Shown piece by piece: positions 1-64,000 of a DNA stretch of 64,000 nucleotides. The notes under the pieces were generated by a model. The model had not been told where the DNA came from. It was given only the letters and a program-made list of their open reading frames with translations, and made no database searches. Source of the stretch: Mycobacterium seoulense (lineage in GTDB: Bacteria; Actinomycetota; Actinomycetes; Mycobacteriales; Mycobacteriaceae). The stretch is from the NCBI RefSeq assembly GCF_010731595.1, contig NZ_AP022582.1, positions 2,976,001-3,040,000 of the forward strand, read 5' to 3'. Position numbers and translations under genes: made by a program. Position 1 is the first letter of the stretch; every line of letters starts with the position of its first letter.

Positions 1-2
1 AC

Positions 3-1364
3 GTGTGGCAGGACAACGTGCGCGACCTGATGGGCGTCGCGCACCTCAAGTGGTACGACTACCCGGTGGCCGCGGGCCTGTCGCTGGTGGTGTTGTTCAC
101 CCTGGTCGAAATCGGCAAGTTCATCCGGTGGCTGGTCAGGTTCCTGGTCGGCCAGGTCGACCGGATCGCGCCGTTCCGGCTGTCGGCGACCATCGTGGTC
201 GCGCTGCTGGTGGTGCTCACCATCACCGTGCTCAACGGTGTCGTGCTCAAGTTCGCCATGCGCACCATGAACAACACCTTCGCCTCGGCGAACAACGAGA
301 TGAATCCCGACACGGCGCCGCCGAAGACCCCGCTGCGATCCGGCGGCCCCGAGTCGCTGGTGTCGTGGGAATCCCTTGGCCACCAAGGCCGCATCTTCGT
401 GGAAGCCGGCCCCACCGTCGCCCAGCTCAGCGCCTTCAACGGCGCTCCGGCCACCGAGCCGATCCGCGCCTACGCCGGGCTGAACTCCGCGGACGGGATC
501 ACGGCGACCGCCGAACTCGCGGCGCGCGAGCTGCAGCGCACCGGCGGACTGCAGCGCGCCGTCGTCGCCGTCGCGACCACCACCGGCACCGGCTGGATCA
601 ACGAGGCGGAAGCCGATTCGCTCGAGTACATGTACAACGGCAACACCGCGATCGTCAGCATGCAGTACTCGTTCCTGCCGAGCTGGCTGTCCTTCCTGGT
701 GGACAAGGAGAACGCCCGCCACGCCGGGCAGGCACTGTTCGAGGCCGTCGACCGCCTGATCCGCCAGATGCCCGAAGCGCAGCGCCCCAAGCTCGTCGTG
801 TTCGGGGAAAGCCTGGGATCGTTCGGCGGCGAGGCGCCGTTCATGAGCCTCAACAACGTCCTCGCCCGCACCGACGGCGCCCTGTTCAGCGGGCCGACAT
901 TCCAGAACACCATCTGGACCGACCTGACGTCGACGCGCGACGCTGGATCCCCGGAGTGGCTGCCGGTCTACGACGACGGCAAGAATGTCCGGTTCGTCGC
1001 TCGCCCAACGAATCTGGGTCGCCCGAACGCCCCGTGGGACCACCCGCGGGTGGTCTACCTGCAGCACGCCTCCGATCCGATCGCCTGGTGGTCGCCCGAC
1101 CTGCTGTTCAGCGAACCGGACTGGCTGCGGGAACGGCGCGGCTATGACGTGCTGCCCGACACACGCTGGATCCCGGTGGTGACGTTCCTGCAGGTTTCGG
1201 CGGACATGGCGGTGGCGGTCGACGTCCCCGAGGGGCACGGCCACCACTATGTGGCCGACGCGGCCGACGGCTGGGCCGCGGTGCTCTCACCGCCCGGTTG
1301 GACGCCGGAGAAGACCAACAGGCTGCGGCCGCTGCTGCATTCGGATGCCACCTCCACCGGGTAG
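3..1364 (+). CDS. Membrane-anchored alpha/beta-hydrolase family protein (Rv1069c-like), 5' truncated by window
   Basis: The visible 453 residues open with two hydrophobic segments (about residues 20-42 and 58-85). A C-terminal alpha/beta-hydrolase region follows, with the nucleophile-elbow motif GESLGS near residue 268, a DPIAWW stretch, and a His-rich GHGHH near the end that may supply the catalytic His. This layout matches the mycobacterial 'alpha/beta-hydrolase family' of membrane proteins (Rv1069c type), which lack a known substrate. The frame is open to the window edge, so the true start probably lies upstream. Its stop abuts the stop of the convergent rhodanese gene without any spacer. 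Confidence 0.8.
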   Translation: MWQDNVRDLMGVAHLKWYDYPVAAGLSLVVLFTLVEIGKFIRWLVRFLVGQVDRIAPFRLSATIVVALLVVLTITVLNGVVLKFAMRTMNNTFASANNEMNPDTAPPKTPLRSGGPESLVSWESLGHQGRIFVEAGPTVAQLSAFNGAPATEPIRAYAGLNSADGITATAELAARELQRTGGLQRAVVAVATTTGTGWINEAEADSLEYMYNGNTAIVSMQYSFLPSWLSFLVDKENARHAGQALFEAVDRLIRQMPEAQRPKLVVFGESLGSFGGEAPFMSLNNVLARTDGALFSGPTFQNTIWTDLTSTRDAGSPEWLPVYDDGKNVRFVARPTNLGRPNAPWDHPRVVYLQHASDPIAWWSPDLLFSEPDWLRERRGYDVLPDTRWIPVVTFLQVSADMAVAVDVPEGHGHHYVADAADGWAAVLSPPGWTPEKTNRLRPLLHSDATSTG

Positions 1365-1805
1365 CTAGAGCCAGCGACGACCGGCGTTGGCGAGAGCTGC
1401 AGGACCGGCATCGACCGGGGCGGCGCCGGAAAGCTGTTCCAGCACACCGGCACCCGCGAGCGCGTGGTATCCCCCGACGACGTCGGTGGCGCGGTGCAGG
1501 CCGATGTCCAGCAGCGCCGCGGCCGCGAGGCTGGAGGTGTAGCCCTCCGAGCACACGATCACCCATTCGACGTCGTCGCCGACCGCCTCGGGTAGCCGGG
1601 CCTCGCTGGTCGGGTCGCAGCGCCACTCCAGCACGTTGCGTTCGATCACCAGCGCACCGGGAATCTCACCCTCCCGCAAGCGCTGGGCCTGCGGCCGGAT
1701 GTCGACGAGCACCGCCCCGCGCCGCAGCGCGTCGGGCACTTCGGCCGCGGGGAGACGACGGTAGCGGCGGCGGGCGGATCTCAACACGACGTCGATGCGA
1801 CTCAT
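1365..1805 (-). CDS. Rhodanese-like sulfurtransferase domain protein (Rv1066-like)
   Basis: This is a 146-residue single rhodanese domain. The active-site loop reads VCSEGYTSS with Cys85 as the probable persulfide-carrying residue, preceded by the typical LVDIRP strand. The ATG at 1805 was chosen because it shares one base with the stop of the upstream cysteine dioxygenase gene (TGATG), implying translational coupling; a longer open frame upstream is only a shadow of that gene. Pairing with a cysteine dioxygenase suggests a role in sulfur oxidation or sulfane-sulfur handling, but the acceptor is unknown. Confidence 0.85.
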   Translation of the reverse strand: MSRIDVVLRSARRRYRRLPAAEVPDALRRGAVLVDIRPQAQRLREGEIPGALVIERNVLEWRCDPTSEARLPEAVGDDVEWVIVCSEGYTSSLAAAALLDIGLHRATDVVGGYHALAGAGVLEQLSGAAPVDAGPAALANAGRRWL

Positions 1806-2380
1806 CACGGTCCTTCCGGTTGATCGGTCAGTTCGGTTCGCCGGCGGCGCAACCGATCTCGGCCGGTGACCTCGTAGTAGGACATCGCGGTCAACGGCGG
1901 CGAATAGGCATGCACGCTCAGCGCAGGCCGCGCGGGACCCGAGACGGGCACGGCCACGCGCCGGGGCGCCCACACCACGTCATGCACCCAGCCCAGCGGG
2001 AATCCGGCCTGATCGCCGGCCTCCAGCCGGCGCTGCCGCAAGGCGCGCCCGTCCCAACGGAATTCGTTGAGCGATCCGGACACGACCGTCAGCGCGCCGA
2101 GGGAACCGCCGTGATCGTGCAGCTCGGTGTGATGGCCGGGAACCCAGCTGATCAGCCAGACGTCCAGCTCCTCGTCACCGTGGATGCGGGTGAACCAGCG
2201 GCGCGACTCGGGCAACCCGCCCGGCGGCAGCAGGTGATCGCAGCGTCCGCTCAGCACGTCGTCGGCGGCCTGGTCGGTGGCGTGCAGGAGGTCGGGCACC
2301 CGCAGGCGGGTCGGTCCCGACGACGGGGACGAGACGGTGCGCGGGCGCGGCGCAGCCGGGGCGGCGAGGGGCACAGACAT
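1805..2380 (-). CDS. Cysteine dioxygenase family protein (Rv1065-like)
   Basis: This 191-residue cupin protein carries the type I cysteine dioxygenase signature TELHDHGG. His88, His90 and His133 (in GWVHDV) are the expected ferrous-iron ligands. The family oxidises cysteine to cysteine sulfinate with O2; another thiol substrate is possible because residues outside the metal site cannot decide this. ATG at 2380 is preceded by G-rich sequence (GGAGCTCC). It overlaps the downstream rhodanese gene by one base and is divergent from the LpqV-like gene 114 bp away. Confidence 0.85.
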   Translation of the reverse strand: MSVPLAAPAAPRPRTVSSPSSGPTRLRVPDLLHATDQAADDVLSGRCDHLLPPGGLPESRRWFTRIHGDEELDVWLISWVPGHHTELHDHGGSLGALTVVSGSLNEFRWDGRALRQRRLEAGDQAGFPLGWVHDVVWAPRRVAVPVSGPARPALSVHAYSPPLTAMSYYEVTGRDRLRRRRTELTDQPEGP

Positions 2381-2494
2381 TGGGGGAGCTCCAGAGCAAA
2401 CGGGATCGGACGGGCGGCGGCGTGTTACGGCCGACAACACTCGCAAAATCCGAAGCGCTCCATCACGGCCGCCAGTGTTGCATAGATTGGGAGG

Positions 2495-2938
2495 GTGCGC
2501 TGGTGCGGCCGTCGACCCGGGCTGTGGGGCACGCTCGTCGTGGCGGCCGGTTTGCTGTCGGGCGCGGCGTGCTCGCCCGGCGCCCCGAGCGGCAAGCCCG
2601 CGTCCCCGTCGGCGCAGCCGGCCGCCGCGCCGGGGGGTGTCAGCGCGGCGCCGCCGGGCGCCGTCGGGCTCTCCCCCGGCGGTGTGACGACCAGGGTCGA
2701 CGTCCCCGCGAATTCGACCGAGGAAGAGTATTACCAGGCCTGTCATGCCGCGAAAGTGTGGATGGACGCCCAGCCACGGACCCCTCAGTCGCTGTTCGAG
2801 CCCTATCTGGCGATGGTCCAGGCCGCGCCGACGGGCACCGCGGGCAGCTGGAACGCCCGATGGGCGGATCTGACGCCGGCCCGGCAGGCGGCCGTGATCA
2901 CCGCCGCGCGCGCCGCCGCCGCCGACGAATGCGGCTAG
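2495..2938 (+). CDS. lpqV: Lipoprotein LpqV-like
   Basis: This 147-residue protein starts with GTG, immediately after a GGGAG ribosome-binding stretch. Residues 1-26 form a signal peptide with twin Arg near the start, a hydrophobic core and a lipobox ending in LSGAAC, so Cys26 is probably lipidated. A Pro/Ala/Gly-rich linker follows, then a small C-terminal domain with two Cys. Position between the cysteine dioxygenase and the patatin gene matches lpqV (Rv1064c) synteny. Function is unknown. Confidence 0.8.
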   Translation: MRWCGRRPGLWGTLVVAAGLLSGAACSPGAPSGKPASPSAQPAAAPGGVSAAPPGAVGLSPGGVTTRVDVPANSTEEEYYQACHAAKVWMDAQPRTPQSLFEPYLAMVQAAPTGTAGSWNARWADLTPARQAAVITAARAAAADECG

Positions 2939-3029
2939 TCCCTTCGAACTCGTGCGCGATTGAACTCACGCGTACATAAAGTGGGCGGCCCGGCCGTCAC
3001 CGGACCGCGGCGCCGCGCAGAATGAAGGG

Positions 3030-4130
3030 ATGCCGGACGGACCTGGCGGAGGGCCCGCGCGCCGATCGTCACCGACGCGCGTGGCGTTGGCGCTGGGCAG
3101 CGGCGGTGCCCGCGGCTACGCCCACATCGGGGTGATCGAAGCGCTGCGCGCCCGGGAGTACGAGATCGTGGGGATCGCGGGCTCGTCGATGGGCGCGCTG
3201 GTCGGCGGTTTGGAGGCGGCCGGGCGCCGCGACGAGTTCGCCGACTGGGCGAAGTCCCTGACCCAACGCACCATCCTGCGGCTGCTGGACTTCTCGATCA
3301 GCGCGGCCGGGGTGATGCGGGCGGAGAAGATCCTGGACGCCGTGCGTGACATTCTCGGCCCGGTCGCCATCGAACAGCTGCCCATCCCGTTCACCGCGGT
3401 GGCGACCGACCTGTTGGCCGGTAAGTCGGTGTGGTTTCAGCACGGCCCGGTCGACGAGGCGATCCGCGCCTCCATCGCGATACCGGGCGTGATCGCCCCG
3501 CACGAAGTGAACGGGCGACTGCTTGCCGACGGCGGCATCCTGGACCCGCTGCCGATGGCACCCCTGTCGGCGGTCGACGCCGACGTGACGATCGCGGTGA
3601 GCCTCAGCGGCAGCGAGGCGATCGCCTCCCGCGACGCGGAGTCCGGGGTGACCGCCGAGTGGCTGAACCGCATGGTGCGCAGCACGTCCGCGCTGCTCGA
3701 CACCTCCGCGGCCCGGTCGGTGCTCGACCGGCCGACCGCGCGCGCCGTCCTGGGCAGATTCGGCGCGTCCCCCGCGGACGCGGAAGGCTGGTCGGACGAT
3801 CCGGACGGCGCGGAGTCCGCGGCCGAGGACGATACGGCCGGTGAACTGGCCGCTGTCGCAGCCGAAGTCCCGAAGCTGGGCAGTTTCGAGGTGATGAATC
3901 GGACGATCGACATCGCCCAGGCCGCGCTGGCCCGCCACATGCTGGCGGTCTACCCGCCCGACCTGTTGATCGAGGTCCCACGCTCGATCTGCCGGGGCCT
4001 GGAATTCCACCGGGCGGCCGAGGTGATCGGCGTCGGCCGTGCGCTGGCGGAGGAGGCGCTGGACGCCTTCGAGAACGACCGCGCCGCCTTGCCCGCGGCC
4101 AGGGGTGAAAAGGGCGCCGCCACAACGTAA
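3030..4130 (+). CDS. Patatin-like phospholipase (Rv1063c-like)
   Basis: This 366-residue protein has every patatin hallmark: the oxyanion loop GSGGARG (23-29), nucleophile elbow GSSMG with Ser53, and the DGG motif at 167-169 providing the catalytic Asp of the Ser/Asp dyad. An acidic low-complexity segment near residues 250-275 separates the catalytic core from a C-terminal helical part. ATG at 3030 follows GAAGGG. The family hydrolyses acyl esters of lipids; the substrate cannot be read from sequence. It is convergent with a second patatin gene. Confidence 0.88.
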   Translation: MPDGPGGGPARRSSPTRVALALGSGGARGYAHIGVIEALRAREYEIVGIAGSSMGALVGGLEAAGRRDEFADWAKSLTQRTILRLLDFSISAAGVMRAEKILDAVRDILGPVAIEQLPIPFTAVATDLLAGKSVWFQHGPVDEAIRASIAIPGVIAPHEVNGRLLADGGILDPLPMAPLSAVDADVTIAVSLSGSEAIASRDAESGVTAEWLNRMVRSTSALLDTSAARSVLDRPTARAVLGRFGASPADAEGWSDDPDGAESAAEDDTAGELAAVAAEVPKLGSFEVMNRTIDIAQAALARHMLAVYPPDLLIEVPRSICRGLEFHRAAEVIGVGRALAEEALDAFENDRAALPAARGEKGAATT

Positions 4131-4142
4131 CCGGTCCCGCGG

Positions 4143-5012
4143 TCAGACGCCCAGGAACCGCGCGACGGCCCGGGCTTCGCGGCGGCCCTGCTCGCGCCCC
4201 GCCGATGCCGAGGCGACGCGGCACGCCGGATCCAACGGATTGGGCCCGAACGCCGCCAGCGAGTCGGAGTCGGCGAACACCGCGAGCGTCGCGCCGGGGA
4301 AGGAGGAGATCTCCGCGGCGGGCCCGGCGCCGAACGGCGACGGCGCGTCCGCGCCCGCGGGCACCAGCACCACCGCCGCGTCGCAATCGCCGGCCACACC
4401 GAGATTGACCAAGCTGGCGACCCCACCGTCCATGTAGCGTCGGCCCGCGATCGCCACCGGCGGCCACGCCCCGGGCACCGCGCAGCTGGCCGCCACGGCG
4501 TCGACGAGGTCGACGCCGGAGTCGCGATCGAAAACCACCAATTCCCCGGTGCTGACGTCGATGGCGGTGATCCGCAGCGTCCGGTCGGGCCAGTCGTGTG
4601 ACGGCAACCGCTGCGCGATCACCCGGCGGCGCACCGCCGGCGGGACGGTCTTGGTCGCCAGCGCGACGGCACCGATCCGCTGCATCTGCTGCCGGGTCTT
4701 GTCCGAGGGGTCGGCGTAGGGCTCGGCGAGGGCCGCGAGGAACATTTCAGTGATGTCGTCGACGTCCACCCCGGAATCGATCTCGGGCGACGATTCGGCG
4801 ACCTGCCGGTCGAACAGCACGTCAAGCGGGCTGTCGCTGCCGAGCTGCGCGGCGACCACCGAACCCGCCGAGGTCCCGACCAGCACCTCCGAATCCAGCA
4901 GCAGCCCGGCAGCCGTCGGCGACTCGTCGGCGATGCCACGTAAAACGCCTGTCTCCCAGGCAATTCCAGCTATCCCCCCGCCCGCCAGCACGAGCGCCCG
5001 TCTGGTTGTCAC
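4143..5012 (-). CDS. Patatin-like phospholipase (Rv1062-like)
   Basis: About 289 residues from the GTG at 5012 (VTTRR start). A GTG six bases further up is an alternative; the much longer open frame upstream overlaps the neighbouring amidotransferase and is not believed. GGGIAG (11-16) forms the oxyanion loop, GTSAGS contains the nucleophile Ser48, and MDGG gives the catalytic Asp. Length fits Rv1062 (about 285 aa). It lies tail to tail with the other patatin gene, 12 bp apart. The two share only motif-level similarity, so they do not look like a recent duplication. Confidence 0.85.
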   Translation of the reverse strand: MTTRRALVLAGGGIAGIAWETGVLRGIADESPTAAGLLLDSEVLVGTSAGSVVAAQLGSDSPLDVLFDRQVAESSPEIDSGVDVDDITEMFLAALAEPYADPSDKTRQQMQRIGAVALATKTVPPAVRRRVIAQRLPSHDWPDRTLRITAIDVSTGELVVFDRDSGVDLVDAVAASCAVPGAWPPVAIAGRRYMDGGVASLVNLGVAGDCDAAVVLVPAGADAPSPFGAGPAAEISSFPGATLAVFADSDSLAAFGPNPLDPACRVASASAGREQGRREARAVARFLGV

Positions 5013-5041
5013 GCCCACCCACTCTGCCAGGCCGGATCGGG

Positions 5042-5926
5042 CTAACGGCGGGCGCTCGGCAGCGCGTGTTGCGCGTCCCGCACCCGCGCGCTCAGATCCT
5101 CCCGCCGCAGCAGGCGCGCGGGCGGGTGGGGCAGGATCACCCTGCGGTCGACGTGCAGCGCGGCGTCGACGTGGACCAGCTCGCCCGGCTCGAGCAGACG
5201 CCAGCGCTGGTCGTCGTCCATGCGCTCGGTCGCGAACACCACCGACGCCCGGCTGCACAGATGCTGGGATCGCGCGTGAATTCGCTTGGTGCGCATGTCG
5301 AATTCCGGGGCTTGCGTTGCCACGCCGTCGGACCGGTCCAACACGTAGAGTTCGTGGGTTTCGGGGTACCGCAGGGCCCACACGTCGGTCGCGGTGCTCA
5401 GCAGCACGTTGACCGCATAGATCGGCACATTGGCCGCCAGCCATGTCATCGCGTCGGCCAGCCCGGCACTCACGTCACCGTCGAGCGCCCGGATCGACGC
5501 GGTGATCAACGCGAACACCCGCTCGGAGTCGGTGTCGCCGAGGACCAAATCGTCGGTGCCGACCTCGCGCAACCGTTCGTCGAGGACGTCCAGCCCCTCC
5601 AGCACGCCGTTGTGCGCGAAGATCCGGCCGTCCTGCAGGAACGGGTGGGTGTTGCGGATGTCGAGCGAACCGGTCGTCGCGTATCGCACGTGCGCGATGA
5701 AGGTGGTGCCGGTCAACTCGTGCGCTTCGGTGGCGAACGCGGCGTCCGCCCAGGCCGCCATGGGCTGCTTGTCCAGCCGCGGCCGGCCACGCTCGTCGAA
5801 GACGCCCAGGCCCGTCCCGTCCGGGTTCCTCCTGCTTTGGTCGGCGAGGCTGTCGGGGGCGTCCAACAACCAAAACGTCGCGGTGCAGACGTCCGTCCCG
5901 GCGTGCAGCCCGAAAAGTCGACACAT
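5042..5926 (-). CDS. Class II glutamine amidotransferase (Rv1061-like)
   Basis: The protein of 294 residues starts MCRLFG, so Cys2 becomes the N-terminal nucleophile after Met removal, as in Ntn-type class II amidotransferases (YafJ/EgtC-like). Further matches are NPDGTG, the HVRYATTG strand and the THPF/AHNG segment that bind glutamine. No synthase domain is attached, so it is a glutaminase or works with a partner. The ATG at 5926 is dictated by the conserved Cys2; the longer open frame is antisense to fadD14. Confidence 0.88.
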   Translation of the reverse strand: MCRLFGLHAGTDVCTATFWLLDAPDSLADQSRRNPDGTGLGVFDERGRPRLDKQPMAAWADAAFATEAHELTGTTFIAHVRYATTGSLDIRNTHPFLQDGRIFAHNGVLEGLDVLDERLREVGTDDLVLGDTDSERVFALITASIRALDGDVSAGLADAMTWLAANVPIYAVNVLLSTATDVWALRYPETHELYVLDRSDGVATQAPEFDMRTKRIHARSQHLCSRASVVFATERMDDDQRWRLLEPGELVHVDAALHVDRRVILPHPPARLLRREDLSARVRDAQHALPSARR

Positions 5927-5946
5927 GGCCTCGACGGTACCCAGCG

Positions 5947-7578
5947 TCAGTCGCGCGCCTCGACCACCCAGTAGCCGTGCTCGGCGTAGCGCGCCCGGAT
6001 GGCCTTCTTGTCGTACTTGCCCACGCTGGTGCGGGGAATCTCCTCGACGAACGCCCACCGCTCGGGCAGCCACCAGCGAACCACCTTCTCCGCCAGGAAC
6101 TTCCGCAGGTCCTCGGCGCTCACCGTGGTGCCTTCCTTGGCCACCACAACCGCCAGGGGCCGCTCCTGCCACCGCTCGTCGGGCACCCCCACCACCGCGG
6201 CCTCGACCACATGCGGGTGACCGATCAGGCTGTTTTCCAGCTCGACGGAGGAGATCCACTCCCCACCGGACTTGATGACGTCCTTGGCCCGGTCGGTCAG
6301 CGTGACGAAACCGCGCTCGTCGATCCGTCCCACGTCGCCGGTGCGCAACCAGCCGGAGTCGAACTTCGCGTCGTCGGCCGTCAGGTAGTACGAGCCGGCA
6401 ATCCACGGGCCGCGGACCTCCACCTCGCCCACCGCGTCACCGTCGGTGGGCAGCACCCGGCCGTTGTCGTCGACGATCCGCATTTGCACACCGCAGACCG
6501 GTTGGCCCTGGGTGGCGCGCAACGCCCAGTGCTGGTCGGCGGGCGTGCCCGGCGGCGGCCACGCCATGGTGGCCAGCGGCGAGGTTTCCGTCATCCCCCA
6601 CAGCTGCCGGATCTGCACGCCGTGGTTCTCCTCGAAGGTGCGCATCAGCGACACCGGAACGGCCGAGCCGCCGCAGACCACCAGCCGCAGCGACGACATG
6701 TCGTGGCCGGGTTCTTCCTCCAGGCGATGCAAGACGTCGTTCCAGATCGTGGGCACCGCGCCCGCCACGGTCGGTCGCAGGTCCTCCACCATGCGAATCA
6801 GCGACCGCGCGTCGAGATGGCAGTCGGGCAACACCAGATCGGCGCCGGCCATCAACGCCGCGTAGGGCAGGCCCCACGCGTTGGCGTGGAACATGGGCAC
6901 GATGGGCAGCACGCTGTCGACGGCACCCACGCCGATGCCGTTGGTGGTGCAGGCCGCCATGGTGTGCAGGTAGCTCGAACGGTGGCTGTAGACAACACCT
7001 TTCGGGTTTCCGGTGGTGCCACTCGTGTAACACATTGCGGCGGCGGACTTCTCGTCGATCTGCGGCCAGTCGAATTCGGTCGACTCATCGGCGAGCACGT
7101 CGCCATACCGCAGCACGGTCTTGCCGGCGCCCTCGAAGGCGGCGGTGTCACCCTCCCCGACCACGATCACGGTGTGCACGGTCTTGAGCTCGCCCAGCAC
7201 GGGGGCGAGCAGCCTGGCCAGCGACACGTCGACCAGGACCACTTGGTCTTCGGCCTCGTTCGCGACGTAGACGATCTGCTCGGCGAAGAGGCGGATGTTG
7301 AGGGTGTGCAGCACCGCACCCATCGACGGCACGGCCAGGTAGGTCGCCAGGTGTTCGGCGTTGTTCCACATGAACGTCGCCACCCGCTGGTCCCCGCTGA
7401 TGCCCAGGCGCCGCAACCCGTTCGCCAGCCGGGCGGCGTCCTGACCGAGCTCTCGGTAGGTGATGCGCCGGTAACCGTCACCGGTGGCGGTGGTGACCGT
7501 GCGCGCGCCGTGCACACCGCAGCCGTGCCGCATGATGGCGGTGATCGTCAACGGAAAGTCCTGCATCGTGCTGTCCAT
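5947..7578 (-). CDS. fadD14: Medium-chain fatty acyl-CoA ligase FadD14-like
   Basis: This 543-residue adenylate-forming enzyme activates a fatty acid with ATP and transfers it to CoA. The P-loop [11 protein letters not shown] is near residue 182; GMTETSP, the hinge [11 protein letters not shown] and the C-terminal catalytic Lys in SVGKYDKK are all present. Start ATG 7578 follows AAAGGCGG. The length equals that remembered for M. tuberculosis FadD14, and the gene lies between the glutaminase and the Rv1057-like gene as in that species. Chain-length preference is inferred from orthology only. Confidence 0.9.
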
Positions 7579-7723
7579 CGAGGTACCGCCTTTGAATCGC
7601 GGCGCAGCGTCGCCTGATGTCAACCCTCCGAGCCACGAGGTGGCAGCGTCCGGGGCCGGCAGCGATCAGCCGTCGGCAGCCTCCACCCTAAGCCCGCGTT
7701 CGGCACCGGCGTGAGCAATTACC

Positions 7724-8815
7724 CTAGGCGAGTACGGGTTCCCGCCACACCGGCTCGGGCAGGGAAGTGGTCGGCGCCTCGGCCGGTCCCCCGCGCGCGG
7801 CGATCGGCACGACGGTCACCACACCGGAATGGCCGGCGATGTAGAGGCATCTGCCGTCGGGGCTTTCGACCACGCAGGACGGGTGATTCGCCGCCCTGAT
7901 ATCCCCGACGACGTCGAGGGTCTGCGTGCACACGACGGCGACGCGGTCGTCGCTGACCAAGTACGCGCGGCGGCCGTCGCGGCTGAGTGCCACGCGGGTG
8001 AGGGTGAGCGGGCCCGCGACCTCGCTGAGCTTGCGCGTGGCGGTGATCTTGCGGGTTCGGGTGTCGATGACGTCGAGCACCGCGCCGACCACCGGCCCGC
8101 AACTGGCCACATAGGCCGTGCCGCCGTCGGCGGTCAGCGCGACGTCGCGGATGGGTAAACCCAGCTCGTAGGCGCCGGTGATGCCCGAGCCGCCGCCGTC
8201 GGCGCCGTCGGAGGTCGCTCGCGTGTCGATGACGACCAATTGGCCACCGGAGGGCCCGTTGGTGGCCGCGTACAGGTGGCCCCCGTCGGGGCTGATGCGC
8301 ACGCAGTCCACGGTGGTCCCGGGCGCGGTCGCGAGTTCGATCACGTCGACGTCATCCGTGGCGGTGTCGACGACCGCGATGTCGGCGCCGCGGGCGTGGT
8401 TCCGTCCGGCGTAGACGAACCTGCCGTCGGCGCTCACGGCCAGGTCGCTCACGCTGTGGGCGAGCGGATGAGTCGCGACGTGCGCGTTCGCGGCGACGTC
8501 GACGACGTCGACGGAGTCATACGACGAGGTTGCGGTGCTGATGTAGGCGCGCGGGGCGTCCCCGCCGCTCAGGGCGATCGCGAATGGCTCGTCGAGGCCG
8601 AGGGTCTGCACCACGAGGCGGGCATCGGGGTCGACGATGGAGACCGTGCCACGGCCGTGATTGGCCACGACCAGCCGGCTGCCGTCGGGGCTGATGCCGA
8701 TGTCGCTGACCGGACCGTTTCGCACCGGAATGTGGACTGCCGAGGTCTCGTCGAGTTGGAACACCCGCTCGTCCGGGTCGTCCTGGAAGGCCTTGCGGCC
8801 GTTCAAAGGGCTCAC
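7724..8815 (-). CDS. YVTN-type beta-propeller protein (Rv1057-like)
   Basis: This 363-residue protein is built of repeated propeller strands: SPDGSRLVVAN, SADGRFVYAG, SPDGGHLYAA, TADGGTAYVA, SRDGRRAYLV and SPDGRCLYIA, consistent with a six- or seven-bladed propeller. No signal peptide is seen. GTG at 8815 follows AAAGGCGG. The M. tuberculosis ortholog Rv1057 is reported to be repressed by TrcR and induced under envelope stress (SigE/MprA); a trcR gene lies 22 kb away here. Molecular function is unknown. Confidence 0.85.
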   Translation of the reverse strand: MSPLNGRKAFQDDPDERVFQLDETSAVHIPVRNGPVSDIGISPDGSRLVVANHGRGTVSIVDPDARLVVQTLGLDEPFAIALSGGDAPRAYISTATSSYDSVDVVDVAANAHVATHPLAHSVSDLAVSADGRFVYAGRNHARGADIAVVDTATDDVDVIELATAPGTTVDCVRISPDGGHLYAATNGPSGGQLVVIDTRATSDGADGGGSGITGAYELGLPIRDVALTADGGTAYVASCGPVVGAVLDVIDTRTRKITATRKLSEVAGPLTLTRVALSRDGRRAYLVSDDRVAVVCTQTLDVVGDIRAANHPSCVVESPDGRCLYIAGHSGVVTVVPIAARGGPAEAPTTSLPEPVWREPVLA

Positions 8816-9188
8816 GCTGTACCGCCTTTGCTATGTCGTCGGCGCGGAGAAAAAGTCGCCGGGACTTGCGCGACAATTCGGCCTCCGGATCCACCGGATC
8901 TCAGCACCTGAAGGCGCCGACGCGACTGGTTTTACGAGTCTACCGGCCAGAATTCGCGTCAACCGGTCCGAAATCCCCCGACGTTAGCTACGTCACTCCC
9001 CACGCTCAGGTTCTGCACAGGCTTTCAATTACGCTGTATCGCAGTCGCTTACCCGTAGCGAAACTGACGCAAACGCGCACCCGGCGGATTTCGCATCCGC
9101 CGCTAACGTCCCCGCTCAGCACCGCAGGATTGTCCAAGATAAGAAACTCTCAGTATCAGCCGGCAAAGAGGGAAAGATCACACGGCGT
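8816..9188. promoter_or_regulatory. Long upstream region of the Rv1057-like gene
   Basis: A 373-bp non-coding stretch precedes the propeller gene, long for this compact region. It contains an inverted repeat GACGT-N5-ACGTC at 8980-8994, about 165 bp before the GTG. A short TCAG-TA-TCAG repeat lies near 9148, closer to the end of the DUF427 gene. The ortholog is under complex control in M. tuberculosis, so a regulatory leader is plausible, but no promoter elements could be fixed with confidence. Confidence 0.4.
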
Positions 9189-9962
9189 TCACGGGCTGAA
9201 TTGGGTTTGCGGCCGGGGCAGGGCGGCGCCGTCGACGATGATGTCGAGCTTCTCATTGTAAAACGCCACCAGACCGGCGATCTGGCCGACGGCGGGCAGC
9301 GGGTAGTGGTAAGTCCAAGCCAGGTCCGGATGCAGGACCTCCCCCGAGCGCACCGACCAGTAACCCGACGTCACCCCTTTGTAAGGGCACAGCGTCTGCG
9401 TCGCGCTCGGCTCGAGATGCTCGAACGCGATATCCGTCGGATCGATGTAATACCTTGTGGGTAAACCCGTTTCGAATAGAAGGACCGGAGATCCGGTGTC
9501 CGCCAGCACGATTCCGTCCAGCTCCACCCGAACACGCCGGTGTGAGCGCAACGCGTCAACCCGCGAGTAGGGGTTGCGCGGATGCCCGTAGATCGGCTCG
9601 TCTTCCTCGAACCACCGCAACGAATTCCACTCGAAGCGCACCGTCCCGGCCACGGGGCTGTCACCCTCGGCGTCGAAGACCCGTGCGGCCGACGGGTGGG
9701 TCTGGCCGGCGCCCTCGAGGGCGTGCAACCGCGACGGACCGAACTGCACCTTCTGCGGATGGTTCTCGTCGCGCAGGAACTCCGCCCGGACATCGGTCAA
9801 CGGGATGTAGTACTGCGGGTAGTACGGGACCTCCCACACATAGCGGGCGGCGGTGGTGTCGAACACCAGCGCGTCGCCGAGATAGCCGCGCACCCGGCGC
9901 GGCGCGGGCTCGACCCGGCCACGGGCGGCCGCCGCCTGGGGGTAGTCACGCCCGGCGGTCAC
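9189..9962 (-). CDS. Tandem DUF427 domain protein (Rv1056-like)
   Basis: This 257-residue protein carries two DUF427 units, recognised by repeated strand patterns (VRGYLGDALVFDT...YYIPLTDV and VRVELDGIVLADT...YYIDPTDI). GTG at 9962 is preceded by AAGGG six bases upstream and overlaps the stop of the upstream DUF6295 gene by four bases (GTGA), so the two are coupled. The biochemical role of the family is not established. Length matches Rv1056 (about 254 aa). Confidence 0.85.
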   Translation of the reverse strand: MTAGRDYPQAAAARGRVEPAPRRVRGYLGDALVFDTTAARYVWEVPYYPQYYIPLTDVRAEFLRDENHPQKVQFGPSRLHALEGAGQTHPSAARVFDAEGDSPVAGTVRFEWNSLRWFEEDEPIYGHPRNPYSRVDALRSHRRVRVELDGIVLADTGSPVLLFETGLPTRYYIDPTDIAFEHLEPSATQTLCPYKGVTSGYWSVRSGEVLHPDLAWTYHYPLPAVGQIAGLVAFYNEKLDIIVDGAALPRPQTQFSP

Positions 9963-10234
9963 GGCTGACCCTTGGCGGCCAGGCCGGCCGGAGCGTGGGC
10001 GATCGCCGACCGGATCGCGTCGGCCAGCGCCAGGGCGCTTTCCTCGGTGAGCTCCAGCGCCACCCGCGCCGACGGCCCGAGCGCCGGGTTGATCACGTCG
10101 ATGTTGACGGTGTGGCCGTAGGGCGCGTGGACCGGGTGGTCGACGTAGACCGTCGCGCGGCCGGCGGCGAACCACCCCGTGGGGCCCTTGCCGCTGCCGT
10201 CGATCGCGACATGTTCGGTGCGATGGGTGCACAT
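9959..10234 (-). CDS. Small DUF6295-type conserved protein
   Basis: This 91-residue protein begins MCTHRTEHVAIDGSGKG and contains the WFAAGRATVYVDHP strand typical of a small actinobacterial family. It has no signal peptide or membrane span. It sits 11 bp downstream of the dienelactone hydrolase gene and overlaps the DUF427 gene by four bases, so the three genes form one transcription unit. An N-terminal Cys/His cluster (C2, H4, H8) could bind metal; this is only a suggestion. Confidence 0.75.
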   Translation of the reverse strand: MCTHRTEHVAIDGSGKGPTGWFAAGRATVYVDHPVHAPYGHTVNIDVINPALGPSARVALELTEESALALADAIRSAIAHAPAGLAAKGQP

Positions 10235-10245
10235 GGCGGGCAAAC

Positions 10246-11001
10246 CTAGCCTTTCAGGTGGGTGGCGAAGAAGGCATCGATGCGGCGCCAGCCGTCGACC
10301 GCCGCCTCCGGCCGGTACGCGGGGCGATCGACCGAGAAGAACGAGTGGCCCGCGCCCGCATAGGAGTGGAACTCGTGCGGCTTGTTCAGCTGGTTGAGCT
10401 TCTCGTCCAGCGCGGCCACCGAGGCGGGCGACGGGAATCGGTCGTCGAGCCCGAACAGGCCGAGCAACGGGCAGCTCAGGTTCGGCGCCAACTCCAGGAT
10501 CGGCTTCATGGTCTTGGGCATGCCCTCGGGCGGATCCTCGACGATGAAGGCGCCGTAACAGTCCACGACGGCGTCGAACTGCAGCGAACACGCCGCCAGG
10601 TACGCGTGCCGCCCGCCCGAGCAGTGCCCGATCACGCCGAACCGCCCGTTGGCGCCCGGCAGGGTGCGCAGGTGCTCGACCGCGCCCGCGACGTCGCCGA
10701 CGAGCCGGTCGTCGGGGACCCCGCCGGCCGCGCGCGCCGCCGCGGCCGCGTCGTCGGGCGACGCGCCCGGTGCCTCACGCGAATACAGGTTCGGGGCCAC
10801 CGCGTGGTAGCCGCTGACGGCGAGGCGCCGGACGAACTCCTTGGTCTCGCGGTCATAGCCGGGCATGTGGTGGATCCACACGACTCCGCCGCGTGCCCCC
10901 TCGGCGAGGGGCGTGGCGCGGTATGCCTCGATCTCGTCGCCGCCGTGGCCGGTGATGGTGACGGTTTCCGCGCGAATCGCGTCTGGGCTGAGCGCGTTCA
11001 T
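10246..11001 (-). CDS. Dienelactone hydrolase family protein
   Basis: The 251-residue alpha/beta hydrolase has the motif GHCSGG with Cys127 as nucleophile, which separates dienelactone hydrolases from Ser hydrolases. Asp186/187 (GLDDRF) and His219 (GAGHSF) complete the triad. Family members open lactone rings during aromatic degradation, though many act on other esters. ATG at 11001 is preceded by AAGGATAGCC. It heads the DLH-DUF6295-DUF427 unit and lies next to a ring-cleavage gene cluster, but a working link is not shown. Confidence 0.85.
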   Translation of the reverse strand: MNALSPDAIRAETVTITGHGGDEIEAYRATPLAEGARGGVVWIHHMPGYDRETKEFVRRLAVSGYHAVAPNLYSREAPGASPDDAAAAARAAGGVPDDRLVGDVAGAVEHLRTLPGANGRFGVIGHCSGGRHAYLAACSLQFDAVVDCYGAFIVEDPPEGMPKTMKPILELAPNLSCPLLGLFGLDDRFPSPASVAALDEKLNQLNKPHEFHSYAGAGHSFFSVDRPAYRPEAAVDGWRRIDAFFATHLKG

Positions 11002-11300
11002 GGCTATCCTTCGGGCCTCCCTGGTCGGGCCGCAACCGGACGCGGAGCGCATGCGGCTGGTCGGGCCGCCCCGCCGGACACCAACGTATCGGAACACCCG
11101 CGCGACGGGGAGGGCCGACCGACTGCGCTGCACGGCTCGACGCGCGTGTCATGCGACCTCTTACCCCTCGCGGACGTCACGCTGTAGGAGACGCCGGGCG
11201 AGAACCGGCCGCGCGGATGATTGGGGCACTGCACGTGGTTGACAGCGCTGAACATCGAGACCCGCCACACCATCCCGGAGATCAGGGTCATCACCGGCTG
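11002..11300. other. Intergenic, divergent: DLH operon and AI-2E permease
   Basis: About 300 bp between the divergent hydrolase and permease genes. Open frames exist on both strands but none reads like a protein along its length. A minus-strand frame (11004-11381) has a short hydrophobic, protein-like part, which could be a gene relic. I see no clear promoter or hairpin. Confidence 0.35.
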
Positions 11301-12425
11301 GTGGGCCAGCCGCATCGCGAGGACGAGGGGGCGATCGTCGAGGCCGAACAACGAGCCGCCCGGTTGCGTTCCGCCGGGCACCGTTTCGGCCGGCGGGGAC
11401 AGCGGTTCGACCGGCGTTCACCGTTCGTCATGGGTTTGACCGCATCGGCCGGCGTGGCCGTGACGTACGCGGCGGTGCGCGTCCTCGGGTCGATGTCGTC
11501 CGTACTGGTGTTGATCGGCGTGGCGATGTTCTTCGCGCTCGGGCTCGAGACGGCCGTGTCGTGGCTCGTCAATCACAAGCTGCCGCGCTGGGCGGCGGTC
11601 ACGGTCGTGGTCGCGGCCGTCTTCGCCCTCATCGCCGGGACGGTGGCCGCGACCATACCCCCGCTGGTCCAGGAGGCGCGCCAGCTCGTCGAGCAACTGC
11701 CGCATTACCTGCAGCACGCCCACGATCGCTCGTCGCTCATCGGCCGGCTCGACGAGCGGATCCACCTGCAACAGCGGATCACCGAGATGGTCAGTGGCTC
11801 CGGCCGTTTCACCTTCGCGGGGATCCTGCGGACCGGGTCAGAGGTGTTCGGTGTCCTGTCCCATGTCGGCGTCGTGGCCATGCTGACCATCTACTTCATC
11901 GCCGATATGCGCCGCATCCGGGCCGGCTTCTACCGGCTCATGCCGAACTCCCGGCGGCCGCGCGCCATCCTCATCGGCGACGAGGTGGTGGCGAAGTTCG
12001 GTGCCTATCTCTTCGGCAACGTGCTGACGTCGGTCATCGCGGGATTCGCCACCTTCGTCTGGTGTGTCCTGCTCGACGTCCCCTACGCGGTCCTGCTGGG
12101 GGTGGTGGTGGCCGTCTTGGACCTGTTCCCCTACGGCTCAACCGTTGGCGGATTCATCGTCGCAGCGGTCGCGCTCAGCGTCTCGATCCCGGTCGCCATC
12201 GCGACCGTCGCCTTCTACATGGGATTTCGGTTGGGTGAGGATTATCTGCTGACCCCCAGGATCGTTGGCCGGGCGGTCCGGGTCCCGGCCGGCGTCACGG
12301 TGGTCGCCGTGTTGCTCGGCGCCGCGTGGTTGGGCGTGGTCGGGGCGCTGGTGGCGATCCCGCTCGCGGCGGCCCTGCAGCTGCTCGCGCAGGAACTGCT
12401 GTTTCCCGCGCTGGACGAGGCGTGA
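11301..12425 (+). CDS. AI-2E family transporter (PerM/TqsA-type membrane protein)
   Basis: A polytopic membrane protein with the family layout: three hydrophobic N-terminal segments, a long amphipathic periplasmic loop (PPLVQEARQLVEQLPHYLQ), then about five helices with the conserved LDLFPYGSTVGG-like turn and a final helix-rich end. The family exports small molecules or acts as an ion antiporter; substrate is unknown. The start is uncertain: GTG 11301, TTG 11364 and ATG 11430 are in frame. None has a good ribosome site, but the RFDRRSPF stretch before 11430 resembles homologs, so an upstream start is favoured. Confidence 0.7.
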   Translation: MGQPHREDEGAIVEAEQRAARLRSAGHRFGRRGQRFDRRSPFVMGLTASAGVAVTYAAVRVLGSMSSVLVLIGVAMFFALGLETAVSWLVNHKLPRWAAVTVVVAAVFALIAGTVAATIPPLVQEARQLVEQLPHYLQHAHDRSSLIGRLDERIHLQQRITEMVSGSGRFTFAGILRTGSEVFGVLSHVGVVAMLTIYFIADMRRIRAGFYRLMPNSRRPRAILIGDEVVAKFGAYLFGNVLTSVIAGFATFVWCVLLDVPYAVLLGVVVAVLDLFPYGSTVGGFIVAAVALSVSIPVAIATVAFYMGFRLGEDYLLTPRIVGRAVRVPAGVTVVAVLLGAAWLGVVGALVAIPLAAALQLLAQELLFPALDEA

Positions 12426-12459
12426 GATGGTACCGAAAGCCGTTGTGAGCGAAGGCGCT

Positions 12460-13485
12460 TTACGCCCGGGCCGCCTCGCGGACCCCGGTGAGGTCGAGGG
12501 CGATGTCGACGAGCATGTCTTCCTGCCCGCCCACCATCCTGCGGCGGCCGGCCTCGACGAGCAGGGAGCGCGCGTCGACGCCGAACCGTTCGGCCGCGGC
12601 CTCGGCATGACGCAGGAAGCTGGAGTACACGCCGGCGTAGCCGAGCGTCAGCGTCTCGCGATCGACGCGCACCGGGCGCTGCTGCAGCGGGCGGACGAGG
12701 TCGTCGGCGGCATCCTCGAGGGCGTTCAGGTCGCAGCCGTGTTCCCAGCCCATCCGGGTGGCGGCCGCGATGAAGACCTCCAGCGGGGCGTTGCCCGCGC
12801 CGGCGCCCATGCCGGCCAGGGATGCGTCGACGCGCCGGCACCCGTGCTCGACGGCGACCATCGAGTTGGCCACGCCCAGGGCGAGGTTGTGGTGCGCGTG
12901 GATGCCGACTTCGGTTTCAGCACAGAGCGTTTGGCGCACCGCGTCGACGCGCTCGGCGACATCGCGCATGGTCATTGCACCGCCGGAGTCGACGACGTAC
13001 ACGCAGCCCGCCCCGTATTCCTCCATCAGCTTCGCCTGCTCGGCCAGGGCCTGCGGGGTGGTCAGGTGGCTCATCATCAGGAAGCCGACGGTGTCCATAC
13101 CCAGCTCGCGGGCGGCGGCGATATGGTGCGCGGAGATGTCGGCCTCGGTGCAGTGGGTGGCGACCCGCACCACGGCGGCCCCGGACCGGTGCGCCGCGGC
13201 GAGGTCGCGAACGGTCCCGATGCCCGGCAGGATCAGCGTGGCGATCTTGGCGCGGCGGACCGCCCCGGCGACTGCCTCGATCCACTCCAGGTCGGTGTGT
13301 GCGCCGAACCCGTACACGCAGCTGGAGCCGCCCAGCCCGTCGCCGTGGGCAACCTCGATGGAGTCCACGCCGGCCGCGTCCAGCGCCGCGGCGATCTCGG
13401 CGGCCTGGCGCAGCGTGTACTGGTGGCGGACCGCGTGCATCCCGTCGCGCAACGTGACGTCGCTGATGTAGATCGGCTGGGTCAC
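12460..13485 (-). CDS. 4-hydroxy-2-oxovalerate aldolase (MhpE/HsaF/DmpG type)
   Basis: This 341-residue HMGL-like TIM-barrel enzyme cleaves 4-hydroxy-2-oxo acids to pyruvate and an aldehyde. It shows the N-terminal [13 protein letters not shown] catalytic strand (Arg-Asp and His) and the metal motif HAHHN. GTG 13485 was chosen because GGGAGG lies six bases upstream; an in-frame GTG two codons earlier is too close to that site. It directly follows the acetaldehyde dehydrogenase gene, the partner with which DmpG-type aldolases form a channelling complex. Confidence 0.92.
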
Positions 13486-13487
13486 GA

Positions 13488-14435
13488 TCACCCTCCCACG
13501 TTCGTCAATGAGTGCGCGGCAATGCTTTTGGCGGTCGCCAGCGCCGCGGAGGTCATGATGTCGAGGTTTCCGGCATAGGCGGGCAGGTAATCGGCGGCGC
13601 CGGTCACCTGCAGCAGGGTGGTGACGCGGGTGCCGATGAACTTCCCCGTCTCGGGAATGTGCAGCGGGCCGTCGGGCCCGAACGTCTCGAACTGCACCGG
13701 TTGGGCGAGCCGGTAGCCGGGCACGTAGCACCGGACGCGCTCGATCATCGCCGCGATGGACGATTCGATGGCGGCGTGGTCGCAGTCGCCTTCCACGAGG
13801 CAATACACCGTGTTGCGCATCAGGATCGGCGGTTCTGCGGGGTTGAGGACGATCATCGCCTTGCCCCGCCGCGCTCCGCCGACGACTTCCAGTGCGGTGG
13901 CGGTGGTCTCGGTGAACTCGTCGATGTTGGCGCGGGTACCCGGGCCCGCGGACTTCGAGGAGATCGACGAGACGATCTCGGCGTAGGCCACCGGCGCCGT
14001 CCGGTTGACCGCGGCCACGACCGGCACGGTGGCCTGCCCGCCACACGTCACCATGTTGAGGTTCGGCGCGTCGAGATGATCTTCGAGGTTGACCACCGGG
14101 ACGCAGAACGGGCCGATGGCGGCCGGGGTGAGGTCGAGGACGCGGACTCCGTTGTGGCGCAACTCCTCCCAGTGTTCGACATGGGCCTCCGCCGAGGTGG
14201 CGTCGAACACCAAGCGGATCTGCTCGAAGCCCGGCATGGCCAGCAGCCCGTGGACGCCCTCCGATGACGTCGGAACGCCCAGGCGTGTCGCCCGGGCCAG
14301 CCCGTCGGAGTTGGGGTCGATACCGATCATCGCCGCCATCGTCAGCGGTCCCCCGCCGCGGCGGATCTTGAGCATCAGGTCGGTGCCGATGTTGCCCGAC
14401 CCGATGATCGCCACGGGGAATTGCCGACCGGCCAT
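13488..14435 (-). CDS. Acetaldehyde dehydrogenase (acylating), MhpF/HsaG/DmpF type
   Basis: This 315-residue enzyme converts the aldehyde released by the aldolase to its acyl-CoA with NAD and CoA. The Rossmann motif is IGSGNIGTD (11-19) and the nucleophile Cys141 sits in [13 protein letters not shown] 14435 is preceded by AAGGAAAG. A GTG at 14456 that overlaps the hydratase stop is an alternative start. Two bases separate it from the aldolase gene, so the two are surely cotranscribed. Confidence 0.92.
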
Positions 14436-14452
14436 GGGGCTTTCCTTTTCGC

Positions 14453-15250
14453 TCACTCGAAACTCACGCTGACCGCGCCGAGGCCGGTGATCGAGGCCGC
14501 CGCGCGGTCGCCGGCCTCGACGAACGCGGCCGTGGTGTAGGAGCCCGACATCACGAACTGCCCGGCCTCGATCGCCGTTCCGTACTCGGCCAGGGCGTTG
14601 GCCAGCCAGGCGACGGCCACCGCAGGGTCACCCATGACGGCGGTGCCGCAGCCCGTTTCGGCGAGCGTGTCGTTCAGGTAGAGCGCCGCGGTGGTGCCGG
14701 GCAGGGGCGGCGCGTCCGCGATCGGCACCCACTGCCCCAGCACTACCGCGCCGGAGCTGGCGTTGTCGGCGACGGTGTCCGCCAGGGTGATTCGCCAGTC
14801 TGCGATGCGGCTGTCCACGATCTCCAGCGCCGCGGCCACCGCTTCGGTTGCCGCCATCACCTCGGCGGCCGTCACCCCCGGACCGCGCAGCGGTGCCCGC
14901 AGCAGGAACGCCACTTCGGGTTCCACCCGCGGTGTACAGAACGCGGCCCGCCGCACCGTCGTCCCCTCGGCCAGCACCATGCTGTCCAGGACGTAGCCGA
15001 AGTCGGGCTCACTGACACCCAGCAGTGCCTGCATCGGCGCGGAGGTCAGCCCGATCTTGTGGCCGCGCAGCCGCGCGCCCGCGCCGAGGTGGCGCGCGAG
15101 GTTGCGGCGCTGCACCGAATAGGCCTCGGCCACACCGAGGCTCGGGTACGACTCGGTGAGCGGAGGGATCGGGCTGCTGTTCGCCTGCGCCGCGTACAAC
15201 CGCCGAGCGGCCTCGTCCAGCCGGGCGTCTCGGGCGGTCATCTCGATCAT
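14453..15250 (-). CDS. 2-keto-4-pentenoate hydratase (MhpD/HsaE type)
   Basis: The 265-residue protein matches the fumarylacetoacetase-like hydratase family: HKIGLTS near residue 65, [10 protein letters not shown] with the metal-binding Glu pair, and the C-terminal GSYTTA strand. It hydrates 2-hydroxypenta-2,4-dienoates to 4-hydroxy-2-oxo acids, feeding the aldolase. ATG 15250 overlaps the TetR stop by four bases (ATGA), so the TetR gene is the first gene of this arm. Confidence 0.9.
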
Positions 15251-15903
15251 GCGAATTCTCCGGACTCCAGTAGCCGGGTCGCCGACTGGAAGACCAGGCG
15301 GGCGTGCAGGTCGAACAGCTTGATCAGGTCAACCGAGTCGCCGCCGACTTCCTTGGCGATGAACAGCCCGTCGGCTCCGGCGATCGCGTAGGTGGTCAGC
15401 AGGCGCACGTTCTCGTCATCGAGCCCGGGCGCGACGTCGCGCACGACCGCCTCGAACCGGTGAAAGGTCGCGTCGCGAACTTGTAGGAACATCTCTCTCG
15501 CCCGCGGCTCGACCGGGCGGCGCTCCAACGCCAGCATCAGGCCGAGGCGGATGAAGTCGGGCGCATCGAGCAGGGCCTTGGCCACCTGCGTCCCGAGTTC
15601 GGTTACCCGCTCCTGAACCAGGGAGCCGCCGGGCAGGTCCAGCGCCGCCAGCCACCGGCCGAAACTGCGCTCGATGACCGCGGCTATCAGGTCGTCCTTG
15701 TCGGCGAAGTGCCAGTAGATCGATGTCGGCGGCAGGCCGCTTTTCTTGCTGACCAAGGAGATCGTGGTGCCTTCGTAGCCGCGTTCGGTGGCGACCTCCG
15801 TGGCCGCGTCGAGGATCCGCTCACGCGACTGTTCCCCGTTTGCCCGGGTGCGTCGGCGGGTGCGGGATCCGGCGGAGTCGGTGCTACCGGCGTCGGCGGT
15901 CAC
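15247..15903 (-). CDS. TetR-family regulator of the meta-cleavage cluster
   Basis: This 218-residue regulator has a basic, disordered N-terminus (to about residue 25), then a TetR helix-turn-helix with SREIL-like helix 1, GYEGTTISLVSKKSGL and SIYWHFADKDDL. The ligand domain is helical. GTG 15903 follows the strong site AAAGGAGG. It is divergent from the hydroxylase gene and cotranscribed with hydratase, dehydrogenase and aldolase. It probably represses both arms through the palindrome in the shared promoter; the inducer is presumably a pathway intermediate or its CoA ester. Confidence 0.88.
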   Translation of the reverse strand: MTADAGSTDSAGSRTRRRTRANGEQSRERILDAATEVATERGYEGTTISLVSKKSGLPPTSIYWHFADKDDLIAAVIERSFGRWLAALDLPGGSLVQERVTELGTQVAKALLDAPDFIRLGLMLALERRPVEPRAREMFLQVRDATFHRFEAVVRDVAPGLDDENVRLLTTYAIAGADGLFIAKEVGGDSVDLIKLFDLHARLVFQSATRLLESGEFA

Positions 15904-15943
15904 GTTGCCTCCTTTGGGGTGTTGACGGTCACGCTACAAGAGC

Positions 15944-15967
15944 TTACTGTATGGATCACTACATTAA
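15944..15967. promoter_or_regulatory. 24-bp imperfect palindrome, candidate TetR operator
   Basis: The sequence reads TTA-N-TGTA-N2-GATC-N2-TACA-N-TAA with 18 of 24 positions symmetric. It lies inside the 86-bp gap between the divergent TetR and hydroxylase start codons, 22 bp before the hydroxylase ATG. Position and dyad symmetry are as expected for the operator of the adjacent TetR. It does not look like the KstR or KstR2 sites I remember. Confidence 0.65.
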
Positions 15968-15989
15968 CAAGCCCGGCGAAGGAGCCGAG

Positions 15990-17537
15990 ATGACTGACCG
16001 AAAGACCTATGACGTGGCGATCGTCGGCTACGGCCCGGTCGGCTGCACCGCGGCGAACCTGTTGGGCCAGCTGGGCCTGAATGTGGTTGTGGTGGAACGT
16101 GACCCCGACATCTATGCGCGGGCGCGCGCCATCTCGATCGACGAGGAGGTGGTTCGCATCTGGCAGCAGGTCGGGCTGGCGGACCGGCTCAACGCCGACA
16201 TGCAGCCGGGCTGCGGCGCGAGCTTCGTCGACGCCAAGGGCGTGCCCTTCGTCAGGCTGCTGCCCGTGTCGAGGGGTAACGGGCACCCGCCGCAGCAGTT
16301 CATCTACCAGCCCGCGCTGGAGAAGGTGCTGCGCGAAGGGGTCGACCGCTTCCCCAACGTGTCCGTCCTGCTCCAGCACGAATGCCTGCGACTGGTCCCG
16401 CGAGACGACGGCGTCGAGTTGATGCTCGCCGATCTGACCACCGACGAATTCCGGCGCATCCGCGCCACGTACGTGATCGCCGCCGACGGCGGGTCCAGCG
16501 CGACCCGCGCCCAGCTGGGTGTCGGGTTCGGCGGCCGGACGTTCGCTGAGCGCTGGATCGTCATCGACACCAAGGTGCTGAAGGAATGGCCCGGGCACGA
16601 CCGGCTTCGGTTCCACTGCACCCCCGAACGGCCGACCGTCGACTGCCCCACCCCGCTGGGACACCACCGCTGGGAGTTCCCGGTGCGCGACGAGGAGGAC
16701 GAGCGCGACCTGCTGTCGGAGGACGCGATCTGGAAGGTGCTGCGCGGCCAGGGGATAACGCCGGACGACGTGCGGATTTTGGGCTTCGCCTGCTACAGCC
16801 ACCACGTTCGCTTCGCCGACCGGTGGCGGGTGGGCCGGATCTTCCTGGCCGGCGACGCCGCCCACGCGATGCCCCCGTGGATCGGCCAGGGCATGTGCGC
16901 GGGGGTGCGGGACGTGGCGAACCTGTGCTGGAAGCTCGGGGCCGTGCTGAACGGGTCGCTGCCGGAATCCGTCCTCGACACCTACCAGACCGAGCGGCTG
17001 CCGCACGTGAGGGAGGTGACCAACCGCGCGGTGAAGACCGGCAAGCTCATCATCGAACGCAACCGCTTCCGCGCGGCGGCCCGCAATCACCTCTTCCGCG
17101 CCGCGAGCAAGGTGCCCTATTTCCTCACCTGGCTGCGCGACCACCGCTGGTTGCCCGACGCCCGCTACCGGGACGGCCTGCTGGCGCGCAACGGGAACGG
17201 CGCCGTCGGCTGGCTCATCCCCCAGCCCCGGGTCCGCGACGAAAAGGGTGACAGCGTCCGTCTCGACGACGTGGTCGGCGGCCGCTGGACCGTGCTGCAC
17301 ACCGGACGCACATCCGAGGGGCCGGACTGGCGGGCCGCGGGCGTGCCCGCCTTGGAGGTCATCCCGCCCGGCAGCGCACCGCGCGCCGACTGCATCGTCG
17401 ACACCGACGGGTCACTGACCGCATGGCTGCACAAGAAGGGCGCGTCGGCGCTGGTGGTGCGGCCGGACGGCTTCGTCTACGCCGGCGCCGCCGACGGTCA
17501 ACCCCTGCCGCCGCCGCCGGCGGGCTTCAAGTCGTAA
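15990..17537 (+). CDS. FAD-dependent aromatic hydroxylase (MhpA-like 3-(3-hydroxyphenyl)propionate hydroxylase family)
   Basis: This 515-residue flavoprotein monooxygenase has the N-terminal FAD motif VGYGPVGCTAA (about 11-21), the AADGGSS 'DG' motif, and the second FAD-ribityl motif GDAAHAMPPWIGQGM. It should hydroxylate a phenolic ring to a catechol that the downstream dioxygenase opens. ATG 15990 is preceded by GAAGGAG. It is the first gene of a three-gene plus-strand arm (hydroxylase, hydrolase, dioxygenase). The actual phenol cannot be read from sequence. Confidence 0.9.
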   Translation: MTDRKTYDVAIVGYGPVGCTAANLLGQLGLNVVVVERDPDIYARARAISIDEEVVRIWQQVGLADRLNADMQPGCGASFVDAKGVPFVRLLPVSRGNGHPPQQFIYQPALEKVLREGVDRFPNVSVLLQHECLRLVPRDDGVELMLADLTTDEFRRIRATYVIAADGGSSATRAQLGVGFGGRTFAERWIVIDTKVLKEWPGHDRLRFHCTPERPTVDCPTPLGHHRWEFPVRDEEDERDLLSEDAIWKVLRGQGITPDDVRILGFACYSHHVRFADRWRVGRIFLAGDAAHAMPPWIGQGMCAGVRDVANLCWKLGAVLNGSLPESVLDTYQTERLPHVREVTNRAVKTGKLIIERNRFRAAARNHLFRAASKVPYFLTWLRDHRWLPDARYRDGLLARNGNGAVGWLIPQPRVRDEKGDSVRLDDVVGGRWTVLHTGRTSEGPDWRAAGVPALEVIPPGSAPRADCIVDTDGSLTAWLHKKGASALVVRPDGFVYAGAADGQPLPPPPAGFKS

Positions 17538-17547
17538 GGAAAGTCCA

Positions 17548-18393
17548 GTGCCCACGAACACGATCACCGAACGCACCATAAGCGTCAGAGGCAAGGACAT
17601 CTTCGTCGCCGAGACCGGCAGCGGCCCGGCTGTCGTACTCCTGCACGGAGGCGGACCGGGCGCGTCGGGCCTATCGAATTACGCCCGCAACATCGAGCCG
17701 CTCGCCGAGAACTTCCGCGTCGTCGTTCCGGACATGCCCGGTTACGGCCGCTCCACCAAGGGCGTCGACCGGCGAGATCCGTTCGGATACCTCGCCGATC
17801 ACATCCGGGGCATGCTCGACGAGCTCGGCATCGACAGCGCCCACCTCGTCGGCAACTCCTACGGCGGGTCGTGCGCGCTGCGGCTGGCCCTCGACACCCC
17901 GTACCGGGTGAACAAGCTGGTGCTGATGGGGCCGGGCGGCGTCGGGACGAGCCGCGGGCTGCCCAGCGACGGTCTGCGGAGCCTGCTGGCCTACTACCGC
18001 GGCGACGGACCGAGCCTGGACAAGCTGCGCACGTTCATCCGTTCGTACCTGGTGCACGACGGCGACGCCGTGCCGGACTCGCTGATCGAGTCCCGCTATC
18101 AGGCGTCCATCGACCCCGAGGTCATCGCCAACCCGCCGCTGCAACGCCCCTCGGGGTTGCGCACCCTGTGGCGGATGGACTTCACCCGCGACCACCGGCT
18201 CGGCAGCCTCGCGACGCCCACGCTCATCGTCTGGGGCCGCGACGACAAGGTGAACAAACCCAGCGGCGCCGCGATGCTGGCCGAGCGGATGCCCAACGCC
18301 GACGTCCTGATCGCCGCGAACACCGGCCACTGGGTCCAGTGGGAGCGCGCCGAACTGTTCAACGCGGTCACCGCCGCGTTCTTGAAAACCTAA
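17548..18393 (+). CDS. Meta-cleavage product hydrolase (MhpC/HsaD-type alpha/beta hydrolase)
   Basis: The 281-residue C-C bond hydrolase carries the LLHGGGPGAS oxyanion strand, nucleophile Ser104 in GNSYGG, acid WGRDDKV and His in NTGHWVQWE. Such enzymes split 2-hydroxy-6-oxo-dienoates produced by extradiol cleavage into a dienoate and an acid. GTG 17548 is preceded by AAGGAAAG and lies 10 bp after the hydroxylase stop. Confidence 0.92.
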   Translation: MPTNTITERTISVRGKDIFVAETGSGPAVVLLHGGGPGASGLSNYARNIEPLAENFRVVVPDMPGYGRSTKGVDRRDPFGYLADHIRGMLDELGIDSAHLVGNSYGGSCALRLALDTPYRVNKLVLMGPGGVGTSRGLPSDGLRSLLAYYRGDGPSLDKLRTFIRSYLVHDGDAVPDSLIESRYQASIDPEVIANPPLQRPSGLRTLWRMDFTRDHRLGSLATPTLIVWGRDDKVNKPSGAAMLAERMPNADVLIAANTGHWVQWERAELFNAVTAAFLKT

Positions 18394-18421
18394 TCACAGC
18401 AGACCAATACAAGGATCAAAG

Positions 18422-19435
18422 ATGTCTACCATTCGAAAGCCTTCGCTGTTCGGCAGTGTACACCTGGGTTACGTCGTGATCGAGACCAACAAGATCAGCG
18501 ACTGGAAGCGCTTCGGCCGCGACGCGCTCGGAATGCACCTCGACGAGATGGCACCCGACACCGTCAGGTTCCGCCTCGACGCCAACGAATGTCGCGTGCT
18601 GCTGCGACGGGGTCCGGCGGAAGACGTCGTTGCGCTGGGTTGGCAGCTCGACGGCCATGCGACGTTCGACGAGATCAGTCGCCGTGTCGCCGACCACGGG
18701 GTGCCCAGCGTCGAGGGCACCGACGAAGACGCGAAGCTGCGCGGTGTCGAGCGCTTCCTGCGGTTTCCCGGCCCGAACGGGCTCGCCCAGGAGATCTACA
18801 CGACCGCCCGGACCGCGCCGCTGTCCCTGGACATACCGGGCAGCGGATTCGTCACCGGCGCAAGCGGAATGGGCCACGTCGCCCTCCCGACGAAGAAGCC
18901 ACACCAACTGCGCGGCTACTACAGCCACGTCTTCGACGCGCGCCTCTCGGACTACATCGACGAGACCATCAACGGGCTGAAGCTCAAGATCCGGTTCCTC
19001 CGCGTCAACGAGCGTCACCACTCCGTGGCGATCGGATCGGTAAATGCGCTGCCGGTCAACCCGATTCGCACCCGTGTCCAGCACGTCAACGTCCAGGTCG
19101 CCACGCTCGACGACATGGTCAGCTCCTACCAGCGGGTCAAGGAACTGGGGTTCGGCATGGCCCTGTCGGTCGGCCAGCACACCAACGACAAGGAGCTGTC
19201 CTACTACGCCCTGACGCCGTCGGGATTCGAATGGGAGGTCGGGTGGAATCCGATCGTCGTCGACGAAGCCACCTGGAAGCCCACTACCCACCAGGGGATC
19301 AGCATCTGGGGTCACACGCCGGAAGGGCAAACCGTCATCGACAAGCTCAACCAGTTCGCGGTGGCCGCGCGCTCGCTACGCCACCGGGAAGACACGGTCG
19401 CGGCGCTCAGCTCACCCGGGATCGCCGACGACTAG
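18422..19435 (+). CDS. Extradiol ring-cleavage dioxygenase (two-domain VOC/BphC-like)
   Basis: This 337-residue protein has two vicinal-oxygen-chelate domains. Iron ligands are His152 (MGHVALP), His221 (VQHVNVQ) and Glu272 (FEWEVGW), all in the C-terminal domain as in BphC/HsaC. It opens a catechol next to the hydroxyls. Using a type I (VOC) enzyme with an MhpA-like hydroxylase differs from E. coli mhp, where the dioxygenase is the unrelated MhpB type. The start is preceded by AAGGATCAAAG. Confidence 0.9.
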   Translation: MSTIRKPSLFGSVHLGYVVIETNKISDWKRFGRDALGMHLDEMAPDTVRFRLDANECRVLLRRGPAEDVVALGWQLDGHATFDEISRRVADHGVPSVEGTDEDAKLRGVERFLRFPGPNGLAQEIYTTARTAPLSLDIPGSGFVTGASGMGHVALPTKKPHQLRGYYSHVFDARLSDYIDETINGLKLKIRFLRVNERHHSVAIGSVNALPVNPIRTRVQHVNVQVATLDDMVSSYQRVKELGFGMALSVGQHTNDKELSYYALTPSGFEWEVGWNPIVVDEATWKPTTHQGISIWGHTPEGQTVIDKLNQFAVAARSLRHREDTVAALSSPGIADD

Positions 19436-19450
19436 CGGCTGGAGGCGCGT

Positions 19451-20227
19451 TCAGCGCCGCTTGTCGCGCACCTTGTAGGTCGACGGCCACGACTTGCGCG
19501 ACTCGTCCCCCGTCAACGGGGTGCCCATGCCCCCGACCTTGACGTTGTAGGCCTCCTTGCCGGGGCCGACCTCCCGGTTCGCGTGTTCCTGGGCGAGGAA
19601 GTACAGCTCGTCGATCGTGGCTTCGTCGTAGGCGACGAACGAGGTCTCCCGTTCCATGTCGTCGATACCGATCAGCATCCGCGCGGGCACCAACCGCGAG
19701 GCCAACGCCGCCAGGCCAAACAGCGTGAACGGAATCAGCCAGTAACACAGGTACGACAACGGAGCCCTGCTGTCCAGCATCGTGGAGTCACCCCGCACGA
19801 TCGGCGGGATCGCCGACGACACCGTCATGCCGGCCGCCGTCGCCACCCAGGTCCAGTTCAGGACGCCGACGGTCCGGCCGAACAGCTCGGTCTTGACGAC
19901 GTCGGCGGGTTGTTCTGCGGCCGCGAACGCGCGCACGAACGGCTTGCCGGTCAGCGTGCCGACCAGCGCCACCACCAGCAGGCCGGCGGTGCTGAGCGGC
20001 AGCATCCAGCGCTGGGCGAACGGCAAGCCGAGCGCGAATGTCAGCACCGTCACTACCGCAAACACTGCGGCAGAACCGATTTCGAGCGTCCGCTCCGGCT
20101 TGCCGGCGCCGGCGCCGATCGCCAGCGCGATGGCCGCGACCGCGAGGCCGGCCAGCGCGGCGGCACCGGACGGGACGTTTCCGACGAGCACCCAATAAAC
20201 GATCCACGGCGCAAGACCAAACAGCAT
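19451..20227 (-). CDS. Six-helix membrane protein next to the catabolic cluster
   Basis: About 258 residues with roughly six hydrophobic helices (starting at residues near 3, 22, 50, 75, 120 and 155). A polar C-terminal tail of about 75 residues follows, with the charged stretch DDMERETSFVAYDEATIDELYFL. I do not recognise the family. It converges on the dioxygenase gene with a 15-bp gap. It could take up or export the cluster's substrate, but no transporter motif is visible. Start is ATG 20227 or GTG 20233; neither has a strong ribosome site. Confidence 0.6.
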   Translation of the reverse strand: MLFGLAPWIVYWVLVGNVPSGAAALAGLAVAAIALAIGAGAGKPERTLEIGSAAVFAVVTVLTFALGLPFAQRWMLPLSTAGLLVVALVGTLTGKPFVRAFAAAEQPADVVKTELFGRTVGVLNWTWVATAAGMTVSSAIPPIVRGDSTMLDSRAPLSYLCYWLIPFTLFGLAALASRLVPARMLIGIDDMERETSFVAYDEATIDELYFLAQEHANREVGPGKEAYNVKVGGMGTPLTGDESRKSWPSTYKVRDKRR

Positions 20228-20496
20228 GCCCACGATGGGTCAGTGTATGAGTGACGATTCACCCCAGTGTCGGCGGCAGGCCCAAAATTTGGTCCGGGAG
20301 TCCGGGCAACCACCGTCAAGCCGCGCTGATCGTCGTGATCGCCGCGCGGCCAAGGGCTTTGCCGATCGTGGGCCAGGAAAGGGCATATTGCCCTTGGCGT
20401 CGACTCCCGCCGAGGCCAGTCTGGAAGACACACGCCTGCGGACGGTGGCGGGTTCTTCCGAACCGTGAGCCAGGCGGGGCAAGGCTAGGTCGAGTC

Positions 20497-22603
<2,107 letters not shown>

Positions 22604-22612
22604 CCGGCCCGA

Positions 22613-22915
22613 TCAATTCCACGAAGACACGGGGGCCTTCGCCACGCCCGTACCGAGCGTGGTCTGCCCTTCGGTCCCCGGTGCGCTCACCTCTCGCAGC
22701 GTGACGGGTTGGCGACGCCAGCCGGCGTACCCGAGAGCCGCGCTGATCGCGGTGTAGACGGCGGCCTCCGTCCACATGAATCCGACGCCCCACCTCCTGC
22801 CGAGGAAGATGGGCTCGTCGATGATGCCGCTGGACGCGGCGATGGCGTAGCCCGCGTGCGCGTAGGCGATCCCGGCGAACGCTCCGCAGAAGAACTTGCT
22901 CACTTCGCGATTCAT
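22613..22915 (-). CDS. Small two-helix membrane protein
   Basis: About 100 residues from ATG 22915, which follows a purine-rich GAGAGAGGAAGAG site. Two hydrophobic segments are seen (FFCGAFAGIAYAHAGYAIAA and FMWTEAAVYTAISAALGYAGW), followed by a polar tail. The family is not recognised. It is 9 bp upstream of the DUF732 gene, so the two are probably cotranscribed. Confidence 0.65.
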   Translation of the reverse strand: MNREVSKFFCGAFAGIAYAHAGYAIAASSGIIDEPIFLGRRWGVGFMWTEAAVYTAISAALGYAGWRRQPVTLREVSAPGTEGQTTLGTGVAKAPVSSWN

Positions 22916-22987
22916 TTCTCTTCCTCTCTCCGTTGCGACGAAGTCGCTAAACGTCACTGTCGGCATCGCCGACGTGCTCGCGACGAC

Positions 22988-23464
22988 CTACGGGGCTCCG
23001 TTGACAATGCGGTCGCGGACGGCGGTGGCGGTGGTGAGATGCCCCTCGGCGGAATTCATGAATTCGCCGGCATGGCGCGCCTCGTTCGGGTCGTGGTCCT
23101 CGATCGCCGCGACGCAGAAGTGGGACGCGGCGTCGAAGTCGTCGAGACTGGCTTGCAGCGCGTCGGTGAGTTCCTTGTCAGGGGACGGCACGTGCCCCTG
23201 CAGGAAGCTCGCTGCCTCGTGGCCCTCGTGGCAGGCCGCTCCCAAAGCGGGGTAGTCCTGGCTACCGATGGCTAAGGTGGCCTTGCCCATGGCGATGCCC
23301 AAGTCCTGCATGTGGTCTTTGGTCAGTTCGACCCATGCGCGCACGGCCTGAGCGTGGGACGTTGTTGTGGTGGTGGTGGTGCCGCCACCGCTGTTGTGCG
23401 TTCCAGGTGAGCAGCCACCGACGAACAGAACCACCGCAGCGCCCACTATGGCTTGCTTGATCAC
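22988..23464 (-). CDS. Small lipoprotein with Thr-rich linker
   Basis: The 158-residue protein starts with GTG after a GGAGG site and has a lipoprotein signal ending VGGC (Cys18). A Gly/Thr-rich linker (TTTTTTT) follows, then a helical domain with several His and two Cys (AACHEGHEAA, HFCVAAIEDHD). The domain is unassigned. The His/Cys/Asp-rich helices could bind a metal. It probably belongs to the same unit as the two following small genes. Confidence 0.65.
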   Translation of the reverse strand: MIKQAIVGAAVVLFVGGCSPGTHNSGGGTTTTTTTSHAQAVRAWVELTKDHMQDLGIAMGKATLAIGSQDYPALGAACHEGHEAASFLQGHVPSPDKELTDALQASLDDFDAASHFCVAAIEDHDPNEARHAGEFMNSAEGHLTTATAVRDRIVNGAP

Positions 23465-23837
23465 CCGGCCTCCTCAACCCTGTAACCGGTGATCCTTCGC
23501 CCCGACGACGCTCGCCAGCCAGGGCATAAAGGCTCTACCTCTGGTAGCACGATGACCCCGATCCGGTTGCTGGATCGGCTGTACCTGCAGACGTTGCCCT
23601 GAGCTGCGCGGACGCTCGTGCCCCCAGTCGGACTCGAACCGCCACTGGGCGGATTTTAAGTCCGTCTATCTGAGCGTTTGCAAGCGTTGACATCCGTTGG
23701 AACGATTGCAGAACTGGCTGTTGAACTGCATCTATCGAATGCTTTGCGTTTGCGAGGTTGGGAGCGTTTGGAAGCTGTGTGCATACATTTTGTTTACAGC
23801 CGTCTCGCGGCGGCCTGCGCGGGCTTGTCGAGCGGGC
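23465..23837. other. Gene-free stretch holding the distal att copy
   Basis: This 373-bp stretch contains no credible gene. It includes the 47-bp partial tRNA copy (23618-23664); the DNA after it is AT-richer than the backbone and holds only short open frames. An integrase gene would be expected here for an active island but none is recognisable. Confidence 0.6.
23618..23664 (-). repeat. Duplicated 3' half of tRNA-Leu (att site, distal)
   Basis: The 47 bp match 25627-25673 with one difference (C at 23642 against A at 25651). They contain the tRNA-Leu 3' half from the anticodon stem to the acceptor end, but the 5' half is missing and the sequence diverges abruptly after TCCG. This is the footprint left when an integrative element inserts into a tRNA 3' end and restores it on one side. 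Confidence 0.85.
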
Positions 23838-24599
23838 CTAGAACTTCACGGCAAGGTCTTGGCGGGCCAGCCTGCGAACGCCCCAGAAGTAGGTGACGAA
23901 GGGCATGGTGCACCACAAGAGGTTCAGGACTACGAACTTGACCCACATCTCGATGGGACTACTCATGCTGTGCAGGTTGTTTGCGATCTCTACCCCGAAG
24001 TAGACCGCTGGCAGCGTGACCTCCACGATCATCCCGGCCATGATGAACGAGAGTTGGGTACTGGTGAACCGCTTGCCGTGGCGGAAGAACTGCACCATCG
24101 CATACGCCTCGAATAATCCGACGAAGAAGGCGATCCACTCAAGAACGACGATCAGCGGGTCGCCATTGAGGTAGCGAGCATCGCCGCCGAGCAGTATGGG
24201 CGCCCACATGTACGTCCAGAGGGCACCATGCTGGACACCGTTCCTGATCTGGTCGAAGAACAACAGCCACGGCAGTTCCCAGATGAATCGTGGGATCAAC
24301 GCGATGAAGACCCAGACGATGACCATCGCACTGAGCCGTTCCGCCTTCGAGCGGTCACGTTGGCCGGGCAGCGGCAGCCACGGCAGCGCAAGTGCGGTCA
24401 CGAAACAGCCAACGACGAAGACGACCAGCGTGGTGGACGCGACAACGTGGGAGACCCCGCCATGAAACTCGAGGTACCAGAACACGATGTGGATGACGAA
24501 GAAGAACGCCAGGACGCCGAACAGCGACTTTTGCAGTGACGAGAGTCCGGGCTTCGCCGGGGAACCTTGCTTGTCGGGGACGCTGATCGTCTCAGTCAT
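23838..24599 (-). CDS. EXPERA-type (emopamil-binding-like) membrane protein
   Basis: This 253-residue protein has about six hydrophobic helices. The central run WTYMWAPILLGGDARY...DPLIVVLEW resembles the EXPERA/emopamil-binding pattern, in which acidic residues and Arg lie within the helices. Eukaryotic relatives are sterol isomerases or sigma-2 receptors; the bacterial role is unknown. ATG 24599 is chosen as the first start after the regulatory palindrome. It is divergent from the TetR gene and is probably its target. Confidence 0.6.
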   Translation of the reverse strand: MTETISVPDKQGSPAKPGLSSLQKSLFGVLAFFFVIHIVFWYLEFHGGVSHVVASTTLVVFVVGCFVTALALPWLPLPGQRDRSKAERLSAMVIVWVFIALIPRFIWELPWLLFFDQIRNGVQHGALWTYMWAPILLGGDARYLNGDPLIVVLEWIAFFVGLFEAYAMVQFFRHGKRFTSTQLSFIMAGMIVEVTLPAVYFGVEIANNLHSMSSPIEMWVKFVVLNLLWCTMPFVTYFWGVRRLARQDLAVKF

Positions 24600-24639
24600 G
24601 GGTTCGGCTTTCGCAGGGGTTGGGAGACTGTACTGTGGC

Positions 24640-24663
24640 AAAGCATGGCACACGCCATGTTTT
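24640..24663. promoter_or_regulatory. Palindrome in the TetR/EXPERA divergent promoter
   Basis: CATGGC at 24644-24649 and GCCATG at 24654-24659 form a perfect inverted repeat around ACAC, with A-rich left and T-rich right flanks extending the symmetry to 24640-24663. It lies 41 bp before the EXPERA-like start and 125 bp before the TetR start, as expected for the operator of the local TetR. Confidence 0.6.
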
Positions 24664-24787
24664 AGTAGCAAGGGTCGCTCCGGCGCTTTCGCGCAGGTGA
24701 GCGCCTACGGGCGCGGACACAGGAACTTCGGGCAATGTCTAAGCTGATCTCGATGAGGGAACGCGGTGAGCAGCGCGGACTGCGACT

Positions 24788-25390
24788 GTGACCGGAGGGA
24801 GACGCACCGCTCCGCGTCGCCCGATTGCTGGTCGACAGCAGCGGGGGGACCGGACCCGAGAACTGCTAATCGATGAGACGGTTCGCTGCATTCGCGAGGA
24901 AGGCTTCTCAGCGGCGAGTGCTCGACACATCATCGAACGAGCCGGGGTGAGTTGGGGCGTCATTCAGCACCACTTCGGGGATCGGGATGGTCTGCTGACT
25001 GCGGTGATTGAAGATGCCGTTGACCGTCTCGTCGCATCGCTTGAGGCGCTGGCCGATCCTGAGCGGGTCATCGCCACCGAAGACTTGGTGCAGGCGACGT
25101 GGAAGGCATTCGCCAATCCAAAGGCCATGGCGGGATTGGAGATTCTGATCGCAGCCAAAGACTTGCGTGGCCGCCTTCGTGGCCAACACATGGGTCGTCT
25201 CGGCGCGGCCTTGGCTGCGTTGACCGCCCGTCTGAATACCGGGAATGACCGTGAGCATGCCATCGCGTTGGGCATGCTTCTTTGGACCACGCCGGTAGCG
25301 ATGATGATCGCCGAGATGTTCGCCGCGCCTCCCCTGACCTGGAGGGACGCGCAGAAGGCGGTTGCCGACCTGATTGACGCGCATTCCTGA
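24788..25390 (+). CDS. TetR-family regulator in the tRNA island
   Basis: The 200-residue protein has a basic N-terminus and a TetR DNA-binding helix set (TRELLIDETVRCIREEGF, SAASARHIIERAGVSWGVIQHHFGDRDGLL). The ligand domain has no recognised close family. GTG 24788 has a weak ribosome site. It is divergent from the EXPERA-like gene across a palindrome and most likely represses that gene and itself. Confidence 0.8.
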   Translation: MTGGRRTAPRRPIAGRQQRGDRTRELLIDETVRCIREEGFSAASARHIIERAGVSWGVIQHHFGDRDGLLTAVIEDAVDRLVASLEALADPERVIATEDLVQATWKAFANPKAMAGLEILIAAKDLRGRLRGQHMGRLGAALAALTARLNTGNDREHAIALGMLLWTTPVAMMIAEMFAAPPLTWRDAQKAVADLIDAHS

Positions 25391-25474
25391 CCGGCCCCGG
25401 TGGCTCGGCTCTCGCAAGCAGGCCGAGCGGACGCACATCTGCACCTTGGCAAGCGTCACTGTCGAGTACGCAGG

Positions 25475-25537
25475 CCGCTGAGCTTCAAGAATCATCGACC
25501 GCTCGAACTCTGCAACTGCGCCCACACTCAAGCTGAC
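25475..25537 (-). pseudogene. Serine-resolvase fragment
   Basis: On the minus strand a short stretch reads SVGAVAEFERSMILEAQR. This matches the conserved linker helix of Tn3-type resolvases/invertases (GAVAEFERxxILERQREGI). Only about 20 residues are recognisable; no catalytic domain or HTH is found on either side. It is a scrap of a former recombinase inside the island. Confidence 0.5.
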
Positions 25538-25626
25538 GCTGCGCCGCCGCGCGAGCCTCAACGGCCCCCAAAGCCTTATCGAAGGCAGTCAGGCATCGCT
25601 GACTTGCCGTTATTGGTCCTGAACTG

Positions 25627-25673
25627 GTGCCCCCAGTCGGACTCGAACCGACACTGGGCGGATTTTAAGTCCG
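25627..25673 (-). repeat. tRNA-proximal copy of the 47-bp att repeat
   Basis: This copy lies within the intact tRNA-Leu gene and covers its 3' half. It differs from the distal copy at one base. Together the two define the island ends. Confidence 0.85.
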
Positions 25674-25701
25674 CTGCCTCTGCCAATTGGGCTATGGGGG
25701 C
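25628..25701 (-). tRNA. tRNA-Leu (anticodon UAA)
   Basis: A 74-nt cloverleaf on the minus strand: acceptor GCCCCCA/TGGGGGC with discriminator A, anticodon stem GCGGA/TCCGC around loop CTTAAAA (anticodon TAA, reading UUA), and T arm GTCGG-TTCGAGT-CCGAC. CCA is not encoded. The variable loop is only five nucleotides (CCAGT), whereas leucine tRNAs normally carry a long class II variable arm. Identity as Leu rests on the anticodon alone. It is the target gene of the island integration. Confidence 0.85.
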
Positions 25702-26059
25702 TCGGCGGCGAATCTAGCGCGCGGCCGCCGAATCCGGGACATCGCATCCCGCTGAAGTTGAGGGAAATTCACGCCATGCGCCGCGGGCAGCCATCGGCTA
25801 CGATCCGCGCCCACGCCGCTTAACCATGGCTTTCCGGCAGATGACAGATCACACCGCTATGTCGTCCGGCAGGACCGTGTTAAAACTACCGGCCTCCTCG
25901 TTAAGAAGCCGTAAACGGCTGTCACCCCGGCCCTTTCGGCCGGGAACGTGGACTCGGGGGTCGTTAGTGTTACGCCAACGCACAGGGGCCGTTACGCGAA
26001 CACTCAGGGTCGATCCACCGCATGGGGGTCGGCCGTTTCCGAACACTAGGGAGCAATAG
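25702..26059 (+). promoter_or_regulatory. Leader and promoter region of the PE8 cluster
   Basis: This 358-bp gene-free region precedes the PE gene. It holds a 6-bp-stem hairpin AGCCGT-AA-A-ACGGCT (25907-25920) and a 7-bp-stem hairpin CCCGGCC/GGCCGGG (25926-25944). Two direct repeats follow, GTTACGCCAAC (25969-25979) and GTTACGCGAAC (25991-26001), starting 22 bp apart. An AGGGAG ribosome site lies before the ATG. Repeats spaced by two helical turns suggest a dimeric regulator. Confidence 0.5.
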
Positions 26060-26968
26060 ATGGCATTTCTGACGACTCAGACAGAAGAGATGTTAGCTGC
26101 GGAGCAGCTGCTGTCGGGGATCAACACCAACCTGGCGGCGCAGAACGCCGGCGCCGCGGCGGCGACCACGGTGATCGCTCCCGCTGCCGCCGACCCGGTG
26201 TCGGCCCAGCAGGCGGCGATCTTCTCGGCGTACGGCACCCAGTACCAGGCGATCGCCACCGAGGCGCAGGCTCAGCTGGAGCAGTACGCGCAAACCCTGG
26301 GCATCAGCTCCGGCAGCTACGGGGACACCGAGGCCATCAATGCCGCCCAGGCCACTCTCGCGAGCGCCGCAGATCCCACTGCCGCGGCCGCTCCCGCCGC
26401 CGCGGCCGCCACGCCGTCCAACACTCCGCTCGACTGGCTGGCGTACCTCCTCGGTAGCACCGGCAACGGCACCAACCCGAACATGCTCGGCGGGATCTTC
26501 GGCCTGTCGGGTAACGGCGCCAACATCGGCAACATCGGTTTCGGCAACTGGGCCTCCGCGGGTTCCGACCTACTGGGCCTGGCCGGTGGCGGCCTGCTCG
26601 ACACCTCCGCCGCCGACGCCGCCGGTTCGGCCGCCGACGCGGCCGGCCTCGCCGACACCACGGCGCCGATGGCCGGCGGCGGCATGGCCGGCATGGGTGC
26701 GATGCCGATGGCCGCGGCGGGCCAGGCGAGCCTGGTCGGCAAGCTTTCGGTGCCGCCGACCTGGGCGGCCCCCGCCACCCCGGTGGTCGGCACGAGCGCC
26801 GCGCCGCTGGAGACCGTGGGCTGGACCGCCGCCGCGCCGCAGGCCGGCACCGGGGGCATCATCCCGGGGATGCCGGGGATGGGCGCGGCCGCGCGCAACA
26901 GCGCCGGCTTCGGTGCGCCGCGCTATGGCGTCAAGCCGATCGTCATGCCGAAGCCGACGGCCGTCTAG
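26060..26968 (+). CDS. PE8: PE family protein with C-terminal SVP-like tail (PE8-like)
   Basis: This 302-residue protein opens with a PE domain (MAFLTTQTEEMLAAEQLL, PAAADPVSAQQAAIF), ending with the type VII secretion signal YGDTE (YxxxD/E) at about residues 91-95. A Gly/Ala-rich middle follows. The last 80 residues ([12 protein letters not shown]...GAPRYGVKPIVMPKP) match the C-terminal SVP region normally found on PPE-SVP proteins. Strong ribosome site. It is first in a PE-PPE-Esx-Esx set equivalent to Rv1040c-Rv1037c and should be exported by ESX-5 as a heterodimer with the next PPE protein. Confidence 0.88.
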   Translation: MAFLTTQTEEMLAAEQLLSGINTNLAAQNAGAAAATTVIAPAAADPVSAQQAAIFSAYGTQYQAIATEAQAQLEQYAQTLGISSGSYGDTEAINAAQATLASAADPTAAAAPAAAAATPSNTPLDWLAYLLGSTGNGTNPNMLGGIFGLSGNGANIGNIGFGNWASAGSDLLGLAGGGLLDTSAADAAGSAADAAGLADTTAPMAGGGMAGMGAMPMAAAGQASLVGKLSVPPTWAAPATPVVGTSAAPLETVGWTAAAPQAGTGGIIPGMPGMGAAARNSAGFGAPRYGVKPIVMPKPTAV

Positions 26969-27027
26969 GCCTTCGCCACTTCCTCACAGACTTCGAATTC
27001 CAATAGACAAAAGGAGCGGGAAACACA

Positions 27028-28185
27028 ATGGTTCTTGACTTTGCAGCAGTTCCCCCGGAGATCACCTCCTCGCTCATGTACGCCGGCGCGGGCGCCGCGC
27101 CACTGATGGCGGCCGCGACGGCCTACGCCAACCTGGCCGCCGAGGTGAGCGCCACGGCGACCCAGTGGGAGTCGATCATCTCGTTGCTGACCAGCGAGCA
27201 GTGGACGGGCGGCGGGTCGGCCGCGGCCGCGGCCGCGGCCCAGCCGATCATCGCCTACCTGACCGAGACCGCAACGACGCTCGAACAGGCGAGCGCGCAG
27301 GCCACGGCGTCGGCGGCCGCCTACGAAGCGGCGTTCGCGGCGACGGTGCCCCCGCCGGTCATCGCGGCCAACCGGACGCTGCTGGCGACACTGGTCGCGA
27401 CCAACTTCCTGGGCGTCAATTCGGCCGCGATCGCCGCGACCGAAGCGCAGTACGCCGCGATGTGGGCGCAGGACGCCGCCATGATGGCCGCCTACCAGGC
27501 GGCCTCGGCCGTGGCGGGTGTCCTGACACCGGTGACGCCGCTGACGTCGACCACCAACCCGGCGGCCGCGGCGGCCGCGGACAGCACCGCGCTCGCGGCG
27601 GACTCGACGGGCGGCACGGTCCAGGCGCTGGCAGCTCCCATCTCCAATGCCGCGGCGGCCGCCCCCTCGCTGCCGTTCACGACCAGCGGCCTGCTGTCCT
27701 CGATCGACAACTTCATCGGCACCCCGTCCGTGTTCAACGGCATCAACGGTGTGGTCAACACCGCGGCCTGGTGGGTCATGAACACCATCCCGACGGCGGT
27801 GTCCCTGGGCCACACCCTGGGCTCGGTGCCGTCGATCCCGTTCGCGCTCACCGACTCCGTCACTCCCCTCGCGGGCGGGATGGTGCAGGGCACCATGGTG
27901 GGCTCGGTGTCGGGAGCGGGTGCGTCGGCCGCCCTGGGCGAGGCCTCCGCGGTCGGCGGGCTGTCCGTGCCGGCCGGCTGGAATGCGGCCGCCCCGGCGT
28001 CGTTGGCGTCCTCCACCGCTCCGCTCGAGGGCTCGGGGTGGACGGCCGCGGCCGAGGCCGAGCCGGTCGCGGCGATGCCCGGAATGCCGGGCATGGCCGC
28101 TGCGGCAAAGGGCGCCGGCGCCTACGGCTCCGGACCGCGGTACGGCTTCAAGCCGATCGTCATGCCCAAGCAGGTCGTTGTCTGA
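27028..28185 (+). CDS. PPE15: PPE-SVP family protein (PPE15-like)
   Basis: The 385-residue protein has the N-terminal PPE domain (FAAVPPEITSSLMYAG; WTG turn in SEQWTGGG; FLGVNSAAIAATEAQYAAMWAQD) of about 170 residues and an Ala-rich linker. The C-terminal SVP motif is GGLSVPAGWNAA, ending YGFKPIVMPK. The same ending is seen in the PE protein upstream. AAGGAGCGGG precedes ATG 27028. It is the predicted partner of the PE8-like protein and an ESX-5 substrate. Confidence 0.92.
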   Translation: MVLDFAAVPPEITSSLMYAGAGAAPLMAAATAYANLAAEVSATATQWESIISLLTSEQWTGGGSAAAAAAAQPIIAYLTETATTLEQASAQATASAAAYEAAFAATVPPPVIAANRTLLATLVATNFLGVNSAAIAATEAQYAAMWAQDAAMMAAYQAASAVAGVLTPVTPLTSTTNPAAAAAADSTALAADSTGGTVQALAAPISNAAAAAPSLPFTTSGLLSSIDNFIGTPSVFNGINGVVNTAAWWVMNTIPTAVSLGHTLGSVPSIPFALTDSVTPLAGGMVQGTMVGSVSGAGASAALGEASAVGGLSVPAGWNAAAPASLASSTAPLEGSGWTAAAEAEPVAAMPGMPGMAAAAKGAGAYGSGPRYGFKPIVMPKQVVV

Positions 28186-28346
28186 TGTCGGGATTACCGC
28201 TACGGGAAATAAGGGGGTACATGTCACCCGTTTGAGGCGATCAGTTAACCGGTAGGCCGTAATCTGTCCATAACGCGGCCACCACCGCATCAATTACAAC
28301 TGTTAAGACTTCGACATTGAAGGCTTGAACGACAAGGAGAAAGCAA

Positions 28347-28643
28347 ATGGCAACACGTTTTATGACGGACCCGCACGAAATGCGGGCGATGGCGGGCCGC
28401 TTCGAGGTGCACGCCCAGACGGTCGAGGACGAGGCCCGCAAGATGTGGGCGTCGTCGATGAACATCGCCGGCTCGGGCTGGAGTGGTCAGGCGCAGGCGA
28501 CCTCGTACGACACCATGGGTCAGGTCAACCAGGCCTTCCGCAACATCGTCAACATGCTCCACGGGGTGCGCGACGGGCTGATCCGCGACGCCAACAACTA
28601 CGAGCAGCAAGAGCAGGCCTCGCAGCAGATCCTCGGCAGCTAG
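28347..28643 (+). CDS. esxJ: WXG100 protein of the EsxJ/Mtb9.9 partner family
   Basis: A 98-residue helical hairpin protein ([34 protein letters not shown]...) with the WSG turn and the C-terminal signal YEQQE (YxxxE). It is almost the EsxJ/K/M/P/W sequence I recall from M. tuberculosis; synteny favours EsxJ. It pairs with the following EsxI-type protein as a secreted heterodimer. AAGGAGAAAG precedes its ATG; 161 bp separate it from the PPE gene, room for its own promoter. Confidence 0.92.
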
Positions 28644-28684
28644 TCGAACCTACTGTCGCCCAACACTTTCGAAGGAGCTAAGCA

Positions 28685-28969
28685 ATGACCATTAACTACC
28701 AGTTCGGCGATGTCGACGCCCACGGCGCCTTGATCCGCGCCCAGGCCGCGTCTTTGGAGGCTGAGCACCAGGCCATCGTTCGCGATGTGCTTGCTGCGGG
28801 TGACTTCTGGGGCGGCGCCGGTTCGGTGGCCTGCCAGGAGTTCATCACCCAGTTGGGTCGCAACTTCCAGGTGATCTACGAGCAGGCCAACGCCCACGGG
28901 CAGAAGGTGCAGAGCGCCGGCAGCAACATGGCCAGCACCGACAGCGCCGTTGGGTCCAGCTGGGCCTGA
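28685..28969 (+). CDS. esxI: WXG100 protein of the EsxI/Mtb9.9 family
   Basis: The 94-residue protein MTINYQFGDVDAHGALIRAQ... has the WGG turn in DFWGGAGS and belongs to the Mtb9.9 (EsxI/L/N/O/V) family. GAAGGAG precedes the ATG, 41 bp after esxJ, so translation of both partners is balanced. It is followed by a strong terminator hairpin that ends the ESX-5a cluster. Confidence 0.92.
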   Translation: MTINYQFGDVDAHGALIRAQAASLEAEHQAIVRDVLAAGDFWGGAGSVACQEFITQLGRNFQVIYEQANAHGQKVQSAGSNMASTDSAVGSSWA

Positions 28970-28988
28970 CACCGCGTCCTCACTCGAG

Positions 28989-29019
28989 GGGCCCGCACAC
29001 CACGGTGTGCGGGCCCTTT
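28989..29019 (+). terminator. Intrinsic terminator-like hairpin after esxI
   Basis: GGGCCCGCACAC at 28989-29000 pairs with GTGTGCGGGCCC at 29005-29016, extending to a 13-bp stem with a tiny loop, followed by TTTC. It lies 19 bp after the esxI stop and just before the 3' end of the convergent PPE gene. Confidence 0.8.
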
Positions 29020-29045
29020 CGGTTCCTGGGGCCTCGCGGCCGGCG

Positions 29046-30404
29046 CTATCCGGCCACCGGCGAGCGCGGGATGAGTGAGGGGCGGAACCCGATCCGGTGA
29101 ACCGCGCCGTCGGACTCACGCCCGACCATGGCGCCCAGCGGCAGCTTGGAAATGCCGGTGGCCTGTGACGGCGTGGGCGGCGCACCCCACCCGGCCGGAG
29201 TGCCGTTGGTGTCCAGGGCGGCCGGGAGCGGCGTCACCGACGACACGGTGTCGGCCCACGTCGGCGGCACCGACAACGTCCCCAGCGAGGCGGCCTGGCC
29301 CACACCCGCCGAGGCGCCCTCGCCCAGACCACCGACCGGTCCCAGGGTTTCGAGGCCACCCAGGCCCCCGACGCCCGGCACACCGGCGGCGCCCTCCGCC
29401 CCAAGGATCGAACCCGCGCCCTGCATGTCGATTCCCAGGCCGTACACGTCCATCCCGATCCCTGCGCCGTCGGCGCCCAGGCCCGCGCCATCTCCGCCCA
29501 GACCAGCGAAATCCGAGCCCACGCCGACCGCATCGGACGCCAGCCCGGCGGCCTCCCCGTTGGAGCCACTGCCCAGGGCGGTGGCCAGGCCGGAGACGGT
29601 CCCCAGTCCCGTGCTCGCGGTCTTCGTCGCTCCCTTGGACGTGCCGGTCAGGCTCGATAGTGCGCCGAGGGGGCTGGAAGCCCCGGAAGATCCCAATGAC
29701 GCCCCGGTACCCACCGCCGCCTGCGACAGACTCGCGCCGGTCGTCGACCCGGGCGTCGACATGCTCTGCAGGGCTTGCGGCACGGTGGACACCGCCTGCG
29801 AGGATGCCGTCTGGCCCGCGCTGCCCGCCTGGGTGGCGGCCGCCTGGGCCGTCGCGCCGGCCTGCCCGGCGACCCCACCCGGGTTGGTCGTCTGGGGCGG
29901 CGGCGCGAAGGTGCTGAAGGTTGACGCGGACGCCGAACTGGCGGCGTAGGTGTACATCGCGGTGGCGTCCTGGGCCCACATCTCGCTGTACTCCGCCTCG
30001 GTGGCCATGATCGCCGGAGTGTTCTGGCCCAGGACGTTGGTCGCGATCAACGCCATGAGCCGAGCGCGGTTGGTCGCGATGAGCGGCGGCGGCACCGTCA
30101 TCGCGTATGCCGCTTCGTAGGCTGCCGCCGCGGCGGCGGCCTGCACCGCCGACTGCTCGCACAGCGCCGCGGTGGCCCGCAACCACACGATGTACGGCGC
30201 GACCCCGGCGGCCATCGCCGTCGACGTCGAACCAAGCCATTCGTCCGTGAGGGTCGTGATCACCGATTCGTAGCCACCGGCGGCAGCGTTCACCTCGAGG
30301 GCCAGTGAGTCCCATCCGGCCGACGCGGCCAGCAGTGTCGCGGGCCCGGGCCCCGCATACATCCGACCGGAGTTGACTTCCGGAGGCAAGGCGCCAAAAT
30401 CCAT
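29046..30404 (-). CDS. PPE-SVP family protein, convergent with the Esx cluster
   Basis: This 452-residue protein has a full PPE domain ([23 protein letters not shown] turn; [24 protein letters not shown]). A long Gly/Ala/Ser-rich middle contains GLG-type short repeats ([20 protein letters not shown]). It ends in an SVP motif ([13 protein letters not shown]) with C-terminus [15 protein letters not shown] 30404 is chosen by homology and by AAAGGAATAACG upstream. No PE gene accompanies it, so it must borrow a partner, perhaps the PE8-like protein. No ortholog is remembered at this spot in M. tuberculosis. Confidence 0.88.
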
Positions 30405-30898
30405 CGTTATTCCTTTTTTTCTTCTTGAATTGTTGACCCCGTCACATGCGGTGTGATTCGAGGACGCGACGGCAGCCGTTGGCCCGTCAGTCACGCGGCG
30501 AGTCGATCGCTCGACGAAACACGCGTCAAGACAACGTCATTCGTAACGTCGCGTAACGTCCAGTTAACGAAAGCCCGGGGACAGCATCGTCCCCTGACGT
30601 TCTGTATACGTGGGAAGCACCGGCAGCGTTCACTGACGTGTGCCCTCCTCGATCAACGAAACCCGTTCTTGCATACCATGTTTGGGGAGCCTAACCTCGC
30701 AATGGGCCCGCCAGCTCAACTCAACTACTATGCGTCCCAGTATTTTTGGCGGGGCGCCCCTATCTCAAGCCGGCTGATGTGAAACATATAAAACTCATAT
30801 TTGAATATCCATTGAGTGACGCACCCCACACCGCCAACATTTGAGCTTGCTATGAACTTCGTGACAGTTGGGTGTGTGGCTTGCCAGAATGTAGGAAC
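30405..30898. promoter_or_regulatory. Divergent promoter region of PPE gene and trcR
   Basis: This 494-bp gene-free region becomes clearly AT-rich near trcR (ACATATAAAACTCATATTTG at 30783-30802), in line with the AT-rich autoregulated trcR promoter described for M. tuberculosis. Nearer the PPE gene, CGTAACGTC is repeated at 30542-30550 and 30552-30560, a perfect 10-bp-period direct repeat. Read on the PPE strand it is GACGTTACG-C-GACGTTACG and shares GTTACGCGA with the repeats before the PE8-like gene. Confidence 0.5.
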
Positions 30899-31672
30899 AT
30901 GACCGCAATGTCGGGATACGCAGGCAGCCAGCGCCCTCGCCAGGCCATCCTCGGGCAGCTGCCCAGGATCTACCGCGCCGACGGATCACCGATCAGGGTG
31001 CTGCTGGTCGACGACGAGCCGGCGCTGACGAACCTGGTGAAGATGGCGCTGCACTACGAGGGCTGGGTCGTCGACATCGCCCACAACGGTCGCGAGGCGC
31101 TGGCGAAGTTCGACAAGGTCAACCCCGACGTGCTCGTCCTCGACATCATGCTTCCCGACGTGGACGGGCTGCGAATCCTGGAACGCGTCCGCCAGTCCGA
31201 TGCCTACACCCCGACGCTCTTCCTCACCGCGCGGGACTCGGTCATGGACCGCGTCACCGGCCTGACCGCCGGCGCCGACGACTACATGACCAAGCCGTTC
31301 AGCCTCGAAGAACTCGTCGCCCGGCTGCGCGGGTTGCTGCGCCGTTCCGGCCAGCAGACGCCGCCGGCCGCCGAGACCCTCAAAGTCGGCGACCTGCGGG
31401 TCGACACCGCCAGCCGAGAGGTGGTCCGTGACGGCACCCAGATATCGCTGTCCTCCACCGAGTTCGAACTGTTGCGCTTCCTCATGCGCAATCCCCGCCG
31501 CGCGCTGAGCCGCAGCGAAATCCTCGACCGGGTGTGGAACTACGACTTCGCCGGGCGCACCAGCATCGTCGATCTGTACATCTCGTACTTGCGGAAGAAA
31601 ATCGACTCCGGCCGGGAACCGATGATTCACACCGTGCGCGGTGTCGGATACATGCTGCGGCCCCCGGAATGA
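30899..31672 (+). CDS. trcR: Response regulator TrcR
   Basis: This 257-residue OmpR/PhoB-type regulator has the receiver acidic pair VDDE, phosphoacceptor Asp82 (LDIMLPD) and Lys132 (TKPF). The C-terminal winged helix has TEFELLRFLMRNPRR and SIVDLYISYLRKK. An N-terminal extension of 30 residues precedes the receiver, as in M. tuberculosis TrcR, which has the same length. TrcR activates its own gene and represses Rv1057 in that species. ATG 30899 was preferred over GTG 30872 on that length. The stop overlaps the trcS start. Confidence 0.93.
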   Translation: MTAMSGYAGSQRPRQAILGQLPRIYRADGSPIRVLLVDDEPALTNLVKMALHYEGWVVDIAHNGREALAKFDKVNPDVLVLDIMLPDVDGLRILERVRQSDAYTPTLFLTARDSVMDRVTGLTAGADDYMTKPFSLEELVARLRGLLRRSGQQTPPAAETLKVGDLRVDTASREVVRDGTQISLSSTEFELLRFLMRNPRRALSRSEILDRVWNYDFAGRTSIVDLYISYLRKKIDSGREPMIHTVRGVGYMLRPPE

Positions 31673-33180
31673 GCCCGGGCCGGGACGCCTTGGCCGGAGA
31701 TCTTCCGCGGTGGCTACCCCGGTCGTTGCGGCGCCAACTGCTGTTGGGCGTACTGGGCGTGGTCAGCGTGGTGCTGATGACGGTCGGAATCGTCTCCGTG
31801 CTGAGCCTGCGCGGTTACGTCACCGCGATGAGCGACGCCGACGTCGCCGGGTCCTTGGACGCGCTGGGCCACTCGTACGCCAAATATCTTGAGGGTGAAC
31901 GTGATACGGCCGACGGCACGAAGCCGCTGGGCCAGGCGATGCTGCAGTTCACCGATCAGACGCCGGGAAACCTGATCGTGGTGCTGCGCAACGGCACCGT
32001 CGTCGGGTCGGCGGTGTTCTCGGAGGCCGAGGCACGGCCGGCGCCCGCCGATGTGGTCCACGCCATCGAAGCGCAGTCATGGGGTGAAGGGCCGCCACGG
32101 ACCGAAAACCTGCGCAGCCTCGGGTTCTACCGGCTCAACAGCCACGTCGCCGGGTCCGACGTGCTGGTCGCCGGGGTTTCGCTGGACCTCGCCGACCGAA
32201 TCATCGCCCGCAAGCAGCTCACCACCACCCTGCTCATCGCGGCCGCTTTGGCGGTCACCGCCGGGCTCACCGTGTGGGTGGTCGGCTACACCCTTCGACC
32301 GTTGCGCCGGCTGGCCGGCGTCGCGGCGGACGTCGCCGCGATGCCGCTCAGCGACGACGACCACCGAATCAGTGTCCGGGTGCGGCCCCGGGACACTAAC
32401 CAGCAGAACGAGGTCGGCATCGTCGGCCACACCCTGAACAAACTGCTGGACAACGTCGACAGCGCGCTGGCCCAGCGGGCCGAATCCGACCTGCGCATGC
32501 GGCAATTCATCACCGACGCCAGCCACGAGCTGCGGACGCCGCTGGCGGCGATTCAGGGATACGCCGAACTCACCCGCCAGGACAGCTCGGAGTTGCCTCC
32601 TACCACCGAATACGCGCTGGCCCGCATCGAGTCCGAAGCGCGGCGCATGACGCTGCTGGTCGACGAGCTGCTACTGCTCTCCCGCCTCGGTGAAGGGCAA
32701 GACCTGCAGAGCGAGGATGTCGACCTGGCCGAACTCGTGGTCAACGCCGTCAACGACGCGGCGGTCGCGGCGCCCACGCACCACTGGGTGAACGACCTGC
32801 CCGACGAACCGGTGTGGGTCCGCGGCGATCACGCTCGGCTGCACCAACTGGTCAGCAACCTGCTCAACAATGCCCGGGTGCACACCCCACCGGGGGTCAC
32901 GGTCACGACGGCGATCACCTGCCATCGCGACGGGCCCGGGGCGCCCTTCGCGGAACTGAGCGTCACCGACGACGGGCCGGGCATCGACCCCGAGCTTCTC
33001 CCCCGCTTGTTCGAACGGTTCGCCCGGGCCGACAACTCGAGACTCAACAGCTCGGGCACCGGCCTGGGCCTGGCCATCGTCGACTCGATCGTCAAGGCCC
33101 ACCACGGCTCCGTCACCGCCGAATCCACCGAGGGCAGAACGGTTTTCCGGGTGCGGGTCCCGCTGACCGAGGGTGCATGA
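31669..33180 (+). CDS. trcS: Sensor histidine kinase TrcS
   Basis: The 503-residue kinase has transmembrane helices at about 24-48 and 184-206 bracketing an extracytoplasmic sensor, then HAMP. HisKA has the phospho-His286 (DASHELRTPLAAIQGY), and the HATPase boxes are NLLNNARVHTP, DDGPGI and GTGLGLAI. It phosphorylates TrcR; the signal is unknown. It starts within the trcR stop (ATGA), and its own stop overlaps the next gene's ATG. Confidence 0.93.
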   Translation: MSPGRDALAGDLPRWLPRSLRRQLLLGVLGVVSVVLMTVGIVSVLSLRGYVTAMSDADVAGSLDALGHSYAKYLEGERDTADGTKPLGQAMLQFTDQTPGNLIVVLRNGTVVGSAVFSEAEARPAPADVVHAIEAQSWGEGPPRTENLRSLGFYRLNSHVAGSDVLVAGVSLDLADRIIARKQLTTTLLIAAALAVTAGLTVWVVGYTLRPLRRLAGVAADVAAMPLSDDDHRISVRVRPRDTNQQNEVGIVGHTLNKLLDNVDSALAQRAESDLRMRQFITDASHELRTPLAAIQGYAELTRQDSSELPPTTEYALARIESEARRMTLLVDELLLLSRLGEGQDLQSEDVDLAELVVNAVNDAAVAAPTHHWVNDLPDEPVWVRGDHARLHQLVSNLLNNARVHTPPGVTVTTAITCHRDGPGAPFAELSVTDDGPGIDPELLPRLFERFARADNSRLNSSGTGLGLAIVDSIVKAHHGSVTAESTEGRTVFRVRVPLTEGA

Positions 33181-34058
33181 TCGCCGAGCGCTTGGACCCT
33201 TCGGAAGTATTCGTCCCATGCCCCGAGGGCAGACTGCGCGTCCTCGTGGCGGGCGCGGCCGGAAGTCCGGTGCTACTGCTCAGCGGCGCAGGCGTGGACA
33301 ATGCGATGCTGAGCTGGCGCCACCTCATCCCGGTCCTGGCGCAGCACCACCGGGTGTACGCCCTGGACTGGCCGAAACAGGGCGGCAGCCGACCCTGGCA
33401 CGGTCACGCCGGCGTCGCTCGGATGCTGCAATGCATCACCGACACCCTGGACCATTTCGCCGTCGGCCGCGCAGATCTGGTCGGGCTCTCCCAGGGCGGC
33501 GCGTTGAGCCTGGCCTACGCCATCGCCGAACCCGGCCGGGTGCGGAGCGTCGTCGCGCTCGCACCCGCCGGGATCCTCTCGTTCCCGCCCGTGGTGCATC
33601 AGCTGCTGTGGTTGACGGCGAAACTCTCGCCGCTGGTCTCCTGGGTGTCGACGATGGTGTATCGCCATCGCACAATGGTGGCCCGGCTGGCACGGCACGC
33701 GCTCTTCGCCGGGCCGGTCGACGATTTCGACGACATCGTCGACGAGGTCCACGCCGAGGTGCTGGCCAACGGCGCACGCGCTTCCGACATGCAAAACGAC
33801 TCGATAGGCTTCTTCACGATGAACCTGGACCTGCGACCGCGGCTCCACGAAATCGCCTGTCCCACACTGTTCATCCAAGGCGATCGGGATATCGCCGTCA
33901 AAGCCGAACACACCATCGACGCGGCGCGCCGCGTTCCCAACGCCAGGCTGGAGATCCTTCCCGGCAACGGCCACTGGTCCAATCGGCAGTCACCCGAACT
34001 CGTCAACCGCCTGATCGACGACTTCCTTGCGAACGAGCCCCCAGCCAACAGTCCCTGA
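33177..34058 (+). CDS. Alpha/beta hydrolase, third gene of the trcRS unit
   Basis: A 293-residue alpha/beta hydrolase fold protein: oxyanion strand LLSGAGVDN, nucleophile Ser105 in GLSQGG, acid in QGDRDI, and His in GNGHWS. ATG 33177 overlaps the trcS stop by four bases (ATGA), so it is coupled to the kinase. Such hydrolases are very diverse and no substrate can be given. I recall no such gene beside trcS in M. tuberculosis, where kdpC follows convergently. Confidence 0.85.
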   Translation: MIAERLDPSEVFVPCPEGRLRVLVAGAAGSPVLLLSGAGVDNAMLSWRHLIPVLAQHHRVYALDWPKQGGSRPWHGHAGVARMLQCITDTLDHFAVGRADLVGLSQGGALSLAYAIAEPGRVRSVVALAPAGILSFPPVVHQLLWLTAKLSPLVSWVSTMVYRHRTMVARLARHALFAGPVDDFDDIVDEVHAEVLANGARASDMQNDSIGFFTMNLDLRPRLHEIACPTLFIQGDRDIAVKAEHTIDAARRVPNARLEILPGNGHWSNRQSPELVNRLIDDFLANEPPANSP

Positions 34059-34267
34059 TGCACAACGCGAGGTGGGCGCGGCGGGCGTTAAGAAACCGTA
34101 AAGGCGCCCCACGGCCGCGTTAGAAAGTTGTCAACCAAAGGCCCTAGCCCAAAGGTGCCAACTAATTTCAAGCTGACCTTGCCTCTGGGGACAGCGTTGT
34201 GGCTGACTCGATGGGGGGCTTTCGCGTGCACGCGGTTGGTGCTGAACGGAGACGGGATGGGCTCGAA
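34059..34267 (+). promoter_or_regulatory. Upstream region of the kdp locus
   Basis: About 210 bp between the trcRS-hydrolase unit and the kdp micropeptide. It should contain the potassium-responsive kdp promoter recognised by KdpE. The stretch 34085-34180 is somewhat AT-richer, but I could not fix -10/-35 elements or a KdpE site by eye. A second in-frame ATG for the micropeptide lies at 34211. Confidence 0.4.
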
Positions 34268-34351
34268 ATGGGCGTAGTGGCGTTCGTCGTGCTCACGGTG
34301 GCGGTGTTCGCCGCACTGGGCCTGGTGCAGAAGTTGGTAGAGCGGCTGTGA
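34268..34351 (+). CDS. 27-residue membrane micropeptide upstream of kdpF
   Basis: The frame [20 protein letters not shown] followed by QKLVERL is a single hydrophobic helix ending in a short charged tail, like KdpF itself. Its stop overlaps the kdpF GTG by four bases (GTGA), so it is translated in the kdp chain. An in-frame ATG at 34211 would give 46 residues with a basic N-terminus. It could be a second small subunit stabilising the Kdp complex; this is inference. Confidence 0.65.
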
Positions 34352-34437
34352 ACTACGAAAACATCGTAGGTTTGGCGCTTTCCGTCCTCATCGCATTGTT
34401 TCTCGGCTGCGCCCTGCTGTTCCCGGAGAGGTTCTGA
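34348..34437 (+). CDS. kdpF: KdpF small subunit of K+-transporting ATPase
   Basis: This 29-residue peptide begins with GTG ([20 protein letters not shown]) and ends with the typical CALLFPERF. It has one transmembrane helix, like E. coli KdpF, which stabilises the KdpABC complex. It overlaps the micropeptide by four bases and kdpA by one (TGATG). Confidence 0.9.
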
Positions 34438-36107
34438 TGAGCGGGACGACAGCGGGGCTGCTTTTTCTCGCCGTCCTCGTCGTGGCGCTAATTGCCGTGC
34501 ATGTGCCGTTGGGCGATTACATGTACCGGGTCTACACGTCGAAGAAGGACGGCTACGTCGAGCGGGGCATCTACCGACTGATCGGGGTGAACGCGCGCTC
34601 GGAGCAGAGCTGGGGCGCCTATGCGCGCAGTGTGCTGGCGTTCTCGTCGATCAGCATTCTGTTCTTGTTCGTGTTCCAGCTCGTGCAGGGCAAACTGCCG
34701 CTGCATCTGCACGATCCGGCCACCCAGATGACCCCCGGACTGGCGTGGAACACCGCGGTCAGCTTCGTCACCAACACCAACTGGCAGGCCTATTCCGGTG
34801 AATCGACCCAGGGGCACCTGGTGCAGATGGCCGGGCTCGCGGTGCAGAACTTCGTCTCGGCGGCCGTCGGGATGGCGGTCGCGATCGCGCTGGTGCGCGG
34901 GTTCGCCCGCACGCGCACGGGCGAGCTGGGGAACTTCTGGGTCGACCTGGTGCGCGGCACACTGCGGATTCTGCTGCCGATCGCGGTGTTGGGCGCGATC
35001 CTGCTGATCGCGGGAGGCGCGCTCCAGAACTTCCACCTCAACGACCAGGTCGTCACCGCCCTCAACGGGACGCACCAGACCATCACCGGCGGGCCGGTGG
35101 CCAGCCAGGAGGCCATCAAGGAACTGGGCACCAACGGCGGCGGCTTCTACAACGCCAACTCGTCCCACCCGTTCGAGAACCCGACCGCGTGGACCAACTG
35201 GCTGGAGATCTTCCTGCTGCTGGTGATCAGCTTCTCGCTGCCGCGCACGTTCGGGCGCATGGTGGGCAGCACCAAGCAGGGTTACGCGATCGCTTCCGTG
35301 ATGGCCTCGCTGTACGCGGTCAGCGTGACCTTCATGATGTGGTTCCAGCTGCAGCACCACGGTACGGTGCCCACTGCGGTCGGCTCGGCGATGGAGGGCG
35401 TCGAGCAGCGGTTCGGCGTGGCCAACTCCGCAGTGTTCGCCGACTCGACCACGCTCACCTCCACCGGCGCCGTCGACTCGTTCCACGACTCCTACACCAG
35501 CCTCGGCGGCATGATGACCATGTTCAACATGCAACTGGGCGAGGTCGCGCCCGGCGGCACGGGCTCGGGCCTGTACGGCATGCTGATCCTGGCCGTGATC
35601 ACCGTCTTCGTCGCGGGGCTGATGGTCGGGCGCACCCCCGAATATCTGGGCAAGAAGATCAACCCGCGCGAAATCAAGCTCGCCGCAAGCTATTTCCTGG
35701 TCACGCCGTTGATTGTGCTGACCGGGACCGCGATCGCGATGGCGCTGCCCGGCGAACGCGCCGGCATGCTCAACACCGGGCCACACGGGCTGTCGGAGGT
35801 GCTGTACGCGTTCACCTCCGCGGCCAACAACAACGGGTCTGCCTTCGCGGGGATCAGCGTCAACACCAACTGGTACAACACCGCCCTCGGCCTGGCCATG
35901 GTGGTCGGCAGGTTCCTGCCGATCGTGCTCGTCCTGGCGCTGGCCGGCTCGCTGGCCAAGCAGGGCCAGACGCCCGAATCGGCGGGCACCCTGCCCACCC
36001 ATCGACCGCAATTCGTGGGAATGGTCGCCGGGGTGACCTTGATTCTCGTCGCCCTCACTTTCCTGCCCATGCTGGCGCTGGGCCCTCTCGCCGAAGGAAT
36101 CCACTGA
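34437..36107 (+). CDS. kdpA: KdpA, K+-binding/translocating subunit
   Basis: The 556-residue polytopic protein carries the four K+-channel-like selectivity loops of Kdp[30 protein letters not shown], the [14 protein letters not shown] stretch and [14 protein letters not shown]. It selects K+ and passes it through the membrane in the KdpFABC pump. Its stop overlaps the kdpB ATG by one base. Confidence 0.95.
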
Positions 36108-38257
36108 TGACCGCGACCACCGCTGACCCGGCCGAGCAGTCGCAGCCGTCCACGTCCGCGAACACCAAACGGGTGCAAGGCGGCTTGCTCGACCCGAAGA
36201 TGTTGTGGCGCTCGACGCCGGACGCGCTGGGAAAGCTCGACCCGCGCACCTTGTGGCGCAACCCGGTCATGTTCATCGTCGAGATCGGCGCGACATGGAG
36301 CACCGTGCTGGCGATCATCAACCCAACCTGGTTCGCCTGGCTGACGGTCGTTTGGCTATGGCTCACCGTGTTTTTCGCCAACCTCGCGGAGGCGGTCGCG
36401 GAAGGCCGCGGCAAGGCTCAGGCCGAAACCCTGCGCCGGGCCAAGACCCAGACGCTGGCCCGGCGGCTCAAGGATTGGTCGGCCGGCGCGCCGGGCGTGG
36501 AGGAAGAGGTCGCCGCGCCGTTGCTGCAGCAGGGTGACATCGTCGTGGTCGAGGCCGGCCAGGTCATACCCGGTGACGGCGACGTGGTGGAAGGCATTGC
36601 CTCCGTGGATGAATCCGCGATCACGGGCGAGTCGGCTCCGGTGATCCGCGAGTCCGGTGGCGACCGCTCGGCGGTCACCGGCGGCACCACCGTGCTGAGC
36701 GACCGAATCGTCGTGCGGATCACCCAGAAGCCCGGGGAGAGCTTCATCGACCGCATGATCGCGCTCGTCGAGGGCGCCAACCGGCAGAAGACCCCCAACG
36801 AGATCGCGCTCAACATTCTGTTGGCCGCGTTGACGATCATCTTCGTTTTCGCGGTCGCCACCCTGCAGCCGCTCGCGATCTACTCGAAGATGAACAATCC
36901 GGGCGTCCCGGACAGCCAGGCGCTCAACGCAAACGGTGTCACCGGGATCGTGATGGTGTCGCTGCTGGTGTGCCTGATCCCCACCACCATCGGCGCGTTG
37001 CTCTCCGCGATCGGCATCGCCGGAATGGACCGACTGGTGCAGCGCAACGTGCTCGCCATGTCCGGACGCGCGGTCGAGGCCGCGGGTGACGTCAACACCC
37101 TGCTGCTCGACAAGACGGGCACCATCACCCTGGGCAACCGGCAGGCTGGGGCCTTCGTCCCCCTCGACGGTGTCACCCCGGAGCAGCTGGCCGACGCCGC
37201 GCAATTGTCCAGCCTCGCCGACGAAACGCCGGAGGGCCGCTCGATCGTCGTATACGCCAAACAACACTTCGGGCTGCGGGCACGAACGCCGGGCGAACTC
37301 GCCCATGCGCACTGGGTGGAGTTCTCCGCCGCGACGCGGATGTCGGGCGTCGACGTCGACGGGCACCTGCTGCGCAAGGGCGCGGCCAGCTCCGTCGCCG
37401 AGTGGGTGCGCGAGCAAGGCGGCAAGGTTCCCCAGCAGCTCGGCGAGCTCGTCGACGGCATCTCCGCCGGCGGCGGCACCCCGCTGGTGGTCGGGGAGAG
37501 CCGTGATGGCGATGCGGCGGTGCTGGGCGTCATCCACCTCAAGGACGTCGTCAAGCAGGGCATGCGTGATCGGTTCGACGAGATGCGCAGGATGGGCATC
37601 CGGACGGTGATGATCACCGGCGATAATCCGTTGACTGCCAGGGCGATTGCGGATGAGGCCGGCGTCGACGACTTCCTCGCCGAGGCGACGCCCGAGGACA
37701 AGCTCGAGCTGATCAAGCGGGAGCAGGAGGGCGGCAAGCTGGTCGCGATGACCGGCGACGGCACCAACGACGCGCCGGCCTTGGCACAGGCCGACGTCGG
37801 CGTGGCGATGAACACTGGGACGTCGGCCGCCAAAGAGGCGGGCAACATGGTCGACCTCGACTCCGACCCGACCAAGCTCATCGAGATCGTCGAAATCGGC
37901 AAGCAGTTGCTGATCACCCGCGGCGCGTTGACCACCTTCTCGATCGCCAACGACATCGCGAAGTATTTCGCGATCATCCCGGCCATGTTCGTCGCGCTGT
38001 TCCCCGGGCTGGACATGATCAACATCATGCGGCTGCACAGCCCGGAATCGGCGATCCTGTCCGCGGTGATCTTCAATGCGATCGTCATCGTCGCATTGAT
38101 CCCGTTATCGCTGCGCGGCGTGCGCTACACACCGAGCAGTGCGTCAAAACTGTTGAGCCGCAACCTCTACATCTATGGCCTCGGCGGCATCGTCGCCCCG
38201 TTCGTCGGCATCAAGCTGATCGACCTGATCGTCCAATTCGTCCCGGGGATGTCCTGA
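36107..38257 (+). CDS. kdpB: KdpB, P-type ATPase catalytic subunit
   Basis: This 716-residue P-type ATPase has actuator motif ITGESAPV, phosphorylation motif DKTGTIT (near residue 336), [10 protein letters not shown], and the hinge [19 protein letters not shown]. The N-terminal 35 residues are a variable polar tail. ATP hydrolysis here drives K+ transfer through KdpA. The start ATG 36107 overlaps the kdpA stop; the much longer open frame upstream is antisense-like shadow over kdpA. Confidence 0.95.
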
Positions 38258-38258
38258 C

Positions 38259-39182
38259 ATGAGCTTCTCGAGTTTCGTACGCATGCACTGGGCAGCGTTT
38301 CGCGCGTTGCTGGTGCTGACCGTGATCACCGGCATCGCCTACCCGCTGTTCATCTGGCTGGTGGCGCAGATACCGGGGCTGCAGGATAAGGCCGACGGAT
38401 CGATTCTCACCGCCAACGGTAAGCCCATCGGCAGCCGGCTGATCGGTCAGCTGTTCACCGACTCCGGCGGCAACCCGCTGCCGCAGTACTTTCAGAGCCG
38501 TCCCTCGGCGGCCGGCAATGGCTACGACCCGCTGTCGTCGGGCGCGAGCAACCTCGGGCCGGAAAGCGTCGTCGACACACCGGCCGATCCGGCGCAACTG
38601 GCGGCCGGCAAGTCCGCATCGGATGCGGGCTACAAGCCGAGCCTGCTGACGACGGTGTGTGCGCGCAGCGCGGCGGTGGGCCGGCTGGAAAACGTCGACG
38701 GTGCGCGGCCGTTCTGCACCGGCGGCGGTGTGGGCGCCGTCCTTTCCGTGATCGGACCGCGCGACGCCCGCGGAAACGTCGTCCACCCCACCCGGGTGGT
38801 CAGCGTCAACGAGCCGTGCCAGGCGACGCCCGCGCCTTTCCTGAGCCTCTACGAAGGTGTCCGCGTCGAATGCGCCAAGTACGGCGAGGACTACACGATC
38901 GGCCAGACGGTTCCGATCCGCGGCGCCGCGCCCGCCAACCCCGCCGTCCCCGCGGACGCCGTCACCGCCAGCGCAAGCGGCCTCGACCCGAACATCTCGC
39001 CGGCCTACGCCGATCTCCAGGTCGCCAGGGTGGCCAAGGCCCGCCATGTCAGCGTGGACCAGATACGGGAGGTGTTGGCGCAGAACCGAAGTAGCCGCGC
39101 ACTCGGGTTCTTCGGCGAACCGTGCGTCAACGTGTTGCAACTGAACCTGCAACTCGATCACACATATCCAGTCTCGAGCTAG
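38259..39182 (+). CDS. kdpC: KdpC subunit with large central insertion
   Basis: This 307-residue KdpC is far longer than the roughly 190 residues of E. coli or M. tuberculosis KdpC. The N-terminus (membrane helix 18-38, then LIGQLFT, YFQSRPSAAGNGYDPLSSGASNLGP) and the C-terminus (VTASASGLDPNISPAYADLQVARVAKAR...VNVLQLNLQLD) are normal. Between them sit about 110 extra residues (from about residue 108 to 220) with four Cys, in extracytoplasmic position. KdpC assists K+ binding and complex assembly. It starts one base after the kdpB stop. Confidence 0.92.
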   Translation: MSFSSFVRMHWAAFRALLVLTVITGIAYPLFIWLVAQIPGLQDKADGSILTANGKPIGSRLIGQLFTDSGGNPLPQYFQSRPSAAGNGYDPLSSGASNLGPESVVDTPADPAQLAAGKSASDAGYKPSLLTTVCARSAAVGRLENVDGARPFCTGGGVGAVLSVIGPRDARGNVVHPTRVVSVNEPCQATPAPFLSLYEGVRVECAKYGEDYTIGQTVPIRGAAPANPAVPADAVTASASGLDPNISPAYADLQVARVAKARHVSVDQIREVLAQNRSSRALGFFGEPCVNVLQLNLQLDHTYPVSS

Positions 39183-39194
39183 CGCGATGGGGGG

Positions 39195-41759
39195 ATGATG
39201 GTTGACGTGAGTGCCGTTGACCACCGCCCCAAGCGCGGCGAGCTGCGGATTTACCTCGGTTCGGCTCCTGGGGTGGGCAAGACGTACGCGATGCTCGGCG
39301 AGGCGCATCGCCGGCTGGAACGCGGCACCGACCTGGTGGCCGGCGTGGTCGAGACCCACGGCAGGGCGAAAACCGCTGAGCTGCTTGATGGCATCGAGGT
39401 CATTCCGCCCCGCTACATCGAATATCGCGGCAGCACCTTTCCCGAACTCGACGTGTCGGCCGTCCTGGCGCGCAAACCACAGGTCGTCCTCGTCGACGAG
39501 CTCGCCCACACCAACACACCGGGCAGTAAGAACGCCAAACGCTGGCAGGATGTCGAGGAACTGCTCGACGCGGGCATCACGGTGATCTCGACCGTCAACG
39601 TCCAGCACCTGGAAAGCCTCAACGACGTCGTCGCCCAAATCACCGGCATCGAACAGAAAGAGACCATCCCGGATTCCGTTGTCCGGCAGGCCGCGCAGGT
39701 CGAGTTGATCGACATCACGCCGGAGGCGCTGCGCCGCAGGCTCTCCCACGGCAACGTGTACGCCCCCGAGCGCATCGACGCCGCGCTGTCCAATTACTTC
39801 CGCCGCGGAAACCTCACCGCGTTGCGGGAGCTGGCGCTGCTGTGGCTGGCAGACCAGGTCGACACCGCGCTGGCCAAATACCGTGCCGAGAACAAGATCA
39901 CCGACATGTGGGAGGCCCGCGAGCGGGTCGTGGTGGCGGTTACCGGCGGCCCCGAGTCGGAGACGTTGGTACGGCGGGCCTCCCGCATCGCGTCGAAGTC
40001 CAGCGCCGAGCTGATGGTGGTGCACGTCATCCGCGGTGACGGGCTGGCCGGCCTGTCGGAGGCGCGGATGGCCAAGATCCGCGATCTGGCAAGCAGTTTG
40101 GATGCGTCGCTGCACACCGTGGTCGGTGACGACGTGCCCGCCGCCCTACTGGATTTCGCCCGCGAAATGAACGCCACCCAGCTGGTGATCGGCACCTCGA
40201 GGCGGTCGCGGTGGGCGCGCGTCTTCGAGGAGGGCATCGGCGCGCGGATCGTCGAGCTGTCGGGCAAGATCGACGTGCACCTGGTCACCCACGAGGAATC
40301 CAAGCGAGGCTTTCGCGCGGCGTCCCTGGGGCCCAACGAGCGGCGGGTGGCGTCCTGGCTCGCGGCGGTCGTCGTGCCGTCGGCCATCTGCGCGGTGATC
40401 GTGAATGCGCTCGACCCGTACCTGGGCACCAGCGGCGACAGCGCATTGTTCTTCGTCGGGGTGCTGCTGGTCGGACTGCTGGGAGGGGTCGCCCCGGCGG
40501 TGGCCTCGGCGGTCTTGTCCAGCCTGCTGCTGAACTACTTCTTGACCGCGCCCAGGCACACTTTCACCATCGCCGAACCCGATGCGGCCGTCACCGAAGT
40601 GGTGCTGCTGCTGGTCGCGGTCGCGGTCGCGGTCCTCGTCGACGGCGCGACCAAACGCACGCGCGAAGCCCGTCGCGCCTCCCAGGAGGCCGAGCTGCTG
40701 ACGCTCTTCGCCGGCTCGGTGCTGCGCGGAGCCGATCTCGAGACGCTGCTCGAACGGGTGCGCGAGACCTACGCGCAACGCTCGGTCAGCATGCTGCGCG
40801 AACCCGACGAGGAGGACCGCGCCGAGGGCATGAAGGCTGCCGTCGTCGCCTGCGTGGGCAGGGATCCTTGCGTCACCGTGGCTTCCGCCGACACCGCTAT
40901 CGAGGTTGGCGACGACGAGTTCTGGATGTTGTTGGCGGGCAGGAAGCTTTCGGCGCGCGATCGCCGGGTGCTGGGCGCGGTGGCCAAGCAGGCCGCGGGC
41001 CTGATCCGCCAGCGCGAGCTGGCCGAGGAAGCCAGCCGCGCGGAGGCGATCGTGCGGGCCGACGAGTTGCGGCGCTCCCTGCTGTCGGCGGTGAGCCACG
41101 ATCTGCGCACTCCGCTGGCGGCGGCCAAGGTCGCCGTCTCCAGCCTGCGCGCGGAGGACGTCGCCTTCTCCGCCGCGGACACCGCGGAGCTGCTGGCCAC
41201 CATCGAGGAGTCGATCGATCAGCTGACGGCGCTGGTCGGAAACCTGCTCGACTCCTCGCGCCTGGCCGCCGGCGTGGTGCACCCGGACCTGCGCCGGGTC
41301 TACCTGGAGGAAACGGTGCAACGGGCGCTGATCAGTATCGGCAAGGGCGCCACCGGTTTCTACCGATCCGCCATCGATCGGGTCAAGGTCGACGTGGGTG
41401 ACTGCGTTGTGGTGGCCGACGCCGGGCTACTGGAACGCGTGCTTGCCAACCTCATCGACAACGGGCTGCGCTACGCGCCGAACTGCGTGGTGCGGGTCAA
41501 CGCCGGCCGCGTGGGCAATCGTGTCCTGATCAACGTCATCGACGAGGGGCCCGGCATCCCGCACGGGGCCGAGGAGCAGATCTTCGAAGCGTTTCAGCGC
41601 CTCGGCGATCACGACAACACCACGGGGGTGGGTCTGGGCATGTCGGTGGCGCGCGGGTTCGTCGAAGCCATGGGCGGCACCATCGCGGCCGGCGACACTC
41701 CGGGCGGCGGCCTTACCGTGACGGTGGAGTTGGCCGCGCCGGAAATGGTGGGTGCGTGA
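39195..41759 (+). CDS. kdpD: KdpD osmosensitive K+ sensor kinase
   Basis: The 854-residue kinase has the KdpD N-terminal domain with Walker A-like GSAPGVGKT, a universal-stress-type domain (VVVAVTGGPESETLVRRA, VIGTSRRSRW) and four close membrane helices (about 395-490). A GAF-like region follows, then HisKA with the phospho-His in SAVSHDLRTPLAA, and the HATPase boxes NLIDNGLRYAP and GVGLGMSV. It senses K+ limitation or turgor and phosphorylates KdpE. Start may be ATG 39195 or 39198, directly after a GGGGGG run. Confidence 0.93.
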   Translation: MMVDVSAVDHRPKRGELRIYLGSAPGVGKTYAMLGEAHRRLERGTDLVAGVVETHGRAKTAELLDGIEVIPPRYIEYRGSTFPELDVSAVLARKPQVVLVDELAHTNTPGSKNAKRWQDVEELLDAGITVISTVNVQHLESLNDVVAQITGIEQKETIPDSVVRQAAQVELIDITPEALRRRLSHGNVYAPERIDAALSNYFRRGNLTALRELALLWLADQVDTALAKYRAENKITDMWEARERVVVAVTGGPESETLVRRASRIASKSSAELMVVHVIRGDGLAGLSEARMAKIRDLASSLDASLHTVVGDDVPAALLDFAREMNATQLVIGTSRRSRWARVFEEGIGARIVELSGKIDVHLVTHEESKRGFRAASLGPNERRVASWLAAVVVPSAICAVIVNALDPYLGTSGDSALFFVGVLLVGLLGGVAPAVASAVLSSLLLNYFLTAPRHTFTIAEPDAAVTEVVLLLVAVAVAVLVDGATKRTREARRASQEAELLTLFAGSVLRGADLETLLERVRETYAQRSVSMLREPDEEDRAEGMKAAVVACVGRDPCVTVASADTAIEVGDDEFWMLLAGRKLSARDRRVLGAVAKQAAGLIRQRELAEEASRAEAIVRADELRRSLLSAVSHDLRTPLAAAKVAVSSLRAEDVAFSAADTAELLATIEESIDQLTALVGNLLDSSRLAAGVVHPDLRRVYLEETVQRALISIGKGATGFYRSAIDRVKVDVGDCVVVADAGLLERVLANLIDNGLRYAPNCVVRVNAGRVGNRVLINVIDEGPGIPHGAEEQIFEAFQRLGDHDNTTGVGLGMSVARGFVEAMGGTIAAGDTPGGGLTVTVELAAPEMVGA

Positions 41760-42439
41760 TGACGCGGGTGCTGGTGATCGACGACGAGCCGCAGATCCTG
41801 CGCGCGCTGCGCATCAACCTGTCCGTCCGGGGCTACGAGGTCATCACCGCGTCGACCGGGGCGGGCGCGCTGCGCGCTGCCGCCGAGCACAAGCCCGACG
41901 TGGTGATCCTCGATCTGGGCCTGCCCGACATCTCCGGAATCGATGTGCTGGCCGGGCTGCGAGGGTGGCTCACCGCACCGGTGATCGTGTTGTCGGCGCG
42001 CACCGATTCGTCCGACAAGGTGGAGGCCCTCGACGCCGGGGCCGACGACTACGTCACGAAACCCTTTGGGATGGACGAGTTTTTGGCCCGGCTGCGGGCG
42101 GCCGTCCGCCGCAACACGGCGGCGTCCGAGCTGGAGCAGCCGGTGATCGAGACCGAGGCCTTCACCGTCGATCTGGCCGCCAAGAAGGTCACCAAGAACG
42201 GCGCCGAGGTCCACCTCACGCCGACCGAGTGGGGGATGCTGGAAGTGCTGGTGCGCAATCGTGGCAAGCTGGTCGGCCGCGAGGAGCTGCTCAAAGAGGT
42301 GTGGGGCCCGGCGTATGCCACCGAAACCCATTACCTGCGAGTGTATTTGGCGCAGCTGCGGCGCAAGCTGGAGGACGACCCGTCGCATCCCACGCACTTG
42401 CTGACCGAGTCCGGCATGGGTTATCGCTTCGAGGCGTGA
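41759..42439 (+). CDS. kdpE: KdpE response regulator
   Basis: This 226-residue OmpR-family regulator has IDDEPQILRALRINL, phospho-Asp in ILDLGLPDISG, TKPFGMDEF, and the winged helix TEWGMLEVLVRNRGKLVGREELL. It activates the kdp promoter. ATG 41759 overlaps the kdpD stop by one base (TGATG); a GTG at 41756 is also possible. Confidence 0.93.
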   Translation: MTRVLVIDDEPQILRALRINLSVRGYEVITASTGAGALRAAAEHKPDVVILDLGLPDISGIDVLAGLRGWLTAPVIVLSARTDSSDKVEALDAGADDYVTKPFGMDEFLARLRAAVRRNTAASELEQPVIETEAFTVDLAAKKVTKNGAEVHLTPTEWGMLEVLVRNRGKLVGREELLKEVWGPAYATETHYLRVYLAQLRRKLEDDPSHPTHLLTESGMGYRFEA

Positions 42440-42517
42440 GCCGGTACGGCGCCGGGCGGACCGTGGTCACATCGGTCACTTGCGCCCCGCGCCGGAGGAA
42501 TTGGCTATGTGCCCGCC

Positions 42518-42805
42518 TCACAGCGACAATTTCGCCGCCGCCCGCAGTGCCAGCACGCGCTGATGGATGCGGTGCTCGGTGGAGCGAGGTATCAGTCTCG
42601 GCCCGTAGCGACCACGGCCCATGCGACGCACCCTGCCTCGGCCCATCTCCCACCGCAAGGCGTCGGAGATGACCTTCGATGCCCTGCCGCGGATCTGAAA
42701 ACCCTGCCCGGCAAGGGCTTCGATCATCTCGCCGATGGTCGCCGGCCCGTTGTGAGCCAGATGCATCGTCAGCACGTAGCGCAGCTCGATTCCCTGGAGA
42801 TTCAT
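42518..42805 (-). CDS. Small winged-helix-like conserved mycobacterial protein
   Basis: The 95-residue protein MNLQGIELRYVLTMHLAHNG... is highly basic and looks like a small winged helix: an alpha helix with ATIGEMIEALAGQG, then RASKVISDALRWEMGRGRVRRMGRGRYG as recognition helix and wing. I recall similar small proteins scattered in mycobacterial genomes, without function. ATG 42805 is preferred because similarity to those begins there; the frame extends to 42862. It lies between kdpE (convergent) and ppx2. Confidence 0.7.
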   Translation of the reverse strand: MNLQGIELRYVLTMHLAHNGPATIGEMIEALAGQGFQIRGRASKVISDALRWEMGRGRVRRMGRGRYGPRLIPRSTEHRIHQRVLALRAAAKLSL

Positions 42806-42905
42806 TGCCGCACCATCGCATGCCGGTATGACATCCCGCAGGTGTCGCTGTGAGGCGGGCACTTCGCCGCTTTCTCCCGCGGGAGACGGGTGTGAAACCT
42901 GTGAC

Positions 42906-43850
42906 TTACCCCGCGATCGAGAACACGATGCCGTCCAGGATGTCGTGCTCGCTCACGGTCAGCTCGTCGATGCCGGCGCGGGCGCGCAACTCGCGCGCCA
43001 ACTCCTCGACCACGATCGCGCCCCCGCCGATCACGTCGGCCCGCCCCTCGTGCATCGGCGGAAGCGCCGCACGCTCGGACCGGGTCATGCCGATCAGCCG
43101 CTCGCACACCGCCAACAGGTCGCCGCCCGGAACACGCGAGAGGTGGATGGCCGCAGAGTCGTACGCCGTCATATTGTGCGCCAGCGCCGACAGTGTGGTC
43201 ATCGTCCCGGCCAGCCCGACCCAGGTTCGCGCCCCCTCGACGGGCACCGCACCCAGCGCGACCTCCAGACGCTCGCGCACCACAGCGCGGGCCGCGGCCA
43301 CCTCCTCGGGCGTCGGCGGGTCCGAGTGCAGGCAGCGTTCGGTCAGCCGCACGCAGCCGATGTCCGCCGAGTAGCTGGCCACCACCGACTCCCCGCCGAC
43401 CACGATCTCGGTAGAGCCACCGCCCAGGTCCACCACAACGAATGGCCCTGCCGCAGAATCCAATTCGCCGACGGCCCCGCGGAACGACAGCGACGCCTCC
43501 TCGGCGCCGGTGATCACCTCGGCCACCGCGCCGGGCACCGCCGCGCCCAGCACGTCGGCCGTCATCGCGAAGAAGACGTCACGATTGGCGACGTCCCGGG
43601 CCGCCGAGGTCGCCACCATCCGCACCCGCTCGACGCCGTGTCGCTTCAGCAGACCGGCGTAGTCGGTCAGCGCCTCCCGGGTTCGCGCGATCGCCTCCGG
43701 CGCGAACTGACCCGTCGCGTCCACACCCTGCCCCAGCCGCACGATCCGGGTCTCCCGATGCACGTCGCGGAGCCCGTCGTCGCCCACATCGGCGATGAGC
43801 AACCGAATCGAGTTGGTGCCGCAGTCGATTCCGGCGAGCCTGCTCACCAT
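42906..43850 (-). CDS. ppx2: Exopolyphosphatase/guanosine pentaphosphatase family (Ppx2)
   Basis: The 314-residue member of the ASKHA superfamily has AGIDCGTNSIRLLIAD, TSAARDV and VVDLGGGSTEIV. Length and position match Ppx2 (Rv1026), a short form lacking the C-terminal domain of E. coli Ppx. It hydrolyses polyphosphate and/or (p)ppGpp. ATG 43850 overlaps the stop of the DUF501 gene; GTG 43847 is an alternative. Confidence 0.9.
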   Translation of the reverse strand: MVSRLAGIDCGTNSIRLLIADVGDDGLRDVHRETRIVRLGQGVDATGQFAPEAIARTREALTDYAGLLKRHGVERVRMVATSAARDVANRDVFFAMTADVLGAAVPGAVAEVITGAEEASLSFRGAVGELDSAAGPFVVVDLGGGSTEIVVGGESVVASYSADIGCVRLTERCLHSDPPTPEEVAAARAVVRERLEVALGAVPVEGARTWVGLAGTMTTLSALAHNMTAYDSAAIHLSRVPGGDLLAVCERLIGMTRSERAALPPMHEGRADVIGGGAIVVEELARELRARAGIDELTVSEHDILDGIVFSIAG

Positions 43851-44332
43851 TGCCCGGCCACCAGGATGCCGGCCATCGCGGGCTCGGGGGCCAGCATCGC
43901 CAGCGCCTCGTCGCCGAGCGGGTTGCAACCCGGCCCCTTGGCCAGCGAGTGCGCGATCAGAACGTGCAGGCACTTGACCCGATCCGGCATCCCGCCCCCG
44001 GAAAAGGTCGTCCCCAGCGGCTCGATCGCGTCCCGTTCGGACAGATACGACTCGTGGGCCCGCCGATACGCCGCCGCCAATTCGGGGTCGTGCCGCAACC
44101 GCTCGGACATCTCGCGCATCAGTCCCGTCGTCTCCAGCCGGCTCGCGGCGGCGGTCAACACCGGATGCGTCAGGTAGTACAACGTCGGAAACGGCGTGCC
44201 GTCAGGGAGTTTCGGCGCGGTCTTCACCACGCCGGGCTCACCGTTGGGGCAGCGGTAGGCGATCTCGAGCACGCCGCGCGGCTCGCGTCCGAGCTGACGC
44301 GCCACCGCCTCGAGGTCGGCACGATCAACCAC
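43844..44332 (-). CDS. DUF501 family protein (Rv1025-like)
   Basis: About 162 residues from GTG 44332 (VVDRADLEAVARQLGREPRG). The family core has IAYRCPNGEPGVVKTAPKLPDGTPFPTLYYLTHP and a final CLHVLIAHSLAKGPGCNPLGDEAL with conserved Cys. Function is unknown, but it is kept between the FtsB-like and ppx genes in actinobacteria. It overlaps both neighbours by a few bases. Confidence 0.88.
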   Translation of the reverse strand: MVDRADLEAVARQLGREPRGVLEIAYRCPNGEPGVVKTAPKLPDGTPFPTLYYLTHPVLTAAASRLETTGLMREMSERLRHDPELAAAYRRAHESYLSERDAIEPLGTTFSGGGMPDRVKCLHVLIAHSLAKGPGCNPLGDEALAMLAPEPAMAGILVAGQW

Positions 44333-44993
44333 CGGGCGCCGTGGGGTTCGGCGCGGCCGGGCCCGGTTCCGTCGGCGGGGGTCCCGGCGGCGGCACATTG
44401 GCCGGCGGCAGGTGCGGTGTGTCGGCGATGGTGTGCCACAAGGAGGTGTACCAGGGGTCGGTGTTGGCGGGTTTGGCCGCCTGGCCCCCCGGCTCGGACG
44501 GCGTGGCCGCCGACGGCGGAAGCTGAACCTGGAACGGGATGTCGCCCGGCTTCACGAAACCGAGACGCTCGCGGGCCTGCGCCGCGATGTAGGCCGGGTC
44601 ACCGAGTTTGGCCTTCCTCTGCTCCAGGTCGGCGATCTGACGGCGCAGTGACGCCTCGCTCGCGGTCAACTGATTCATCTCGGTGCGCTGCGCGAAGTAG
44701 GTCCGCACCGGCCCGGCGATGGTCAGCGTCAACACACAGACGACCGCGGCCAGCACCGCCGCCCGCCGCGCGGTGAATCCGAGCCGCTGCTCGGACCGCT
44801 GCTCGACGGACTCGGCGACCTGCCGCTTGATCGGCTCGACCACGTGCTCGAACGACGACCGCGCGCTGGCCTGCTTCGCGGTTTGGGACGGCTTGGAGGA
44901 CGGCTTGGCCGTACGGCGGCGCCGAACCGGATCCCCGGCCTTCCCCGGACGCGATGCCGGGGAGCGCCGTTTGGGATCCGGCTTGGCGGGCAA
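44325..44993 (-). CDS. FtsB/DivIC-like septum protein (Rv1024-like)
   Basis: A 222-residue bitopic protein: basic cytoplasmic N-terminus of about 65 residues rich in Lys/Arg/Pro, one membrane helix (AAVLAAVVCVLTLTIAG), a coiled coil (MNQLTASEASLRRQIADLEQ), the ARERLGFVKPGD motif of FtsB, and a Pro-rich tail. It should join the divisome with FtsL/FtsQ. TTG 44993 was chosen because GGAGG lies nine bases upstream; ATG 45014 would overlap eno by 20 bp. It directly follows eno. Confidence 0.88.
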   Translation of the reverse strand: MPAKPDPKRRSPASRPGKAGDPVRRRRTAKPSSKPSQTAKQASARSSFEHVVEPIKRQVAESVEQRSEQRLGFTARRAAVLAAVVCVLTLTIAGPVRTYFAQRTEMNQLTASEASLRRQIADLEQRKAKLGDPAYIAAQARERLGFVKPGDIPFQVQLPPSAATPSEPGGQAAKPANTDPWYTSLWHTIADTPHLPPANVPPPGPPPTEPGPAAPNPTAPGG

Positions 44994-44994
44994 G

Positions 44995-46329
<1,335 letters not shown>

Positions 46330-46354
46330 TTAGCGTAAAGCCTGATACATCCTG

Positions 46355-47086
46355 CTACAGCGGGTGACCCGCCGCATAAGCGGTCGCCCAGTCGCGCACC
46401 GCACGCGCGTAGACCCCGGAATTGTTGTAGGCCCGCAGCGCGGTGATCCAGCCGCGCGGTGTCGCCAGATCCTTTCCCCGCCAACACAGGTAACCGGCCG
46501 CCGCGAGCGCCGCGTCGTCGATGTTGTCCGGGCTGACGCGCCCGTCGTTGTGAGCGTCGACACCGTACAACCGCCAGGTCTCGGGGATGAACTGCATCGG
46601 TCCCATGGCCCGCACCACCCCGTCGTCGTCCGTCATCGGTTCCTCGCTGTCGACGATGCGCAGGGTGCCGCCGCTGCCGTCCAGGCGGACACCGCGAATC
46701 GGGGGGCTCACATCCCCGTTGGGGGCCAGCCGCGCGCCGCGGTAGGTGCCGTGGTGGCTCTCGACCTGCCCGATGGCCGCCAAGGTGGTCCACGCGATGT
46801 GGCACTTCGGGTTCTCGACCTCGGCGACCCGGGCGGCGTACGCGTAGGCCTCCAGCGCGATCACGGGAATCTCCAGCGTCGCGGACCGCTGTTCGGCCCA
46901 GGCCCGCAGCTGGTCCGCGGGCCGTCCGCTGGCGTGCGTGTCCACCGGCGGCACCGGAGCCCCGGCGGGCGGCGGGACGCCCTCCGGAATGAACAGGCTG
47001 AGCTGCCACGTGCAGCTGGAGGCCAGCAGCATCGCGGTCGCGCCGATCACGGCGGCCGCGCGCAACCAACGCCTCGGCGACACCAT
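46355..47086 (-). CDS. lpqU: Lipoprotein LpqU-like, lytic transglycosylase domain
   Basis: This 243-residue protein has a lipoprotein signal (RRWLRAAAVIGATAML, lipobox LASSC). An SLT/MltB-like domain follows, with catalytic Glu in IGQVESHHGTYRGA, and AMGPMQFIPETW and LRAYNNSGVYAR. It probably cleaves peptidoglycan glycan strands. ATG 47086 starts MVSPRRW. It lies between eno and mazG as in the M. tuberculosis Rv1022 locus. Confidence 0.9.
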   Translation of the reverse strand: MVSPRRWLRAAAVIGATAMLLASSCTWQLSLFIPEGVPPPAGAPVPPVDTHASGRPADQLRAWAEQRSATLEIPVIALEAYAYAARVAEVENPKCHIAWTTLAAIGQVESHHGTYRGARLAPNGDVSPPIRGVRLDGSGGTLRIVDSEEPMTDDDGVVRAMGPMQFIPETWRLYGVDAHNDGRVSPDNIDDAALAAAGYLCWRGKDLATPRGWITALRAYNNSGVYARAVRDWATAYAAGHPL

Positions 47087-47187
47087 GCTGCTTAAAGCTC
47101 CCTCAGAGTCCCCTGCACCAACTTCCGCACCACCATCGTCCCATGGGTTCCGGTGTTGCCCGGGTGTGTTGGGACTGCGGCGCACGA

Positions 47188-48198
47188 TCAGTCGTCGTCG
47201 GCGGCGTCGTTCACGGCGGCCTCGTCGACCACTTCGTCCACCGCGCCGAGCTCGTCCGCGCCGGCCTGGTTCGACGGCCAATGCTCACGCCACTCGTCTT
47301 CCGAGACCTCCCCGAGCGGGGCCACGTCGAATTCCTCCGGGACGCCGGCGCCCCGGCGCGTCGCGGCGATCGCCCGCTCGACCTCGCGGACCGTGTCCAC
47401 GAACTCCAGCACCGCCGTGCGCAGCGCGCCTTCCGCGTCACCGTCGGCCGTCACGGAAATAGAGGTGATGCCGGCGGGGATCAGGTCGGCGGGCAGGCCG
47501 GCCTTGCCGGCGCGTTCAATCACTTTCTGCGCCAGAGCCAGTGCCGGTTGCCCGGTGTGCACGTCGTCCATCACCGATTTCCTCGGCTTTTCGGCCGCCT
47601 TGCGCTCTTCCCACTGAGCCAGCTGCTCTTCGAGCGAAATGGTCTGCCCCGCAAGCACACCCGGAACCCGATTGCCCAACTTCCGCATCAGCGTGAGGGC
47701 GACGTCGTCGATGGTGAAGGGCAGCTGCGGGGCGTCCTCCGCGATACGGGCGTGAAAGAGCACCTGCAGCAACACGTCGCCGAGTTCTTCACGCAACTGG
47801 TCGGCGCTGCCGCTGCGCACCGCATCCAGCAGTTCGTACGTCTCTTCCAGGAGGAACCGGCGCAACGAGTCGTGGGTTTGCTCGCTCTCCCAGGGTCCGG
47901 CGGTGCGCAGCTTGTCCATCATCGCGACCACGTCGACCAGTCGTTCGCCACGCGGCGTCTCCGGCGCGGCGATCAACCGGGCGCCCGCGGACAGCCGTGC
48001 GGTCACGGCGGGATGGTCGGGGTCCGACGACAGCAGCACCGGCGCGTCGTCGCCGGAGTGCACCGGACGCGCGGCGGGCAGCGACCACGGCACCGCGACG
48101 GGCATCTCCTCGGTGTACTGCACCTCACCGCCGAGGTGCTCGATGGCCTCGACGGGCACCAGCGACGGGCGACGCGGGTCGCACAAGACGACGATCAT
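47188..48198 (-). CDS. mazG: MazG nucleoside triphosphate pyrophosphohydrolase
   Basis: The 336-residue protein has a poorly conserved N-terminal part, then the MazG fold: LRTAGPWESEQTHDSLRRFL, and the metal-binding EETYELLDAV with ELGDVLLQVLFHA (EExxE and ExxD). It hydrolyses abnormal NTPs to NMP and pyrophosphate. The acidic tail (VDEVVDEAAVNDAADDD) is typical of mycobacterial MazG. ATG 48198 chosen; the N-terminal extension in the open frame is low-complexity Arg-rich and not believed. Confidence 0.92.
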   Translation of the reverse strand: MIVVLCDPRRPSLVPVEAIEHLGGEVQYTEEMPVAVPWSLPAARPVHSGDDAPVLLSSDPDHPAVTARLSAGARLIAAPETPRGERLVDVVAMMDKLRTAGPWESEQTHDSLRRFLLEETYELLDAVRSGSADQLREELGDVLLQVLFHARIAEDAPQLPFTIDDVALTLMRKLGNRVPGVLAGQTISLEEQLAQWEERKAAEKPRKSVMDDVHTGQPALALAQKVIERAGKAGLPADLIPAGITSISVTADGDAEGALRTAVLEFVDTVREVERAIAATRRGAGVPEEFDVAPLGEVSEDEWREHWPSNQAGADELGAVDEVVDEAAVNDAADDD

Positions 48199-48247
48199 GG
48201 GCGCCGCTCCTCCCCATCGCTTCGCTCTGCATCGTCGCCGGCGCGGA

Positions 48248-51200
48248 TCATCGCGCTTGTCGCTCCTCACTGGTCGCAGGTCCTGAGCTCGTTATACCAA
48301 CGTCCTTCTGGGCTTTACCTTGCAGCGCCGTCACCAGATTGGCCACCATCTGCACCAATTCCACGTCGCGGATGCGTGCCGCGCCGACCCCGCCCGCCCG
48401 CGGAATGGGCACCTGCACGGTGGACGTCGTGGCGCGGTAGCTCGCCGCCGGATACATCCGCTTGAGCCGCACCTGGGCCGAATCGGGCAGCGTCATGGGC
48501 GACAACCGCACGGTCGCCGCCGACGGCGCCGACACCTCGGTGATGCCCGCGGCGCGGCACAGCAGCCGCAACCGCGCGACCGCGACCAGGCGCAGTGCCG
48601 GTTCGGGTAGCGCGCCGTAGCGGTCGACGAGTTCCTCCACCACGGCGTCGACGGCCGCGTCGTCCGCCGCCGCGGCCAGCCGCCGGTAGGCCTCCAGCCG
48701 CAGCCGGTCGCTGGCGATGTAGTCCGGCGGCAGGTGGGCGTCCACCGGCAGGTCGATGCGCACGTCCCTGGGCTCCTCGGCGGTGGTCACCGTCTGCCCG
48801 TCGGCCGCGGCCCGGTAGGCCTCCACCGCCTCGCCCACGAGCCGCACGTACAGGTCGAAGCCGACCCCGGCGACGTGCCCGGACTGCTCGATGCCCAGCA
48901 CGTTGCCCGCCCCGCGGATCTCGAGGTCCTTGAGCGCCACGGCCATGCCCGCGCCCAGCTCGTTGTTCTGCGCGATGGTCGCCAACCGGTCGTAGGCCGT
49001 CTCGGTCAGCGGCGCGTGCGGCGGGTACAGGAAGTAGGCGTAACCGCGCTCGCGGCTGCGGCCGACCCTGCCGCGCAGCTGGTGCAGCTGCGAGAGCCCG
49101 AAGGTGTCGGCGCGCTCGACGATCAGCGTGTTGGCGTTGGAGATGTCCAGCCCGGTCTCCACGATCGTGGTGCACACCAGGATGTCGTACTCGCGGTTCC
49201 AGAACCCCTGCACGGTGCGCTCCAGCCGCTCCTCGGGCATCTGCCCGTGCGCGACGACCACCCGCGCCTCCGGGACCAGCTCGCGGACCCGGGCCGCGGC
49301 CCGGTCGATGGAACTGACCCGGTTGTGCACGTAGAACGCCTGGCCGTCGCGCAGCAACTCGCGCCGCAGCGCGGCGGCGACCTGCTTGTCGTCCTGTGGG
49401 CCGACGTAGGTCAGCACGGGATAGCGTTCCTCGGGCGGCGTCAGGATCGTCGACATCTCGCGGATCCCGGCCAGGCTCATCTCCAGCGTGCGCGGGATCG
49501 GGGTGGCGCTCATCGTCAGCACGTCGACGTGGGTGCGCAGCGACTTGATGTGCTCCTTGTGTTCGACGCCGAACCGCTGCTCCTCGTCGACGACGACCAG
49601 TCCCAGGTCCTTCCACCGCACCCCGGTCTGCAGCAGCCGGTGCGTGCCGATCACGACGTCCACCGACCCGTCGGCCAGGCCCTCGATCACGGCGCGCGAC
49701 TCCGCGTTGTCGGTGAACCGGGACAGCCCCTTGACGGTCACCGGGAAGCCGGCCATCCGGTCGGTGAAGGTCTGCAGGTGCTGGTCGGCCAGCAGCGTGG
49801 TGGGCACCAGCACGGCGACCTGCTTGCCGTCCTGCACCGCCTTGAACGCGGCCCGAACCGCGATCTCTGTCTTGCCGTAGCCGACGTCGCCGCAGATCAC
49901 CCGGTCCATCGGGATCGGCTTCTCCATGTCGGCCTTGACCTCGGTGATGGCGGTGAGCTGGTCGACGGTCTCGGTGAAGCCGAACGCGTCCTCCATTTCG
50001 GCCTGCCAGGGCGTGTCCGGCGCGAACGCGTGCCCGGGGCTGGCCTGGCGTTTGGCGTACAGCGCGACGAGCTCGCCGGCGATCTCGCGCACGGCGCGGC
50101 GGGCCTTGGTCTTGGTGTTGGCCCAGTCGCTGCCGCCCAGCTTGCTCAGCGCCGGCGCCTGCCCGCCGACATAGCGGGACAACTGGTCCAGGGAGTCCAT
50201 CGGGACGTACAGCTTGTCCGACCCGCCCCCCCGCTTGCTCGAGGCGTACTCCAGCACCAGGTACTCGCGCCGGGCACCGCCGACGGTGCGCTCGGTCATC
50301 TCGACGAACCGGCCGATGCCGTGCTGGTCGTGCACCACCAGGTCGCCGGCCGTCAGCGCCAACGGGTCGACGGTGTTGCGCCGCTTGGCCGCCAGCCGCT
50401 TGCCCTCGACGGCGGTCGCCCGGCTGCCGGTCAGGTCGGTCTCGGTGATAACGACCAGGTTGGCGCCGGGGATGACGACGCCGTCGTGCAGCGGGCCCTT
50501 GAGCACGCTGACGACCCCCGGCTTGAGTGTCGTGTCCGCCGCGTCCGGTTCCAGCATGGCGGCGGGGGTGTCGGAATCGGCGAGCCGCTCGACCACCCGG
50601 TGGGCGGTCCCGACGCCGGGCGCGACCACCGCGGCGTAGCCACCGGTCGAGACGTGGGCGCGCAGCATCGCGAAGATGCCGTCGATGTCGTGTTGATGCC
50701 CGCGGGCCGACGGCGCCGCCCGGATCTCCAGCTCCACCGCCGCCTCGTCGGACAACTGGCTCAGCGTCCACCAGGGATGACCCGACCGCGCCGCCGCGGC
50801 GTGCACCTCGTCCAGCTCGGCGAACCCCGATCCACCGAACTGCGCCACGTCGACGGGCGCGTCGGTGCCCAACGCCGCGACCGACCACGAGGCCTCGAGG
50901 AATTCGCTGCCGGTCTTGATCAGGTCGGCGGCCCGGGTGCGCACCTTTTCGGGGTCACACAGCAACACCGGCGTGCCGGCGGCCAGTTGGTCGGTCAGCA
51001 GCACGTGTTCGCCGGGCCGCAGCACCGGCAGCAGCGCCTCCATGCCGTCGACCGCGATGCCTTCGCCCAGCTTGGCCAGCATGTCGGTGACGCTGCCGGT
51101 GATGGCGGGCTCGGCGCCGGAATGCCGGGCGGCCAGCGCGGCGGCCCGTTTCCGCACGTCGTCGGTCAGCAGGAGCTCGCGGCAGGCCACCGCGATCACC

Positions 51201-51907
51201 GTCTCGACCTCGATCTCGGGTATGGAGCGCTGGTCGGCGACAGCGAACATCCGCATCTCGCTGACCTCGTCGCCCCAGAACTCGACGCGCACCGGATGCT
51301 CGGCGGTGGGCGGGAACACGTCGAGAATGCCGCCGCGGACGGCGAACTCGCCGCGCCGGCCCACCATGTCCACCCGGGTGTAGGCCAGCTCGACCAGCCG
51401 GGCGATGACGTCGGAGAAGGCGATCTCCTGGCCGACGCTCAACGTGACCGGCTCGACCAGGCCCAGCTGCGGCGTCATCGGCTGCAGCAGCGAGCGCACC
51501 GCCGTCACCACCACCCGCAACGGCGGACCCAACCGCGCATCGTCGGGATGGGCCAGCCGGCGCAGCACCGTCAACCGGGCGCCGACGGTGTCGACGCCCG
51601 GCGACAGCCGCTCGTGCGGCAGCGTCTCCCAGGACGGAAAGGCCGCCACGGCGTCGCCGAAGACGCCGCGCAGTTCGGCGGTCAGGTCATCGGCTGCACG
51701 CCCCGTCGCGGTGACTACCAACAGAGGCCCCAACCGCGCCAGCGCACTGGCGACGAACAAGCGTGCGCTGGCTGGACCCACCAGGTGAAGCTCGGCCGGT
51801 CGCTCCGCCGCGCTCTCGATCAACTGCTGGAAGGTCGGCGCGGTGAGCGCCAATTCGACGAGCCCCGCGATCGGGGGTTCTGGGCGAGCAGGCCCCGGTG
51901 CGGTCAT
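48248..51907 (-). CDS. mfd: Transcription-repair coupling factor Mfd
   Basis: This 1219-residue protein has the UvrB-like N-terminal module, a CarD-like RNA polymerase interaction domain ([20 protein letters not shown]...EYLVLEY), and the RecG-like translocase (Walker [33 protein letters not shown]). A C-terminal domain folds back on the UvrB-like part. It removes stalled RNA polymerase at lesions and recruits UvrA. Long antisense open frames here are codon-bias shadows. Confidence 0.96.
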
Positions 51908-52014
51908 GATGAATCCATTCTAGGGGCGCCAAGATTCGTCAATTTCGAGCCCGGCGCCGTCAAGGGATCGTAAGGAAGACGGCCAGCCGACCGCGGCGGG
52001 CGCACGTTGGATTC

Positions 52015-53355
52015 ATGACACTGCTGGACATCCTGCCGTCCCTGGGTCAGGCGGCGACCCCGCGGTTCGATCCCGCGATCTGGCCCATCACCGCCCACCC
52101 CGACGAGGTGGGTGGTCTCTGCGTCGGCGGCGTGCCCCTGGCCGACATCGCCGACGAGTTCGCCACCCCCGCCTACGTCATCGACGAAACCGACTTCCGC
52201 CGGCGCGCCCGCCGTTATCGCAAGGCGCTGCGCGGCATTCAGGTGGTCTACGCCGGAAAGTCGCTGCTGACGACGGCGGTGGCCCGATGGGTCCGCGAGG
52301 AGGGCATGGGTATCGACGTGTGCTCGGGTGGTGAGCTGGCCGTCGCCCTCGCCGGCGGGACAGACCCCGCGCGGATCGTCATGCACGGCAACGCGAAGTC
52401 GCCCGACGAGCTGCGCGACGCCCTGCGGGCCGGGGTCGGGCGCATCGTCGTGGACTCCTGCATCGAGGTGGCCTACCTGGCGGGCGTGGCCCGCCGGCGC
52501 CAACCGGTGCTGATTCGCGTCACGCCGGACGTCGACGTCCACGGACACCCCGCGGTCGCGACCGGCGTCAGCGACCAGAAATTCGGGTTCACCCTCACCG
52601 GCGGCCACGCCGCCGAGGCGGTCAGACGGGTGCTGGCGCACCCGATCCTCGACCTGGTCGGCCTGCACTGCCACATCGGCTCGCAGGTCACCGACCCGGC
52701 GCTGTACGGCGAGGCGATCCGCCGGCTGATCGCCGCGATGGCCGACATCCGCGCGCGGCACGGCGTCATCCTCACGGAGCTGAATCTCGGCGGCGGGCAC
52801 GCCATCCCCTATGTCCCCGGCGACCGGGAGCTCGACCTCGACCAGCTGGCCGACACCATCGAGGACGCGCTGGACGCGGCCTGCGCCGCCGAGCATTTCC
52901 CCCGCCCGAGCGTGGTGGTGGAACCCGGCCGGGCCATCAGCGGCCGGGCCGGCGTCACGCTGTATCGGGTGTGCTCGGTGAAGACGCAGTCGGGCGGGCG
53001 CACCTTTGTCGCCGTCGACGGCGGCATGAGCGACAACCCGCGTGTGTCGCTCTACGGTGCCCGCTACACCGTTGCGCTGGCGAACCGGCACGCGCTGGGT
53101 CCCAAGCGGCGCGTCACCGTGGCCGGCCGGCACTGCGAAGCGGGCGACGAGATCGCCCGTGACGTCGAGCTGCCCGCCGACCTGCACCCCGGCGACCTGC
53201 TGGCCGTGGCCTGCACCGGCGCCTATCACCACAGCATGGCGTCGAACTACAACCTGGTCGGCAGGCCGGCCGTGGTCGGCGTGCGCGACGGCCGGGCCCG
53301 CGAACTGGTCCGCCGCGAGACGGTCGCCGACTTGCTGGCCCGCGACCGCGGCTGA
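52015..53355 (+). CDS. Diaminopimelate-decarboxylase-like PLP enzyme
   Basis: This 446-residue fold-III PLP decarboxylase has the PLP Lys in VVYAGKSLL, HCHIGSQ, NLGGGHAIPY, EPGRAI and the substrate loop CEAGD followed by the GAYHHSMASNYN Tyr region. It closely resembles LysA (meso-DAP to lysine), but M. tuberculosis lysA lies elsewhere, so this is probably a paralog acting on DAP or a related amino acid. It is divergent from mfd across 107 bp, with no lysine-pathway genes nearby. Confidence 0.85.
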   Translation: MTLLDILPSLGQAATPRFDPAIWPITAHPDEVGGLCVGGVPLADIADEFATPAYVIDETDFRRRARRYRKALRGIQVVYAGKSLLTTAVARWVREEGMGIDVCSGGELAVALAGGTDPARIVMHGNAKSPDELRDALRAGVGRIVVDSCIEVAYLAGVARRRQPVLIRVTPDVDVHGHPAVATGVSDQKFGFTLTGGHAAEAVRRVLAHPILDLVGLHCHIGSQVTDPALYGEAIRRLIAAMADIRARHGVILTELNLGGGHAIPYVPGDRELDLDQLADTIEDALDAACAAEHFPRPSVVVEPGRAISGRAGVTLYRVCSVKTQSGGRTFVAVDGGMSDNPRVSLYGARYTVALANRHALGPKRRVTVAGRHCEAGDEIARDVELPADLHPGDLLAVACTGAYHHSMASNYNLVGRPAVVGVRDGRARELVRRETVADLLARDRG

Positions 53356-53370
53356 GCGTGAGCGGGGCGG

Positions 53371-54018
53371 CTAGCCGTCCTGCAGCCTGGGGTCGGCTTC
53401 CAGGTGGGTCAGCCCGTTCCACATCAGGTTGACCAGGTGCGCGGCGACCACTTCTTTCTTGGGCTCGCGCGTGTCGAGCCACCACTGCGCCGTCATCGAC
53501 ACCGAGCCCACCAGCGCCTGGGCGTACAGCGGGGCCAGCTCCGGATCCAGACCACGACGGGCGAAGTCGCCGGCGAGGATGGAGCTGACCTGGCTGACGG
53601 CGTCGTTGAGCAGGCTGGAGTAGGTGCCCGAGCTGATCGCGGCGGGCGAGTCGCGGATCATGATGCGGAACCCGTCGGTGCGCTCTTCGACGTAGGTGAG
53701 CAACGCCAGCGCCACCCGCTCAACCCGGACCCGCGAGCGGTTGTTGGTCAGCGACGAGGTGATGCCGTCGAGCAGCGCCGACATCTCGCGGTCGACGACC
53801 ACGGCGTACAGCCCCTCCTTGCCGCCGAAATGTTCGTAGACGACCGGCTTGGACACGTTGGCGCGCAACGCGATCTCCTCGATCGAGGTGCCCTCATAAC
53901 CGCGTTCGGCGAACAGCGAGCGCGCGATGCCGATGAGTTGCTGTCGGCGCTCGCTCCCGGTCATCCGCGCGCGCGGCGCGCGGACCTCCTTGTCCGGCTC
54001 CTTATCGAGAACAGCCAC
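53371..54018 (-). CDS. TetR-family regulator (Rv1019-like)
   Basis: About 215 residues from GTG 54018; an acidic/basic N-terminal arm precedes the TetR HTH (RRQQLIGIARSLFAERGYEGTSIEEIALRANVSKPVVYEHFGGKEGLY). The ligand domain ends with AHLVNLMWNGLTHLEADP. Position between mfd and glmU matches Rv1019, reported as an autorepressor of its locus. It is convergent with the decarboxylase gene. Confidence 0.88.
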   Translation of the reverse strand: MAVLDKEPDKEVRAPRARMTGSERRQQLIGIARSLFAERGYEGTSIEEIALRANVSKPVVYEHFGGKEGLYAVVVDREMSALLDGITSSLTNNRSRVRVERVALALLTYVEERTDGFRIMIRDSPAAISSGTYSSLLNDAVSQVSSILAGDFARRGLDPELAPLYAQALVGSVSMTAQWWLDTREPKKEVVAAHLVNLMWNGLTHLEADPRLQDG

Positions 54019-54132
54019 GTCAATCAGCGTATAGCGTCGCGCGCGCCTGACCCGCCGTCTTTCCCTTGACGCCGCGATCGGCCCGCACACCGTCTAAAGT
54101 CTCTTGGTGGCGCGGGCCTACGGGGCTTGCGA

Positions 54133-54204
54133 TCCGTCGTGGTGTAATCGGCAGCACATCAGATTTTGGTTCTGAGAGTTCAGGTTCGAGTCCTGGCGAC
54201 GGAG
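54133..54204 (+). tRNA. tRNA-Gln (anticodon UUG)
   Basis: A 72-nt cloverleaf: acceptor TCCGTCG/CGACGGA with discriminator G, anticodon stem CAGAT-like around TTTTGGT (anticodon TTG), and T arm with GGTTCGAGTCC. CCA is not encoded. Position before glmU agrees with other mycobacteria. Confidence 0.9.
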
Positions 54205-54244
54205 CCCGAAAAGGCGGGAGCTCTTTGCTTCGGGCGTGCATGAA
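54205..54244 (+). terminator. Possible hairpin after tRNA-Gln
   Basis: CCCGAA at 54205-54210 can pair with TTCGGG at 54239-54244, with further short pairing inside. There is no T-run, so termination is uncertain. Confidence 0.35.
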
Positions 54245-54303
54245 GTGCCACGCTTGACGGCGTGTCGTCGTGCCAACGCGCACGCCGGGGTTGAGGAGAG
54301 TTG

Positions 54304-55779
54304 ATGGCGTCTCGTGGCGATACCGCGGTCCTGGTGCTCGCGGCCGGGCCCGGCACCCGGATGCGGTCGGACACCCCCAAGGTGCTGCACACGATCGCCG
54401 GGCGAAGCATGCTGTCCCACCTGCTGCACGCCATCACCAAGGTCGCGCCGCAGCACCTGGTGGTGGTCCTGGGCCATGACCACCAGCGCATCGCGCCGCT
54501 GGTCGCCGAATCCGCCGGGGCCCTGGGCCGCGGCATCGAGGTCGCCCTGCAAGACCGGCCCCTGGGCACCGGCCACGCCGTTCGCTGCGGCCTGTCCGCG
54601 CTGCCCGCCGACTACGCCGGTGTGGTCGTCGTGACCTCCGGCGACACGCCGCTGCTGGATTCCGACACCCTGGCCGACCTGATCGCCACCCACAACGCGG
54701 GGTCGGCCGCCGCGACCGTGCTCACCACGACGCTCGACGACCCAACCGGCTACGGCCGTATCCTGCGCACCCAGGACAACGAGGTCACCGCCATCGTGGA
54801 ACACGCCGACGCGACGCCCTCGCAGCGCGAAATCCGCGAGGTCAACGCGGGGGTCTACGCATTCGACGTCGCGGCGTTGCGCTCGGCGCTGAGCCGGCTG
54901 AGCTCCAACAACGCCCAGCAGGAGCTCTACCTGACCGACGTCATCTCGATCCTTCGCGGGGACGGGCAGGCCATCCGCGCCCAGCACGTCGACGACAGCG
55001 CCCTCGTTGCCGGCGTCAACAACCGCGTGCAGCTGGCCCAACTGGGCGCCGAGCTCAACCGCCGGATCGTCGCCGCCCATCAGCTGGCCGGGGTGACCAT
55101 CGTCGACCCGGCGACCACCTGGATCGACGTCGACGTCACGATCGGCCGCGACACCGTCATCCATCCCGGCACGCAGCTGCTGGGCCGCACCCAGGTCGGC
55201 GGCCACTGCGTCGTCGGCCCCGACACCACGCTCACCGACGTCAGCGTGGGCGACGGCGCGTCGGTGATCCGCACCCACGGCACGTCCTCGTCGATCGGTG
55301 CCGGGGCCACGGTCGGCCCCTTCACCTACCTGCGGCCGGATACCGTGCTGGGCGACGACGGCAAGCTCGGGGCGTTCGTCGAGGCCAAGAACTCCACCAT
55401 CGGCACCGGCACCAAGGTTCCGCACCTGACCTACGTCGGCGACGCCGACATCGGCGAACACAGCAACATCGGAGCGTCGAGCGTCTTCGTCAACTACGAC
55501 GGCGCCACCAAGCGGCGCACCACGGTCGGATCGCACGTGCGCACCGGGTCGGACACCATGTTCGTCGCCCCGGTGACGGTCGGCGACGGGGCCTACACCG
55601 GCGCGGGAACCGTGGTCCGCGAGGACGTCCCCCCGGGGGCGCTGGCGGTGTCCGCGGGACCGCAACGCAACATCGAGGGCTGGGTGCAGCGCAAGCGGCC
55701 GGGCAGCGCCGCCGCCGAAGCCGCCGAGAAGGCGACCCAGGCCGCCGACCCGGTGTCCGAGCCCGAACAGACATCGTGA
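54304..55779 (+). CDS. glmU: Bifunctional GlmU (UDP-GlcNAc synthesis)
   Basis: The 491-residue enzyme has an N-terminal uridyltransferase ([25 protein letters not shown]) and a C-terminal left-handed beta helix made of hexapeptide repeats ([44 protein letters not shown]) for acetyl transfer. It supplies UDP-GlcNAc for peptidoglycan and arabinogalactan linkage. GAGGAGAG precedes ATG 54304; TTG 54301 is an alternative. A variable Ala-rich tail closes the protein. Confidence 0.96.
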
Positions 55780-55867
55780 TTTTGGTATCTGGTAACCCGG
55801 CCGCGTTTCCGTACCATTCGCTACGTACGATGGGGCGTTCCATTCTCCGAACGGCGAGGGCAGTGCG

Positions 55868-56848
55868 TTGAGCCACGACTGGACCGATAACCGCAAAAAC
55901 CTGATGCTCTTCTCCGGCCGTGCGCATCCGGAGTTGGCCGAGCAGGTGGCAAAAGAGCTCGACGTGCACGTCACCGCTCAGACGGCGCGGGAGTTCGCCA
56001 ATGGCGAGATCTTCGTGCGGTTCCACGAGTCGGTGCGCGGCTGCGACGCGTTCGTCCTGCAATCCGCCCCGGCGCCCGTCAACGACTGGCTGATGGAACA
56101 GCTGATCATGATCGACGCGCTCAAACGGGGCAGCGCCAAGCGGATCACCGCGGTCATGCCGTTCTACCCATATGCCCGCCAGGACAAGAAGCATCGCGGC
56201 CGCGAACCGATCTCGGCGCGCCTGGTCGCCGACCTGCTCAAGACCGCGGGCGCCGACCGGATCGTGACCGTCGACCTGCACACCGACCAGATCCAGGGCT
56301 TCTTCGACGGGCCCGTCGACCACATGCGCGCCCAGAACCTGCTGACCGGCTACATCGGCGACAACTACCCGGACGGAAACATGGTGGTCGTCTCCCCCGA
56401 CTCGGGCCGGGTGCGCATCGCCGAGAAGTGGGCCGACGCGTTGGGTGGCGTTCCACTCGCCTTCATCCACAAGACGCGCGACCCGCGGGTGCCCAACCAG
56501 GTGGTGTCCAACCGCGTCGTCGGCGAGGTGGAGGGCAAGACCTGCGTGCTGATCGACGACATGATCGACACCGGCGGCACCATCGCCGGCGCGGTGCAGC
56601 TGCTGCGTGACGACGGCGCCGCCGATGTCGTCATCGCGGCGACCCACGGCGTGCTGTCCGACCCGGCCGCCGAGCGGCTCGCGGCGTCCGGCGCGCGGGA
56701 GGTGATCGTCACGAACACGCTGCCGATCGGCGAGGAGAAGCGTTTCCCCCAGCTCACGGTCCTGTCCATCGCACCGCTGTTGGCCAGCACCATTCGCGCC
56801 GTCTTCGAAAACGGTTCCGTGACGGGACTGTTCGACGGGGATGCCTAG
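55868..56848 (+). CDS. prsA: Ribose-phosphate pyrophosphokinase
   Basis: This 326-residue PRPP synthetase starts with TTG (LSHDWTDNRKNLMLFSG). It has FANGEIFVRFHESVRG, the catalytic flexible loop MPFYPYARQDKKHRGREPIS, TVDLHTDQIQGFF and the PRPP signature VLIDDMIDTGGTI. It makes PRPP for nucleotide, amino-acid and decaprenyl-phosphoryl-arabinose synthesis. It follows glmU by 88 bp. Confidence 0.95.
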   Translation: MSHDWTDNRKNLMLFSGRAHPELAEQVAKELDVHVTAQTAREFANGEIFVRFHESVRGCDAFVLQSAPAPVNDWLMEQLIMIDALKRGSAKRITAVMPFYPYARQDKKHRGREPISARLVADLLKTAGADRIVTVDLHTDQIQGFFDGPVDHMRAQNLLTGYIGDNYPDGNMVVVSPDSGRVRIAEKWADALGGVPLAFIHKTRDPRVPNQVVSNRVVGEVEGKTCVLIDDMIDTGGTIAGAVQLLRDDGAADVVIAATHGVLSDPAAERLAASGAREVIVTNTLPIGEEKRFPQLTVLSIAPLLASTIRAVFENGSVTGLFDGDA

Positions 56849-57205
56849 ATGGCTGCACAGCCAGAACAGGCCGTCATCTACCACAACCCCCGGTGCAGCA
56901 CCTCCCGCAAGACACTGGACCTGTTGCGCGACAACGGCTTTGACCCGTCGGTCGTCGAGTACCTCAAGGATCCGCCCTCGCGCCGCGAACTGGTGCAGAT
57001 GATCAGCGACGCCGGGATCGATGTGCGGGCCGCGGTGCGCAAGCGCGAATCGCTGTACGCCGAACTCAATCTCGCCGACGCGACCGACGACCAGTTGCTC
57101 GACGCCATGGTCGAACACCCGATCCTGATCGAACGGCCGTTCGTCGTCACACCGAAGGGCACCCGGCTGGCCCGGCCGGTCGAGAAGGTCCGCGAGATTC
57201 TGTGA
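56849..57205 (+). CDS. arsC: ArsC-family arsenate reductase-like protein
   Basis: The 118-residue thioredoxin-fold protein has the catalytic CSTSRK motif (HNPRCSTSRKTLDLL) and the substrate-binding RPF/VVTP segment (LIERPFVVTPKG), typical of glutaredoxin-linked ArsC. No ars genes surround it, and mycobacteria use mycothiol, so a general thiol-oxidoreductase role is possible. The ATG directly follows the prsA stop, and the stop overlaps the lpqT GTG. Confidence 0.85.
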   Translation: MAAQPEQAVIYHNPRCSTSRKTLDLLRDNGFDPSVVEYLKDPPSRRELVQMISDAGIDVRAAVRKRESLYAELNLADATDDQLLDAMVEHPILIERPFVVTPKGTRLARPVEKVREIL

Positions 57206-57849
57206 AACGTGCGTGCGCGGTCGCGGCCATGGCGCTGATCCTGCCCGCAGTCGCATGCGGGCCGAAATCCCCTGACTATCAATCGATCTGGTCGACGACT
57301 CCGACCACCACGACTACCACGACAAGGGTCGAGAAGCCCGTGCCCCTGTCGCAGTATCTGCAGAACATCGGCGTGACGGGGCAGCAAGTGGCGCCGGGCA
57401 ACCTCCCCGACCTGACGGTGTCGATCCCGACGCCGCCGGGCTGGACGGCGGCGAGCAACCCACACATCGCGCCCGAGACGCTGATGCTTTCCAAGGGCGG
57501 CAAGTATCCGACCGCCAGACTCGTGGTGTTTCTGCTGCGGGGCGATTTCGATCCGGCCCAGGTGATCCAGCACGGCAACGACGACGCCCAGCTCTTCGAG
57601 AACTTCAAGCAGTTGGACGCCTCGACGACGCCCTACAACGGCTTCCCCTCCTCGATGATCCAGGGCAGCTACGACCTGGACGGCACGCGGTTGCACAGCT
57701 TCAACCGGATCGTCATCGCCACCGGTTCCTCGCCCGCCCACCAGCGATACCTGGTTCAGCTCACCATCACCGGGCTCGCCAACCAGGCCGTCGAACAGTC
57801 CACCGACATCGAGACGATCATGCGAGGGTTCGTCGTCGCGGCGAAGTGA
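57202..57849 (+). CDS. lpqT: Lipoprotein LpqT
   Basis: A 215-residue LpqN/LpqT-type lipoprotein: signal with lipobox PAVAC (Cys19), a Thr-rich linker, then a single LpqN-like domain (TVSIPTPPGWTAA, ARLVVFLLRGDFDPAQVI, QGSYDLDG). GTG 57202 overlaps the arsC stop by four bases (GTGA). The function of the family is not settled; related LpqN is linked to envelope biogenesis. Confidence 0.88.
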   Translation: MKRACAVAAMALILPAVACGPKSPDYQSIWSTTPTTTTTTTRVEKPVPLSQYLQNIGVTGQQVAPGNLPDLTVSIPTPPGWTAASNPHIAPETLMLSKGGKYPTARLVVFLLRGDFDPAQVIQHGNDDAQLFENFKQLDASTTPYNGFPSSMIQGSYDLDGTRLHSFNRIVIATGSSPAHQRYLVQLTITGLANQAVEQSTDIETIMRGFVVAAK

Positions 57850-57865
57850 GTTCGGTCTTTGGTCG

Positions 57866-57925
57866 GCGAGATTGCCACCATGGTCGTGATCGGGGCTCGA
57901 ACCACAGCCCTGGCGGCAATCTCAG
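57866..57925. terminator. Long hairpin between convergent lpqT and the LuxR gene
   Basis: GAGATTGCC at 57868-57876 pairs perfectly with GGCAATCTC at 57915-57923, extended inward by CCA/TGG after one mismatch. It sits in the 81-bp gap between convergent stops. It lacks a T-run, but its place suggests a bidirectional transcription stop. Confidence 0.55.
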
Positions 57926-57930
57926 CGTGA

Positions 57931-60900
57931 TCATGTGCAGTGCCGGTCCTTGATGAGTTCCACCCGTGACGAGATACCCAGCTTGGCGTAGACGTGGGTG
58001 AGGTGGGTCTGCACAGTGCGCGGTGAGATGAACAGTCGGGCCCCGATGTCCTTGTTGCCCAGACCTTCCCGGACCAGCCGCACCACATCCTGTTCCATGG
58101 GCGTGAGAGATCCCCGGCCACTGGTGGGGCGTTTGCGCTCGCCGCGGCCGCGTTGCGCGTAGGCGATCGCCTCCTCGGTGGACAGGGCCGCCCCTTCGGC
58201 CCAGGCGGCATCAAAACCACTCTGCCCCAAGGCCTCCCGAACTGTTGCCACCACGGTGTCGTAGCTGGCTTGATACATCGGGAAGCGGACATGTCCCATG
58301 CGCTGCCTTAAGGCGTCCGCCGCGCCCAATAGACGCGCCGCGTAAGGATCTTCGCCGTCGTCGACCGCCAGGTGGGCAAGGCATTCCAGGGTGTCGCCCA
58401 ACCGCAGATATCCCTGGGTACGGGCGGCGACCGTGAGGGCGTCGTGGGCGTCGCGTTCGGCCTGCTCCGGCTCACCCTGCCCCATCGCGATAAAAGCGCG
58501 TGTCGTCAGCGCGGGCGCTTGGTGGCAGCCGGGTACCAGCGCGACAGTCCGGTCAGCCCAATCGCGAGCCGCGACCAGATCACCACATGCCAATGCGGCC
58601 TCGGCCATCGGGTTGTAGCATCTGGCGAACGCCTCGCGCTCGGGAACGGTACGCCGCCAAGCCTCTTCGGCCTCCTGCCTGGCCCGTGTCGCGTCGCCAT
58701 CGGCGAGCGCAGCCGTCGCCAACACCCCATACACCGTGTCTCCGTAGAACCCACCTATCGCTTCTCCTGCCCGCAGCGCGGATTGCGCCGCGGCGTGCGC
58801 GGCAGCCGCCTGCCCCAGGTGTGCCAGCGTGAAGCTATGCGCCACGTGACCGAAGGTCGTCATGATCGAATCCTCGGCCGTCTCCGCCTCGACGGTCACG
58901 CGGCGAAGTATCTCGTCCGCTTGGATGAAATCTCCCAGCAGCCACAGCGTTGTGCCCAGCCAGGTTTCGCAGCCTCGGGCAGTAAACGGATCGCCGAGCG
59001 CAGCGCCGACGTCGCGTCCTTCTTCGGCGGCCGCGCGTGCGGCAACGGGTTCGCCGGCAATCACGCCGGCCGCCGCAAGGAAGGTGAGGACTTGGACCAA
59101 GCTGGTCGGATTGCCGGATGCGCGGGCCATGCCGAACGCCTCGCCGAAGTATTGCTGGGCTAGCTCGGCGTTATAGAACGTCATCATCCCGCACGTGATA
59201 AGCGCTCGACTAATCAGTCCCGGATTGTCGAGCCGGCGGGCGACGGCGAGGGCGTCCTGTGCCCGCTCCAGGCTGACGGGCACGGCCACCCACCCGGCGA
59301 TCGCGCCGTGATCGGCGACCGCGCGCGCCCACACGCCCGGGTCTATGGTCTCGGGATCCTGGTGGTCCAGGATCGCGTCGAACCCGGCCAGCGCTTCACG
59401 GAAAATGCTGCGCCTTATCCAAAACTGCTGCAGCGACGACACCAGCCGCAGCGCTGTCTCGGGGTCGGAATTCTCGCGGCTCCACACGTATGCCGCGCGC
59501 AGATTGTCGATCTCCACGGTGGCCCAACGCACCAACGGCTCAACATGGGCCGGTCCCCGCGAATCCAACTCGGCAATGGTGGCCGTGTAGTAATCCCGAT
59601 GTCGGGTGCGCACGTTGTCGCCCTCACCGGACTCGCCGAGTTTTTCTTGCGCATACTGGCGCACCGTCTCCAGTAGGCGATATCGCATTCCATCGGCGGT
59701 GTCGTCGGCGACCACCAGCGATTTGTCGACCAGCAGGCTGAGTTGGTCGAGCAGTTGGTAGCTTTCGACTTCGCTACTGGCGCCGACCGCCTGGGCGGCG
59801 TCGAGATCAAACCCGCCGGCAAAAACCGCGAGCCGGCGGAACAACACCTGCTCGGGTTCGGTGAGCAACGCGTGTGACCAGTCCACCGAGGCGCGTAACG
59901 TCTGCTGGCGGCGCACCGCGGTGCGTGCCCCCCCGGTCAGTAACCGGAACCGATCATGCAGGCTGTCGAGAATCTGGGGCAGAGACAGCGCCCGAACCCG
60001 TGCCGCGGCAAGCTCGATCGCCAACGGCATGCCATCGAGGCGCTCACAGATCTCGGCGACCAGCGCGGTGTTGTCCTCGCGCACAACAAATTCGGGACGA
60101 GCGTGCCTGGCGCGGTCGGTGAACAACTCGATCGCTTCGTCGACAAGCGACAACGACGGCACCCGCCAGCTCACTTCGCCGGGCACCCCCAGCGGCTCAC
60201 GGCTGGTGGCCAAAATCGTCAAATCGGGGCAGGCTGCCAACAGCTCAACGGCCACGGTCCCGCACGCTTCCAGCAGGTGCTCGCAGTTGTCCAGGAGCAG
60301 TAACATTTTCTTCTCTGCGAAGAACCGCACCAGCACGTCCATCGTGGAGCGGCCCGGCTGATCGGGCAGACCCAGCGTGCGCGCGACAGTCACCGGCGCG
60401 CCAGCGGGATTGGTGATTGGTGCCAGATCGACGTACCAGACCCCATCGGAGATCTCAGTGTTCAGTTGCGAGGCGACTTCGACGGCAAGTCGCGTCTTGC
60501 CGGCACCCCCCGCACCGGTCAAGGTGACGAGCCGATTGCCCGTGACGATCTGACGCAACTCCGCCATTGGGGCTTGGCGCCCAACGAAACTCGTCAATTG
60601 GACCGGGAGGTTGTGCGAAGCGACGGCCTGACCGACCCGAAGCGGCGGAAACTCGTTGGCCAGGTCGGGATGGCAAAGCTGCACGACTCGTTCGGGGCGG
60701 GGCAGATCGCGCAGCGGGTAGCTGCCCAGGTCGGCGAGCCACACGCCGTCGGGCAGCCGATCGACCACCATCGATTCGGTCGCGCCGGACAACACCGTCT
60801 GCCCGCCATGCGCGAGATCGCGCAGCCGCGCCGTGCGATTGACGGTCGGGCCGGCGTAGTTGGCGTCATCGCGCAGCTGGATCTCACCGGTGTGTACGCC

Positions 60901-61236
60901 GATGCGAAGTCGTATCGGAGCCAACGGCGCCCGCTGCAGGTCGAGGGCGCATGCCACCGCATCGGAGGCGCGGGCGAAGGCGGCCACGAAGCTGTCGCCC
61001 TCGCCCTGTTCCAGCGGGCGCACGCCGTCATGGGCGGGGACGGCCTCGTTGACCGTCTTATTCAGTTGCGCCATCGCGGCCGTCATCTTGTCGGGCTGCG
61101 TTTCCCACAGCCGCGTAGACCCCTCGACGTCGGCCAGCAGTAACGTCACCGTTCCGGTCGGCAGCAATTCACTTATGCTCCGGGTCAGCGGCGGTATCTC
61201 CGCGCGTTGGCTCATGTTGGCCAGCATCGCCGACAC
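57931..61236 (-). CDS. Cyclase-ATPase-TPR-LuxR fusion regulator
   Basis: This 1101-residue protein has an N-terminal class III nucleotide cyclase domain (TVTLLLADVEGSTRLWE with metal Asp36, GEGDSF with Asp81). A STAND-type ATPase follows (Walker A LTGAGGAGKTRLA, Walker B LLLLDNCEHLL), then a winged helix, TPR-like helices, and a C-terminal LuxR HTH (MEQDVVRLVREGLGNKDIGARLFISPRTVQTHLTHVYAKLGI). In the cyclase, the substrate-selecting Lys/Asp pair is replaced by Gln77 and Asn126, as in Rv0386. GTG 61236 is taken as start; ATG 61215 (MSQRAEIPP) is an alternative. Confidence 0.9.
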   Translation of the reverse strand: MSAMLANMSQRAEIPPLTRSISELLPTGTVTLLLADVEGSTRLWETQPDKMTAAMAQLNKTVNEAVPAHDGVRPLEQGEGDSFVAAFARASDAVACALDLQRAPLAPIRLRIGVHTGEIQLRDDANYAGPTVNRTARLRDLAHGGQTVLSGATESMVVDRLPDGVWLADLGSYPLRDLPRPERVVQLCHPDLANEFPPLRVGQAVASHNLPVQLTSFVGRQAPMAELRQIVTGNRLVTLTGAGGAGKTRLAVEVASQLNTEISDGVWYVDLAPITNPAGAPVTVARTLGLPDQPGRSTMDVLVRFFAEKKMLLLLDNCEHLLEACGTVAVELLAACPDLTILATSREPLGVPGEVSWRVPSLSLVDEAIELFTDRARHARPEFVVREDNTALVAEICERLDGMPLAIELAAARVRALSLPQILDSLHDRFRLLTGGARTAVRRQQTLRASVDWSHALLTEPEQVLFRRLAVFAGGFDLDAAQAVGASSEVESYQLLDQLSLLVDKSLVVADDTADGMRYRLLETVRQYAQEKLGESGEGDNVRTRHRDYYTATIAELDSRGPAHVEPLVRWATVEIDNLRAAYVWSRENSDPETALRLVSSLQQFWIRRSIFREALAGFDAILDHQDPETIDPGVWARAVADHGAIAGWVAVPVSLERAQDALAVARRLDNPGLISRALITCGMMTFYNAELAQQYFGEAFGMARASGNPTSLVQVLTFLAAAGVIAGEPVAARAAAEEGRDVGAALGDPFTARGCETWLGTTLWLLGDFIQADEILRRVTVEAETAEDSIMTTFGHVAHSFTLAHLGQAAAAHAAAQSALRAGEAIGGFYGDTVYGVLATAALADGDATRARQEAEEAWRRTVPEREAFARCYNPMAEAALACGDLVAARDWADRTVALVPGCHQAPALTTRAFIAMGQGEPEQAERDAHDALTVAARTQGYLRLGDTLECLAHLAVDDGEDPYAARLLGAADALRQRMGHVRFPMYQASYDTVVATVREALGQSGFDAAWAEGAALSTEEAIAYAQRGRGERKRPTSGRGSLTPMEQDVVRLVREGLGNKDIGARLFISPRTVQTHLTHVYAKLGISSRVELIKDRHCT

Positions 61237-61294
61237 CCTTGCGCATTACATCCGCGAGATCGCGTAGATCACCGCCCGCAAAGCGCGTACTCGG

Positions 61295-64000
61295 CTAGGT
61301 TCGCAGCCCCGCGTCCTGGATGAGCTGAATGCGGGAGGCCAGGCCGAGCTTGGCGTAAACATGGGTGAGGTGGGTCTGCACGGTGCGCGGCGAGATGAAC
61401 AGCCGCGCGCCGATCTCCCTGTTGCCCAGCCCCTCACGGACCAGGCGTACCACGTCGTTCTCCATGGGAGTCAGTGATGCCCAACCATTTGCAGGCCGTT
61501 TACGCTCGCCGCGTCCGCGCTGCGCGAAGGCGATGGCCTCCTCGGTGGACAGAGCCGCACCTTCGGCCCACATCATGTCGAAATCCTTCTCGCCCAACGT
61601 ATTGCGGGCCGCCGCGACCGTAATGTCGTAGCCGGGTTGATACATCGGATAACGGGCCTGCCCCATTCGCTGCCGGATGCCGGCCGATGCGCCCAACAGG
61701 CGCGCCGCATAGGGGTGATTGCCGCCGTCGGCCGCCAGGCGGGCCAGGCATTCCAGCGTGTCTGCCACTCGCAGATACCCCTGCGAACCAGTGGCGGACA
61801 CAAGTGCTTCGTGGACATCGCGCTCGGCCTGGTCCGGCTCACCCTGCGCGATCGCGACAAAGGCGCGAACCGTGCGGGCGACCACTTGGTGCCAGCCTGG
61901 AACCAGCGCTACGCAGTCGTCCGCCCAGTTGCGCGCAGTGACCAAATCACCGCAGGCCAGTGCGGCCTCGGCCAATGGATTCACGCTCTTGATGAACACT
62001 TCGCGAAAGGGCACGGTGTGTCGCCATGCCACCTCCGTGGCGTCCCTGGCCAGGGCGGCGTCACCGGCCGCCAGCGCGGCATGCGCAGCAACCGCACCCA
62101 CCGCGTCTGCCCAGTGACCGCCCAGCGCCTCGGCAAGTACCCGTGCGGATTCGACCGCCGCTTGAGCGGCAGCCGCCTGTCCTTGATATGCGAGCACCAC
62201 GGTCCGGGCCACGTCGCCGTAGACCTTCATAGGCCTATCCCCGGCAGCTTCGGCTTCCTCGACCAGGCCAGCTGCGACCCGAGCTGCGTGGGCCAGATTT
62301 CCCTGCATCATCAGCGAGATGGCCAGCCACGCCCGGGAGTGACGCGAGAAGAACCCGAACCCCAACGCGTCGGCAATGTCACGCCCTTCCTCAGCCGCGG
62401 CGCGCGCGCCGGTCGGTTGACCCGCCAGGCAACCCGCGGTCGCTCGATAACTGAGGATTTGGCACAGACTCCAGCGATCACCGGAAGCGCGGGCCAGTTC
62501 CGTGGCCTCGGCGAGGTAGCACTCGGCGATCTCGGGGGTGTAGAAGGCGGCGCTCGCACACCCGATCAGTATTCGAGCGAGCAGTGCCGGGTCTTGGAGT
62601 TCGCGTGCGGCAGCCAGGGCGTCCTGTACCCGATCCTCGTTCGCCGGGACGACCGCCCACCCCGTGAGCGTGCTCTGGTCGGCGACCGCGCGAACCCACA
62701 CCGCCGTGTCGACTTCCGAGCAGCGGCCGTCGCTTAACACCATTTCGAACCCGGCCACCCCTTCGCGGAACCGGCCACAAGCTATCCAGACCAGCTGCAA
62801 CGTGGATACCGACCGCAGCGCCGTCTCGAGGTCGGAATTCTCGCGGCTCCACATGAAGGCCGCCACCAGGTTGTCGATCTCAGTTTGCGCCCACACCAGC
62901 AGCGACTCGTCGCCGCTTTCTTGGCGTGATTCCAGCTCAGCCGCGGTGGCGGTGTAGTAGTTGCGGTGACGGGTGCGTACCTCGTCGGCCTCACCGGACT
63001 CGCCGAGCTTTTCCTGCGCATATTGGCGCACCGTCTCCAGCAACCGATACCGCATCCCCTCGCCGGTGTCGTCGGCGACCACCAGGGATTTATCGACCAG
63101 CAGGCTGAGTTGGTCCACCAACTGGTAACGCTCCACGTCGCCGTCGGCGCCGACCGCCTGGGCGCCGTCCAGGTCGAACCCTCCGGCGAACGCCGCCAGC
63201 CGGCGGAACAACACCCGCTCCGGTTCGGTGAGCAGCGCATGCGACCAGTCCACCGAGGCCCATAGCGTCTGCTGGCGGCGCACCGCGGTACGCGCACCCC
63301 CGGTCAGGAGCCGGAATCGGTCATGCAGACTGTTCATGATCTGGGTCAGTGACAGCGCCCTGATCCGCGCGGCGGCAAGCTCGATCGCCAATGGCATCCC
63401 ATCCAGCCGCCGGCAGATCTCTTCGACCACCGCGGTGTTCTCCGCGGTGATGGCGAATTCGGGCCGGACCCGCCGCGCACGGTCGGCGAACAACTCGACG
63501 GCCTCGTCGACAACGTTCAACGAGGGAACCCGCCAGCTCAGTTCACCGGCCACGCCGAGCGGCTCACGGCTCGTCGCCAAGACCGTGAGCTGCGGGCAGG
63601 ACGCGAGCAATTCGACGACCAGCGTCACGCACGCGTCCAGCAGATGCTCACAATTGTCGAGCAGCATCAACATTCTTTTTTCGGCGAAGAACCGTTGCAG
63701 CAACTCCATCGTGGAGCGGCCCGGCTGATCGGGCAGGCCGAGGCTACGCGCCACGGTCACCGGCGCCACAGCGGAATTGGTGATCGGTGCCAGGTCGATG
63801 TACCACACCCCGTCAGAAAACTCGTTGGTCAGTAGCGAGGTGAGTTCCATGCCGAGGCGGGTCTTGCCCGCTCCCCCGGCGCCGGTCAAAGTCACCAGCC
63901 GGTTACCGGCGACCAACTGACACAACTCCGCCATTTGCGCTTGGCGCCCAACGAATTTCGTCAACTGGGCCGGCAGGTTGTGCGACACCGCAACCTGGCG
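61295..64000 (-). CDS. Second ATPase-LuxR regulator, 5' part beyond the window
   Basis: The visible 900 or so residues align end to end with the preceding regulator: VSHNLPAQLTKFVGRQAQM, Walker A LTGAGGAGKTRLG, LMLLDNCEHLL, SRPEP-like LATSREPLG, TPR-like region and LuxR HTH ending YAKLGLASRI. The frame is open to the window end and the matching region in the neighbour is internal, so an N-terminal domain, probably a cyclase, lies outside. The pair is a tandem duplication; 58 bp separate this stop from the downstream copy's start. Confidence 0.88.
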   Translation of the reverse strand, partial: RQVAVSHNLPAQLTKFVGRQAQMAELCQLVAGNRLVTLTGAGGAGKTRLGMELTSLLTNEFSDGVWYIDLAPITNSAVAPVTVARSLGLPDQPGRSTMELLQRFFAEKRMLMLLDNCEHLLDACVTLVVELLASCPQLTVLATSREPLGVAGELSWRVPSLNVVDEAVELFADRARRVRPEFAITAENTAVVEEICRRLDGMPLAIELAAARIRALSLTQIMNSLHDRFRLLTGGARTAVRRQQTLWASVDWSHALLTEPERVLFRRLAAFAGGFDLDGAQAVGADGDVERYQLVDQLSLLVDKSLVVADDTGEGMRYRLLETVRQYAQEKLGESGEADEVRTRHRNYYTATAAELESRQESGDESLLVWAQTEIDNLVAAFMWSRENSDLETALRSVSTLQLVWIACGRFREGVAGFEMVLSDGRCSEVDTAVWVRAVADQSTLTGWAVVPANEDRVQDALAAARELQDPALLARILIGCASAAFYTPEIAECYLAEATELARASGDRWSLCQILSYRATAGCLAGQPTGARAAAEEGRDIADALGFGFFSRHSRAWLAISLMMQGNLAHAARVAAGLVEEAEAAGDRPMKVYGDVARTVVLAYQGQAAAAQAAVESARVLAEALGGHWADAVGAVAAHAALAAGDAALARDATEVAWRHTVPFREVFIKSVNPLAEAALACGDLVTARNWADDCVALVPGWHQVVARTVRAFVAIAQGEPDQAERDVHEALVSATGSQGYLRVADTLECLARLAADGGNHPYAARLLGASAGIRQRMGQARYPMYQPGYDITVAAARNTLGEKDFDMMWAEGAALSTEEAIAFAQRGRGERKRPANGWASLTPMENDVVRLVREGLGNREIGARLFISPRTVQTHLTHVYAKLGLASRIQLIQDAGLRT

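Follow-up and report, generated by a model that had tools for sequence, protein, structure and literature searches.

The window analysed here (G000:C1:2976001-3040000) is a stretch of 64,000 nucleotides from a Mycobacterium seoulense genome that consists of one contig of 5,531,300 bases. An intact tRNA-Leu(UAA) gene (anticodon taa; ARAGORN) is located at 25625-25701 on the minus strand, and a co-oriented copy of its 3' half, missing the 5' half, is located 2,009 bp away at 23616-23664 (49 nt, minus strand, 47 of 49 identical to 25625-25673). The two copies were placed by a repeat finder at 23615-23664 and 25624-25673, as a two-copy family with 96% identity over 50 nt, and over the inner 47 nt (23618-23664 and 25627-25673) they differ at one base (97.872% identity), as had been reported in a preliminary description of this DNA that also recognised one copy as part of an intact tRNA and the other as a 3' half only. 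A 113-nt query spanning the remnant returned two matches in the source genome at E <= 0.001, both of them the known copies.

The 1,960 bp between the copies have a GC content of 0.607 (23665-25624) against 0.683 for the window, a value below those of all 581 overlapping 1,960-bp comparison windows, and the interior is thus AT-richer, as first described. Two divergent genes were recognised inside the island, again in agreement with the preliminary description: a 253-aa EBP/EXPERA-like membrane protein gene at 23838-24599 on the minus strand (Pfam EBP, E 1.5e-4, below the cut-off) and a 200-aa TetR-family regulator gene at 24788-25390 on the plus strand (TetR_N, E 1.2e-10). Integration and transfer genes were not among the genes recognised, and no phage gene (integrase, capsid, terminase or packaging) was found in the island. 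The tRNA-proximal tail (25391-25624) carries no integrase gene and no near-arm octamer (see below), has no similarity to the other fetched loci at E <= 0.01, and gave no Pfam match when its stop-free pieces were checked. The earlier statement that the region has no integrase held when the source genome was searched, none of its seven Phage_integrase matches falling there. As in tRNA-targeted islands, an intact tRNA stands at one end and a co-oriented displaced fragment at the other; because no integrase gene lies inside, the island was filed as a remnant. Upstream of the tRNA-Leu gene, at 26060-30494 of the window, ORFs resembling PE, PPE and Esx proteins by eye were observed.

Empty sites in relatives

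To rank relatives, DNA spanning the tRNA gene and its upstream side was compared (144 of 148 genomes matched), and stretches of 12.9-16 kb were fetched from each of the six nearest. In four of the six (G038, G080, G100 and G062; 92%, 89%, 89% and 87% identical, respectively, to the window along a 435-bp segment made up of the tRNA and the DNA upstream of it) the flank ending at 23615 joins one intact tRNA-Leu directly, and the site is empty. The remaining two, G036 and G103, have different DNA between the outer flank and the tRNA. Neither a second 3' half nor the TetR/EXPERA genes were found at the site in any of the six fetched stretches (E <= 1e-4). This comparison had been set beforehand as a test of the island, and its outcome favours the island reading; tRNA-targeted integration, as initially proposed, is supported both by the empty sites and by the end sequence described below, which is homologous to that of integrase-bearing islands.

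An ordinary segmental duplication of the tRNA half, with both genes native to the locus, is contradicted by these empty sites, and the low GC of the interior and the homologous arm on integrase-bearing islands also speak against it; even with the backbone-like codon usage of the EXPERA gene in its favour, such an origin can hardly be credited. Foreign codon usage, also raised at the outset, was seen in one gene of the pair: the TetR gene scores below 38 of 39 window ORFs, but the EXPERA gene scores below only 27 of 39, and its usage is therefore ordinary, not foreign.

The TetR/EXPERA gene pair

The regulator is assigned to the TetR family by its DNA-binding domain (TetR_N, 41.4 bits against a cut-off of 24), and the membrane protein scores 22.5 bits against PF05241, for which the cut-off is 25.7. 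Database homologues of the latter numbered 146 at E <= 1e-3; among the 120 listed, some carry PF05241, and the names given are mostly "hypothetical protein", with some "membrane protein" or "emopamil binding protein". The best PDB match of its predicted model (mean pLDDT 82.2; Foldseek) was human EBP, a sterol isomerase, with probability 1.00, TM 0.51/0.59 and E 4.9e-3, no PDB match being obtained at E <= 0.001. Against five relatives, dN/dS for the EXPERA gene is 0.08-0.13, a value which mostly reflects history outside the window island.

At E <= 1e-10, 24 of 146 genomes contain a protein matching EXPERA, and in 15 of these, the source genome included, the identity is 69-100%. DNA homology of the pair to the window starts at 23827-23842 and ends by 25410, which gives its rough limits. 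The TetR protein is 73-87% identical in nine of the 14 other loci and about 48% identical in four, and has no match in L072. Between the divergent genes lies the palindrome CATGGCACACGCCATG (24644-24659), a proposed TetR operator on account of its position and conservation: elsewhere in the 64-kb window no site comes within one mismatch of it, and among the 14 other loci it is perfect in seven and has one mismatch in two. It is missing from five loci, all of which carry a more distant version of the pair: the four with TetR at about 48%, together with L072. Within these five, the EXPERA protein is 74-75% identical in four, and in the remaining one it matches in two segments (83% and 69%). Through this CATGGCn4GCCATG palindrome, the TetR protein probably represses both the divergent EBP-like gene and itself.

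Neighbours of the pair in the 14 other loci are mostly different; the exceptions are the sister-genome pairs L065/L066 and L071/L073, a 1.8-kb flank common to L063 and L064, and short segments shared by L070 with L072 and with L074. The EBP-like gene, the TetR gene and the conserved palindrome form a compact unit found in several chromosomal contexts, and a search of plasmids for the pair gave one weak match (24.7% identity). The candidate idea that the pair travels with this attachment system was rejected, as none of the 14 other pair loci (6.6-13 kb) has a tRNA-Leu; ten have no tRNA, three have tRNA-Met and one has tRNA-Ala. No function for the pair was met in the literature searched.

The far arm and its octamers

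The island end adjoining the remnant (23665-23803, plus strand) is common to other islands, as delimited by a 10-sequence alignment and an arm model, and is taken as the far (P) arm of the attachment site. It contains two direct TGYWTACA octamers 11 bp apart, 113 bp inside the remnant: TGCATACA at 23780-23787 (plus strand, island position 165) and TGTTTACA at 23791-23798 (plus strand, island position 176). From their position and conservation, these are putative arm-type sites. Mycobacteriophages Giles and L5 are described as having putative arm-type sites in directly oriented pairs (PMC3203893), and in tRNA-using mycobacteriophages arm-site pairs are described as flanking the attP core (PMC10865867).

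When up to one mismatch was allowed, the joint motif TGTGCATACATTTTGTTTACA (TGCATACA, 3 bp and TGTTTACA) was found in 4 of 146 genomes; when up to two were allowed, it was found in 18 of 396, a backward control pattern being found in 5 of 396. In 10 of these 18 genomes the motif stands 101-114 bp past a tRNA-Leu 3' half (36-47 of 49 nt identical in nine, 31 of 49 in G257), and in the remaining eight only 20-23 of 49 nt are identical to the tRNA-Leu 3' half. Non-mycobacterial motif matches (18 of 21), together with L107 and L109, were dismissed, there being no tRNA-Leu half alongside.

A sequence model built from 10 examples of the 139-nt far arm, the window's among them, was run on 396 genomes. 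It found 14 ends at E <= 7.5e-12, the 10 used for training and four untrained ones (G360, G200, G366 and G264); at E <= 0.01, some match was present in 46 genomes, mostly weak. The four untrained ends were found by the model and not hand-picked by motif, although that of G360 was also returned by the motif search with at most two mismatches. The octamer pair, 11 bp apart and with 0-1 mismatch in each octamer, is present in 9 of 9 motif-picked ends and in 3 of 4 model-only ends (mismatches in first and second octamer: G360, 1 and 1; G200, 0 and 1; G366, 1 and 0; G264, 1 and 2). The G200 and G264 ends are at tRNA-Leu and that of G360 at tRNA-Tyr, and all three genomes have an integrase of the clade described below; in G366 just the core is kept, and no clade integrase was found in the 20 kb fetched. 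Among the papers listed in literature searches on CIMEs, tRNA-Leu islands of mycobacteria, arm-type sites, EXPERA/TetR and PICIs, none mentions the island or the arm signal in its title or at the start of its abstract. The arm signal, common to the same end of other islands, is new here.

Integrase and near arm in nine complete islands

Nine islands, the window's included, are complete and each on one contig: G000 (2.0 kb), G281 (4.5 kb), G200 (8.4 kb), G006 (9.2 kb), G068 (9.5 kb), G213 (10.2 kb), G185 (10.3 kb), G119 (10.9 kb) and G360 (about 10 kb). Outside this set were left G301 (tRNA-Leu on the other strand, beyond two remnants), G343 (contig end), G264 (split over two contigs), G257 and G366 (where the threshold applied yielded no tRNA-Leu 3' half) and the metagenome-assembled L087 (arm interrupted), and the islands without the motif (G077, G053, G027 and G042) were compared at their ends only.

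Six of the nine have, at the tRNA side, a full-length tyrosine integrase of one clade (identity to the G119 reference: G213, 82%; G006, 79%; G200, 71-73%; G360, 65-66%; G185, 63%). At E <= 1e-90, integrases of this clade were found in 62 of 396 genomes, a more distant group of 58-60% identity counted in; at the same threshold none was found in the source genome, where 4 of 19 candidates were scored. In G281 a 143-aa ORF matches the N-terminal part of the clade integrase, and in the G068 and window islands none was found. A near-side TGYWTACA octamer is present 44-66 bp before the tRNA end in all seven islands that have the integrase or its fragment, and in neither of the two integrase-less islands (last 160 bp, 0-1 mismatch), so that the link between integrase loss and near-arm loss is drawn from small numbers, with n=2 islands entirely without integrase and most ends picked by motif. 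The bases directly before the tRNA are TGAAC in the window and G281 and TGACC in G119, G213 and G185, a likeness which suggests that the island has kept its original extremity and that what was lost came from its interior.

These data also bear on whether the element ever had an integrase of its own or was served in trans by that of a helper. The latter would accommodate the 9.5-kb restriction-modification island of G068, which is likewise without integrase and has the far arm in common with integrase-bearing islands, but the near octamer is missing as well from both integrase-less islands, decay of the integrase is visible in the N-terminal fragment of G281, and the source genome yielded no clade integrase at the above threshold; dependence on a helper from the outset is accordingly very improbable.

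The tail of the window island was searched for an integrase relic by tblastn with the called proteins of seven other islands, the best match having E 0.010. It covers 25524-25586 (minus strand; a possible relic of residues about 333-353) and aligns with residues about 344-362 of the G006 integrase (19 aa, 63%); matches to G119 (E 0.55) and G200 (E 0.76) fall in the same place and register, on the strand expected for the integrase. Nineteen control stretches of the window gave best E values of 0.011 and 0.013, and reversed queries 0.29; as the control stretches nearly equal the match, it is not significant and is suggestive only. A match of this kind would be expected if the N-terminal part and the near arm had been deleted, but it proves nothing; since no certain piece of integrase survives, the loss is deduced from comparison with the other islands. 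A serine-resolvase relic suspected by eye at about 25440-25561 (minus strand) was dropped after searches of Pfam to E 10 and by tblastn against plasmids gave null results.

Related islands and the other side of the tRNA

Cargo varies among the related islands. That of G119, which also appears as viral contig L108, contains phage capsid, portal and terminase genes together with the clade integrase, and that of G213 contains homologues of the G119 capsid (79% identical) and portal (53%), also with the clade integrase. The restriction-modification genes of the G068 island encode a restriction enzyme of the Cfr10I/Bse634I type, a cytosine methylase and Vsr. In the G281 island an AIPR protein was recognised, together with a weak match to the AbiJ domain, which scored 22.6 bits where the cut-off is 34. 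The attachment system is thus common to satellite-like (G119, G213) and defence-type (G068, G281) cargo.

Several further arrangements were observed. In G301 (L128:348-2898), a 2.5-kb element with an ArsR-type regulator and a cation-efflux gene lies between two tRNA-Leu 3' halves, with no integrase match on the contig and the intact tRNA on the opposite strand. A second clade integrase relic (60% identity) lies just outside the remnant in G006 (L053:1004-1699), a sign of tandem accretion. The G360 island (L195), with the shared far arm and a 65-66% identical integrase, has tRNA-Tyr(GTA) as its target. In a Mycobacteriaceae MAG (L087:1202-3709), a tRNA-Leu half is accompanied by a far arm that is interrupted by about 2.3 kb of inserted DNA.

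Clade integrases of about 58-60% identity also occur on the 5' side of tRNA-Leu (e.g., G042 and G098), and 5'-half remnants were found in G042, G088 and G105, the tRNA-adjoining integrase of G088 being more distant (35%). Weak arm-model matches were seen at 5' halves, by eye of tRNA-Met(CAU), in L180, L181, L184, L185, L186 and L191, and at a tRNA-Leu 5' half in L187; the 5'-half junctions of these matches lie, by eye, in the anticodon stem-loop. In G105 (L161:1001-17050) the same tRNA-Leu is flanked on its 5' side by an island of about 16 kb, which has a 5'-half remnant and, at the tRNA, two integrase fragments of the same clade that are 81% and 62% identical to G119 over 57 and 60 residues. 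M. tuberculosis would have integrase fragments in the corresponding region (Rv1054/Rv1055) according to the preliminary description; among the papers listed in a literature search on Rv1054/Rv1055, none contains those words. The G105 arrangement resembles the case so described, and, being on the opposite (5') side of tRNA-Leu, would be an independent insertion and not a counterpart of the window island.

Probable origin and decay of the island

The window island is best explained by site-specific integration at tRNA-Leu(UAA) and a subsequent loss of the integrase and the near arm, an account with a probability of roughly 0.8. An element with a tyrosine integrase of the tRNA-Leu(UAA)-using clade would have recombined with the tRNA gene, the exchange probably falling within the anticodon stem-loop or close to it, at the start of the shared 3' half. 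The tRNA, now the attL side, would have been regenerated by the element's own 3' half, and the original host 3' half, the present attR core, displaced by 2.0 kb, as comparison with the relatives bears out. The integrase gene and the tRNA-side near arm would have been lost later, to judge from related islands, leaving the far arm, both cores and a two-gene cargo. With no integrase and only one of its two arms, the island would not be expected to excise unaided, and it looks grounded, in the sense of immobile.

Departure in cis, in the company of an element that has newly arrived, might still be open to the island. If it were a cis-mobilizable element of this kind, it would depart once a related element had integrated at the adjoining intact tRNA-Leu, because the composite would then combine a near arm from the newcomer with the far arm of the window island. 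The retention of the far arm and both cores is consistent with this, accretion seems to occur at the site (the second relic outside the G006 remnant; the two remnants around the ArsR and cation-efflux pair of G301), and CIMEs are defined by attL and attR being retained with integration genes absent (PMC5704250). Yet no genome was seen with a newcomer adjoining the window island, which, its near arm missing, is alone an incomplete substrate, and we consider it unlikely that the island is mobile in this way.

On the preferred account of integration followed by decay, the surviving end signal, the missing end signal and the probable maker integrase clade are now measured rather than guessed, and the arm model provides a handle for integrase-less islands in other mycobacteria that are missed by searches requiring an integrase. 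A broader proposal, which we put forward as doubtful, is that one mycobacterial tyrosine-integrase family, crossing at tRNA anticodon stem-loops, serves a shared pool of islands via the two-octamer arm, with insertion on the 3' or 5' side set by the half that attP copies and with integrase-less members that have kept the far arm being cis-mobilizable. The shared pool would then comprise phage satellites, restriction-modification and defence islands, and small cargo elements with a regulator and a membrane protein.

Comparison with known systems

As in the tRNA/tmRNA islands of Islander (PMC4383910), a regenerated tRNA and a displaced fragment mark the ends of the window island, which differs in having no remaining integrase gene. 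The same target and the same half are used by prophage phiMAB47J26_1 (PMC3986857), the 48-bp att of which is the tRNA-Leu(UAA) 3' half with one difference from the window; that prophage is 60.5 kb long, against 2.0 kb and two cargo genes for the window island. Mycobacterial PICI-like satellites (PMC10654092) are matched by the G119 and G213 islands in capsid, portal and clade integrase, and by G119 in terminase, but not by the window island, in which no phage gene was found.

Among phage records, the closest to the G119 integrase are Gaia and Nebkiss (50% identity) and Optimus, Redno2 and Minerva (48%). Gaia and Omega use tRNA-Leu-CAA (PMC10865867), whereas the target in the window is a different leucine tRNA and the window island is without integrase.

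The window island is like a CIME (PMC5704250) in being without integration and transfer genes and in keeping both att cores, here together with the far arm, and unlike one in that the near-arm octamer is absent, mobilization is putative and the ancestor is not known as conjugative. The window island is thus a CIME-like tRNA island remnant, of a kind that is well known.
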